A stretch of 64,000 nucleotides of DNA from Telopea speciosissima (taxonomy: Eukaryota > Streptophyta > Magnoliopsida > Proteales > Proteaceae). This document shows positions 1-64,000 of this stretch, piece after piece. Position 1 is the stretch's first letter. Each line of letters starts with the position of its first letter. The stretch spans positions 2,542,001-2,606,000 of the forward strand of contig NC_057924.1 in the NCBI RefSeq assembly GCF_018873765.1. Direction: 5' to 3'. Position numbers and translations under genes: made by a program. The notes under the pieces are model-generated. The model was not told the DNA's origin and ran no database searches. It was given only the letters and a program-made list of their open reading frames with translations.

Positions 1-197
1 TTTGATTTTCCTTCTTCTCTCTATTTTTTTTTTATTTTTCTGGAAAACCTGCACTGCATTTTTGGGACTAATCATACACAACAAAGCCCTAACTTACGAT
101 TTCAGAATCCACACAAAAAAGAAACGGTGGTGAGAGAAGAAGGAAAAATGCAGTGCAGGTTTTCCAGGAAAAAAAAACAGAGAGAAGGAAAATCAAA
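1..197. repeat. Inverted repeat (hairpin) at the window edge
   Basis: Bases 1-63 and 144-197 are near-perfect reverse complements: a TTTGATTTTCCTTC outer part, a T-rich middle and a GGAAAACCTGCACTGCAT inner part. About 80 bases of unrelated loop separate them. The left arm touches the window edge and may extend further. This could be a small fold-back transposon; no target duplication can be checked because one end is missing. Confidence 0.75.
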
Positions 198-335
198 GTT
201 TGGTTAGTTTCGCCGAATGCCTAGAAGTAGATGATTAATGGCGGTGAGAGAAGAAGTTCCCAGGATCTGGCTCATGTCCAACCAAAATACCCTGTACCAA
301 GAAGGAAAACCCAGGTTTTAGGGTATCAGAACACA

Positions 336-599
336 AATGAGAGAGAAATAGAAAAGGAGAACGAAGAAGAGGGGAGAGTCAAATTATCTTCGACGTCGTT
401 CGCCGTTCAAAATGGCAAGATGGAGCTGATATCCCTAGAGCCAAATCCGTTCAAGAATGGCAAATGAGAGAGATAAATAGAAAAGGAGAGAGAAGAACAG
501 GGGAAAGTCATATTACCTAGTTCACCATTCGCCGTGGGATTGCATTCAAAATGGGAAGATGGAGATGAGATCCCTAGGGTTTGAGCAAATTCGACCACA
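336..599. repeat. Diverged tandem duplication upstream of the ABCC gene
   Basis: Two head-to-tail copies of a unit of about 127-135 bases, 336-462 and 463-599. Each has an AAATAGAAAAGGAGA start, a GTTCAAAATGG / CATTCAAAATGG centre and an AGATGGAG...ATCCCTAG end. It lies in the probable promoter region of the ABCC gene. Open frames across it look accidental. Confidence 0.6.
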
Positions 600-1065
600 G
601 AAAATAGAGAAAACCAATTTCGGGGGACGGGGAGATGAAAGAGGAACTAGGGTTCTCGGATTTGGTTTCAAATTTTGAAAAGTGCATCGGATCGGGTTCA
701 CACAAACGGGTGAGAGAGAGTGACATGGAACCAAATGGGATTAAAAATAGAGTTTAAGGTATACAGCCGTTGGATTCGTTGAATGCCAGGTGGAGCAATC
801 TCAGGGGGTGTTGCACCGTCTAACTCCCGCCTGCGGAACATTCTTGCCACTAGTGTACCAGCAAAATTTCGTCCCACGAGCCAGAGCCGGCTTGACTTTA
901 TACTTCCATCTCTCTCTTTCCAACCTGAATCTTCTCTAGTAAGTCAAGTGTCTGTGGCTTCGATGTCTTCTTATCTCTCCTTCAATCTACTTATACCAGA
1001 GAACCAAAACAGCGTTCGGAGGTGTCCAATCCAACGAGAGAAAGAAGAAAAGTTGCAGACACGAC

Positions 1066-1092
1066 CACGAGTACGAGTACGAGTACAAGCAC
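1066..1092 (+). repeat. ACGAGT microsatellite in the ABCC 5' leader
   Basis: Imperfect hexamer repeats (ACGAGT, drifting to ACAAGC) end a few bases before the chosen ATG at 1097. The frame stays open upstream and would read as a Thr/Ser run, but it contains no upstream ATG, so this is taken as 5' UTR. Confidence 0.6.
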
Positions 1093-1096
1093 GATC

Positions 1097-10005
<8,909 letters not shown>

Positions 10006-11080
10006 AATAATTCTGCTTCGAAAGGTTAAACTGATATTTGACTGGAAAAATATATTTATGCTGCTGTGTTCAGCTGATGTGCATTGTTTGATAATGATGA
10101 AAAGTATTCTGGATAAGATGGTTAAATAGGTGTTGAGGTTGCCTTCATTTAAGATGCATGGGTATATCATCTTGAAACTCTGTTGAATTCACTGGTTATG
10201 AGGTAAATTTAGGTACAAGTACAATAGATGTTTGCCTTTTTGTAAGCTGGTTACTACATAAAAATTTGAAAAGGGCAGTTTGAGGCTTTCAGCTGTTAGT
10301 TAATCCGGATTTGGAGGGACTATTCCCTCAACCTCAAAGACACTCTCAAGGATGAGGCAGAAAGTAGTGGATTGTAATGCAGATGAGATTTTGTTAGGTG
10401 TCTGAAGGAGATGATGATATATCTGGAGATTTACATACATAAATCAGACCAGACAAGATCACCATCAAATCTAAAAGCAAACTCAGCTAAATAATGAGTG
10501 ACCATGACATCAAGCCTTTGAGCACACACACACACAAAAAAACACTGAAAAATAAGAAGCGAAGTCCCTAGCTTTAATCCAAAAAAAAGTTATCCAATCA
10601 AAATCTTAATAAACTTTATTCTTGCAGTTGTTCACCATTAATCCAGGACAATGACAGTGTTATTCGCTCCCAACAGCTTTGCATGATGAATCCGTCACTC
10701 ATGTAAAAAACTTAGAAGAAGCCCAGAAATGGTTAAACAGAACCATTTTGGGTTTTTGGTGAATTTTCCCCCTTTTTGGTGCGAGATTTGAATTTATTTA
10801 TCAAAAATCAGAACCTTATAATCCAAAATAACCAAGAAAGAGGATTGTTACCCATCCAGAGTCCAGACTTCAAATTTATTTATCTAAAAATTTTGGGTTT
10901 TGTATAAACTAAAACGTTAGAATTTTGGTTTGGGGACCTGAAATGAAAATTTCCAAAAAGTCAATACTTTGGCTAAAATTTTGCTTATTAATTTTATCGA
11001 ATATTTTATTTGAGAACAAAATTCCAGTGGAAATATTCTTAAAGTTAGGCCTACGGTTTTAGAATATATTTTGAAAATTC
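10006..11080. other. 3' flank of the ABCC gene
   Basis: AT-rich sequence with presumed 3' UTR at the start. No gene, structured repeat or transposon ends recognised. Confidence 0.4.
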
Positions 11081-11226
11081 AGTGGGTGAGCCTTGGCATA
11101 ATGGTTAAGTTGAGCTATTGCAACTTGTTGGTTACGGATTCAAAACTTGGAAAAAAAGCCTCTCTTGTGAAGCAAGGGTAAGGCTATGTGCTTTTGCCCC
11201 TCTCAGACGCTGCAGTAGCAGAAGTA
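11081..11226 (+). mobile_element. Au-type SINE copy
   Basis: A tRNA-derived head GTGAGCCTTGGCATAATGG (A box region) is followed by GGTTACGGATTCAAAAC (B box), then the Au body GAAGCAAGGGTAAGGCTATG and a CAGACGCTGCAGTAGCAG tail corresponding to the Au CAGACCCCGCAATGGCGG region. It is diverged from the remembered Au consensus and the last 3' bases are missing or replaced by the adjacent fold-back element. Confidence 0.75.
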
Positions 11227-11227
11227 C

Positions 11228-11547
11228 AATTTTCATTTTTTTTTATCAATATTGTCCATGTTTCAAGTTTCAACCCACAAGAAGCTATATAAAAAATGGG
11301 GCGCTGTATTCTGTGCTGCAGCACAGGCTGCGCCCAGGCACATGGGGATGGGCGCAATGACTACCCTGTCCCCCTGAGTGGTAGGCCCATGTGCCTAGGT
11401 GCAGCCTGCGTTGCGGCACAGAGAACATTCTCTCATAAAAAATGGCTTCCTACTTGCATTCTTATTCTTATTTTTTATATAGCTTTCTGTGTTATCAGTT
11501 AAAACTTGAAACATGGACAATTCTGATAGAAAAAAATGAAAAATTAG
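11228..11547. mobile_element. Fold-back element with a nested palindrome
   Basis: Outer arms 11228-11297 and 11470-11547 are reverse complements, sharing TTGTCCATGTTTCAAGTTT and AGCTATATAAAAAA. The centre holds a second, GC-rich inverted repeat: GCACAGGCTGCGCCCAGGCA against TGCCTAGGTGCAGCCTGCG. The GC-rich core belongs to a dispersed family also seen at 14951-15047. The nested symmetry suggests one palindromic element inserted into another or a composite MITE. No transposase is present. Confidence 0.75.
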
Positions 11548-12401
11548 CAAATACAATTACTTTATATAAGTTGTAAAAATGTGATTTATTAAGTAATAAT
11601 AATAATTAAATGAGAAATTAAATCATCATTCAAAAGTTAGATATATAAAATCTATGTGAATGACAAAGTTTGGCACCATACTCCCTACTCTCTCTCCTTT
11701 GAGTTTGGTTCATTTTTGTGTCCATCCAAATTTTCATAACTATTAGTTTTTCAAAAATTTTGGTTTATCCTTTATATGCTTCCTTTTGTCTTTGAGGTAC
11801 TCTCTAGTTTTTTTTTTTTTCCTTATAAATATAAAGAATTTAATTTCAAAGTTCATTGCAAAACTTATTTTCCATCTTGATTTTCCTGACAACAAATGCC
11901 AATTAATTGGATCAAATTAGTTATAAGTTCTAAGTCGCATAACAAACCCTAATTAGCAATTTTGGAGGATTACATAGTAATGTCACATAATTTGTGAGTT
12001 TAATCAGCATTTTCATTTGCATACTTCCTTTGTTGAAGTAAGGGCAAATGATCTTATTTAAGATTTCATAAGAATGGACTTAGTGAACTCCCCCATTTCA
12101 TATACCGGAAAAAGGAATGACCTGGGGGGGTTTAGGATTGATCCCCGATACTGAATCAGATTGCACCAATAAAAATCCTTATCAGTTTGTGAAATGACAT
12201 AAAGAACCTCCGATGTCCCCAAGCATTGCCTCTTATCGTACGCGTGTTACAACAATTGCAATTTTCAATGAATTGACAAGTTCGACAACCAAATAATGCA
12301 ATTTTTTTTTTTAATCTTTTGGGGAGAGATCGACACACTACCCATATATTGACATCTCCCATGCTAAGCCAATGAGCACATCGGAATAAGTGCCTCATGA
12401 A
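11548..12401. other. AT-rich intergenic stretch
   Basis: No gene or clear repeat boundary recognised. Confidence 0.4.
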
Positions 12402-12957
12402 TTAGGGCTGCAATGAGGTTGGCTTGGGTCGGGTTTTTTAAAATCCCAGTCCAACTCTGAGTCCCCTTAGTTAGATCCACACCCAACTTGATCTTGACTC
12501 AAGGCCTAAAAAATCCAACCCTAACCCGCCCTCAGGGTCGGGCTAGGGTGACCCTGATTGGCACAGATCATGGAGAGGGGGAAGGGAGATGCACGGGCTG
12601 GGTTGGGTCTGGGAGAAAATTATCAATTTTACATTAAAAAAAAATATTATACTAAAATATATTATCACTTATTATTTTCATTTATAATATATATTATATA
12701 ACAAAATGTATGTGACGTTTTAAATTTGTAATATATATATTATATTAATATATATTTTATACTTAATCTTAAAATAGGGTTAAGTTGGGCTGTGCTGGGC
12801 CAAGTTTAGCCCAAGGGCTCAACCCGACCTTGACTCAAGGTAAAAAATTTTCAGTCTTGACCAAGCCCTCAGGGCCAAGAATCTCAGCCCAGATCCTTTT
12901 TGGACTCAAAGTGGACCAGGGCGGTTTCAAATAGACAGGCCAAACTTGCAGCCCTGG
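12402..12957. mobile_element. hAT-like non-autonomous element, TTAGGGCTG family
   Basis: Starts TTAGGGCTGCAATG and ends CTTGCAGCCCTGG, short inverted ends. The inside is GGGTTGGGTCGGG/CCCAACCC-rich at both sides and very AT-rich in the middle (about 12640-12775). A second copy with the same layout lies at 19605-20158. Flanking 8-mers (CTCATGAA left) give no clean target duplication here, so this copy is older or its right edge is misplaced. Confidence 0.65.
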
Positions 12958-14450
12958 ATGCATATAAAAAAAGGATTGGCTGTATTGAACCGATTGTAGT
13001 AAAAAAAAAATACATTTTTTGACTAAAAAAACCCATTTTTTCTACAGGCAGTGGCAAATCATTTTTCTATAATTTTTTTCCTTTCACAACAGTCACTCTT
13101 GAGAGCCTCACACTGGTTTTCAGATTTTCACACTATTATCAGTGATGGCAACACAACCCAGAATTTGAAGATCCTTCCTGATCAACACAATGATTGACTG
13201 TGTTAGTTTGGCGTATTAGAACTTTATGTGGTGATCCATTTTGCCCTGTTTGTCAATTAGTTGAAATTTTCTTTAAAATTGATTTTTTAGTTTCAGTGAA
13301 CGAACGTTATAAGAAACTTATTCAAACAGTGGCGTTTGGCTCTATGTGGAATTCGGATTTACCTTCTGTACCTCTCTCTCCTCTGGAAGATCCCATTTTG
13401 AAAGTTCCCATACAAAGAAAAGAGTCCAAGGGTAAGATGGTCAATGCACACTGCCTTGTGTCTACACAGCATGACAGGATGGGCAGTTCACGCCGTAAAA
13501 GATCTGGATCCGGAATATCTACTACTAATACATGAGAAGAGATGAGAAGCGGAAGGCACAAAATGGAGGGGAAACAATTCTAAAAATTAATTAGTTCTCT
13601 AGTTTTTTATCTCTGTTGGCATTTTCTCATACTTGTTTGTGTGTTTTATCTTGTTGTCACAAGCTCTTTTATAAAATAAAGGAGGTTAAGTAGAGCAAGA
13701 GACCTTCAATGTCCTCCTGTCTTTTCTTCAACCAAACATCTTCCGACTTTTCTCTTGAACATTTTTCTCTATTGTTACTATTCTTATTACACAAACAGAA
13801 ACCCAGACACAGTACTCTTCTTGATTAATGTTGTTAATTTTCCCAATCAGCTTGAGTTCACAGGAGAAGAAACTCTGTCACTAGCTGTTGATTTGGTGTT
13901 GGTCTTGGTCTAAAAAATCTGTGTAGACCTTGTTTTTTTGGTCTTATAAATTATGCTTTCGTAAAGGGATGTGAGGGTTAGAGTTTTGTAATTTCTTCAT
14001 CTGAATGAATACTGGAAGCTAGTTCTGGTTTATTGCTCAGCTGTGGACGTAGTCCATCATAAATGAACCACATAAATCTTAGTGTTTTGTGTATGTGATT
14101 CTCTTTCGGTTTGATTTCTTTTTTGGGAGGGGGTTGGTAATCGTTGTTCTGCTGCTGCGTTGTTAATTTCTAACACATATAATTGTGGATACACCAGAGC
14201 TTAACCCAAGAAAACTGAGAAACGATGGAGGCATGAAAGCAGAACGCTGTTAATACTCACATTGGGCAGGGGATGGGCATGATCAAAGTGATGAAGCACA
14301 AGGTGAGGTTTGGGTGGGTTTAGGCTTAATTGATATCTTAGACCAGAGGTGGAGACTGGAGACAACCCAATGCCTAGCCCTAGTTTCTAAATATATCAAT
14401 TTAGAGTGGAAACGTTATTACAATTAACCAAGACAATTACTGATTAGGCT
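12958..14450. other. Intergenic region without recognised gene
   Basis: Holds an open frame at 13194-13535 (+) with no recognisable domain and no ATG at its reported start. The surrounding DNA is AT-rich with homopolymer runs. Nothing else supported. Confidence 0.35.
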
Positions 14451-14580
14451 GCGTTTGGTATGGATTCTTGAAATGCATGTTGAGATGATCCTGAAATCTT
14501 ATACGGGCGTATCATTTCTTTCCAATAAAAAATCACATTCTAGGATTTCAAGATCACCAAAAGAAGAAACTTTGTACCAT
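14450..14580. mobile_element. Possible Tourist-like MITE end
   Basis: A TTA followed by GGCTGCGTTTGGTATGG at about 14450 matches the terminal repeat style of PIF/Harbinger (Tourist) MITEs. A matching right end was not found within the next 150 bases, so this is a solitary or decayed end. Confidence 0.35.
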
Positions 14581-14950
14581 TAAAAATGTATGAACATGAG
14601 AGAATATATTGAAAAGGTCAGATTCTAGAAGTTAATTTTGCTATTAGATTAAACAAAAAGTAGTGATTACTTTCAGAAACCCCATTGGACAATAGAGCAT
14701 AAAAGCCTAACTTTACCAGATCAAATCTGTGTGACTTTTTTATTTGGGTGGTAAAAAATGTAAGATTTATGAAGCTGGAAAGCACTCCATTGTAAGCTTG
14801 TAAGCTAACTTGCATATGAATAAGAGCCTAACTTTCTGGGGGTTTTTTTTTTGTTTTTTTTTTCCCCTCCCTTTTCCGCAAAAAGATAATATCAGTATGA
14901 ATTGGCTGGCTGAAAGCATTATGGTCTAATTTTCCTTGCCATTTTCTTTA

Positions 14951-15047
14951 GAGGCACTGTTCTCTGTGCCGCAGCGCAGGCTACGCCCAGACACATGAGG
15001 GTAGGCACAATGACCACCCTGCCCCCTAGTGACAGAACATTCTTCCT
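14951..15047. repeat. Dispersed GC-rich repeat, second copy
   Basis: TGTTCTCTGTGCCGCAGCGC followed by AGGCTACGCCCAGACACATG matches the reverse complement of the right inner arm of the fold-back element at 11228-11547. It stands alone here in an AT-rich setting, so the core disperses independently of the outer arms. Confidence 0.6.
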
Positions 15048-15350
15048 TTTCTTTTTGTGTTAATTGAGAGGAACAAATAGAAGAGAGGCATAAGTAAATG
15101 AATCAGTGGAAAAGAAAAGGGTCTTGTTGATGGTGAGAGTTTGTGAAGTGAATTGAAGAAGAAGAATTAGAAGAATTTGGAAAAATAGTTTTACGTAGTT
15201 TACGGTTCATAAAAATATCCTCTTTGTAATCTTGCTATCATCAAATTCCTATGCATCGGAATGGGTCAGTGCATCTCTAATGCGTCCAACAAACAAATCC
15301 ATGCAACACAAAGACAAAACACAACCTTCTCATCACGTCCTTTCCACTTC

Positions 15351-15352
15351 CA

Positions 15353-15383
<31 letters not shown>

Positions 15384-15443
15384 AGATCTTTGCCTGAACC
15401 ATGATCTTATAAGTTCTCTTCTCTTCTCTCTCTCTCTCTCTCT
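15351..15443 (+). repeat. CT microsatellites
   Basis: Two (CT)n runs, about 15351-15378 and 15421-15443, separated by about 40 bases. Confidence 0.85.
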
Positions 15444-15954
15444 GTGGTTATTTTTGTCAACGATGGCTTGCACCTCTTATTACGTTTTTATAATTAAAAT
15501 AGGACCGTTGGAATTTATGTATAATTAATTAATGGAATCTATTTATAAATGTTTCATTTGTTGTGACTTCTGAGGTCAAAATGATGAATAGTCAAACGAA
15601 GAATTAAAAAAAAAAAAAGATAAATAAAACAAAAACTTTACATGTCCCACCGTGCGGTGTGTCTGGATGTCTTAACCAACTATAGAATTAGAGTTACACT
15701 TAATCTAATTATATAAGGGATTATAATAATAGGATTAGAGTAGGCACTAGCTAGCTTCACTACACGTGAACAGATTGGTAATTGGTTGGATTTGCTTCTT
15801 AAAGAGATTTGGGTTACATAAAATACAAACCAAATACCTTCAATTCTCTTTCTAGTGTATTTTCATTTTTGTATTCATTAACATGAATACATGGTGAGTA
15901 TGTAAAAATAATTGCAAGAATAAACAATGTCAATGTCTCATAGTATGTCGTATG

Positions 15955-16290
15955 TAGGGGTGTCAAATGGATGGTTTGGTCTGATTTCGTTGGTTTTTTT
16001 TTATTTTTTCTCTTATTTTTTGTATATATTGGGTTAGATTGAAGCTTAGTTTCGGTTTATTTTACGACCCCCTTTTTGGTCTATTATCTGTCTGCTCTTG
16101 ATTTTTCACATGTAAAAAAAGAATAAAATTTTATTAATCAATTTTATCGGTCAGTTTTGGCCTCTAAGCGGCTTTTTAAAACTAAAACAAAATCAAACCA
16201 ATAAGGAGTTTGGTTGGTTGATTTTGGTTTGTTTCAATTCCTTTCAATGAGTTCAATAGGTCTAGTCTCATTTTTGACAACCTTACTTGG
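15955..16290. mobile_element. Probable hAT-like MITE, AGGGGTGTCAA type
   Basis: Left end TAGGGGTGTCAAATGG and right end CATTTTTGACAACCTTA are imperfect inverted repeats. The inside repeats GGTTTGGTTT / AAACCAAA words, typical of this MITE group. No clear target duplication. Confidence 0.5.
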
Positions 16291-17261
16291 AGTTTTTTTT
16301 TTTCTTTCCTCCGTTTCATAGATACCACTTGGTTGATTCTCATTGGTCTTGAGTTGTAATAATTTTTTTTCATGCTAAGCAAGATTTATGTGATTATCAA
16401 TCGAAAAAGAAAACAAGTATCCTTTTGTTGAAGGTCGTTCAAACTTTTCCTAGGAGTATTGCATGGGTTACTTTAGCGTTGTAGGGCCCGGTACTCGAAC
16501 ATTAGCTTGAGGCATTTTCTCTACCCCTTCTTACCTTGAAAAAACAAGGTAAAATTTATTTGATTTGTCCAACTATCTAACACTTCTCACACCTAAATTT
16601 ACTGATGTGATCTTGCATCTGAAATCTCCCTTGATCAAAAGCAACTTTATTTTTTTACCCCAACCCTACCAAAAAACAAAAGGAAAACATAATTTTGTTG
16701 GCAAACATTTCAGGATTTCCCATAGGAGTGAGCTGTTTCAATTTGTAACGGACGGAAATTAGGTGGCAACCTTTAGGCATCTACTGCTCTCTCTCTTCAA
16801 ATCTTTCTTCGTCTTCATAATGAAGAAGTAGAAACTGAGAAAGAAAAACAACAACAAAAACAACAAACATCTGCTTAACCCGAGAAGAGAAAAGAGAAAA
16901 GAGAGTGTGAAGCAATAAAAGTAAAGATTGGTTCGAGGTCTCACCCTTGGACTCTTTTCTTTGGCTCCTTCTTCCCTTCTCTCGATACCCATAAATCCCT
17001 TTGGCGTGTGGACACTCCCCCAACAGTCCAACCCTCTCTCTCTCTCTCTCCATTCACAAGTCAAATCCCTCTTACAGTCTTACCCATTACCCCCTACAAA
17101 TACTAGCTCTCTCCTCCCCCCCTTTTCTCTCTCTCTCACTTTCTCTCACACATTGATTCAGTCACTTATACTGGATCTACACCGATCAAAAGCTGAAAAG
17201 CAAAACTAAACAAAAATGGTGGTGGGAGGAAAGAGGTACTGAGGAATATACATATTATACA
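16291..17261 (+). promoter_or_regulatory. Upstream region and CT-rich leader of the SNEEZY-like gene
   Basis: From about 16930 the sequence is strongly CT-rich, with a (CT)n run near 17034-17050 and further CT runs to 17155, as is common in plant 5' leaders. Open frames on both strands here are low-complexity by-products. No specific operator is claimed. Confidence 0.4.
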
Positions 17262-17783
17262 ATGGTAATGGCGGAAGAGAGAGAAAAGAGGGTGAAGGTA
17301 GAGGTAGTAAAGTTCTTGTTTTCCATAAACGACCACAGAGACTTACTGGTAGAGATACTAAAGCGACTGGACGGCAGGTCCCTCGGGGTGGCAGCCTGCG
17401 TGTGCCGCCAATGGAGATCCCTTACCCGTAACGATTGGCTTTGGGAGAACATTTGCTTCCGCCACGTTTCACCACCACCTTACGATGTGAGACCAGTGGT
17501 GATGGCTTTGGGTGGGTATCGCCGCCTCTACATGGTTTGTCTCCGCCCACTCCTGACTCGCCGTGGTCGTGACTCAGAGCGAATGAGGAGTAATAATAAC
17601 AACAGGGTTTGGACTCGGGATGAAGTGCAGCTCTCACTCTCCCTCTTCTCCATCGATTACTACGAGAGGTTGGGCTTAAACAGTGAAACCACTTCCTCCT
17701 CCACATCGTCGTCTTCTTCTTCTTCTTCTTCTTCCACGTCCACTTCCTCCCTTATGTTCCTCTGCAAGGCGGTGAACGTTTGA
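17262..17783 (+). CDS. SNE: F-box protein, SNEEZY/SLEEPY2-like (gibberellin signalling)
   Basis: Intronless gene of 173 residues. An F-box spans about residues 20-66 (DLLVEILKRLDGRSL, VCRQWRSL, DWLWENICFRH), the part that binds SKP1 in an SCF ubiquitin ligase. After it come the two motifs seen in SLY1/GID2 and SNE proteins: VVMALGGYRRLY (GGF-like) and VQLSLSLFSIDYYERL (LSL). These contact DELLA repressors so that they are ubiquitinated in gibberellin response. The GGY form and the FLCKAVNV end fit SNE (SLY2) better than SLY1. A serine-rich stretch of about 20 residues (143-165), made by TCT/TCC repeats, interrupts the C-terminal part. Start could instead be the ATG at 17268. Single exon agrees with the family. 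Confidence 0.88.
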   Translation: MVMAEEREKRVKVEVVKFLFSINDHRDLLVEILKRLDGRSLGVAACVCRQWRSLTRNDWLWENICFRHVSPPPYDVRPVVMALGGYRRLYMVCLRPLLTRRGRDSERMRSNNNNRVWTRDEVQLSLSLFSIDYYERLGLNSETTSSSTSSSSSSSSSSTSTSSLMFLCKAVNV

Positions 17784-17841
17784 TGCTTCCCCTGTTTGTT
17801 AGTTCATGGCAACTGGAGAAAGATAAGTTTTTTTTGATATT

Positions 17842-17843
<2 letters not shown>

Positions 17844-17873
<30 letters not shown>
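17844..17873 (+). repeat. ATT microsatellite in the 3' flank
   Basis: About nine ATT units shortly after the SNEEZY-like stop codon, probably within its 3' UTR. Confidence 0.85.
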
Positions 17874-18424
17874 ATGTTAGTTATCCATTGAAAGCTGAAC
17901 TGGAATAAATATTTGATTTTTATGTATTTGAGATTCTGAGGTTTATTCATTTCTTCGTCAAATAATGCCGGTGCCAGAGCTAGAAAAATCACCATTATTG
18001 TTAATATGTAAGCACTGATGAGATGGAAATTTTCCATTAAAGTTCAAGAGTTGAGATTTAAATTTGGTTTGTCACTTCCAGTTTCAAGCATTTTAGTGTA
18101 ACAGAATAAACAGTAAGAACAACTCGTTTGAGACATGAGAAGGTACAGAGAGTAACAGTTTGGGGGAAACTCTGAATTTCGTTTTTTTGCTGCAGCAGTG
18201 TTCTACTGCAAAATTACTACTGTTTCTGTTTCAATATGATGTCTGTCAACCAGGAGTTGTGGAACCCACGTTTGGTGAAAGAAGAGGGTACTATTTGAGT
18301 AATTCTAACAACAAAAAGGAAAAAAGGGTTAGGAGAATTTCCATGTCAGTGATTAATCAATCAATACCATTATCAGGGTTTGAGGAATCAGAATTGAATC
18401 GCCAATAAAAACAATGTAGTAAAA

Positions 18425-18545
18425 AAAAATGGCACCGGTGGCGTCAGTGGTTCTTGCAATAAAATCGAAAATTTCATCCAAATCAATGCTTCTATATATG
18501 CATTCTCATTGGTCACCGCGCTGGTGCAGAGGCTACAAGACTGAT
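18425..18545. repeat. Dispersed repeat, partial copy
   Basis: The part TGCATTCTCATTGGTCACCG plus a GCAGAGGCTAC end resembles the 3' halves of copies near 29930-30095 and 40380-40600. This copy is partial and diverged. Confidence 0.4.
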
Positions 18546-18963
18546 TAGTTTTCTTATCCAAAAATATATTAGAATAAATAAAATAGGCAAGATATAAGCT
18601 AACTTAACAAGAAACTCAGAGGGATCACAAATCAAGACCTCATTCATCATCTAACCAGACATCCCCGCTTGCTTCTTATTCCAGAAATCTGAAATAACCC
18701 TGATTCGCTTGGTTGCAAGGTTATAGATATCAGTATCAATCTTTGACGATATTGATATGTATCACTCTGGTATAGGAACGTATTGATTCAAGATCCCACA
18801 AAAGTAATAAAAAAGAAAAAGTTGGGCACACCACCATGGAAAAAAGCCTCTTTACTCTTCTGTTTCCAGCCCTATGATTGGTGTATGGTAGTATACTAAA
18901 ACCGGCAACATGCCCATCGCTCTCTTTAAAAATAAAAAAACCCCATGTATTAGTAGATGCATT

Positions 18964-19146
18964 GGGATCCTCTACTACCGAGATGCGCCTACTGCCGTAT
19001 GCACCCTAGACACAGCAAGGTGGTGAAAAAACCATCTTACCCTTGGCCGAGCGCCTTGCCAAAGTGGAAGTAAGGCGGTCTTTTTCGTCTTGCTGTGCTG
19101 TGTGTGGAGCACACAGAAGTAGGGGCAACTCGAAAGTAGAGATCCA
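18964..19146. mobile_element. Fold-back element
   Basis: Arms 18964-19018 and 19089-19146 are reverse complements: GGATCCTCTACTACCGAGAT against ACTCGAAAGTAGAGATCC, and an inner CACAGCAAG against CTTGCTGTG. About 70 bases separate them. No coding capacity. Confidence 0.6.
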
Positions 19147-19416
19147 GATCCGTAATAGATACATTGATCCTTGGTTGGTTGGTCTACAGATCTGCTACCT
19201 ATACTCCTTTCCTTTTCTAATTTTTCAGTGGTGGATCTAAGATTTACGGTCTATTCATCAAAGACAAAATAGGAGCGGAAAAGAGAGATCTACCACCCCA
19301 TGCATTGATGTTGACCTCTCAAAGCAAAGCTGTATGGAACAATGCATCCCCTTGTATGTATGTGCATCACACGTGTTTTCTGATTTTCCTGCTTTCGTGT
19401 GTAAGTGGCCTGAAGC

Positions 19417-20188
19417 CATGGTTTTAGGGTATCGGTATATACAGGCCCCAATCCGTAGCAGTATCGACATCGATACCAACATCGATACCTGACTGATACC
19501 AAATCTATGATACAATACCGACAGAAAGTAAAATGGTAAAAAAATGATACGATATGGATGTCTTTGACGGCAAAACTGTCCAATATGGACAGATACATAT
19601 CAGATTAGGGTGAAACAAGACCGGGTTGGGTTGGGTTTTTTAAAACCCTAGTCCAACCCTAAATCCACTTAACTCAACCCAAGCCCAGCCCAGCCCTGAT
19701 TCACCCTGATCGGGCCGGGCTGACCCTTATTGACCCTGATTTTTGCTAGGACCTGGTTCACCTTGACTGGCTTTGTTTTTTTTTGCCATTTACAACGTTT
19801 TATGCATTAAAAAAATGAGACATGTGATTGGGTATTGGTTTGTTTAATACTCAATTGACTATTAGATTTTTCTTTGGATTAAAAGCCTTAACCCAATCTT
19901 AAAATTGTAAATATTTTGTTCAATAGATAATTAGATATTTAATAAAAATTACAAAATATAGACAATAAATAATAAAGCATAACCTAACACAAGGCCGAGA
20001 TGGGCTTAGCCCAAGGCCTCGACCTTGGCCCAGCCCCACCCTGACTCAGGGACTGAAAATTTCAACCCTAACCCGCCCTTTAGGTTGAAAAATCCAGCCT
20101 AGGCCCTGTTCGGGCTCAGAGCGGGCTCGGGCTGACAAGGCCAAACTTACAGCCCTAATTATCAGACATACCATGAACTAAAACCATG
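19417..20188. mobile_element. hAT-like MITE (CATGGTTTTAG family) carrying a nested element
   Basis: Ends CATGGTTTTAG and CTAAAACCATG are perfect inverted repeats. Flanks CCTGAAGC (19409-19416) and GCTGAAGC (20189-20196) form an 8-bp target duplication with one mismatch, as expected of hAT elements. The inside has the GATATCGATACC-type words seen in other copies. A second element (19605-20158) is inserted within it. Confidence 0.75.
19605..20158. mobile_element. hAT-like non-autonomous element, TTAGGG family, nested
   Basis: Starts TTAGGGTGAAAC and ends CTTACAGCCCTAA. Flanks ATATCAGA and TTATCAGA match at 7 of 8 bases. Its GGGTTGGGTTGGG sides and AT-rich centre match the element at 12402-12957. 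Being inside the 19417 element, it inserted later. Confidence 0.7.
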
Positions 20189-20555
20189 GCTGAAGCACTC
20201 AAAATCTCAAACACAATACAAAAGGGCTAGAAGTCGCAGCAGGATTTAAGAAATTAAGTGTTTCTAGGGTTCAAGATGATTCTAGCTGAATCAAAATCAG
20301 AATTGGAATCGGCTGACGCGGATTCCATTGCCAATTCCACTTACTTGAACCTTGAGTTGCAGCCCTTCTAAACCTGCAAAATTTACAATGAGCTTGTCTA
20401 CTACCAAAGCTGATAAACACATTTAGCTTCAGTGAACACCATTTTATTTTATTAAACCACAAAACCAAGCTGCTTCTGTCTCAACTCTCTCTTCCTAACA
20501 GATACAACCCACATAATACATTTCCATGTTCACTGGAACTTCCTCCTCCATAGTC

Positions 20556-23500
20556 TCAGGCCATCCCACCACTTGTAGCCATCCTTATAATCTGAAACAG
20601 GGCTGCCAACCAAGAAACCGCAAAATGTGAATCACGACTTGGAAAAAGAACCAGACGCTTCAGAATCAAAATTTAACAGACAACTATACTTTCTAATGTG
20701 AGACTAAAGGTTCTTAAAACATTTCCCTTAAACCGTCACCCATAAGTTTACAGCACAGTTTAGGTGTAATAGCATAATCTCTTCATCCAAGAATCTCATG
20801 ATACACTAACAAGTATCAATTCCAACTACAACAGCTTAGGTCCTTGGGCAGCCATGCTTTATCAAGAATTACACTCATCATTCAACATTAAATAGAAGGG
20901 GGAAGCTGAGAATTACCCCATGTAAATGTATTATACATGTCAACACACACAAGGGGGAGGTTCAGAATGGCCAGAGATGGAGTCTGGAAATAGCAGGTAA
21001 TAGTGTTTTAAAATAAACACAATGGATTAATGGAGATATCACAAGAACAATCAATACAAGGGAGGCGCTGCTACACATAATACTACTGATAATAGATAAG
21101 AAAATAGCATTAATTTCCCTCACGGTAACGTTTACTCAATATAAATATTGACATTTATAAGAAAGAGATCAAGGGAACAGGTATATGGTGTCAATATGAA
21201 ATCCCCTACCTCCCACCACTAGGTCACTACTTTGTTATTTTGCAATAGACACGAATGAAGGAAAGGCATGTAACAAGAGCTACAGATCAGAATTTAAAAC
21301 TGATATAAGGATGTTATGAGTGGGAGGAAAGAGCATACATGATCCAATGACCACGAAAACAAAAAACCCAAGCACAATTGGCCCAACTGGGTAATCATAT
21401 CCTTTCTTCACTGAGGTTTCAGGAACTGATCCCCTCTTTGTGATATTTTTCTGAAATTTCACCACTTTTCTGTCTGCAAGGCGCCTAGAGGTAGTCTGTC
21501 AAACAGCAATGCATCATGAGCAAAAAATACCAAGACACCAATCAGCAAGGATGGAATAGTTGAACAAATGCACTGAAATGGCTAGCTTAAAAAATTACTG
21601 CTTTCAATGTGGAATCATTGGACTACTGCTCGTCAGATTAGTAGTAAAAAGACAGAATTGGTAAAAAAGTCCTTGCTGATGCTGTTGAGAGGCGCAAACC
21701 CAGCTGCTAAGCCATTTACACAATATTTATCCGAAGGAGGTAAATTTATTGGATTTGTTCTGGTCATTGTGCAACTAGCAATGCCTATCACATATATGTC
21801 TGAATATCTCTTTGGGTGTGCAACTTAACAAACTTCTTTAAACTGAGAATAAAGCATTCACATTAGTCAAAAGAGAAAAAAAAAAAAAAAAGAAAAAGAA
21901 AAAGAAAAAGAAATATGCCAGTTCCCTTAAACTGAACCCTCAGAAAAATCTCCCAAAATACCACAAGGTTTTCATGAGATCTTCAAAAGTTACAGTTGTA
22001 GCAGTGCAGAGCATGCTTCCATTTTAGTTTTCTGTTATTCTCTAGATATCCCCGCTCTCTTCCCCCACCCCCCCCACCATATAAAAAAGGCGAAAGATTT
22101 TTTCCACCATGGGTGGAGGAAACATCCACCCATCTAGGGTTACTAAAACTCCAGCCCCTATTGCACGAAGTCAATAATACCCCTCCACTGTTTTCCAATA
22201 CCTTCTCCACACCATCCGAGACCCTCGGTCAAGGGATTCTCCCTTGACTGTGGGTGATGGAAAACTCAGTCCCAAAAACAAATTGAGTGCAAAACCTGAC
22301 TTATTTGGCAAAGTTTTCCAAGAGTAGAGTCTTTTATGAATAACTATGAGGCTAATTAAATAACAGTGGTTACAACTAAAAACTTGAAACTTAAGCCCAG
22401 AAAAGAGGCTGCACATACATATTCAGCTTGAGGTGAAGGCCAAGTAAAAGCCTCAGGGCAGCTAAAAAAGCTCAAACACATTGGCATAACCACCTCAAAG
22501 ACGAGGTAACTGAGAGGTCCTTGATTTTCATTTTTCACATGGAGCCTGATGCATTGAGGCTTATGCCCCATGCCTCACCTCTTGATACACTCATCTTAGA
22601 TAAGCTTCAAAGGGAAAACTTCAGTTGTTTTGTGTTGGAAGGTGTTGAATCGACAAAAACTCTATATGAGCTTCAAAGGGAAAACTTAATATTTTGTGTT
22701 GGAAGGTGTTGAATAGACAGAAAATCTAAATGAGCTTCAAAGGGATAACTTAATTTGTTTTATGTAGGAAGGTGTTGAACTATCTTTTGTCAGTCCGCAT
22801 ATAGCACAAAGTTTTTCATAAAAATCATGACCAAAAGTCCTGACGCTTTGTCTTGTGTAAACATGGTCTAGAATGAGTTTCAATGGGGACAAGTCGGTAG
22901 TGACTGAACCAACACAAAGATTTGGAATATATAGAGCCAAAAATTTCACGAAAAAATATACAAAGAAGAAATTGTAGTAAAAATCCACATCACCTAACAC
23001 ACCCATTTATCCTAATCACCTCCTTCTCATCCCCATAAGGGTGGAACAAAAAGGAAATTGAAAGTCATTACTAGCTCGAGATGCATATAAGACCAGAAAT
23101 ATAAGAGTACCCAATAGAATAAACTCAGTTTAGAACTCATGCAAAGCTCATTCCGTATAATTGAGCAACATCCATGATCCATACCGATATAGTTAAGCAC
23201 AGATATTGAAAAGAAGATTCAAACATTTTTTTTTTTCCAAGAAAAGAGTATAAGAAATCATATGAGCATGCACATTCCCCTTATCCATGATAATATCTCC
23301 ACCCCGCAAAGAGATACAATCTACCTAGTTCCCACAGGAGAGCGGAGACGAAAGAGCCATAGAAAATAGAAAACCATATTGATCAGGAAACCCAGTGATT
23401 TATGCATATGGAAAAAGGTGATGAGAAGAACAATTCCACAAAAAATAAAGAAAAATTAAATAATTGCAATAACCAACACAGAATCCGACTTATCGATACA

Positions 23501-23760
23501 GAGACATTTAAAACAATGAGAATCAATAGCAATTTAAGAGAGAAGGGTAAAGATTTCAAAGAATAAGACATTATAACAGAAACCCAAAAAAAAAAACAGA
23601 GACCCTAATCTATGAGTTCTTTCGAGAAAAGGGATATATGAAAACAAGGTAACTAGCCCAGGCGTCCAAACCATCCACCGAAAAAGAGGTTGCGGAATCG
23701 CGGGATTGAAATCAAGGAAACGGGATGGGAGATAATTTAGATAATGAGAATTTTTACCAT
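20556..23760 (-). CDS. SERP/RAMP4-type ER translocon-associated protein
   Basis: Tail-anchored ER protein of the stress-associated/ribosome-associated membrane protein 4 family, which sits at the Sec61 translocon and stabilises nascent membrane proteins under stress. Three coding exons: 23758-23760 (only the ATG), 21339-21495, 20556-20602; together 68 residues, the usual family length. The middle exon begins TTSRRLADRK, then KFQKNITKRG, YDYPVGPIVLGFF and FVVIGS. The last gives SLFQIIR and ends SGGMA. The hydrophobic anchor is at about residues 38-58. The ATG is directly followed by the donor GTAAAA and the next exon opens after TTTGACAG, so the first coding exon holds a whole 5' UTR plus three coding bases. 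The intron is 2.26 kb. Exon 2-3 and the product are certain; the ATG exon is strongly supported by frame and position. Confidence 0.9.
22090..22275. repeat. Dispersed repeat in SERP intron 1
   Basis: TTTCCACCATGGGTGGAGG, CATCCACCCATCTAGGGTT and GATGGAAAACTCAGTCCC resemble, in the other arrangement, the sequence at about 48725-48830 upstream of the TMEM256-like gene. Edges are not defined. Confidence 0.4.
22602..22785. repeat. Three tandem copies of a unit of about 64-72 bases
   Basis: The unit contains AGCTTCAAAGGGAAAACTT, then TTTTGTGTTGGAAGGTGTTG and a variable GAATCGACA spacer. Three copies run head to tail inside the first intron of the SERP gene, the third slightly diverged (GGGATAACTT, TATGTAGG). 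Confidence 0.8.
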
Positions 23761-24018
23761 TTTCTTCTTCACGGAGTTGGGGAATCGGAAATTTTGAACT
23801 GTCCTGCAACTGCAATTCGACACAATTTTCTGAAGCGAGAAAGGAAAACACAAGTTTTTGGATTACAAAAGACTCTCTTATGGGAAAAACACATTTGAAC
23901 GGCATGGTTTTGTTTTTTTGCCATCTTCGTAGCCACGTGTAATGATGATATAGCAATTCTAATCATTGGATAAACTGTTTTTTGTTAACCATTGGATAAA
24001 TAAATAATATAGAATCAA

Positions 24019-24120
24019 AATCCTCTGCAGTATCGGCGGGGCAACGGTGCACATCTGGTGGCACAGCAGAGGCCATGTGTGCCATATGTGCACCGCCGCC
24101 CTACCGGTATTGCAGAGGAT
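24019..24120. mobile_element. Short fold-back element
   Basis: Arms 24019-24054 and 24086-24120 are reverse complements, beginning ATCCTCTGCA and including GGCGG and CGGTGCACAT, around a loop of about 30 bases. GC-rich against an AT-rich background. Confidence 0.7.
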
Positions 24121-24201
24121 CTTGGTCCAATAATATATGAGTTGGATTGATTAATCATGTATTAAAATCTTAAAACTTATTTCATAGGAAAAAGATGGAT
24201 C

Positions 24202-24463
24202 GAGCTCCTCTACAACGCAGGGTGGGCCGGACATCTTTTGGCGTGGCACCCGAGCTCTCCACGTGGACGAACTCCCATTTGAACAATACAGATTGAACTG
24301 GCACAACTCCCAAGACTTGTGGGTCACGCTCTTGTCTAGCACATGTGCACCATGCTCAGCTATGCCAACTAGATCTGTATCGTCCAAATGAGAGCTCATC
24401 CATGTGGCGATCTCAAGTGCCACATCAGAAGATGTCCAACATACCCTGTGCCGTAGAGGAGCC
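24202..24463. mobile_element. Fold-back element with 90-base arms
   Basis: Arms 24202-24292 and 24372-24463 pair along nearly their whole length (GAGCTCCTCTAC, GGACATCTT, GTGGCAC, CCATTTG / CAAATG, ATACAGAT / ATCTGTAT). The loop is about 80 bases. It starts less than 100 bases from the fold-back at 24019-24120 but differs in sequence. Confidence 0.75.
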
Positions 24464-25045
24464 CAATCAGAAAAAGATCAACGTAGTAAGACCTACTACA
24501 TTGATACTCTCTATCCTCTTTCATCATGTGGAGCCTATTGTTGAGGAAACCATTTCCCTTATTGTGATTGGTGTGGTGTGAGAGATTTCTACGAGGTAAT
24601 CCTCTCATTTTTGTTCAAATACTCTCACCAGTGTCATAATTAAACCATGGTCTTGAATTTTCAAACCTCAAAATTGCCACTTGCAAAACTTTATTTCAAC
24701 AAAATCTTACATGTGAATAACGTATCTTGGATTCTTCCAATTCACAAAATTTAAACCTCGTCTAATCTTCCATATGGTAGCTATTTGGGCTACCATGATA
24801 AGCTTATTAAGGGCGGCCCACTGTAGAAATTCTATGCTTATGTTATTAGGCCCATCAGCCCATTTTCCTTCCCATGTTAACATATGTCCTACGTCCATAG
24901 AGTTTCAACACGTGTAGATTGCATGGAGGAGCATTTATGAAAGCAAAATGACACATCATCAGCAAGCTAACTGTACATGAAGAAAATACACGTATAGGTA
25001 CGTGATACTGATACAGCTCAGAAGGTGGGACACTGGGAGTTTAGG

Positions 25046-25081
25046 CTTGCAACATGCAACATGCAACATGCAACATGCAAC
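25046..25081. repeat. Heptamer tandem repeat
   Basis: Five units of GCAACAT in perfect tandem. Confidence 0.9.
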
Positions 25082-25187
25082 TAAACACGTCTGACATGTA
25101 AATGCCTGTGTAGCTTCTTTTCATCATTTTGCAATACAATTTGTATTTAAACCCCATTTGTGTGAAGAAATATGGAATAAATAAATA

Positions 25188-25362
25188 AGGGAAAAAGACT
25201 ATTATGAGGCTGAGCTGTGCAACATACGCTAGCATTTCCCTATGTCTATCTCTCTCCTTTATAGTAGAGGGCAGATATGTCATTTTATAAAAAGTATGAG
25301 ATAGATAGACACAAGCAGGTGCTCACATACGCTATGCATCTTGACAGCGTTCTTTCCCACCT
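25188..25362. mobile_element. Fold-back element, CTATCTCTCTC family
   Basis: Left arm 25188-25258 (GGGAAAAAGAC, ACATACGCTAGCAT, TGTCTATCTCTCTC) pairs with right arm about 25293-25362 (GATAGATAGACACA, CATACGCTATGCAT, GTTCTTTCCC). The inner TGTCTATCTCTCTC and partner are shared with the fold-back at 47796-47935, which suggests one family. Confidence 0.65.
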
Positions 25363-25702
25363 TTTCATTTACAGTTTATTAATGCGACATCTCTATAGGT
25401 GTGCATTTAGAATTTGATACTTTCTTTTGATTGTCTCTTATTTTATTCTCAGAGTATCAATAAGAAAATCTCTTAATTAATACTTGCTAGTTATAATAGG
25501 TTTTAGCGCTTTCAATTCTTTATTGGTCTTCCGGTTCTGAATTCGTTAGAAAATTTATCTTGTACTTTTTAATAATTGGTCCAAAAATCAACTCTCATAA
25601 CCATCCCATTTAGTAATAAAATGGATCAATTTTGAGCCTTAATAGGCCAGTTCTGGGGCAATTCCCTGTTCCAATCCCAAATTGATACTTTGAGGTGTAA
25701 GC

Positions 25703-25943
25703 CATGGTTTGAGGGATCCGTATCGGATCGCCCAATACGATCAATACTGCACGATTTTGTAAGTCATCGATAAGTGAAACAATAAGAATAAGGTGTAAAA
25801 TAGTTTTTTAAAAAATGTTTTTTTTTTTAAAGAAAAATCAAGAGTAAACTTGTTTGATACGATCGATCCGTCCCGATACCATCATTGGTTTTGATTTTTG
25901 AAGGTGAACCATACCCGATCCAATACCGTGTACTGAAACCATG
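25703..25943. mobile_element. hAT-like MITE, CATGG family
   Basis: Begins CATGGTTTGAGGG and ends TACTGAAACCATG, with CGATCC/GATACGATC words inside, like the elements at 19417 and 55073. No matching 8-bp flanks, so an old copy. Confidence 0.55.
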
Positions 25944-26394
25944 GCAAAAAACCTGGACATGTTCTGGCATAAGCACAGGAAATATGAAATTACCATCCTC
26001 CCGCCGGGCACTGCAAACACAGTTGAAACCTGAATATGCTCACGACACAAGTGGGGTAAGTGTAAGTTGGCGTCGTACGTGTAGGTACGCGTTAATCTAT
26101 TTTTTTTGGGGCGCACCAGTGACTCCCCTCACTTATTAAAAATACCAACAAATACTAATTTTCTCTTTATAACTATTTCTTTACTGTGGTTAGGTTCGCT
26201 ACAGTAGTAACCATTTCTGGGTTGGCTGGCCTGACTCTATCATGGACGCAATCGAAATCCGATTCGTCAGGACTGGCCGGTCACCTGGATTTCTCACACA
26301 ATTGACTTCTCCATTTCAATCCTCTTCCTTGCCTTGCCTCTGTAGCTTGTTTTGTTTCATATAATTTTATTTACAGACATTATAAAGGGGTAGA

Positions 26395-27122
26395 TTGCGT
26401 TTAACCTCTTCTTTGCCGTCGTAGAACAGAGGTTATGTGACAGTCTCTGAATTTACTGAAGCTCTGAAGAGATGATGATGGTGATGATCGAGGAGTATGT
26501 GGTAAAGATCTCCTGCCCATTTCACCATTTTTATGGTTCTCTTGTGTTTTTCGTGGAAGGTTGTTAAATTTAAGCCCATTTGAACAGAGATCTGGAAGCA
26601 ACATTTCTTCCTTATGATTTGATTCTTTTTCTTTCTCCCCTCTTCTTATAGCGTTTTGGTTTTTATTGGGTTTTGATTCATCTGGGTTTGTTTCAGCTAA
26701 ATTAGGGATTTTAATTTAGTGATTGTAGTTGAACTGTTTTTTTCTCTTGGTGGGTTGATGATGGGCAAGGTTTTTCTAGCGTTGTAAGATAATTTTTAAG
26801 TTTCTGAGAGTTTGGGATTGAAACCCTAGAAATGATGCCCTTCATTTTCTTCGTCGATCAGTTTTACTTTTGTTTGATCAAAATTGAAATTTGAAAGTCA
26901 ACTTAATCTTTTGGGATTCCAAAGTCAATACCCTTTTGCTTGTTTCGAATCCCAAGTCCGATGGATGATGTCGACTAGGTTTTGGGAAATTGTTGTTCTT
27001 CCTGATCTATCTTTATCCATATCTTTGTTCTGACAAGTGGGTGTCCTGGATTGAGGTCTGAAGGCTATATATTACGTGTAGCGCTTTATTGGGAATTGGG
27101 TTTGTTGCTTTCTGGTTTACTG
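26395..27122 (+). promoter_or_regulatory. Probable 5' leader of the J-domain gene
   Basis: No coding frame here. The T-rich stretch after GTATGTGGTAAAGATCTCC (about 26490-26510) and an AG-ended stretch before the ATG could mark a 5' UTR intron, common in this gene type. This cannot be proved from sequence alone. Confidence 0.3.
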
Positions 27123-29321
27123 ATGGAGTGCAATATAGAGGAAGCTGTTAGAGCTAAGGAGACTGCTGAGAAGAAATTCGCCGAGAATGATTTTGCAGGT
27201 GCGAAGAAATACGCAATTAAGGCCCAAAAATTGAATCCTGGATTGGAGGGCATCTCTCAAATGCTAGCCACCTTTGATGTTTATGTTGCTTCTCAGGTTC
27301 AGATTAATGGTGAAACTGATTTTTATTCGATCCTTGGATTGAACCCAGTAGCAGATGATGATACTGTTAAGAAACAGTATAGGAAATTGGCAGTGATGCT
27401 TCACCCCGACAAGAACAGAACTGTGGGAGCTGAAGGAGCATTCAAGCTTGTGTCAGATGCGTGGACACTGTTATCAGACAATGTTAAAAGGACTTCATAT
27501 GATCTCAGGAGAAACAGGCAATCCACAACTGTGGTTAATCCCACCAACTCTGCAGTTCAGAACACCAAGGTTAAGGGGTGTTTGAAGTCCAACAAGTCGA
27601 AGCTTCGAACTTTCTGGACTGTGTGCACTTCATGTCGAGTGCAGTACGAGTATCTCCGTAAGTATGTGAACAAGAGACTCTCTTGTAAGAACTGCCGGAG
27701 AACCTTTGTGGCTGTAGAGACAGTGAAACCTCCGGAAACCAGTCCGATCCCTTTCTGTTCTTGGTCAGTTTTGCCTGAGAATGTCCATGGAAGTCACGGG
27801 TTCAATGGGTTGACATATATTCCGGCTAGCACCATTGTTTTCACGGGAACTGGGTTCGGGGGATTCCATTCTGGTGTGGGCTACGAGTATCCTAATATGG
27901 CTTTCCAGTGGAGTCCTTTCCCTGGAACCCCTGCTGCTGGGTTTGCAGGCGTTCATGGACCAACAACAGGTGTTCCTTCTCCATCTCCAGCTCCATCCGC
28001 TGGTAGTGTTCATCAGTCCAGCAGCAACAATGTCAAAAGACACGGAGAGAAGATCAAGGCAGCAGCAGCAGCAGCAGCAGCAGCCAAGGACAAAGATCTT
28101 ACAGAGAATGGCAGTGCAATGGGCGCTAAGGCTTCCATTGAACTTACAACCTCTGCTAAAAGTGATAGGCATGAGAAGAAAAGGAAGACCAATGAAGGAA
28201 CTTCCATGAACGGGTACCAAGAAGAAAAGAGGACCAGAACTGTGATTTCAGAAACAAAAACGGCCAATGGGGTAGGAAACCTCACACAGGATGCGAAGAA
28301 GTTCCCTAGCACAGGTGAGGCTCCAAATAGACGTTGCTCGGCTGCGCCGGCATTTGATGCTCGGCAGCTGCTCATTGACAAGGCTAGGACAGAAATCCGA
28401 AAGAAATTGGAAGAGATGAAATCCGCTGCAGCAGCAGCAGCAGCTAAGCCAAGTGAGAACTCCAAAGCCCAGTTACCTGCGAGGGGTAATGCTGATCAGG
28501 GTGATTGTGCTGATGAATCACAGACAAACCAACCTGGACCTGGGTCCATCTCTATAAGTGTTCCTGACCCAGACTTTCATGACTTCGACAAGGACAGATT
28601 GGAGGAATGCTTCAAGCCGAAACAGGTATGGGCCATGTATGATGAAGAAGATGGCATGCCTCGCTTGTACTGTCTGGTCCGCCAGGTTATCTCAGTGAAA
28701 CCATTCAAGATTCGCATCACTCGCTTGAACTCTAAATCCGACAGTGAATTTGGGTTGGTGAATTGGGTGGATTCTGGGTTCGTCAAATCTTGTGGACATT
28801 TCAGGGCATGGGATACGGAAGATGTTGAGTTGGTTAACATCTTCTCCCATATCCTCCCCCATGGAGCCAAAGCTGGCAGGGGAGGTTGCATTCGGATTTT
28901 CCCCAAGAGAGGTGACATCTGGGCTGTTTACCGGAATTGGTCTCCGGATTGGAATCGCACAACCCCAGACGAAGTGAGGCACCAGTATGAGATGGTGGAG
29001 GTTCTCGATGACTACAACGAAGAGCTGGGCATCTGTGTTACTCCACTCATCAAATTGGATGGATTCAAGACAGTATATCAGAAGAATAGTGATCAGAAAG
29101 CAGTCCAGTGGATTCCTCGCAGAGAGATGTTGCGGTTTTCACACCAGGTACCGTCATGGCTGCTTCAAGGAGAAGTCAGTACTAATCTTCCTGTTGGATG
29201 CTGGGATCTGGACCCAGCTGCGACCCCGGAAGAGCTGCTTCATGGTGCAGGTCTAATGGAAACAAGGACTATTGATGATAAACCTGAACCTGTTCAGACG
29301 AATTGGATTTGTGAAATGTAG
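27123..29321 (+). CDS. J-domain protein with DUF3444 domain
   Basis: Single-exon gene for 732 residues. Residues 66-130 are a J domain (DFYSILGLNP, HPDKN with HPD at 94-96, SYDLRR), which stimulates the ATPase of Hsp70. Before it lies an N-terminal helix region (EEAVRAKETAEKKF) typical of this plant class. Residues 168-191 hold two CxxC pairs (CTSC, CKNC) resembling a zinc ribbon. The C-terminal third, about 490-700, is a DUF3444 domain (KPKQVWAMYDEEDGMPRLYC, GDIWAVYRNWSPDW). Two poly-alanine runs, near residues 312 and 435, are encoded by GCA repeats. The first ATG in frame before the conserved start (MECNIEEAVRAKE) was chosen. The stop is the first of six consecutive TAG triplets. Exact cellular role unknown; nuclear location is common for the class. 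Confidence 0.92.
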   Translation: MECNIEEAVRAKETAEKKFAENDFAGAKKYAIKAQKLNPGLEGISQMLATFDVYVASQVQINGETDFYSILGLNPVADDDTVKKQYRKLAVMLHPDKNRTVGAEGAFKLVSDAWTLLSDNVKRTSYDLRRNRQSTTVVNPTNSAVQNTKVKGCLKSNKSKLRTFWTVCTSCRVQYEYLRKYVNKRLSCKNCRRTFVAVETVKPPETSPIPFCSWSVLPENVHGSHGFNGLTYIPASTIVFTGTGFGGFHSGVGYEYPNMAFQWSPFPGTPAAGFAGVHGPTTGVPSPSPAPSAGSVHQSSSNNVKRHGEKIKAAAAAAAAAKDKDLTENGSAMGAKASIELTTSAKSDRHEKKRKTNEGTSMNGYQEEKRTRTVISETKTANGVGNLTQDAKKFPSTGEAPNRRCSAAPAFDARQLLIDKARTEIRKKLEEMKSAAAAAAAKPSENSKAQLPARGNADQGDCADESQTNQPGPGSISISVPDPDFHDFDKDRLEECFKPKQVWAMYDEEDGMPRLYCLVRQVISVKPFKIRITRLNSKSDSEFGLVNWVDSGFVKSCGHFRAWDTEDVELVNIFSHILPHGAKAGRGGCIRIFPKRGDIWAVYRNWSPDWNRTTPDEVRHQYEMVEVLDDYNEELGICVTPLIKLDGFKTVYQKNSDQKAVQWIPRREMLRFSHQVPSWLLQGEVSTNLPVGCWDLDPAATPEELLHGAGLMETRTIDDKPEPVQTNWICEM

Positions 29322-29539
29322 TAGTAGTAGTAGTAGTTGATATACACTTTTTAGTTGGCTGATGTTAAAAAAATTTGACAGCCAAAAGAGAGTGAGAAAT
29401 TTATCATTCATGTAACTCGAAACTCAGGCATGATTTACTAATGAATTGGATTGGGTTCATTCTGAGTTTCTCCTAATTTCAAAACGTTATTGGACGGCTT
29501 GCACTTAGGGAGGCGGGACGGTCAATTCAGGGCGTTTGA

Positions 29540-29720
29540 GGTATTGGATTTACCCATATCAGGTAATCTGTATCGATATTGTTAACCACCGATACCGGAT
29601 ACCGGAGTGGTACGGACCAGGGGTAAAATTGTTTAAAAACACAGTTTTTTTAGGAAAACTAGGGGCAAAGCTGTCCAATATAGTCGATGATTTAGGGGGA
29701 ATTGTGTCGGGGTGCAAGCT
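29540..29720. repeat. Dispersed GATACCGGATACC repeat, end-less copy
   Basis: CCGATACCGGATACCGGAG and AAAATTGTTTAAAAAC match the internal sequence of the CATGG-family MITEs. No inverted ends found. Confidence 0.4.
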
Positions 29721-29779
29721 CCACACTGTTGGGTAGAGTTCTTTAACTCATCTTTATATGTTTGTTTGGGCAAAAATAA

Positions 29780-30095
29780 TCCTAATAGGCAGCATAGCCC
29801 CGGCTCAGACACAAAATGACTGCCCCGCTCTCATGAAAGGCAGAAGAAATCCACCCCTTTTGATGCTTCCATGCAAGCTCCCACACTGCCTTTCAAGGAA
29901 CCCTCTCTTGTTTGTTTGTAAATTAATTATGAAAAAAAGAGCGTTGTTTTGGTCACATGGCTCCTGCGCCCAAACATAGGAGCACGTGAAATTACCACCC
30001 AATCCCTCCTGAAATAAAAAATCCCATTCATTTTGATGCTCCTACACATGCTCTCAGTGGCCCCGACTTTGGTGCTGGGGCTACACAATCGGAAA
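29780..30095. repeat. Dispersed repeat copy
   Basis: AGCGTTGTTTTGGTCACATGG, CATAGGAGCACGTGAAATTA and GATGCTCCTACACATGCTCT recur with changes at 40380-40600. Edges unclear. Confidence 0.5.
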
Positions 30096-30881
30096 ACAAA
30101 TCTCTTCACATAAAAAAATGAGAAAAATACCAAACTCTTAAGATTGGGTACGTTACCATTTGACAAAAAATTTTAATAATCGATTCCCAAATTATGCGAG
30201 ACGTTTTCCTATTTGCGTAATTCCATTCCCACACTTACAGACCTAGAAACCACCAATTCCACTGATAAATTAGGAAGCTCATGCCAAAATCCAATCAAAG
30301 TAAAGCTTCAAAAATACCTGGCCTGTCCATCTACTTGTTGCACTTACTTTTATTGTAAATTTGTAATCAACCTTTCAAAACAAAAATGGCCTACATAATC
30401 TGATTCTGTTTCACTCTTCCAGGACTTGGTGCGTAGGAGCAATCTAATAACAAAACAGTATCTGAACAATCTATACAAAGCTAAAGCTGAATAGCAAAAG
30501 AATAGATGACACCTTTAAAGCAAATAATTACATCTTACGTACCCAGTTAATGTGCATAGTTCCATCATTATGTATATGTGGAGTTCCCCTGTAGGATATC
30601 TAAACAATGTTTTAGAAAGAAAAAAAATAAGACAAAAAAGATAATGTTTAAGATACAGGGTATATACATGAGCAGCAAAAAAAATATGTCTACGTTCGTA
30701 CATACATGATTACTTTCTCCTCTCTCAAAATCGGATGCTCCACGGCTGGCTTTCCATACACTGGGAGGCATGGATATTATAGTGAGGTATCACATCGTAC
30801 AATGCAAGAATGGGCTTTCTAGGGAACATCTGGACTAAGTGGTGAACAACAACTTAGGTATAGGTGGCACCAAAGAATCTC

Positions 30882-33800
30882 TCACCAGTTGTGCAGTTCA
30901 GCAGTAATGCTTTTAACCATCGGGTGGTATACTGTGTGCATATGCCTTCTAGCTTTATCTGAACCAGGTTCTCCTAGCCACTCCTCATATAAGCTCTTTA
31001 TCAGAGGATTTTCAAAAGGATTGGCAACGAAAATCTGTGAATTTAACAAATTCCATACAAATAAATTTTGTTAGTGGAACTGACATTCTACATGACTAAC
31101 AATTTATGAGTATGTAAAGATTTTAGAATAGATGTATGCATGTGCACATGCAAGTGTCCACAACCACAGATGCAATGCTTAGTGAATAAGAAAACCATGT
31201 ATGCAAGTGAGTAAGTGCACAGAGCATAATGAGAGGTACAATTATCCTCTCTCTCTCTCTCTCTCTGACCATACAAACTTACGGACAAGTATCGATAACA
31301 AATTCATTTTATAGTGCAAAGGAGAAATCCCTTCTTTTTTAATCAAAAGACAAGGACACGTTAGACACAAACCCTCAACTGATCCCTAGATATTGCATAA
31401 GACTTGACAACCATCCCCCAAATTCAGTGGTTGAAACACTTATTATTGTATGGCCAAGCACATTATATTCCCCCACCCACCCCACCTCCCCAAAAAAACA
31501 AAGAGTAGAGAAGAAAAAGAACAATGAAGTTGTTTTACATGACTTTTAATGTCCAATTGAGTAGAAACTTGAAAAAAGAAAAGGCAAAGCATGATGGAGA
31601 AAAATGATCAAAACTTAGGGCTATTAGAAATGCCGTCTTTCTTGACTTCCTTAATATGATGTAGATGGACTCTTCTACATGTAAGAACACCTGTGTCAGC
31701 AGGTCCCAAGCTCTGTTGTGATGCTTTTTGATTTCCACTTTTATAACTTTTACAAAACCACACTTGCAGGGAAAAAAACTAAAATCAAGCATGTGTTATA
31801 AAAGCTAATTTTCCATTAAAAAAATGAGAACAGCAACCCCCCCCCTCCCCCCCCGACAAAAAACAGAAAAGAAAACTGGGGAAAACAACAAATAAAACCA
31901 GCTTTTCCTCACCTTCAAACAACGAATTCAGTCCATGAGACAACTGAAGAAACTTAAAATGATTTAGATAATGCCTTGAAAACTTGCACAAAATGAAGAT
32001 GATTGAGAAATCAAAATCTCCAAAGAAGACTTACGTCCTCCATATATACTGTCTCTAATGACTGAATTAAATCCTTGGTAGATTGGCCGGCCTCCGGTTT
32101 GATTTGACCTCCACCATTCAAACAACCTGTTAGTCAAAGTAAATGGCAGTTATTCCACTGCCTAACCAACTGCTTCAAGTAGGAGGACAGACTCCAATTC
32201 GGTAAAGATACAAAAAAGAAACAAAAGGAGTACCAGAAGGACATGCCATGACCTCCAAAAAGTGATAATCGCACTTCCCCATTTTAATTTTTCTCACAAT
32301 ATTCTGCAGGTTCCGGAAGCCATAACAAAGTGCAAATTTTAGCACTGTTTTTCCTTCCACCTGGCATTAGATCAAATAATTTCATTAATTAGATAAACTT
32401 AAGCATCACACACTAATACTTGAAACCCAGCTTAACTTGGTGGGTTACTTCATTGTTAGCTAGACAAGTTGATAAACAACAGGTCCATTAGGACCTGCAA
32501 GTGGAAGGAAAATTTTGAATGATTGGATCATTATACAATAGGAATTCTGTCAAGCATTCCAGAACAGCAAAATTGGAATCCATCTGAGGCATGTCCAGTA
32601 TCATGAAATTGGCCTCGGGAAATTAATTATGAGAATTTTGGGTTGTAGCTTAGGAAAAAAATTTCCCCCGTTGGTTAATTCTGGGGCTAGAAAAATGTCG
32701 AATGATGTGCTCACCCCCTAACCGTCCGTGAGTACTTATTATTTGTAGATTTGAGTTCTTCAGGTTTGACAGACAGTTCAACACAATTTCCTTATATAGA
32801 AAAACAAAATTAAACGACTTACTTCTAGATTAAATTCTCGGAAATCTGAATTCCGTATTATTTTGAAGTCAATAGGGCCTTCAATTTCCTTTCCAAAGAG
32901 CACTTTAGAAGCATAGCGAAATATTATTTCTGCATAACCACCAGAGCTTCCATTGACTCCATAAAGACGTCCTTCTTCATCAACATTTGTTAGCCTGGAG
33001 GTATCATTACACAGTATCATCATTTTAGCTAGGATTAAATTGATGACATAAGCAAAGAAAAATAGAAGGGTGAATGAATTCCTTACAGTCTGTCTAGAGG
33101 AGACTCTTCCAAGTCCTTGAAATTCACAGATTTTAACTGCAGCAGTCAGTAAACCGAAGCATTTAATACCCTGCTAACAAAACATACCATGACAGTGGCA
33201 ATATGATAAAGAAGATTAGAATTACCTGTATCAATTCCAAAACCTCTCCAGTTGTCAAGACTGAATCTACCTCTGCAATCCTCAGGTTTGCGTCATATTC
33301 AGGGTCATCTTTTCCTTGAGCCTCCACTGAAAACACAAAATCATCTCTAGAAGCTTCAAGTTTTTTATCATAACATGGCATCACAGTCACATGGTAGACA
33401 TTGTCCGGCCTATCAGATATAAACAGATTTGAGTCATTGAAGGATATGAAGAGAGCAAATAAAAGCAATCCGATGCTAAGTTGTATGTATCAGAGTTCTG
33501 GTCTGGGTCACACATAATATCTGATGACAGAAAATGAAGCACCACAAGTACCACAGGGAGGTGGGGAAGTGTGGAATTCCAAAAGGAAAGACATTAATAC
33601 AGATAAACGGGAAAAAATGGGTAACTGGATTTACTAAGGACCACAGAAACATTTCCAGCCATATCATGTCTACTGGAGATATACTGCACATAATGAACTT
33701 TGATTCCAATTAATGAATTGAGCCAGCCATTCATGCCATAGTTGAAAATTAATTGTTAAAAAGAATAAACTAATATATTTTAAATCAGTTGAATTACCAA

Positions 33801-36800
33801 ATTTAAGTGATACTACATGCAATAAATCTTAAAACTAATGGAGGATCAACATACAGCTAACAAAAAATGACTAAAGAAGAACAGAAATCCAACTTTCTAG
33901 ATGCTAAATAATGTGAAATTGGAACCTTCTTCTTTTCTTTTCTTTTATTAAATAAGCTGTAAATGAAACTACAACTGGCCCAAGGACATAAAATCTTGGA
34001 GTCTGAAATATATTACAGCCAAATTTTCAAACTGAATGTGAAGGGAGTGGATGATCTGTTTCAGCATAAACACCAGATTTTCTTTTAGATTAAAACCCCA
34101 GAGAGAGATTTCACATCCCTATACTTTTCTAATGCAAAAAGGTTTCCTGAAAAGAAACTTCAGTTGATGATTGCTCATGGAAATACCATGTCCTTTACTA
34201 CAGTGACAGTCGCACAATAACCAAAGATCATACCCAAAATCCAAAAATTCTTCTGATTCCAGATGGTTCAACATTTCCACAAGTTGGTATCTATCTCATA
34301 GAGATGGTTGCACTAGGGAACCATCAGAGTAATTTTAACTTAATGAAAATTAATGGTGGAAGAATCTCCCATCTCACGGTATTAACCCAAATATCAGGCA
34401 GTAACGCATTCAGGTTAGCATAAGCTGATCCCTGGAAATTCAAAGAAAGTTTAACAAACTAGTTGGAAGATGAAAAAGCAGCATGTACAGCTTAATTTTT
34501 GCTATTTAAAGATTGTAGAACACACCCAGAAGGGATCACAAGAGCAGAGGTCACCCTCTTCAAAAACTGCTGCCAAAGGGCTTGAACCTCATACTTCATG
34601 TATCAAAAAATTCAGCAACTTCCCAATTACTTCTACATATAAAAAACAATTCCCAATTGCCTCTGCATTTTCCATTAAAAAAGATCTTTGCTATTCAAGT
34701 AAGTAAAATATGATTAAAAAAACCAATATGCATGTGGCCTTTTTTTAAGTTTAAAAAAAAGAGACTGAAGAATCTCTAGTTAGATGTCCCAACAATTAGA
34801 CACTTAAGGAATCCATAGCCCTATCACTGTGTCTTTTATTGGGCTACTTCCTGCAGTTTTACTCCTCTATAAAACTAATATTCTTCTGTCTTGCATAATT
34901 GTCCTTTTTTTTGGCCGTCATCTGATATATTATTACAGAAAATGGGTCTGAAGAAGGAAAGCATACAAATCACCCTCTAGAAATTGTGTTTTTGAATCAC
35001 ATGTCAATTTTTGATACCTCTCTTTTGCTCTTCAAGCTATTCTCTATACCTGTATATTTTGTAGTCAATTTTTTTTTACTTTACTTAGATTAGTACAAAA
35101 GATATAAGAATCCAAGATAAGTTATTTTAAGCTTCAAGATGATGTTGATATCATTATGAAGGACTTTCAAAGTATATCTTCTTTAATCAAGCAAAACTGC
35201 AAAGCTTAGAGAGGATTTTATTTCTCTTTTCTTCTTTTCGAACTTAACCTAAGTATATACAAAGACCTCAATCTATTTCAAACAAAAGAGGGGGAGGGGA
35301 ATTCCCTGAATAGAATAGATAGTTATAGGGAATCTCGTAGCTAAAATGGTAATATTAGAAAACATGTTTCCCCATATCCACAATGGTAAATTGGTAATAT
35401 TAAAAATATGTTTAGGAGAACACAGAATAGTGAGAATACAAAGCCTCCAATCCACTTTCAACTCCAACTGGAAACCATTTCAAATCATAAATCTTTTAAT
35501 ACGAAATTATCATAGGAAATACGAAGCAGTTTAATAGCTTGAAAAAGAACTAACTTGAAGCCCATTGTCTGACAAATGTGATGCTTAATAGCTGCCCCAA
35601 TTGCCTGCTGGGGACTCTTCACAGAGGAAATATAAGGCAGAATATAAGATCCAAGTGTTTTTTCAGCGTAGCAGATCCAACCTGAAAGCCAAAAATTATC
35701 AGTACATTAGCATCTCATGAAAAAAAAATTAGATAGAATAAATTAAATCACTTGGAAACAACTAGCATAAGTTTAACATATTATTATGATATCTAAAACT
35801 GTACAAAATCTTGAAACACATCTTTTGTTCATAGTACTTTCACGGATAGGCAAAGCATAAGGAATATTATTTTGAGATTTCAATCACATAGAACTAAGAA
35901 ATAATTGAAGACTCTAGCTCATATCTCAATTGGTTGACACGCTTGAGCAGAAGACCATGTCACATGCTCAACGCTGGTTAAGTGCACACATGAATGAAGA
36001 GAGTCTTGATAAAACATTAAACTTACTTCCAACTTTGATTTCCATTAACATCAAAGTGAGGTGTTTGCAGAAAGGCATTGCTCAGATGCTCCTATAATTA
36101 ATTAATTAGTTTTACAATCAGCTACAAAAATCTACCAATTTGTATACATCGTATATGACCAATAAGTATTCTTCCCAACAGCGTAGCAACTACCTTGCGG
36201 GGAAAAACATTTCACTCCCATTTTTAACCCCTTCCTCACTCATGTATATCCTTCTAGAGTACTATCACGTTCTCAATGATTTTAAAGTTCTTCCCTCTGA
36301 AAGTAATTCTTGTCAATAGCATATTAACTATTTAAAATTTGCTTGATGGTTCATTTTCGTAGACCATTCATTTCTGAAGTATTTATATTTTAAGTTATGT
36401 ATTGAAACTCAGTTGCACTGACAAACCCAACCCAGATAAAGGAGGATGGTGGATGTATCAAGTTGGTGGCTGCCTACAAAAATTAGTCAAACTTTTTCAG
36501 CTAATCCTGAGAATTCACTGTGATGTCTATAAGTGGAAAGGAATGACAGAAGAGGAGATATGTAGCTAACCCATGCTGTTCGGATAAGATTAAATTTGGT
36601 GAAAGTATTTCGAATGATATTTAAGTGTGCATAACAAAGAAGTTGTAAATGTTGTTCCCATGATATAACATGAGTAACACTTCTCACTATCATTCTTGAC
36701 CATTAGTTGAATGATGCTGATTGGATAAGCTGACGCATAAATTACGAGATTCAATAAATCTGCACTGCAGCAGTGCAGCTCATATCAAACATAGCCTCCA

Positions 36801-39561
36801 CTTTAAGGACATAATAATCTAATAAACTCATTTAAGTTTTATCCCAACTACTTAGTGTCAGCATAGAACTGATCAAAATGGCAGCAGGTAGTAGATACCT
36901 GGACATGCTGAAGAAAGCATTGGGAGAGATAGATTCCGTCCTTCAACATCAGTTGAATGATGTTGTTTGAATCTTGTAACAAATTCATTACAAGCTTCAA
37001 TGAGTGATAAATCTCTACTGAAGCTTACATCAAATATAGCCTTTGCACCCAATGACTTGAAGAAGGTTGTGAGTTTCCTGAAAACCTGAATATTGGAAAA
37101 CAACAGATTATTTGCAGATATTTTCCCCTGAAGAAATATGCAAAATTCAAGGTAAAAGGTCATGTATTCTTTTCCATGAAAACAAAGAAACCAATATGAT
37201 GTAGCTGTCACACTCTATCTTACCTGAAGCGGAGAAAGACCAAAGTGAACAGCTAAAGAAGCCCTTGATTGTGAAGAAAGAGAGACAATAACAGCCTTCC
37301 CAGATTCTAGATTAGAAAGGAACTCCTCCAAACTTTGCTTCTCAAGCATAACTGTCTCCGCAGATGTTATGCAGCCACTGTGTTACAGAAAAAAATTAGT
37401 TATCAGTCTTGAATTACAGGAATATGGTTACAAGCTGTTTTGAGAAGGGATGGAAAAACAAAATGCACATGAACCTATCAGTTAAGAAAATATTCCTACG
37501 CATTGTAACGAAACATGCCACACATTGGATCATTAAACATCATCTGCTGCAGAACAATTTACCGAACACTTCGAACCCGTTCCCATGTTTATGCATTTTT
37601 GTAAGACCCTACTTAATTAATCTTCAAAGATATTAGCAATTTCTCTGAAAGTAATTAATTAAGAAAGTAAAATGAATGGAGAAGAGATCAGAAAGACAGT
37701 AAACATTCTGTTCTGCAGGTTCTATTACACTGTCCTCCAGAGTCCAGAGTCCAGACTCCCTCCCCTCCCCCAAAAAAAAGAGAGTCAATCTCACTAAGAG
37801 CTGTACCACTCAATAGTTTTAACAATGACTGCCAAAGGGAATGTAATGTTAACAAAAAAATCTTTAAACCTTGCTTACACCAACTTTCATTTTTTTTTTT
37901 AAGTTAATGAATGTATGTCCTTCTGTCGTGCGTTACCAACAGCTGGACAACCCTATCCCTACAAGGGTAGAAGGCTTCATGGGTTTGCTCCTAGACAAGT
38001 TACTCACGTGGCATAACCTTTAATTAGTCCAGCAAGCCAAACCAGTTGCCCTCTTTATGAATCTAATATGGAAATTACTCTTCATTGGTTTTTCTGTTAT
38101 AAGCCCACAGTAGATATATGACTATACTCTATCAGGCTATTTGGAGTGCAGTAGGAAGTATCGATCCATCAGCCAAGGGGAGTTTGCAGTGAGAGCAATA
38201 ATCTTGTGGACAATGGTTCCTTTTGCAATTTTCTGGAGTATTTCAAATGAAAGAAAGAACCTAAGGGAGAAAGAAGATAGATTCGAGAAGGATGTACAGG
38301 TTAGTGGAGTTCCTAATAAGAGATGGGAGCCACGTCTGGAAAGGAATCCACAGCATCTTCTGCTGGTTGGGAAGATGGTTTCCCAGCACTAATATCATCA
38401 TAATGCTTTTGATTGACCTTTATCCTGTACTTCAATATTCCCATATTGCATGTATCACTGATACATCTTGTTATTATCTCTAACATGATTATGATCCCCA
38501 TAAAATAGATTAAAGTTTGCTGACCAGATAAAAAACTATAAACAAAAGCAAAACTTTTTCCCGGCTCTATATTTTCAAAAACTTGTGATTGACAAAACTA
38601 GCTACGTCAGTATAAGTTTTAATTCTTAGGATACATGAGTAGTTCAATATCATGCACTAAGAACAACAAATTTGTATATTGTGTCTGATTCCAATCTTCA
38701 CAATTATGCTACAGAAGGCAACAGTCATATGCGCTGAAAGGGAGGAAAAAGAAATACATATGAAATCATTTACCTGCATGCTAAGCAATCCTTCAATGAA
38801 ATTTTAACTGGTTCTACTGATGATTTGATTGGGAGAGTAGCCTTTTCTTGGTTCTGTAAAACAAGATTAGAGCCAAACAATCAAAGACACTTAAGAATGA
38901 TTACAGAGGTAATTGATGGTTTTGCAGGAGTTCTCTCCTTCCGAATCGTTTCAGCATTGAACCAAAAACTTTGAATAAACAGAAAATATGTGAATGCCGC
39001 TATTGTATTTAAATAAAAGCATATCCTTGTGAGTATGTATCAGCCATGGAACCTTCCCACATAGCAAATTGATAGTGTTCATGATAATTTTACATACGGA
39101 ATAGGAAAAAATAGAAGATGAAAAGACAACAAATACACAAATTGGGAAAGAAGTTGCATACATAGTAAACCTCCGAAGACAACCCCCTGTTAACGAAGCA
39201 ATACCTAAAATTTCTAGCGAATAATAATAACAGATAGCAGAACCTCAAAATTTTCCTGAACTGTGTACATAAATACAACGTCAGTCCTCAGGATTAACCC
39301 AATTTAAAACCTCCAAATTTTTTATTAGAAAAAACAGAAACAACAACAATGAATAACTCAGAGTGCTGTCAGTCTAATTCCTCCCTGAAAATTTCCAGAA
39401 CATGAAAATGATAACCTAATTAGAACCGCTACCTCTGTTTTATCCTGCTTCGTCGTCGTGGTTGCCTTAAGACCCTTTAGAGAAACAATGCAAGCTTGTG
39501 ATGGTGCGATGTAGTCATTGAGATCGCCAATCCTTAGAGTGGGCGAGAATTTCTCCGACAT
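30882..39561 (-). CDS. NAR1: NAR1 (GOLLUM), cytosolic Fe-S assembly factor
   Basis: Iron-only-hydrogenase-like protein of the cytosolic iron-sulfur assembly pathway, which links the early scaffold to the late targeting complex. Eleven coding exons fit in frame: 39433-39561, 38774-38853, 37224-37377, 36899-37085, 35555-35681, 33226-33409, 33087-33136, 32823-32994, 32234-32360, 32035-32126, 30882-31034. They give 484 residues (Arabidopsis form about 474). Cys24, Cys66, Cys69 and Cys72 (DCLACSGC) would hold the N-terminal 4Fe-4S cluster. Cys182 (SSACPGW), Cys238 (VMPCYDKK), Cys401 and Cys405 (MACPSGCLNGGG) match the H-cluster-type ligands. The chain ends HNW; a terminal aromatic is usual for NAR1 proteins. 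Start [20 protein letters not shown] matches the plant family. No sign of hydrogenase activity is implied. Confidence 0.95.
31244..31266. repeat. CT microsatellite in a NAR1 intron
   Basis: (CT)n run of about 11 units within the last intron of NAR1. Confidence 0.85.
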
Positions 39562-40164
39562 TCTCTCTTTCCAAATAAATGGGAAAAAAATCTAAAAAAA
39601 TATTCTAGAGATAGAAACGAAGAAAAACGATAAATCAAAAACTTAGAATCACCAAATGAAACTCGAATGTTCCGTAAACGAGAACTACAATAGGTAGGAC
39701 AGTTGATTGGAGAATTAGGGTTTCAAACGCTCAAGAACAGAAGAAGAGAAAGAATGGAAGATTTAGATACTAGCATTCTGTTATACAGTAGTATTTCCTG
39801 AATTCCGACCAGTGGAAGGACCGAAGGAGAGAGAGAGAGAAAGAGAGGTTTTCGTTTTATTAAATGGGAATCGATGTAAGCGAAAACTTCGGAGACTCCA
39901 CGAGATGGACGGCTGGCTGGAAGGCTACTGATGGGGTTTCTTCCGGGATTCTAGGAAGGTGAAATTTTCCTCGTTTTTACTTGCACCGTCAGCACCGCAG
40001 GCACGTGTCGACCACACGACTCAAATGAAAAACTGAGTTAGTACGGTGCATCCACAGCCACAAATAAACGCCGTCAGGATACAACACACGTGTCAATGGA
40101 ATTAATGGAAAAAATATTGGGGCAATACCATCACCGCCGGGAGGATGAAATTTGATGACATTTT

Positions 40165-40750
40165 CCGACTCTAGGTGAGGGTGTAAATCGGTGTGGTTCT
40201 AAATTGATTCGGACCTTCAGATCCTAAGGAGTTATTATAAACCGGCCCGTCTATCTAATCGGTTCCAAACCTGAGAATTAGAACTGTTTATTAATGGATG
40301 AGATGGTTTTAATTCATTCGAAAAGGAAATTGCGATTACTAAGCACATTAATAAATCTAAACTATTAACACCATATATATGATTAGGGAAAAAAAACGTT
40401 GTCTAGTCACATGGTCTTTGAGCCTTGACATAGGAGTACGTGAAATTACTATTGTGTCTTCCGTGAAATTAAATACCCCATATATGTTGATACCTCTATG
40501 TATGTTCTCATTGGTCCCCACGCTCGTGGAGGCGTTACATGGCCAAACAACGATTTCTTGCCCATATGATTATGCAAATTTTATATGGGTCCCAATGGTT
40601 ACAGTTCCAGCCGATTCTAAACTGGTCTTTTGATTGTGGAATCATTGGGAGATTCGTCTTAGAACTGACCAGTCCTATTCAAAATCGAACTGGTGGTTCA
40701 TTTTCGATCTAGTTCTTGATTTTGGTCTTAAATTAATACCCTTGATTTCA
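40165..40750. mobile_element. Probable hAT-like element with nested repeat copy
   Basis: Left end GAGGGTGTAAATCGG and right end TTAAATTAATACCCTTG are imperfect inverted repeats. Sequence in between (GGTTCTAAATTGATTC, AACTGGTGGTTC) is typical of this MITE group. From about 40380 to 40600 it is interrupted by a copy of the repeat also found at 29930-30095. Only approximate edges. Confidence 0.45.
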
Positions 40751-41117
40751 ACTCAATCCCAAATTCCTTCCTAGTAGGGAGAAAGTTTTTCTTTTACCAA
40801 AGAAGGTGAAAAAGAACATCAATGGTCATAATTTCTCTTTTTGTACAAAAAATTACTTTAAAATAAGTAAAGAGAAACTCGACGAGACCAGATCATGTCC
40901 ATGTACAAGTATCGTCCAAAGCCCTCAAGCCAGTCATATGGAAAGGACATGATCCACACTCAAACTCTACCGCACAGATACTATTCAAATATTAGTCTCT
41001 ACTCTCTCGTGCTATTTCCTCTTCCTTTTAATGGAATAGTACGTGGAACTGTGGAACATAAGTTCAATGTATGCCTCCATGTAATGCAGAAAATAAGCAA
41101 ATGAAACATCTTTATGT

Positions 41118-41640
41118 TATTATAACTTTACAATAACAATAAAATTTAGTCTTATCCCAATTAAATGGGGTCAGCTATATGAATTCTTACTCAGCTCTAT
41201 TTAAAGTCATACATGATACAAGGCCGGCCTCACCACATCTCTTGGAGTCATCTTAGATTTGCCCTTGGCTCTTTTATCTCTTTTAATATGAATTAAATCA
41301 TTCATTAATATTGGAGCATCTAAAAGCCTCCATTGTATATGATCATACCACCTCAAACAGTTTTCTCCCAACTTATCATTTATCGAAGCTTTTCTCAAAT
41401 TAGTTCTAATTTGATTATTCCTTACTTTATCCTTCTTAGTTTTACTACACATCCATCTTAACATCATAATCTCAGTTACACTGAATTTATCTGTATGATG
41501 TTTCTTAACTATTAAACATTTTGGGTCACATATCATAGTCAGCTGTATAACTGTCCTATAAAATTTTCCTTTTAAGTTTTGAAGGATACTTCGATTATAA
41601 CACTCTACGCGCACATGTCCACTTCATCTATTCTACTTTA
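41118..41640 (-). mobile_element. RTE-type LINE, 5'-truncated 3' end
   Basis: The minus strand encodes a decayed reverse-transcriptase C-terminus at 41207-41614: KHHTDKFSVTEIMMLRWMCS, KTKKDKVRN, RTNLRKASINDKLGENCLRW, YDHIQ. These match the final part of plant RTE LINEs. The 3' tail GACCCCATTTAATTGGGATAA and a TTATTGTTATTG run follow. The 5' part is absent, so the copy is truncated as is usual for LINEs; no catalytic FADD motif is present. Confidence 0.8.
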
Positions 41641-42643
41641 AATTAACAATAATGAACACCAGTTACCGCAAATTTCTTTCCAACCCTTTTGTTTTCAATG
41701 TTTTGATTGATGTATATTGGAGCTGTGTGACATCTGTAGTGCTCTTACCATGTTTTGAAGTTTTCTGAAGAGGAACCTAATCTCTTTCACCAGTATTGTT
41801 TAGATATATGTAGATGGAACATGGAAGAAGGGATTTAATAGGATTTTTTTTCACCTTGAGGGGTATTTACTTGTTTAAGCTGATTTGTCTTCCCACTTCC
41901 CTGCATAGGTAAAGGAGATAAGCTCATGCAATTCTTAGAGGCCTAAGATCTGAGCTTTCTATGGGTAGCCTATTAGCAGAAATATAGTGCAGATGCAATA
42001 ATCTAGTAGCTAGACTAATGCATTTTGATGAAGCACTAAAAAGGATATAATTAGATGGAACACTTTGCCTTCAGCAATCAAATATTATGGCTGAAACAAA
42101 TCAGTTCTCCAAAAGTGTTCTTTTGAGATGCATGCTTCAAATTTAAGCCCAATTATCTACACAGTAAGCATAGTTTTAACCATGGTTCAATCAAAATTTT
42201 GCCAAAATATTTTGGTTTAGACAGAAATCGAGACAGAGGGGACAAATGGGGTAGAATCACACCCGTAGCAAGATTTGAGATCTGCTCTGATACCATGTCA
42301 AATTCCAACCCAGAAAACTAGTCTTAGGGACTCACAAGTATATGATCCCACTTCCAGCCAATGTTATCCAACAAGTCTTACTTAAGCTGTGATACATAAG
42401 TATTAAGAGAAGATTATATGACCATCTTTGATACACTGATTGATGTGGGAGAGGATCAAAATATATGTTATTATACAATCAGGAAGACTTTGATGCACAT
42501 ATAAGAAGCGCACCAGAAGTTGCGGTGTATACAAGTGGTGTGATCTGTCGGAGCCGAGACAACCAGCGACAGTGAAGGCAAGACGCAGAGGCAAAGGGCT
42601 ACATCCCTACAAAACTACCAACTTCCACTATAAGTGTTATTCT

Positions 42644-45145
42644 TTACTTTCTACTAGAAGAACTTCCAAACAAGCGAAAGAGGTTGAAGGCTGAAATACA
42701 GGAGAGAGTGACCATACTAAGGCAGACCACAGCTGCACTCACAATCCCCTCCCCTACTTGGTTACAGAACTTCTGGTAGATATTGCATGTCTTCATCCAT
42801 TGCAGCTCTGGCTGCCCAAACTCCCCTATCACCGCTGATTGTGCCACCGCTGCTATGGCAGCCACTGTCACATAAGCCATCACCTGTGTCACACAGGTCA
42901 CAGCCCTTGCTCACAATTATGATAATTCAAGACAGATACATAACAAATAAATTTAAGTATCAGCATTCTAACCCCTATCATATGTTCTGACTTTCAGAAT
43001 GGTTTCTTTCAAAGATTCTATAGTTCGGGATTTGGGAGGTCTCTACTCTCCTCCAAGGTTTCAAAAATCTGGATTGGATCAATTGGATCAGCCGAGACCA
43101 AGGTTTTATAACAAAGAATCGGGATCCGGATGGGTCCCCAATCATAATCAGCCTAGATCAGCCCTGGAATCGGTGTTTTAATAACCTAACCCTAGTTTCT
43201 GTACAAGGATTTGACGAGGCCGATCTCGATTCTTGAAACCATGGTCCGAGGCCGATCCTGATTCTAGCCGATCCGGCTCGGCCAATCCTCTTTCAAAAAC
43301 TAAGGTTAGGGCACATATGGGCCAATTTTTACCAGTTCCTCACCTATCTTGACTGGGACCGATCCAGATCCTGATTCCAGGTTTTTAAACCCTGCTCTCC
43401 TCTGTTCCTTCCTATCTTCCTTAAGGTAACACTAAATTTGTTCAAGAAAGTGCTTCACCTGATCGCCAGAGAAAATAATCCAAGCTAATGTTCTGTTGAA
43501 GAGAATATTTCCCCTAATCATACTCACAGCACAACGCAACCCTTGGATGAAGGAATATGCAGCTGCCATCGCATTAGCTATCACCAAAAACCTGCATGAG
43601 TGTATATGCGTCAGTCCATGTCCATGGTTCAAAAACATACACCAAAAATCAAATCTTTCTTAATAATGGATGAGCAGAGACAAGACTTGGTGCATGTTTG
43701 AATCCAATTCTGAGTTCTGGGTCAAAATTAGAATTCACTGGTTGGGGTGTACTTGTTTGGCTCCAATTCGAGGAGTCAATTTTCAGAATCATGCCATCTA
43801 ATTCTCATTCTCTCACTTCTTCTTCTTCCTCTCTCTCCCTCTCTCAATCATACCAACCATTTCGATTTCAGGGTTTAAAAAAAGCAACAACCTAGTTGGT
43901 ATGGGTTGATCCTTGCAAGGTATGGGTCTCTCTCCCTGCATTGTTTTGTATTATCCTGTGAATGGTCTGAGCTCATTGATTGTTTCCATTATTCTGTGAT
44001 GGTGTGGGCTTCTCTTTCTTTACTCTGTTCAACTTGACTCTTCCACACATCCCTCCCCAAGACAGGCCATTTTATTAAGATGTGCCTTCTATGAGTATTT
44101 GCCATGTTAGTCCATGTTATTTACAGGAACCATACATGCTGATGTGCTGAGAGCGAACTTCAGCACAACGGTAAGGTTGCTCCATTGCGACCTAGTGGTC
44201 CAAAGCAGGGGTAAAGTGGCGGGAGGCTTGTGCACTGGGTATTTCTTTTTTCACATGCTGATGTGCTATTTATGTTCTTCCAAAGACAAATTTGGATATT
44301 AATCATGTAAATCTCATATGCATGTCAGCATGTCCCATTTCTGGTGAATCTGTAAGCAGATATTAATTGGGAAGGCTTAATATTATAAGAATTACTTATA
44401 TTTGCAGATTTATGTCATCCGACCAAAACTGCAATTCTGAGAATTAGCCAAAATTAGGAGACACGAAACAGCCATTACTGAATTAGGGAAGGGAAGAGAT
44501 AAAATCGCCATTACTGAACTAAGGAAGGGAAGAAACAAAATAAAGCATTATTGAACTATGGAAGGTTCTGTCAGCAAAGGCTTGAATTGAATGTTTTAAT
44601 TCAAACATAAGAAAGTAAAACAACTCAAGTTCCTTGTTAAAGTTACATCTGGTTATCCAGAAGGTTTTAGTTACGATGAAAAACACGGGAATCAGTGAGT
44701 ATGCTATTGGAAAAATGATTCTGAGGTGACCTAGAATTGGGGAAAACTCCACATTTCTTGACACCTAAAGATAGCTTAAGGAGAGAAGATATCAAACAAA
44801 ACCCAGGGGTGAAGAGCAAGTAGCAGATTAAAAACTCCAATAGAAAGCAAGAAAACCTTTCACTTTCGATCAATCGAGAGAGAGAGAGAGATGGACTTAC
44901 ACAAGAGCTTTCATGTCGGTGTATTTGGCCTTCTTTTGGATTGAGAAGATCACCCTGACCTGTGAATCTGACGCCAGAAGAGCGGCAGCGAGAACTCCTA
45001 GTCCACAAATGACACACCTCAGGACCAACTCTGCAACCCTCAATCTCCGATCAATCACCTTCAAATTGCTCCCATGATAGACTATCACATTTCCTGGGCT
45101 TACTCCAACACTCATACCCATAGTCCTACGTCCACTGCTACTCAT
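42644..45145 (-). CDS. CASPL2B1: CASP-like protein, CASPL2B type
   Basis: Four-span plasma-membrane protein of the Casparian-strip membrane-domain-protein-like family (MARVEL relatives). Members form membrane scaffolds; the role of CASPL2 proteins is little known. Three exons: 44901-45145, 43459-43591, 42644-42883, giving 205 residues (Arabidopsis relative about 201). Landmarks: SVGVSPGNV, VIDRRLRVAELVLRC, CGLGVLAA (TM1 about 40-62), KYTDMKALVFLV into TM2, AWIIFSGDQVMAYVTVAA (TM3), WMKTCNIYQKFCNQVGEG, then TM4 and CISAFNLFRLFG. The arginine in TM1 and the aspartate before TM3 are the family's conserved charged residues. The ATG at 45145 is the first in the frame. Intron 1 (1.3 kb) contains a SINE fragment. 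Confidence 0.92.
43060..43400. repeat. Dispersed GATCCGG-rich repeat in CASPL intron 2
   Basis: Repeats of GATCGG/GATCCGG and TTGAAACCATGGTCCGAGG, related to CATGG-family MITE sequence and to copies at 53200-53430 and 55690-55870. No complete ends. Confidence 0.45.
44152..44255 (+). mobile_element. Au-type SINE fragment in CASPL intron 1
   Basis: CAGCACAACGGTAAGGTTGC, CCATTGCGACCTAGTGGTC, then GCAGGGGTAAAG and GGGAGGCTTGTGCACTGGGT: head and tail of an Au SINE with the middle deleted. It ends in a T-rich run. Confidence 0.75.
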
Positions 45146-46623
45146 CTTCCTCCCCAACAATCACTTGAGAAGATCCAAGCAAAAGCCCACAAATGACAAA
45201 AACCTTATACCACAAACACGAACTATTTGTAGAAACCAAAACTCTGATAGCGTTTCTTGCATGCAACAACTACCAAAAAACACAGTAACCCACTTGACTA
45301 GGGCAGCCTTACCTTACCCTACCATACCCTACCCTACAAATTTAAGGTCATTCATGAGGAAACTTCACAATCTAGGCATCTGGGTCTGCATTTAAGGACA
45401 GGAGACAGAACACTGGATACGGGCACAGCAGCCAGAGTCCCAAACTAGCTAGAGATTTCGATTTATCTCTCTGGGGAAAAGAGAGTTTCTTGGGGATAGT
45501 CAAGACTTCAGACTGATCTGACTTCTGGAAGATGGAAACCCAAGAGAGAGATGCGCCTTAAATTCTCATTAAAGGAAGGCGTGGTGGAATTTATGATGAT
45601 CCATTTCTTCTCTGTAGAGCTTTATGGGATGATATGCTTTGATAGGTATCGCCGAGATATGGTCCTTTGTAAGAAGTAATAACTCAAGAAGAAGACCCAA
45701 GCAAATAGCAATGGCGAAGGTTGTCCTTTTCCCCTTTTTTTTTTCCTGAGATAAAGAAAAATTTTGTTGATTGGTGGGGGAGACAACAAGGGATGAAGAA
45801 ATGATTAAAGTGGGACTATTTTGTTTTCTAAAACTATGGCTAGTGAGTTGGTGAGGGGCTGTTGGTGGTAGTGGTTTAATTTTTGGGTTCTCAGTGTTCA
45901 CATTGTATTGGGATTCAAGTGGTTTAATTTGCAGTTTCTTAATTCTGCAAAATTTTTTTTTGTTTGGAAGTGACGATGATGATGACAATGATTATAAAGA
46001 CGATGACAAAGCTTCAATGCTCCACCTTTAATAGGTTCCTCGATTTGTATGGTTGGATCTCATTCCCATTTTTAAATCTATGGTTTCATTTTATGCTCAA
46101 GTAGATATCAATTGGTTCAGTTTTGGTTGATTTTTTTTTTTTTTTCCTATTAGGGTAAGAGTGGTTTAGACATTTAATGATCAATATACCTTTGATAGGG
46201 TAGAATGACATTATTGTCTTCTTCTTCTCGGTTCTCACCCTCCTCTTCTCACCCTGCACTGCCATCTTCCTTGCAGAAATATTGTCCAGGTTGTATTCAA
46301 TTTTAAATGGTTTTCTTGGCTTCAGGATAACTCTATCTGAAAATGGAACAACACAACATGCGCATGAAGAATAGAAATTTATGTACTAATGCATTCTCAT
46401 CCTTGGAATTTAGAATGCATTTTTATTTGAGCATGAAAACATTGTTTGGATGCATGTTCCACTAAATGCATTCTTGATTTTACATTCCTGGTTCCCAAAA
46501 GAAAAACAATTTTAGATTCCTCGTATTCTTTTTCAGTATTTTGTCGAATTCTAAAGATATCAAAACTCAAGCAAACCAAACTCAATACAATAGAATATAA
46601 AATAGATTGAAGGAAATACATTT
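45146..46623. other. Intergenic region upstream of CASPL
   Basis: Includes the CASPL promoter and a minus-strand open frame 45569-45988 that lacks an ATG at its start; see findings. ACCCTACC-type short repeats lie near 45310. No other gene seen. Confidence 0.4.
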
Positions 46624-46631
46624 AAATAGAC

Positions 46632-47144
46632 CATCGTTGAAAAATCAGGTTTTTTGACTCGACTCGTCTTCTAGAAAAACCTAGTGATTCGGTCTTGTCA
46701 AACATGATCAAGACAAATCATGTTTTTTAATTTTATAATACAATAAATATGTATAAATTAGTAAAAAATCATCAAAAGACAGAAAAATATGGAAAAAACA
46801 AAAAAAAATAATCACATATCAATGCATTTTGAATTTATACCATTGAACAAGAGAAGGGAGTCGAGGAGTTGAGACTTTCTTATTGTTTTAAATTATGGAT
46901 TTACTATTTTGTTAACTCTGTTTTTAAGTGAACTAGTTTACAATTCTTTTAAAAACGACTACACTCGTCGATTTTGTCATGACTCGGGTAAAAAATACTG
47001 AGTCTTATTTGACTCAGACCAGTTATGATCCAGTCTCATCAATTTTGTACCCTGTTCTAGTCTACACGACTCTTAATCAGGTTTTCAAATTTTTTACTCG
47101 ACTCGAGCGACTCGTCCCAATCAAAACCCAGTTTTCCAACTATG
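46632..47144. mobile_element. hAT-like MITE with perfect 8-bp target duplication
   Basis: Flanked on both sides by AAATAGAC (46624-46631 and 47145-47152). Ends CATCGTTGAAAAATCAGG and CCCAGTTTTCCAACTATG are imperfect inverted repeats. The interior has GACTCGACTCG near both sides and an AT-rich centre. 513 bases, no coding capacity. Confidence 0.8.
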
Positions 47145-47164
47145 AAATAGACAACTAGATCCCC

Positions 47165-47245
47165 TCCTCATTTCCAAAAAAAAAACTAGATCCCCTCCCC
47201 CTTCCCCCCTCCCCCCACCCCCCCACCCCACCCTACCCCACCCAA
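47165..47245. repeat. C-rich low-complexity tract
   Basis: Runs of CCCCTCCC and CCCCACCCC, followed by AATAAT repeats. Confidence 0.8.
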
Positions 47246-47795
47246 TCCAAAAATAATAATAATAAATAAAACAGAAATAAAAGCATCAAGCTAGGAAACT
47301 TCAATGGCCAATGCATAATTTCTTTGTTTCATCTGTTCACGAGCTTCGTTTTTTGACTTAGATGCCATGTCAATCTGCCTAATTAGTTCCTCAACAATTT
47401 CATTTGTTCTCTTGATAATACCATACAATTAGCAATTCTTTGTACTTTTTTTTTGGGTAATTAATTCTTTGTACTTTTGAGATATAGGGAGTCCGGAACT
47501 AGAGAAATTATTGAAGCCACTGAAGTCCCCCGAGAGCTTCTCAATACCAGTCATAATGTCATGAGTTCAATGAAATCAGACATTTATCATCAAAAGCCAC
47601 AACCTTGGCTTGAAACTTTAATAAAGGCTTTATTTCTCTATACAAGCATTTCTATGGATGTTGACAAGCCTCGTTAGGTATACTGCACTTGAGGTGTACT
47701 GTACATGAGGTGATAAAAATTCCCCGTTAGGGATGTGTTCATCTATACTGTGGATAAGTTCTCCAAATCTCCTATTTGACTAATAGGAGAAAGTT

Positions 47796-47935
47796 TTCCG
47801 TCCAAAAGTGTGATCTATCTCAGCATTCCCATGAGTCTATCTCTCTCCTTCTCATATGAAAAGACACCTCTACCTCTTTGTTTTGAGGAAGAGAGAGATA
47901 GACACATGAGAGTGCTGTCGTAGGCCACACTCCCG
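47796..47935. mobile_element. Fold-back element, CTATCTCTCTC family
   Basis: Left arm AGTGTGATCTATCTCAGCAT plus GAGTCTATCTCTCTC pairs with right arm GAGAGAGATAGACAC plus GTGCTGTCG and CCACACT. Related in its inner part to 25188-25362. Confidence 0.65.
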
Positions 47936-47956
47936 AACAAAGAACTACTTCCCAAT

Positions 47957-48553
47957 TAAGGGTGTCAATATGTACAAATCAAAACCAAAATTTTTCATTA
48001 GCTAAAAATGAAATGGAATCTAATTTATTCGATTTTTATTTGGTTAATATATTTGATCTCATTCACTTCATACAATATGTATGCATTTTTTTACCCAAAA
48101 AAAGAAAGGCATGATTTTTTGTTCTTAGGTAAACCATAAAGGCATGAATTGCGCAAGTTCTTTCGGTTAAGATGGCATGCACCTTGGAGGACATAAGACT
48201 TCTTGATCAATTACAACCTCGTGAAAATAAGTCCCACAATGTATGAAAACTTTTCAACCCTTTGAATACAACTCAAGAAATAAATCCATACAAAGGTAAT
48301 TTCACATAATTCAACAAAAAAACACATGATCGTAGAGTTTAGTATGGTTTAAGTTTGGTTCAGGTTTGATTTATATAATTTAGATATTATTTGATTCGAT
48401 TCAAACTAATTTTTTTAATCTAAAACCAAAATCAAACCAAATGCAATTTCACTTTTCAAAACCAAAATCAAACCGATTTTTTTTTTTTCTGTTCGATTCG
48501 ACTCAATTTTAAATGGCTGGTTTCAATAACGATTCTAAATTGACACTCCTAAG
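47957..48553. mobile_element. Probable hAT-like MITE, AGGGTGTCAAT type
   Basis: Left AAGGGTGTCAATATG and right AAATTGACACTCCT are inverted ends. Both sides hold AAACCAAAATC words. The middle (about 48110-48330) looks unrelated and may be an insertion. No clear target duplication. Confidence 0.5.
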
Positions 48554-48724
48554 AAGAAGAGTATGAGGGGCGACAAAGAGAGGGCATGGATAAACATCTT
48601 CACAATGACAGCGGCATGTGAATCTTTTCCCTTAGAAAATATTGGTGACAATTTTTCAAAGGCTGGAATGTGGTAAAAGAGGCAGATCCCAAAGTGTTAT
48701 TATGTTCTCTAATAAAGTTTCATC

Positions 48725-49000
48725 TCAAATAAAATTGGATTGAGTTTTCCTCCACCCATAGAGGATGATTCACCCACCATCCTAGGGTTCACAAACTCTC
48801 CTAGGGTTTTTGTTTGTTTCAAAATAAACTCCTGATACCCTTTCCTGCCCTCTCCCACCCTGCCGTGAATGAAACTCAGTCCTCTCTGACAATGTGGCCA
48901 TGTGGTTCTCAAGGGTACTATTATTGGGATGTGGCGTGGGAGATTCCTCCCACACTGACGGCGTGGGAAACCCTCTGCCGTCTTCTTTTGTGGAACGAAC
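48725..49000. repeat. Repeat cluster upstream of the TMEM256-like gene
   Basis: GAGTTTTCCTCCACCCATAG and ACCATCCTAGGGTTCAC resemble the repeat in the SERP intron (22090-22275). GTGGGAGATTCCTCCCACAC at 48938 recurs at 55910 and in altered form at 57970. It lies within the probable promoter. Confidence 0.45.
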
Positions 49001-49134
49001 GAGTATCGTGATTCGTCGACTCGTAGTAAGCAGAAATCCGAGTTTCCAACATCGAGTCTTCGACGTTCAAACTTCGAAGTCCAAGAGAGGAAGTCGTGCG
49101 CTAATCTTCTGTTCGCACATCTGCTCGAGCGACA

Positions 49135-51344
49135 ATGGATCCTCGTCTATGGCACAAAGTTGCTGCCATCTCTGGTACTCTCCATTTCCCTCTCACTGCT
49201 TTTATTCTTTTTGTGACTCCCTGAATTACTCTCTTACAGAGCTCCAATTTCGAAACAGGAGTTGCAGCTCTTGGTCTTGGCACCTATGGATCCCATGTTT
49301 TCAAACCTGAAAACCCAGTTTACAAAGAGGTATACTTATACTTTGATCTTAATTTTCCGATATTGGTTATTTCGTCCTTTTTAATACAGAGAATAATAAA
49401 CGAAAATAAAGAAAGAGAAAACGGGAAGTAATCCATTCGAGAAATTTTCTTGATTGCTTGTATTTCATTTGGAGCACATCTTTGATTACAAATTTGTTTT
49501 CATTCTGTGAAAATTTAGGTTTGGCACACTGCATCCCTCTACCACTTGGTTCACACGGCAGCTTTGGTTGCAGCTCCCGTCACCAAACACCCCAACATTG
49601 TAAAATACCCGCTTCCATTAACTGTCTGATTTCATATGTTCTTTGCCAGAATTAGGTCATGAGCGTTGATTGTCGATGCACAGAAACAGGAAATTTGTTC
49701 CTTCTTAAATTTTGTATCATTTTGAAACAAATTTTGTTATCTTCTTGTTGTTTGGTGTAGTTTGGAGGCCTTCTGACCGCTGGAATTCTGGCTTTCTCGG
49801 GAACGTAAGTGCGAAGTCCCATTTTTTTTTTTTTTTGTTACTTGATACGCAAGTCATAATCTTTAGTGGGTTCTTTGCAACCATGCTAGATTCTGAAGTG
49901 ATTCATTCAGATTTGTGGGGATTGATGGTATTACTTTGAATTATGCCGATGTGTGAAAAGCATAGCTTTCACAGCGTCTATGCGATCCTATTTGTTGGAG
50001 GGAAGAAAATCAAGGTGACACCGACGAGGCGTCAAGGGGGGTTGCCTAGATTTCCAGCGAAGGGTGCCTGAACACCTAGTCGACGCCTTGACAACAACGA
50101 TAAGAAATATCTGTCTATTTCTTAAGCATGGGATGAGATGGATCAGGAGAAATACACGCTTCGTTCGAATCCTGAACAGTAGAATTGAATCTACTCTCTT
50201 CTAGCTCCTCCTTTTAGGTTTAACAATAGGTTACAGCGGCATATGATAGATCTCTATTTTACTTAGCATGCACCTATGTCTCAAAAGTCTTGTTGCCCTT
50301 CTTCTGATCCTGAATGATTCTTCCTTTCAGGATTTGCTAGGGCCATGACTTACCTGAGGCCCAATTCAGAACATACTCAGATTTTTACAACTATTGCTGG
50401 TAGTTACAAAAATCTGGGGGCAAATTGAATGGGTATGGTGGGTTTAATAATGCTGTTTTGTCCTTGGACTGCTCCCATTGTCTCAAACATTAACTTATTG
50501 CTCTAAAACTTCACCAGACCATGCACTAATTAAGCCTCTTCATATTAAACTGTATTGTGTGGCCTTGGACAACTTCGGTCAAGTGCTTCTGACTATGTCG
50601 TTTCCTAAAATGTAGGTAACTTTTCTTTTTATATGTGATGAGTGGAATCAAAGTCATCATTGTTCTTCAATCATAATTTGACAATCTAAGATGATTCTGT
50701 GAATTATGGGTTAAATGATAGGATACTATGATAACTTTTACTGGCTATGGTGTTTACGCATACATGACTGTCCTTGCAGCTGGATGTGGGGCAACTAGTT
50801 TGTAACCTAACATAGGTATCTTCCAGCATAGTAAGGAACCTGGTGGATGGTCATAGTGATTGTTAGTGATTTCTGTTTTTGCTTTCACTTTTCTGCCAAA
50901 TGGATGGAACCCATGTTGTAATTCAAAACAAAATTCCGTAGTCCTAGAAAGTTATTGAAATGCCCAATTAGGAATAGGATTTATTGTTTTGCTACTCATT
51001 GGCATGTGAATGTAATATTTGTTTGGTGAAGGCACTAGTCTTGGCAGGGGGAACAAGTCAGACTGTATAAGAACCATTGCTACCATCCATCCCTTGGCTG
51101 AAATTTGATTTGGCTATCCTGAAGATTGAAGATTTGCAATATTAGAGCAAAGAACCTTCTAATAATTTGTTTATATTGAATTTATAATGTTTCCAGCTTA
51201 ATTTTTCAATTAGATAAAAGGAAATTCCTATTGAGGTTTTGCAGGTGTTATGCTGTTGCATATCTTGAAGACCGAAAATATTCTACTTTGGCTCCCTTTG
51301 GAGGCTTCGCATTTATTGGTGCCTGGGCAAGCCTGCTTTTCTAG
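49135..51344 (+). CDS. TMEM256/DUF423 family small membrane protein
   Basis: Five short exons: 49135-49174, 49259-49329, 49519-49599, 49761-49804, 51245-51344, giving 111 residues. Landmarks are MDPRLWHKVAAISG, AALGLGTYGSHVF, VWHTASLYHLVHTAAL, FGGLLTAGILAFSGTCYA and GGFAFIGAWASLLF. There are four hydrophobic segments. The histidine-rich YHLVH region and the final GGxxxIxGW motif are typical. Biochemical function is unknown; relatives occur from bacteria to humans. Exon 2 must start at 49259 (after GAAACAG) because the earlier AG would break the GVAALG frame. The last intron is 1.44 kb and carries a GC-rich patch at about 49980-50100. Confidence 0.9.
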
Positions 51345-51827
51345 ATCATTGAGCTTCCTCGAAACAGCATCAAGGCTCACCTTAGCTGAATACCTAGAAT
51401 CAGCAAAATGCTTTGGTTAAGAGATTGAAGAGAAACAATTAATGTAAGCTTTTTGTATTTGGTTTGGGGTTGGACAGTTGCCAATGGATGCTTAATCTGG
51501 TAGATGCATATACGGTTGTTATCTCGTGGATAGAAGGCTTGTGAATGTTACTTTAATCCACAACTGGACAGGTTGTCCTTAACCATAAATTTAAAGTAAA
51601 TGAAAATAATTGTGATATCAGTGATGGATGTTGACTGGTATTTTACTGTTATAAATACTATTATGACAGCAGTTCTGACTAAGTTAATAAGAGTGGGTCT
51701 TGGGTTTTTCCAATATTTTGCCCAGCTCTTGAGCAATTTGAAGGATGAACTGCTGGTAGTTGGTATATGTGTCGGAACGTATTTTCACCATTTCTGGATT
51801 TCTTTTAGGGGTGGGGGAGAAGATTTA

Positions 51828-51963
51828 GGCTGTGTTTGTTATGCATCTTTTGATAGATTCTGGGTCTAGAATGTACTCTGAAACCCGGTTTTTCTCTATT
51901 TTCTCACTTCAGAATGTGCTCTAGACTCAGAATCTATTCCAAGAATGCATACCAAACACAGCC
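51828..51963. mobile_element. Tourist-like MITE
   Basis: GGCTGTGTTTGTTATGCAT and ATGCATACCAAACACAGCC are inverted ends, flanked by TTA on both sides (51825-51827, 51964-51966). This is the pattern of PIF/Harbinger MITEs. The interior also pairs (TAGATTCTGGGTCTAGA against TCTAGACTCAGAATCTA), so the whole 136 bases can fold back. Confidence 0.85.
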
Positions 51964-51966
51964 TTA

Positions 51967-52787
51967 ATTACGCGTCTAGTTGCATGATGATTCAAGTTGA
52001 CTTGATCATTAAGTACCTCTTAACCTTCGGATTTCTGACTGCATTGATGCATATATTGAAGATATTTCAGTTACATAATTGATGGAAATTTAGCCTTTGA
52101 AAGAAAGGGGATCCTTGTTCATTCTTCACCAACATTCATTCAATACACTTGTCATACAAGAATGAAGAATATCCATGACACAATTGATATATATGATCGA
52201 ATCCCTCAACAAGGAAGAAACTGCTTCCAATCTCAAATTCTACATGCAGAAAACACTGCTGAAAATCCTCCCACTTCTATGTCATGGAAGAAACTCATAA
52301 TGACATGAATTATGACCTGCAACCAAAAAAAAAATAAAAAAAAGGAAGGTTATGATCTCTACTTCACAATCTGTAAATGATGCATATTAACCACTTAAGC
52401 ATGATTAACAAACAAGACTGGGTTGGCTATAATCTATCAGGTGACTTCACGGAACAGATGAAGAACAGCCCCCTCTTTATGATGTTTCATGTTTCAAATG
52501 TCATGTTAGGGCCATCTATCTACTTCTAAGTCACTGCAGAGGATCCCCTACATGGAAATTCAGGATTTCACATGCTTTTAGTCTTAGTAGCCCTCACATG
52601 GGTTACCAATGGTAAGTCTCTAAACTTTTATATTGTTGGTATACTTTATTGTTATATTTTTGTAATTTAAATCCCATCAGAGATAACACTCCCATTACTT
52701 AACAGTGCTGGATCCACTTTAACGCAGGCTTTTATTTGTTGTAAAGAAAAACATGAAACATGGTCTATCACACAGGATTCGGGTCCT
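51967..52787. other. Intergenic stretch
   Basis: AT-rich, no gene or clear repeat recognised. Confidence 0.4.
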
Positions 52788-52924
52788 CTGTAGCACGACA
52801 CAGTATGTAGCACACCATTCAACGGCAATGTGTGTTCGAACAAGCAACCCAACACACAGGCAGGATGTTGGGCTGTATGTCCGAACACATAGGCCGTTGA
52901 ATGTGCGCTATAAAGGAGCCCTAC
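52788..52924. mobile_element. Fold-back element
   Basis: GGTCCTCTGTAGC, CATTCAACGGC and TGTGTTCG on the left pair with CGAACACATAGGCCGTTGAATG and GGAGCCCTAC on the right, with CAACCCAACA / TGTTGGGCTG inside. GC-rich against the background. Confidence 0.65.
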
Positions 52925-53199
52925 GCCTATAACCAAATGGGGCTACACATTCCAGGCACATGCACTTGCTATTGCTAATTCATACCACCATGTGATTCAT
53001 GTTGTCGTTACTTGGTAGACATGCAAACTACCTTATTGACTAAGTACCCTTTTCTACGGACTAAATCCTGGGTGTACAAAATATTTACTTAACTGTTCAA
53101 GTCTTTGAACTATGTTCGCTATGGGTAATGGAAGTTTAGCTCTCTTGTACCAAATCAAAAAAAAAAATTTTAAGTCATAAATCATGACTCGTGATTAGG

Positions 53200-53435
53200 A
53201 TTTAAAAACTTGGAATCGGGATCTGGATCAGCCCTGAGATCGGTTAGAATTCTTGGCCGGAATCGATCAAAACATGCCATATCCCTAGTTTTTGTATGAG
53301 GATCGGCCGAGCCGGATTGACAAGAATTGGGATTGACCGAGCTAGATCGGCCAGAATCGTTCCGATCTGGAAATGATGCTCATGATCATCTGGTATGGTC
53401 GATTTCGGCAGGTAGAGAATTGCTTAGTGAGACCA
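53200..53435. repeat. Dispersed GATCGGCC repeat
   Basis: TTGGAATCGGGATCTGGATC, GATCGGCCGAGCCGG and CGAGCTAGATCGGCC words, same family as 43060-43400 and 55690-55870. It sits just downstream of the X8 gene. Confidence 0.45.
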
Positions 53436-53440
53436 ACAGT

Positions 53441-54289
53441 TTAAGTAATCAGAATTGAGGAATTAATCGGCAAAGAAACTCTATTATCACTGGACTGATT
53501 CTGCCAACCCATCCGGATTCCTTGAACAGTGGTGGGAGCTGTATAACAATGGGTCACTGATGCTTGCATCTGAACCCAAGTAGAACAGATCTCTTCTTTG
53601 AAATAAGGGTTAAAAGAATAAAACCAATGCAATCAATGTGATTGAAAAGAGGAATAGAAGGATTTCTTTAGGACTTACTGGGGTCAAGCTGTGTGATCAT
53701 GGCAGCACCATTGAAGTAACAACTTCCCCCTTTATTCTTGAATTTCTGATAGTAGCTGTTGAAGGCATAAGAGGCATGGTCCTTCAAATTATTTGGGAGG
53801 TAACATGGCTGCTTCGGTTGTATCTTACTGCAATCAGCACCACCTTTCCCACAAGCCCAATCAATTGCCTTCTGCAGCTCATTATCTGGTGTCTGTTCAT
53901 CAGCTATGCACCACTCCTCAAGTTGCGCATCTAATGTTTGCCAAAATGACAGAAATCAGAACAAGAGAAAGATAACACAGATCAATGTGGCATTGAGAGA
54001 GAGTGAGCCAAAACCCAAAATTAGAAAAGCAAATTAAAAAAAAAAAATTCATCAATCATTCATCACTTAAGATCCAAAGTTTTCTGCTCTTCTACTATTA
54101 AGATTCAGTTTTTCATGAATGGGGTTATCTACTTTCCTCTTAAATACAGAACTTCTAAGCTTAAACACGAAGAACACAGATCAGACTGAGAGATAAAATC
54201 AAATGGGTATTGGCTATGGTACCTGATTGATGCAGAATTACCACAAGGAAGAGCAGAGCAAGAAGAATACTTGGCATCACAGACGACAT
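53441..54289 (-). CDS. Secreted X8 (CBM43) domain protein
   Basis: Small cell-wall protein with a carbohydrate-binding X8 domain, which binds beta-1,3-glucan (callose). Exon 1 (54223-54289) encodes a signal peptide, MSSVMPSILLALLFLVVILH. Exon 2 (53679-53930) encodes the domain: EEWCIADEQTP, AIDWACGKGGADCSKI, PCYLPN, HASYAFNSYYQKFKNKGGSC and FNGAAMITQLDP. Five of six conserved cysteines are here. The last exon is uncertain. An acceptor after GGGTTCAG gives exon 53487-53569 and the ending DPNASIS...HHCSRNPDG. An acceptor after GCATCAG gives 53441-53556 and DPMTHCYT, which puts the sixth cysteine almost at the usual spacing. The feature spans both. No GPI tail is evident. Domain and signal peptide are sure, the C-terminus is not. 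Confidence 0.85.
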
Positions 54290-54599
54290 TGTTCTTACTG
54301 AGCTCTATCTGAGGAAGAACTATCCAAATAGTCCAAATAGTTCATCCTTATAAAGAGAAGCAATGAGAGAATATTGAATAAATTCGCAGCGTTACTCCTG
54401 CTGCTATCCAGTAACTAACCAAAAAAAAGGCAATAATACGTTTCTTTGGTTTTACGTAACGGTCGACATTCATTCTTTGGAGAGATTTACACTGAATTTC
54501 CAAAACTACCCTTTCTTTTCATATTTATTTTATAATAAATAGTTAAATATATAATTTTCCTAAACTAGATCGAAAAATCCCACTCTCTATTATACGGGG

Positions 54600-54840
54600 A
54601 GATCTAAGCAAGGTTCAAGGTATTGGTATCATATCGGCCGATAAATTTTATATCACTCATATCCAATTTGATACTTGACTGATACGGTAGTTGTGTATCA
54701 ATCCAAGGGCAAAATGTTTAAAAAAATAAAGGCAAAACCGTCCATTGCAGCTTGTATCAGCAGATCAGTATCGGTATCAACTCGGACCAATTCTGACCCT
54801 GATATCGTGATTTAAATCCATTTCATGTACTCTTTGATCA
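54600..54840. repeat. Dispersed GGTATCGG repeat, end-less copy
   Basis: ATATCGGCCGATAAATTT, AAGGGCAAAATGTTTAAAAA and GATCAGTATCGGTATCAAC match the internal sequence of CATGG-family MITEs. No inverted ends or target duplication. Confidence 0.45.
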
Positions 54841-55052
54841 CCAATCTCGAGCATTTGAAAAGTGGGATGGATGGTTATGTGTCGAAGCCAATTTGATCTT
54901 TTTCTTATCATCAATCTTGAGAGCATCAATATAATCCCCTAGACGAAGAAACCTCAAGCACTATAATGGTCACAAAAGGAAAAAGGTAAATATTCTCCTT
55001 CTCTTAACAGATCTGTCATTGTGACCCAATAAGACAAAGAGAATTAAAAAAA

Positions 55053-55410
55053 AGGACGTATCCAGTGCACAACATGGTTTTAGTGTACGGTATCGGTAAC
55101 AAGTAAAATTGATACGATATCGATACGGTAGTGACTTGGATCGATTGTATCGGACAAAATTATCCCTGAATTTCTTTTAAAAAATAAATTTTCTAACCAT
55201 TTTACCCCTTGTCCGTACCGTACTACCAATATTGAATCGGCACGATATTAGTATCGATGATTAGCAAAACCAGTACGTATCGCCCGATATACGATACCGA
55301 TACTTAGAACCATGGTGCACAAGGCTTCCACCACTGTGGGGTCTAAGGAGAGTCATAATGTACGTAACTTTACCCCTGCTTTTGCAGAGAAAGTGCTTCC
55401 AATACTCCTT
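55053..55410 (-). mobile_element. Au-type SINE split by a MITE
   Basis: Read on the minus strand: GCAAAAGCAGGGGTAAAG, a CTTAGACCCCACAGTGGTGG region, AAGCCTTGTGCAC, then after the insertion TGCACTGGATACGTCC and a T run. This is an Au SINE lacking its 5' head. The element at 55073-55314 interrupts it within the GTGCAC motif. Confidence 0.8.
55073..55314. mobile_element. hAT-like MITE inserted in the SINE
   Basis: Ends CATGGTTTTAG and CTTAGAACCATG. Flanked by perfect 8-bp copies of GTGCACAA (55065-55072, 55315-55322). GATACGATATCGATACGG inside. It is the cleanest copy of the CATGG family here, and its insertion into the SINE fixes the order of events. Confidence 0.9.
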
Positions 55411-55439
55411 TTATAAAATATAAGGGGAAGTATTTTTTG

Positions 55440-55565
55440 TCTAGGTGTGTGGCTCTTATGCATGCCCGACATCAAGTGGGGTTTTATTTGCACATTTTAT
55501 GGGAGGGCACGGGGCAGTCATTTTGCCTCCATGTGTCTGGGCACAGGACATACGCTGCCAGACAG
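55440..55565. repeat. Dispersed GGCAGTCAT repeat copy
   Basis: GGGAGGGCACGGGGCAGTCA, CATGTGTCTGGGCACAGG and GCTGCCAGACAG resemble sequence at 63036-63163 and more distantly 11300-11430. Edges not clear. Confidence 0.45.
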
Positions 55566-55689
55566 ACTCCTTTGTCCCAAAATATAATTTTAGAGAAAAA
55601 GATTCTCACACTCACAATGTGGGAATTTTTTGCCACTCTTTCTCATCCTAACCATTTGAGACTTAAACTATGTGGGCCTAGAGATTCAA

Positions 55690-55945
55690 AACATGAAATA
55701 AGGATCTGGATTGATTCCAGCCAATCAAATCTGGATCGACCAAAATCGGCCAGATTTTGCCCTAACACTAGAATCTTGGAATGGATCGGCTGATCAAGAA
55801 CAGCCAGAGACAGGTTTGACCTCGGCTGATTCAGCTGATCCAATACTGATTCTTGAATCCCTATATAGACCTCATCACGAAATTGTTCCCATGCCATGAT
55901 TGGTGTGGCTTGGGAGATTCCTCCCACAATGATGGCATACCAATC
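55690..55945. repeat. Dispersed GATCGGC repeat plus GGGAGATTCCTCCC motif
   Basis: GGATCGACCAAAATCGGCC, GGATCGGCTGATC and TCGGCTGATTCAGC words of the same family as 43060 and 53200. From 55905 a GGGAGATTCCTCCCACAATG piece repeats the sequence at 48938. Confidence 0.45.
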
Positions 55946-55949
55946 CCTC

Positions 55950-58215
55950 TCTCTTAATTTTGTCACTAAATAAAGTTTTTAGAGTGTTACCAGACGGAAC
56001 CTTATTTCATATACACTTAAAATTTCTAAAATCCTTACATTTTTCTTCCTTTTTGTTGCAAACCCAGAGAAAGGAGTGACTCCCACAACCCAAAATGAAG
56101 AAAACCCAATGGCCATTTAGCAACACAAAGCTTTCAAGTCCAACTCCTCCAACCATATATGCTAGCCATTTTTACCACTTAGAAGTTAGCATGCAGTTCA
56201 TTATTTGAAGAACAAAATGGAAATGCTAGTAGAAAAAAATGACAAAATCACAACCTAACACTTACCTCTGCAAATCGTCGTTTTACAAGATCCAAATGGG
56301 GATGCAGATAAAAAAAATTATCAGAGCAACGATAACGATTATCTTTCATCACATAAACGGTATTATCATCATATGAGAAAAAACCAACTCCACCACTCAA
56401 TGGTTCTATCAGGGTACCTCAATACATTTTACAACTTTCATCACAAGAAGGGTGAATCGGGGAATGATCAGTAGAGAATCGAGGAGACTCAGAAGTTGCT
56501 GCCCTGGTGCAGCAACCGCTCAAGTGGAAATTCCCTCGGGTTTTTGGGGAAAGGTCTGCAGGGGAAGAAGAAGAAGTAGTTCGTGAAAAGTATAGACTTA
56601 TCACTTTGGATCCATGGGATTGTTGGGTTTCCTCATAGAAATAACTGAGGGTTGCTCACTGCCCTATATTAACAAACACAACTCAAATGATCCGTGGCAT
56701 CAGGAGCCCAGCAAAATAAAGGGAAGGAAAATACTGTAAGGCTCATTCATAAGGCTCACATCTCAGAGTTTAACCATGCAAACATGATAATGAAATCTAA
56801 ACCTACCAATTGGATCCCATATTGGAGATTCTACTGTTCAAATGCACAATTGGACAATAAAATACACCAAGGAGATTAGTTGCTAGAATATTTCTTATTT
56901 TCCTCTATGAACAATCATCCAAATATGAAATCTGATGATTGAGACAATCCAATCATGAAAACTGCATACGAGACCACATAGTTGGGGGGATTACTGATTG
57001 CAAGAAGGGGGGGGGGGGAAGGAGAAGTAATAGATATATGAAAGCACTTTAACAATGAATAAAGGGGAATGGCTTCAAATAATTCATTCTATCCATACAA
57101 TTTTTTGTGGACATAGAATCAAATCAAAATTAAGTCTAATAGCAACGGCATAAAATCATACAGAAGAACCAGAGACTTGTTCTTATTTGAATAGAGAAGG
57201 CTCTTCTTATTCATTCTAAAAAGAATTATATGTACAATACAGTTCCTGTAAACCTTTTACAAAAACTACAACAACTCAACCCCTTATTCAGAATATATTA
57301 CAAAGAGATTAGCAGCATAGCTTTTAGCTTCCCCTTAACATCCAAATGCCGCATTAGAGCAGATAACAATCAGGATCAACTTGCAACAAGAAATCTTCAA
57401 GCGATACCTGACAAACTCACTTTTTCTCTATAATTCTTCTCTGAAGTGATCATAAAATAATTAGGAAGGCATCATAAAAACTGCCAGCTACCCATTGAAC
57501 ATTGTTCCGAGCAGCCAGGTGCCTCTTCAAAATAATCAAACCTGGCAGCCGCTGCTCTCCCAGCATCCCTAGAGAAATAATTGTTCAATAAAGTCAGCAT
57601 GTATTATTTCAACGTTCCTACTGATGCAAACTTACTTGTCACTTATCATGGGTTAATCAAACGCATTTACAGAAACATATCATTGATAAGTAAGGAAATC
57701 CAACTTATCCAAAGACCAACTTTTGTACCAACTTCCTACCACACAATGAAGAATTTTTTGAGGAAATATAGGTAAAATTTTAGTGCATGTGTGTTCCTTT
57801 TTTCCTTTCTTTGGTGGAACTATTATATAATTTACCAATAAAAAAGACTACATGAAATATTCAAAATATAAAAAAATAAAAAAGGGAGAGGGTTTCCGAA
57901 GCCGCCAAAGGGGGGGCGTAATCGTTTTCGTCAATAGGGTGGTCCACATAGTCAGGGATGCAAGAGGGTGTGGGAAAGCATCCCCGCACTGATGGCGTGG
58001 GGATCTGATTTCCCTATAAAAAAAAAAACAAGGAACAAGGGGTAAACAAAAATATTAATAAAATAAAATATGCTATGACACTAGTATAACAACAATACAT
58101 AATACTTTTGAATAACAAACACCACAATAATGAGAAGAATGAAGTGCATTACTCATTTACATCAAACATTAGTGCTGAGCCTAATACACTGGTTACACAC
58201 ACACACACACCAAAA
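55950..58215. other. Intergenic region with possible orphan exons
   Basis: No complete gene recognised. Minus-strand open stretches near 56272-56418 and 57477-57570 end or begin at good splice sites but cannot be linked into a gene; see the findings and rejected list. G-run near 57008 and low-complexity tracts near 57870 and 58020. Confidence 0.35.
58195..58211. repeat. AC microsatellite
   Basis: (CA)n of about eight units. Confidence 0.85.
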
Positions 58216-58223
58216 AATAAAAA

Positions 58224-58284
58224 AGAGTCCCAGTGCATGAGGCTCCAGCGCACAACTTAACCGTTGCACCAAGGCTCACCCACT
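58224..58284 (-). mobile_element. Au-type SINE fragment
   Basis: Minus strand: GTGAGCCTTGGTGCAACGGT (A-box head), then directly GGAGCCTCATGCACTGGGA (tail) and T-rich end. The middle is deleted. Confidence 0.7.
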
Positions 58285-58337
58285 ACTGTGGTTACACACT
58301 CAAAATAATTAAAGAGAAGACAGTCATCTGCGAAAAC

Positions 58338-58405
58338 AAAAGGGGTGTACCCAGTGCACAGGCTCCCAACAGGGGTCTGGGGAGGGTCATATGTACGCAG
58401 CAACC
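58338..58405 (-). mobile_element. Au-type SINE 3' fragment at the inverted-repeat junction
   Basis: Minus strand: GCTGCGTACATATGACCC, CCAGACCCCTGTTGGGAGCC, TGTGCACTGGGTACACCCC. The 5' side is cut off exactly where the inverted copy of the cytokinin-receptor 3' end begins; the bases CAGCAACC are shared by both sides. Confidence 0.75.
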
Positions 58406-59313
58406 TTCTTTGGTAATGGTTGATTTAGTGGGAGTAAAGCGGTATCAGCTGTTCTATTGATGGTAAGCCCCGAGATATCAAAAGAACCTTGAAAGCGATC
58501 TAGGTATTTAGTGATAAGTCTTCTTGCAACCATTGGCATCTGACCTCACAAATCTACTGGGCTTCTCTGCTTTGGTAATTCCTTAATACGAAACTCTATT
58601 TAATAATAATGTAGGCATGCACAGGTCAAGCACAAATTGTTACTTTGCCTTCTTCAAAACAGCCTAACATGCAAGAGAAGACTAAATACCGTGCAAAGTA
58701 ATATCCTAGGAATGCAAAGAAGAGGTGAGAAGAATGACATGCACAATTAAGGAACACTAACACAACATGCAAAACTAGTCTTTGAAATAGCAAAACATGG
58801 GTGTATGACCACTACCTAAAGAGGTAGGATCACAACCCATTTGTATGCAATAGCAAAGTAAGGTGAATGAACACAAAAGGAGGAAGAGACAAGATAAAAC
58901 AAAAGCAAGCACTAGAGGCTTACCTGATTGAGGAACCACGAAGAAGGAAGGTTGGAGGCTGCTCTTGACTCATGAGTCTCAATCAGATTCAAACACCCAC
59001 CACTTAGGGTTTCAAGTTTCTCTCTCTTCAACCATACTTCAAAGACTCAAAAGTAGCCAAAGAGGGATCCCTCAAAACATGTGCATGCCTGCACTATTAT
59101 TAAATAGAGTTACATATTAAGAAATTACCAATGCAGAGAAGCCCAGAAGATTGGTGAGGCCAGATGCCACTGGTTGCAAGAAGACTCCTCACCAAATACC
59201 CAGATCGCTTTCAAGGTTCTTCTGACATAGTGACATCTCAGGGCTGACCATCAATAGAACAGCTGCTACCACGTTAATCCCACTAAATCAACCATTACCA
59301 AAGAAGGTTGCTG
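58401..59313. repeat. Long inverted repeat made from the cytokinin-receptor 3' end
   Basis: Left arm 58401-58623 and right arm 59079-59313 are reverse complements over about 220-235 bases, by eye roughly 85-90% identical with one indel of about 8 bases. Both arms contain AACCTTCTTTGGTAATGG, GAACCTTGAAAGCGATCT, GTCTTCTTGCAACCA and ACTCTATTTAATAATA. The right arm is contiguous with the duplicated last-exon sequence of the receptor gene, so it is the source and the left arm the inverted copy. The spacer is about 455 bases and shows no gene. Confidence 0.85.
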
Positions 59314-59382
59314 TTGCAGAGTAGAGCTGTTCTTTTTCAAATGGCTTTGACGCATCACCATCCATCCCACATTTCATGCACT
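59290..59382 (-). pseudogene. Tandem partial copy of the AHK4-like last exon
   Basis: Directly after the receptor's TAG stop the minus strand repeats the end of the exon: TGCATGAAATGTGGGATGG, GCCATTTGAAAAAGAACAGC, TTCTTTGGTAATGGTTGA. In its own frame it reads [20 protein letters not shown] and TATFFGNG then stop, parallel to the real [20 protein letters not shown] end. It lies beyond the stop and in another frame, so it is untranslated in the normal product. The copy keeps some codons closer to the remembered family sequence (ECMKCGMDG). Confidence 0.8.
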
Positions 59383-62354
59383 CTAACCAGAACCAAAGAA
59401 GCTTGCCACTGCAGAGTATAGCTGTTCTTCTTCAAATGGCTTCGACACATAACCATCCATCCCACATTTCACATATTCTTCCTGTGTTGCTTGAATCACA
59501 TCAGCTGTCATAGCAAGTATTGGAGTGTGCCAGTGCACCACATTCTCTAACATCTCAATTGATGCAACCTGTGATCTAATCTGTTCATTGACCTTGTTCT
59601 CTATAGAGCGAACTTGTCTTGTGGCCTCAAACCTGCACAAATTATGGGGAGGAATAGTAAGAAAGAAACTTAAGTATAAAAGGAGGGGTTTAATTGCAAC
59701 GACCCTAATGATAACCTATGTTCAGCAACCGATGTCATCCAATCTAACTGCATTTCCATGGACTATCCTTATTTTCTGATCGTCTTGGAAAGCGAACTAG
59801 GTTGGATGGTTAGGGTCATCCAATCAGGCCAACAGGCGCATCATTAGGATCGCAACATAGCTATCCTGGGTTTCCTCAATATTTGAAATTCAAAGAAATC
59901 AAAAACAAAAAGGCAGTTAATTACCCATCCATCTCTGGCATCTGGAGATCCATAAAGCAAGCATCAAACTTGTGAGGTGGCTGGAGCATCCCTACGGCAT
60001 CCTTCCCGCTCTCAACACATGTGACAGTGGCTCCGTACTTCTTTAGTGCACCTGTGGCCACCCTGCGGTTAACAACATTGTCATCCACAACCAAAATTTG
60101 CTTTCCACTCAGTAAACTTCGAAGGCTTGATATATTCCCTCTCCCTCTATCCCGTTGCCTCCGGTCCCCTATGCCAAGGGCTTGCTGAAAATATGTGGTC
60201 ATCATAGTTAAGCAAAGGGGTTTCTTAATTACACCATCAATAGTTGATTTGAACTGGTCAATCTCAGTGGAGCCTGAAGAAGCAAGGAGGAAAATCTTTA
60301 CACAATCTCCAGGGTACCTCTCTCTCCCATTTTGTCTGAGTTCATTAATCAGACAAGGAAGCGTAAGACTTGTTTGCTTACTCCAAGCATCTTCGTCAAC
60401 AAGAACCATGTCGAAATGTGTCATCAAACTGAGAAGAAGAAAATTAAGGAAATAATCACCCAATTAGGTTCCAAAGCTTTTAATAAATCCAAAGCAAAAG
60501 TTATTTTTTATTATTTTTATTCTGAGACTGGATACTCAATGTTTCCATCAACACTAGTAACAGAACTAGACTTTGACAAGCAATTCCATATCTTGGCTTC
60601 CTCTCCCCACCCCCCTCCCCTCCCCTCCCCTCCCCTGGTAAAGTAGCAAGCTGCTTAAACTTTTCCAAGAATTTCATTCTATTGTGCAAAACTAAAAGAC
60701 TTGATAACCTACTACATTTTTTTAAAGTCAGTTTCAGGTCATCAGTTGGACCAAGTCTCGATCTCAAATAGCTTCGTAAAAAATTCATACCACTTCACCT
60801 TTTTCGTATGGCAAAAGTTTCTCTAAATGAGCATGTCTAAAGGGCTATCTCTTGGTGAGTACAGTGGCTCCACCATGAGGAGAGCAGATGTGGCCAGTTC
60901 AATCAATGGATAGATAGAGCATCCCTTGGAAGGTTTACATTTTAAATTTCGTAGCCAGTTCCAAATATATGACCCACCATTTAGTGGATTTGTGTCCCCA
61001 TGTATTCTCAGCTGTCAAATCAGTTGAGGGTGTAGAATAGATACAGGACCATGTGAATTGTCCATCTGTGAAATCTAAAAGCCAAACTCAATGATATGAT
61101 CCACTTGGATTGAACCTTACTGTATCATAAGTCATCCAAATCTTAATGAAAATTGACCTATTGACTGCCACATGGTGTAGTACTTTGTGGGCTGAAACTT
61201 ATTACCATATAAAGGATGACGTGACATCTTGTCCACAAAATTTCAGCACAACTAAGCTGCCACATAGGGCGAGAGCACTTGTTAAGAGATACCTCTCTAG
61301 ACGTGCACATTTAGAATAACTCTGACCTTCTTTTTTCTAATAAAAATGAAATGTGCCAAGCCTTAGATTTTCAAGGTTGCATGGGCATGACAGGTTCCTT
61401 GTCATTACTAGTTGGGAGTTTGGCCATTTGGGTCCTCCCTTGTGATCCTGGGAGACTATCTCATTCCAAAAGATTTGAGGTCAACCGATGGGATACCAGA
61501 ACATCTGGTAAAAGCAGGCTATTCAAGAAAATCAGTTGCATGAAGGAGTGACTACACCTAACTTATGTTTGTTTTGTACTTTGTAGCTCCTGTGTTGAGT
61601 ACTTGCTAGCCATGTATAATTCTTTATATTTTATCAGTAAATCATCTTAATTATCAATTAATCAGTTATTAGAAAGAGAAAATGTTTACCCTGCGTTGCA
61701 ATTGTTTGATATGTAAGTACACGCCGTTTTCAGACTGGTGGTAATCTCCACCAATATTCCAAGTCTCCGGAGATGGTAACTTGTGACTTTGGCACTGATA
61801 TTCCTCCCATCAACCACCAAAGCTTGCAATCCCTGGAACTCTGTGATTATAGATTTGCTCTGATACCACTTCATATCAAGAGTACTCAATTGTCTTTTTG
61901 CTAAAGCCGCCGTAAATGTGAAGGTACTGCCAATCCCAGGCTTACTCACTACTCCAATCTCACCATGCATCAGCTCTACCAAACACTTGCTAATGCTCAA
62001 GCCAATACCAGTCCCACCATATGTACGAGAAGTGGAACTATCAGCCTGCATAAAAGGCTGGAAGATGCGACTCTGTGCATCATAAGGTATTCCCACACCT
62101 GTATCCTCAACTGTGACTAGTAACCTCATGATATCACTAGCTTCTGTCCAGTTTACACAGCTTAGTGACCTGAAATTCTCCCAGCTTTTCCACCTGTCCA
62201 CCACTGGATACCCACTCAATGTATTATAAGATGTGTCTTTTCCATTCTGAACCAACTCCATGTGTTGTTTCAGCACTTCATCCATGTCTTCTGGCCGGTC
62301 CCTCACTTCATCAGCTAGATGGACTGAGACAAGTATATGCCCTTGCTCTGTGAA
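59383..62354 (-). CDS. AHK4: Cytokinin receptor histidine kinase, AHK4/CRE1-like (3' part)
   Basis: C-terminal part of a hybrid histidine kinase that senses cytokinin and passes phosphate to histidine phosphotransfer proteins. Three exons lie in the window: 61690-62354, 59925-60428 and 59383-59632, joined in frame. The first holds the end of the kinase ATPase domain: [18 protein letters not shown] (G1), [20 protein letters not shown] (F and G2) and [22 protein letters not shown] is typical of AHK4 rather than AHK2/3. Next comes a degenerate receiver-like domain ([10 protein letters not shown] to [10 protein letters not shown]). The true receiver follows: [31 protein letters not shown] (phosphoacceptor Asp), ILAMTADVI and YVSKPF. 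The stop is at 59383. The upstream exons with CHASE domain, membrane spans and phospho-accepting His lie beyond the window; the 1.6 kb after 62354 is intron. Confidence 0.93.
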
Positions 62355-63035
62355 CTGCATTTTAAACATTTTTAAGAATTTAAGTGACAAGGGTAAAAAA
62401 ACAAGCAAGCGACTAACGCAAATCGTGAAATAGGAAAAGATACATGGTTATCAAACTTTAAATAATGATAGCCATCTAACTGGATTGACCTCTCGTGTAG
62501 TGGTCAAACATGTGGGGACTAATCATATAGTGTCTTCCAATGTCCTGAGACCCTTTCATACTAGTAGACCTACTACCTGGCCTTCAAAATGGGCGGATAA
62601 ACCCTGATTTTGGTCAAGTGGGAACAGACCATCAATCACATACAGTTGAACCATTGCACTCAGGTACGTTTATATCATGTATATATAAAACAAATATCTG
62701 AGCACTGGATAAACCATAACCTCACTTTAGATCCAAACTTATTTGCACCATCAACCACCTGACATAGCCAGTAGAACCAGTAACCTGGACCAGCCTCATT
62801 TATGGGTCTTTGAGTGCACTGGGATTCAGATTGGTGTTTTCAAACTCCTCATAGATGTATAATTATATAATAGAATAATACATAATACTACAGTAGACAG
62901 TAAAGACATGCACCATGATGTGATCCTTACTAGGTTAAGAAACAACATGAAGCATAAGATATAGAGAATCTTCCAGAAACTACATTCAACCAGAAAATAT
63001 ATATTAATAATAATAATAATAATAAAGGAAGGGGT

Positions 63036-63163
63036 TTGCTGCCATCCTGTGTGGCCCCCATGCTGGGACTGCATGCACGGGCATCCAAGGGGAGGGCCAG
63101 GGTGGTCATTTCACTGCCCCATGTGAGGGGGCACAGGGAGCGCTATCGGGCAGCATTCTTTTT
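63036..63163. repeat. Dispersed GC-rich repeat copy
   Basis: GGGAGGGCCAGGGTGGTCAT, CCCCATGTGAGGGGGCACAG and TCGGGCAGCATTCTTTTTCC. Related to 55440-55565. It stands out from the AT-rich intron. Confidence 0.5.
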
Positions 63164-63747
63164 CCCTAATAATAAATTTTGTAACTGTTACAAGGTAAAC
63201 CACAACCAGTACCATCTTGAGATCAGCTTTTACAATAATTAAAAGATGATTACATTTCATAGTGCTATTCTTTCTGATAATTAGACATGTGACCCCGCAT
63301 TTTTCTAATTACACCTGACTCTTATAGTTTTCAGCAAAATATACACATATAACCCAGCTCGGTCGGCTTTCCCCTGCCCCACAAAAAATGAGGACCTCAG
63401 TCAGTTGATCACCACTTTAAAGATAATTGACTTACAAAACCTTCTTAAACAGCAATTTTACCCCAGAACAGTGTCGGCACATATCGGTTTAACTATTAGC
63501 TAAACCAGAAAAAAAAAAAAAATTCATATAGACAATGTTTTAAGGACCACACGAGTGCGTTGGGATTATTGACCTATTTGGAGGACAATCCGTGTCAACC
63601 ATCTAACTTGAGGGTCCTCAAGAATGATAGAATGGTCAACATAGCATCCACTCTTGACAATCATATGGTTCATTCCTATGGACCACCCGCATTTGAAAGT
63701 TGGACAGCCAACAATTATTCATTTATTTCAACACTTCAATAAAGGGT

Positions 63748-63832
63748 TGAAGTGCATGAGAGTCGAACCCTGACATTCTACAACTCAAATGAGTTGTTTA
63801 CCACTGTGCCAGTTACTTTCCTGTTTTGAACT
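63748..63832 (-). mobile_element. tRNA-derived SINE or tRNA-like remnant
   Basis: On the minus strand TGGCACAGTGG matches the pol III A box and GGTTCGACTCT nearly matches the B box. The two starts are about 42 bases apart, as in a tRNA. Between them CAACTC...GAGTTG pairs like an anticodon stem, but the loop is 6 bases or fewer. The tRNA acceptor ends do not pair, so a functional tRNA is unlikely. It differs from the Au SINE copies. Confidence 0.55.
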
Positions 63833-64000
63833 TTGACATAACTTAATATCTGATGTCTAAAATGACTCAAATGCATCAAAAAAGGAGACAAACATTGTTT
63901 GAACACAGAGCACTGTAATTTAGAAAGCCTGAAAGTTACAATAACACTGCCATGCCACACAAACTTATGTGTTTACTTCACATAATGAACTCTTAATATT

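Follow-up and report, generated by a model that had tools for sequence, protein, structure and literature searches.

Just beyond the stop codon of a cytokinin-receptor-type histidine kinase gene in Telopea speciosissima, a segment of the gene's 3′ flank stands opposite an inverted copy of itself, and the pair was found at this one place in the genome. The window, the stretch of 64,000 nucleotides that we analysed and to whose numbering all positions refer, holds what appears to be a single-locus inverted duplication of gene flank, non-coding and without a second copy of gene size. Probably it is a chance template-switch duplication, from which long-hairpin siRNAs would be possible only in read-through transcripts and would act on the receptor's own 3′ UTR; among the surrounding transposon debris it is most likely the by-product of a repair event.

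Table 1. Features at the 3′ end of the receptor gene (window coordinates)
Feature	Position	Strand	Remarks
SINE-like element, cut where the left arm begins	58325..58402	+	Fetched-copy alignments
Left arm	58398..58626	+	Inverted copy of the right arm; alignment and genome searches
Spacer, mostly an old dispersed-repeat fragment	58627..59076	.	Repeat part 58666-59079 over all alignments together
Right arm, parental copy: receptor 3′ flank, presumed 3′ UTR	59077..59313	-	Runs directly into the receptor gene
Hexamer AATAAT of the sense arm, resembling a poly(A) signal	59096..59101	-	19-24 bases ahead of the border with the spacer
Decayed tandem relic of the last-exon tail	59290..59376	-	Past the stop, out of frame with the gene
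3′ part of the cytokinin-receptor-type histidine kinase gene	59383..64000	-	HATPase_c, Receiver_CRE1 and Response_reg exons (Pfam)
Functional tail of the receptor's last exon	59385..59471	-	Alignment; stop at 59385-59383

In a gapped alignment, the two arms (Table 1) are identical at 207 of 229 aligned positions and differ by 11 transitions, 11 transversions and two indels of 6 and 2 bases, a K2P distance of 0.103. A spacer of 450 bases separates them, and the entire foldback (58398-59313) spans 916 nt. Receptor sense lies on the plus strand in the left arm and on the minus strand in the right arm. The match between arms is not fortuitous, because each arm retrieves the other at E values of 7e-77 and 5e-77 in a search of the whole 823-Mb genome and the foldback departs from its shuffles with a z-score of −22.9 (see below). 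A preliminary description of this DNA had reported an inverted repeat derived from the receptor locus, and both points hold, the right arm being contiguous with the receptor gene and the left arm its copy; only the coordinates shift slightly, with a spacer of 450 rather than about 455 bases.

Further copies in the genome had been proposed as a check on this interpretation. DNA searches of the whole genome with either arm (822.9 Mb, 1,287 contigs) returned no third copy, so that the arms are found at one place only, and a genome-wide search for a 36-base perfect stretch with up to three mismatches gave two matches, namely the two arms, against none for a reversed control pattern. The DNA search skips very common words and scores the best candidates only; that it does report high-copy repeats is shown by a control foldback element elsewhere in the genome (L039:7099-7560). 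Such elements make a transposon of the foldback or MITE type conceivable, the control itself having at least 39 further full-length copies, but the genome searches found no dispersed copies of the receptor arms and the right arm runs directly into a gene; we regard a transposon origin as scarcely credible, and rejected a dispersed repeat or MITE as the identity of the arms.

The spacer is another matter. It scored at no fewer than 40 genome places, 39 of them elsewhere, and the 14 copies that we fetched align with it at 69-74% identity and have up to about 1.8 kb in common with one another. The preliminary description had named an ordinary dispersed repeat as the finding that would overturn it; this label fits the spacer and does not fit the arms.

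Inverted repeats of such size are not rare in this genome. We surveyed 212,278 bases in 33 records (an 82-kb stretch that includes the window, 28 loci retrieved for other purposes and four hand-placed 10-kb stretches) for arms of at least 150 bases, at least 85% identical and at most 1 kb apart. Two inverted repeats qualified: the receptor-flank repeat and L039:7099-7560, a foldback element with 174-base arms whose further full-length copies (at least 39 scored of 685 candidates) are 87-91% identical. Of the two, only the receptor-flank repeat consists of unique gene flank; the small size and the bias of the sample preclude a rate. A smaller inverted repeat, with arms of about 70 bases that are 84% identical and about 170 bases apart, lies in the window at 11230-11542. 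Also in the window, plus-strand ORFs at 929-9833 presumably belong to an ABCC-type ABC transporter, and a 771-residue plus-strand ORF at 27006-29321 resembles that of a plant J-domain protein.

The gene next to the repeat has the makings of a cytokinin receptor. Minus-strand exons from about 69.8 kb (in coordinates extended beyond the window) down to 59386 encode, in order, CHASE, HisKA, HATPase_c, an AHK4/CRE1-type first receiver and Response_reg domains (Pfam); the HisKA and CHASE exons lie past the window, at about 64276-64644 and 69499-69840. This is the cytokinin-receptor domain set (CHASE, HisKA, HATPase_c, CRE1-type receiver and C-terminal receiver), read from separate exons rather than from a joined full model, and the last exon alone reaches 29.4 bits for Response_reg, just below the Pfam cut-off of 30.2. 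Against the PDB, the receiver exon matched 7p8e_A, "Receiver domain of histidine kinase" (E 8.5e-38), and "histidine kinase 4" (E 1.1e-27). A whole-genome protein search with the same exon returned the exon itself once at 100%, four loci at 50-52% and one weak match at 38%. Since its nearest other loci are only 50-52% identical, the gene is a receptor-type kinase without a close duplicate.

At the 3′ end of this gene, two elements of the preliminary description have to be revised. It placed the end of the receptor's last exon within the right arm; the stop codon, however, is a TAG at 59385-59383, and the arm starts about 70 bases downstream of it. It also spoke of a tandem copy containing last coding bases; that copy is an 87-bp decayed relic of the last-exon tail, past the stop, and is neither a functional exon nor a second gene. 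Relic and tail are identical at 76 of 87 positions (87%), with a period of 95 bases. The first 24 bases of the right arm (59313-59290) are the end of the relic, and the remainder is 3′ flank, presumably 3′ UTR. Both arms thus resemble a protein-gene locus of the same genome well beyond a 21-nt site, as an inverted duplication should, and the resemblance is to 3′ flank, involving the relic exon in 24 bases only. The present stop codon sits between the last-exon tail and the relic, and tandem duplication of that tail may have reset the end of the protein.

How the inverted copy arose is suggested by its left border, where it abuts a SINE-like element that looks like an Au SINE. Six of nine examined copies of this element read ATGTACGCAGC and then continue as SINE sequence, and the window has the same letters, ATGTACGCAGC, followed by the left arm, with a 4-base overlap, CAGC. 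The left arm starts exactly where the SINE-like copies diverge into SINE continuation, which we count in favour of a template switch. In such a history, which we infer from one microhomology junction, a replication template switch or repair event would have copied the receptor's 3′ flank tail-to-tail in inverted orientation and joined it to the SINE-like element at the CAGC microhomology, after the SINE had landed. Two adjoining SINE-like fragments lie left of the left arm, one at 58203-58285 (short matches) and the other the element at 58325-58402. We also considered the left arm as the retroposed 3′ end of a receptor mRNA, and rejected this candidate because inspection of the borders by eye showed neither an A-tail nor a target-site duplication.

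A larger inverted gene copy that was later trimmed would look the same as the product of a template switch. The repeat might accordingly be the remnant of a tail-to-tail inverted copy of the receptor gene, shortened as far as the SINE-like element by a later deletion; the left arm has its start within the last-exon-tail relic and is interrupted by the repeat junction, an anatomy that fits either origin. We nevertheless judge such a remnant unlikely. In 57000-64000, the only inverted receptor sequence found besides the arms is a 22-base match between the left arm and the last-exon tail, a consequence of the relic; the joined 82-kb stretch contains none of 60 bases or more apart from the arms; and the genome holds no second closely related receptor copy.

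Whatever its origin, the repeat has a strong capacity to fold. In receptor sense, its 916 bases fold at −488.2 kcal/mol, compared with −243.0 (sd 10.7) for 20 dinucleotide shuffles, none of which folded as well (z −22.9), and 217 of the 229 stem positions pair, 10 G:U pairs included. When the fold is extended to begin at the stop codon, the arms are joined by 14 helices, the shortest of length 3 and the longest of length 36. The earlier prediction of a long stem in a receptor transcript that crosses both arms is therefore upheld, at about 229 positions. The other strand folds at −427.1 kcal/mol, compared with −213.3 (sd 6.9) for its shuffles (z −30.8). Since any inverted repeat folds well on either strand, these values indicate potential only, and the z-scores do not favour the receptor-sense strand.

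Under the template-switch interpretation, receptor transcripts running past their normal end would form a stem of about 229 positions closed by a loop of 450 bases. Plant transcripts of this kind are diced chiefly by DCL2, DCL3 and DCL4, giving siRNAs of mixed size (21-24 nt); here these would match the receptor's own 3′ UTR and its own locus, and would act in cis or on the mRNA of the receptor itself. Any such effect is probably weak or absent.

The position of possible polyadenylation signals bears on how such transcripts would end. Scanning the receptor-sense strand for 11 poly(A)-type hexamers from the stop codon to the end of the left arm, we found AATAAT as the only one ahead of the spacer; the others, ATTAAA at 58604 and AATAGA at 58600 and 58458, fall in the left arm. 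This weakly suggests, plant signals being loose, that the ordinary receptor mRNA may end before the second arm and would then contain one arm and no hairpin. Farther downstream of the receptor, on the same minus strand, an exon-like open stretch at 57475-57567 runs for 31 residues to a stop. By eye, it is preceded by a splice-acceptor-like sequence, and its phase would fit the receptor intron after ...MPEMDG; a genome search gave one match, the stretch itself. Read-through transcripts of the receptor might use it as an alternative last exon, in which case both arms would fall in an intron; it could also be a chance frame.

One property of the arms would be unexpected in a purely neutral relic and counts against a chance duplication. 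In a receptor-sense transcript, 10 of the 11 transitions between the arms produce G:U and one produces A:C, a departure from the unbiased expectation of one half (p 0.0117, two-sided) in a test that rests on 11 sites and was made alongside several other inspections of the data. On the other strand, those 10 transitions would give A:C. Selection for pairing could produce this bias, as could strand-biased loss of cytosine under receptor-sense transcription. We compared two neighbouring sequences. The relic and its parent tail, which lie outside the stem except at its end, show four G/A and two T/C transitions (receptor sense) among 11 differences, and the different direction of these changes argues against a simple regional mutation bias. 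Relative to the majority of the 14 repeat copies, in columns where at least 65% of copies agree, the plus strand of the spacer has changed from A to G at 17 of 136 positions, from G to A at 7 of 40, from T to C at 6 of 53 and from C to T at 2 of 42. These changes agree in part and in part do not; neither regional bias nor selection is established.

The same evidence bears on whether the locus is an active endogenous source of hairpin siRNAs, with read-through transcripts that are regularly diced and siRNAs that reduce the receptor mRNA or direct DNA methylation to the receptor's 3′ end. We hold this to be possible but doubtful. The receptor-sense strand folds at the lower energy (−488 against −427 kcal/mol), 10 of 11 transitions retain G:U pairing in that strand (p 0.012, two-sided), the gene looks intact and its presumed 3′ UTR contains the parental arm, and both IR71 and the VIM genes, discussed below, offer precedents. 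But the other strand lies further from its own shuffles (z −30.8 against −22.9), the G:U signal comprises 11 sites, the relic pair shows another direction of change and the spacer a mixed one, and with a poly(A)-like hexamer at 59101, ahead of the spacer, the normal mRNA may hold one arm. A stronger version, in which a long-lived cis hairpin is maintained because read-through transcripts are selected for pairing, and siRNAs or a double-stranded 3′ end tune the receptor's own level, strikes us as quite improbable; it would amount to a single-gene, self-limiting circuit in cytokinin sensing with no trans target.

Control of paralogous receptors, which the preliminary description had also envisaged, finds no support in the candidate targets. 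We compared all arm 21-mers with five other receiver-domain loci, covering the fetched exon and 1.5 kb on each side (3.2-3.5 kb per locus). Minimum mismatches were 5, 5, 5, 5 and 5 for the right arm and 5, 4, 6, 5 and 5 for the left arm, against 3-6 for ten block-shuffled versions per arm and 5-6 for the reversed arms. Among these five loci, therefore, the arms found no target in their gene family of origin that shuffled arms did not equal, and we rejected paralogue targeting; the supposed tandem copy, the other proposed target, is the 87-bp relic. The receptor's own coding tail came within 3 mismatches at best, a result of the relic homology, and perfect 21-mer matches were to the receptor's own 3′ flank. 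Within the loci compared, that flank appears to be the only good target. Since siRNAs would find their only good match in the receptor 3′ UTR and the locus itself, any effect would fall on the receptor itself, either in cis or on its mRNA.

The locus had further been put forward as a candidate MIRNA. Its 916-nt foldback far exceeds the roughly 300 nt of a plant MIRNA precursor, a length that miRScore treats as a warning level for plants and not as a failure (PMC12594335). An Rfam search (cmscan, 57000-60500, E up to 1) returned no known RNA family in the arms, its two weak matches falling below the gathering score and lying outside them; a match to a known miRNA family is not required of a new MIRNA. 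The longest identical run between the arms, 36 bases, is within chance for 24 events placed at random in 231 columns (P 0.32) and gives no sign of a protected miRNA-sized block. Gene-derived inverted duplication is a described route to some young MIRNA genes (PMC1790633, PMC3237417), and a proto-MIRNA of this kind, from which a discrete miRNA is or will be cut to regulate the receptor or its paralogues, would fit that model. Here, however, the foldback exceeds the 300-nt miRScore warning level (PMC12594335), the longest identical run is unremarkable, no paralogue is matched beyond shuffles, the arms lack an Rfam match, and about 10% divergence has accrued without a sign of narrowing; we consider it very improbable. 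The long near-complementary stem does agree, as potential only, with an siRNA-producing inverted repeat of the IR71 type. If it acts at all, the locus would act as an endogenous long-hairpin siRNA source on its own gene, the MIRNA features that we tested pointing elsewhere. Among the papers listed by a literature search, none described a hairpin or siRNA locus at a cytokinin receptor, judged by titles and the starts of abstracts.

Silent sites in plants change at about 1.5e-9 to 7e-9 per site and year, and a divergence of 10% would then place the duplication about 7-34 million years ago. The divergence between arms is about 13 times the heterozygosity of 0.76% reported for Telopea speciosissima (PMC13080361). 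Arms that are about 10% diverged do not suit the term newborn, which had been applied to the locus.

Should it be transcribed and diced, the repeat would offer a naturally occurring case of a hormone receptor whose 3′ end carries a hairpin directed at itself, and a stage that can be dated on the way from the debris of gene duplication to a small-RNA locus. If silent, as seems likelier, it serves as a control case, in which a long gene-derived inverted duplication has lasted until its arms differ by about 10% and has not visibly narrowed to a miRNA.

Among known systems, the glutelin locus Lgc1 of rice has a similar layout, a tail-to-tail inverted repeat that is read through at the 3′ end; unlike the receptor flank repeat, it consists of highly similar whole genes and has a dominant silencing phenotype. 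That read-through of inverted repeats can silence genes has been reported (PMC13213937, PMC6196474), and in Arabidopsis Cvi, VIM genes are silenced by a naturally occurring inverted repeat that is read through (PMC13213937). The VIM4-VIM2 repeat, like the receptor repeat, is a natural inverted arrangement of gene sequence, and VIM silencing needs read-through between the arms; yet the VIM genes lie head-to-head, are 99.86% identical and are coding, whereas the receptor arms lie tail-to-tail, comprise 3′ flank only and have diverged (PMC13213937).

IR71, a transcribed endogenous inverted repeat of Arabidopsis, is described as processed by DCL2 and DCL3, secondarily by DCL4 and with some help from DCL1 (PMC12825306). 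The long, imperfect, one-transcript stem of the receptor locus would likewise suit DCL2, DCL3 and DCL4, but IR71 forms about 3 kb of double-stranded RNA with documented siRNAs (PMC12825306), compared with a predicted stem of about 229 positions at the receptor.

In maize, miRNA-like structures within genes are reported to be common and to correlate with small-RNA mapping (PMC10760457). Local inverted gene duplications have been described as giving rise to small RNAs that range from siRNA mixtures to miRNAs (PMC1790633), and large foldbacks may pass first through an siRNA stage (PMC1790633, PMC3237417). Compared with the gene-derived inverted duplications of Arabidopsis and rice (PMC1790633, PMC3237417), the receptor locus is essentially 3′ flank only, with arms about 10% diverged and a spacer of repeat debris; it shares with them an origin in protein-gene sequence, a long foldback and a single locus.
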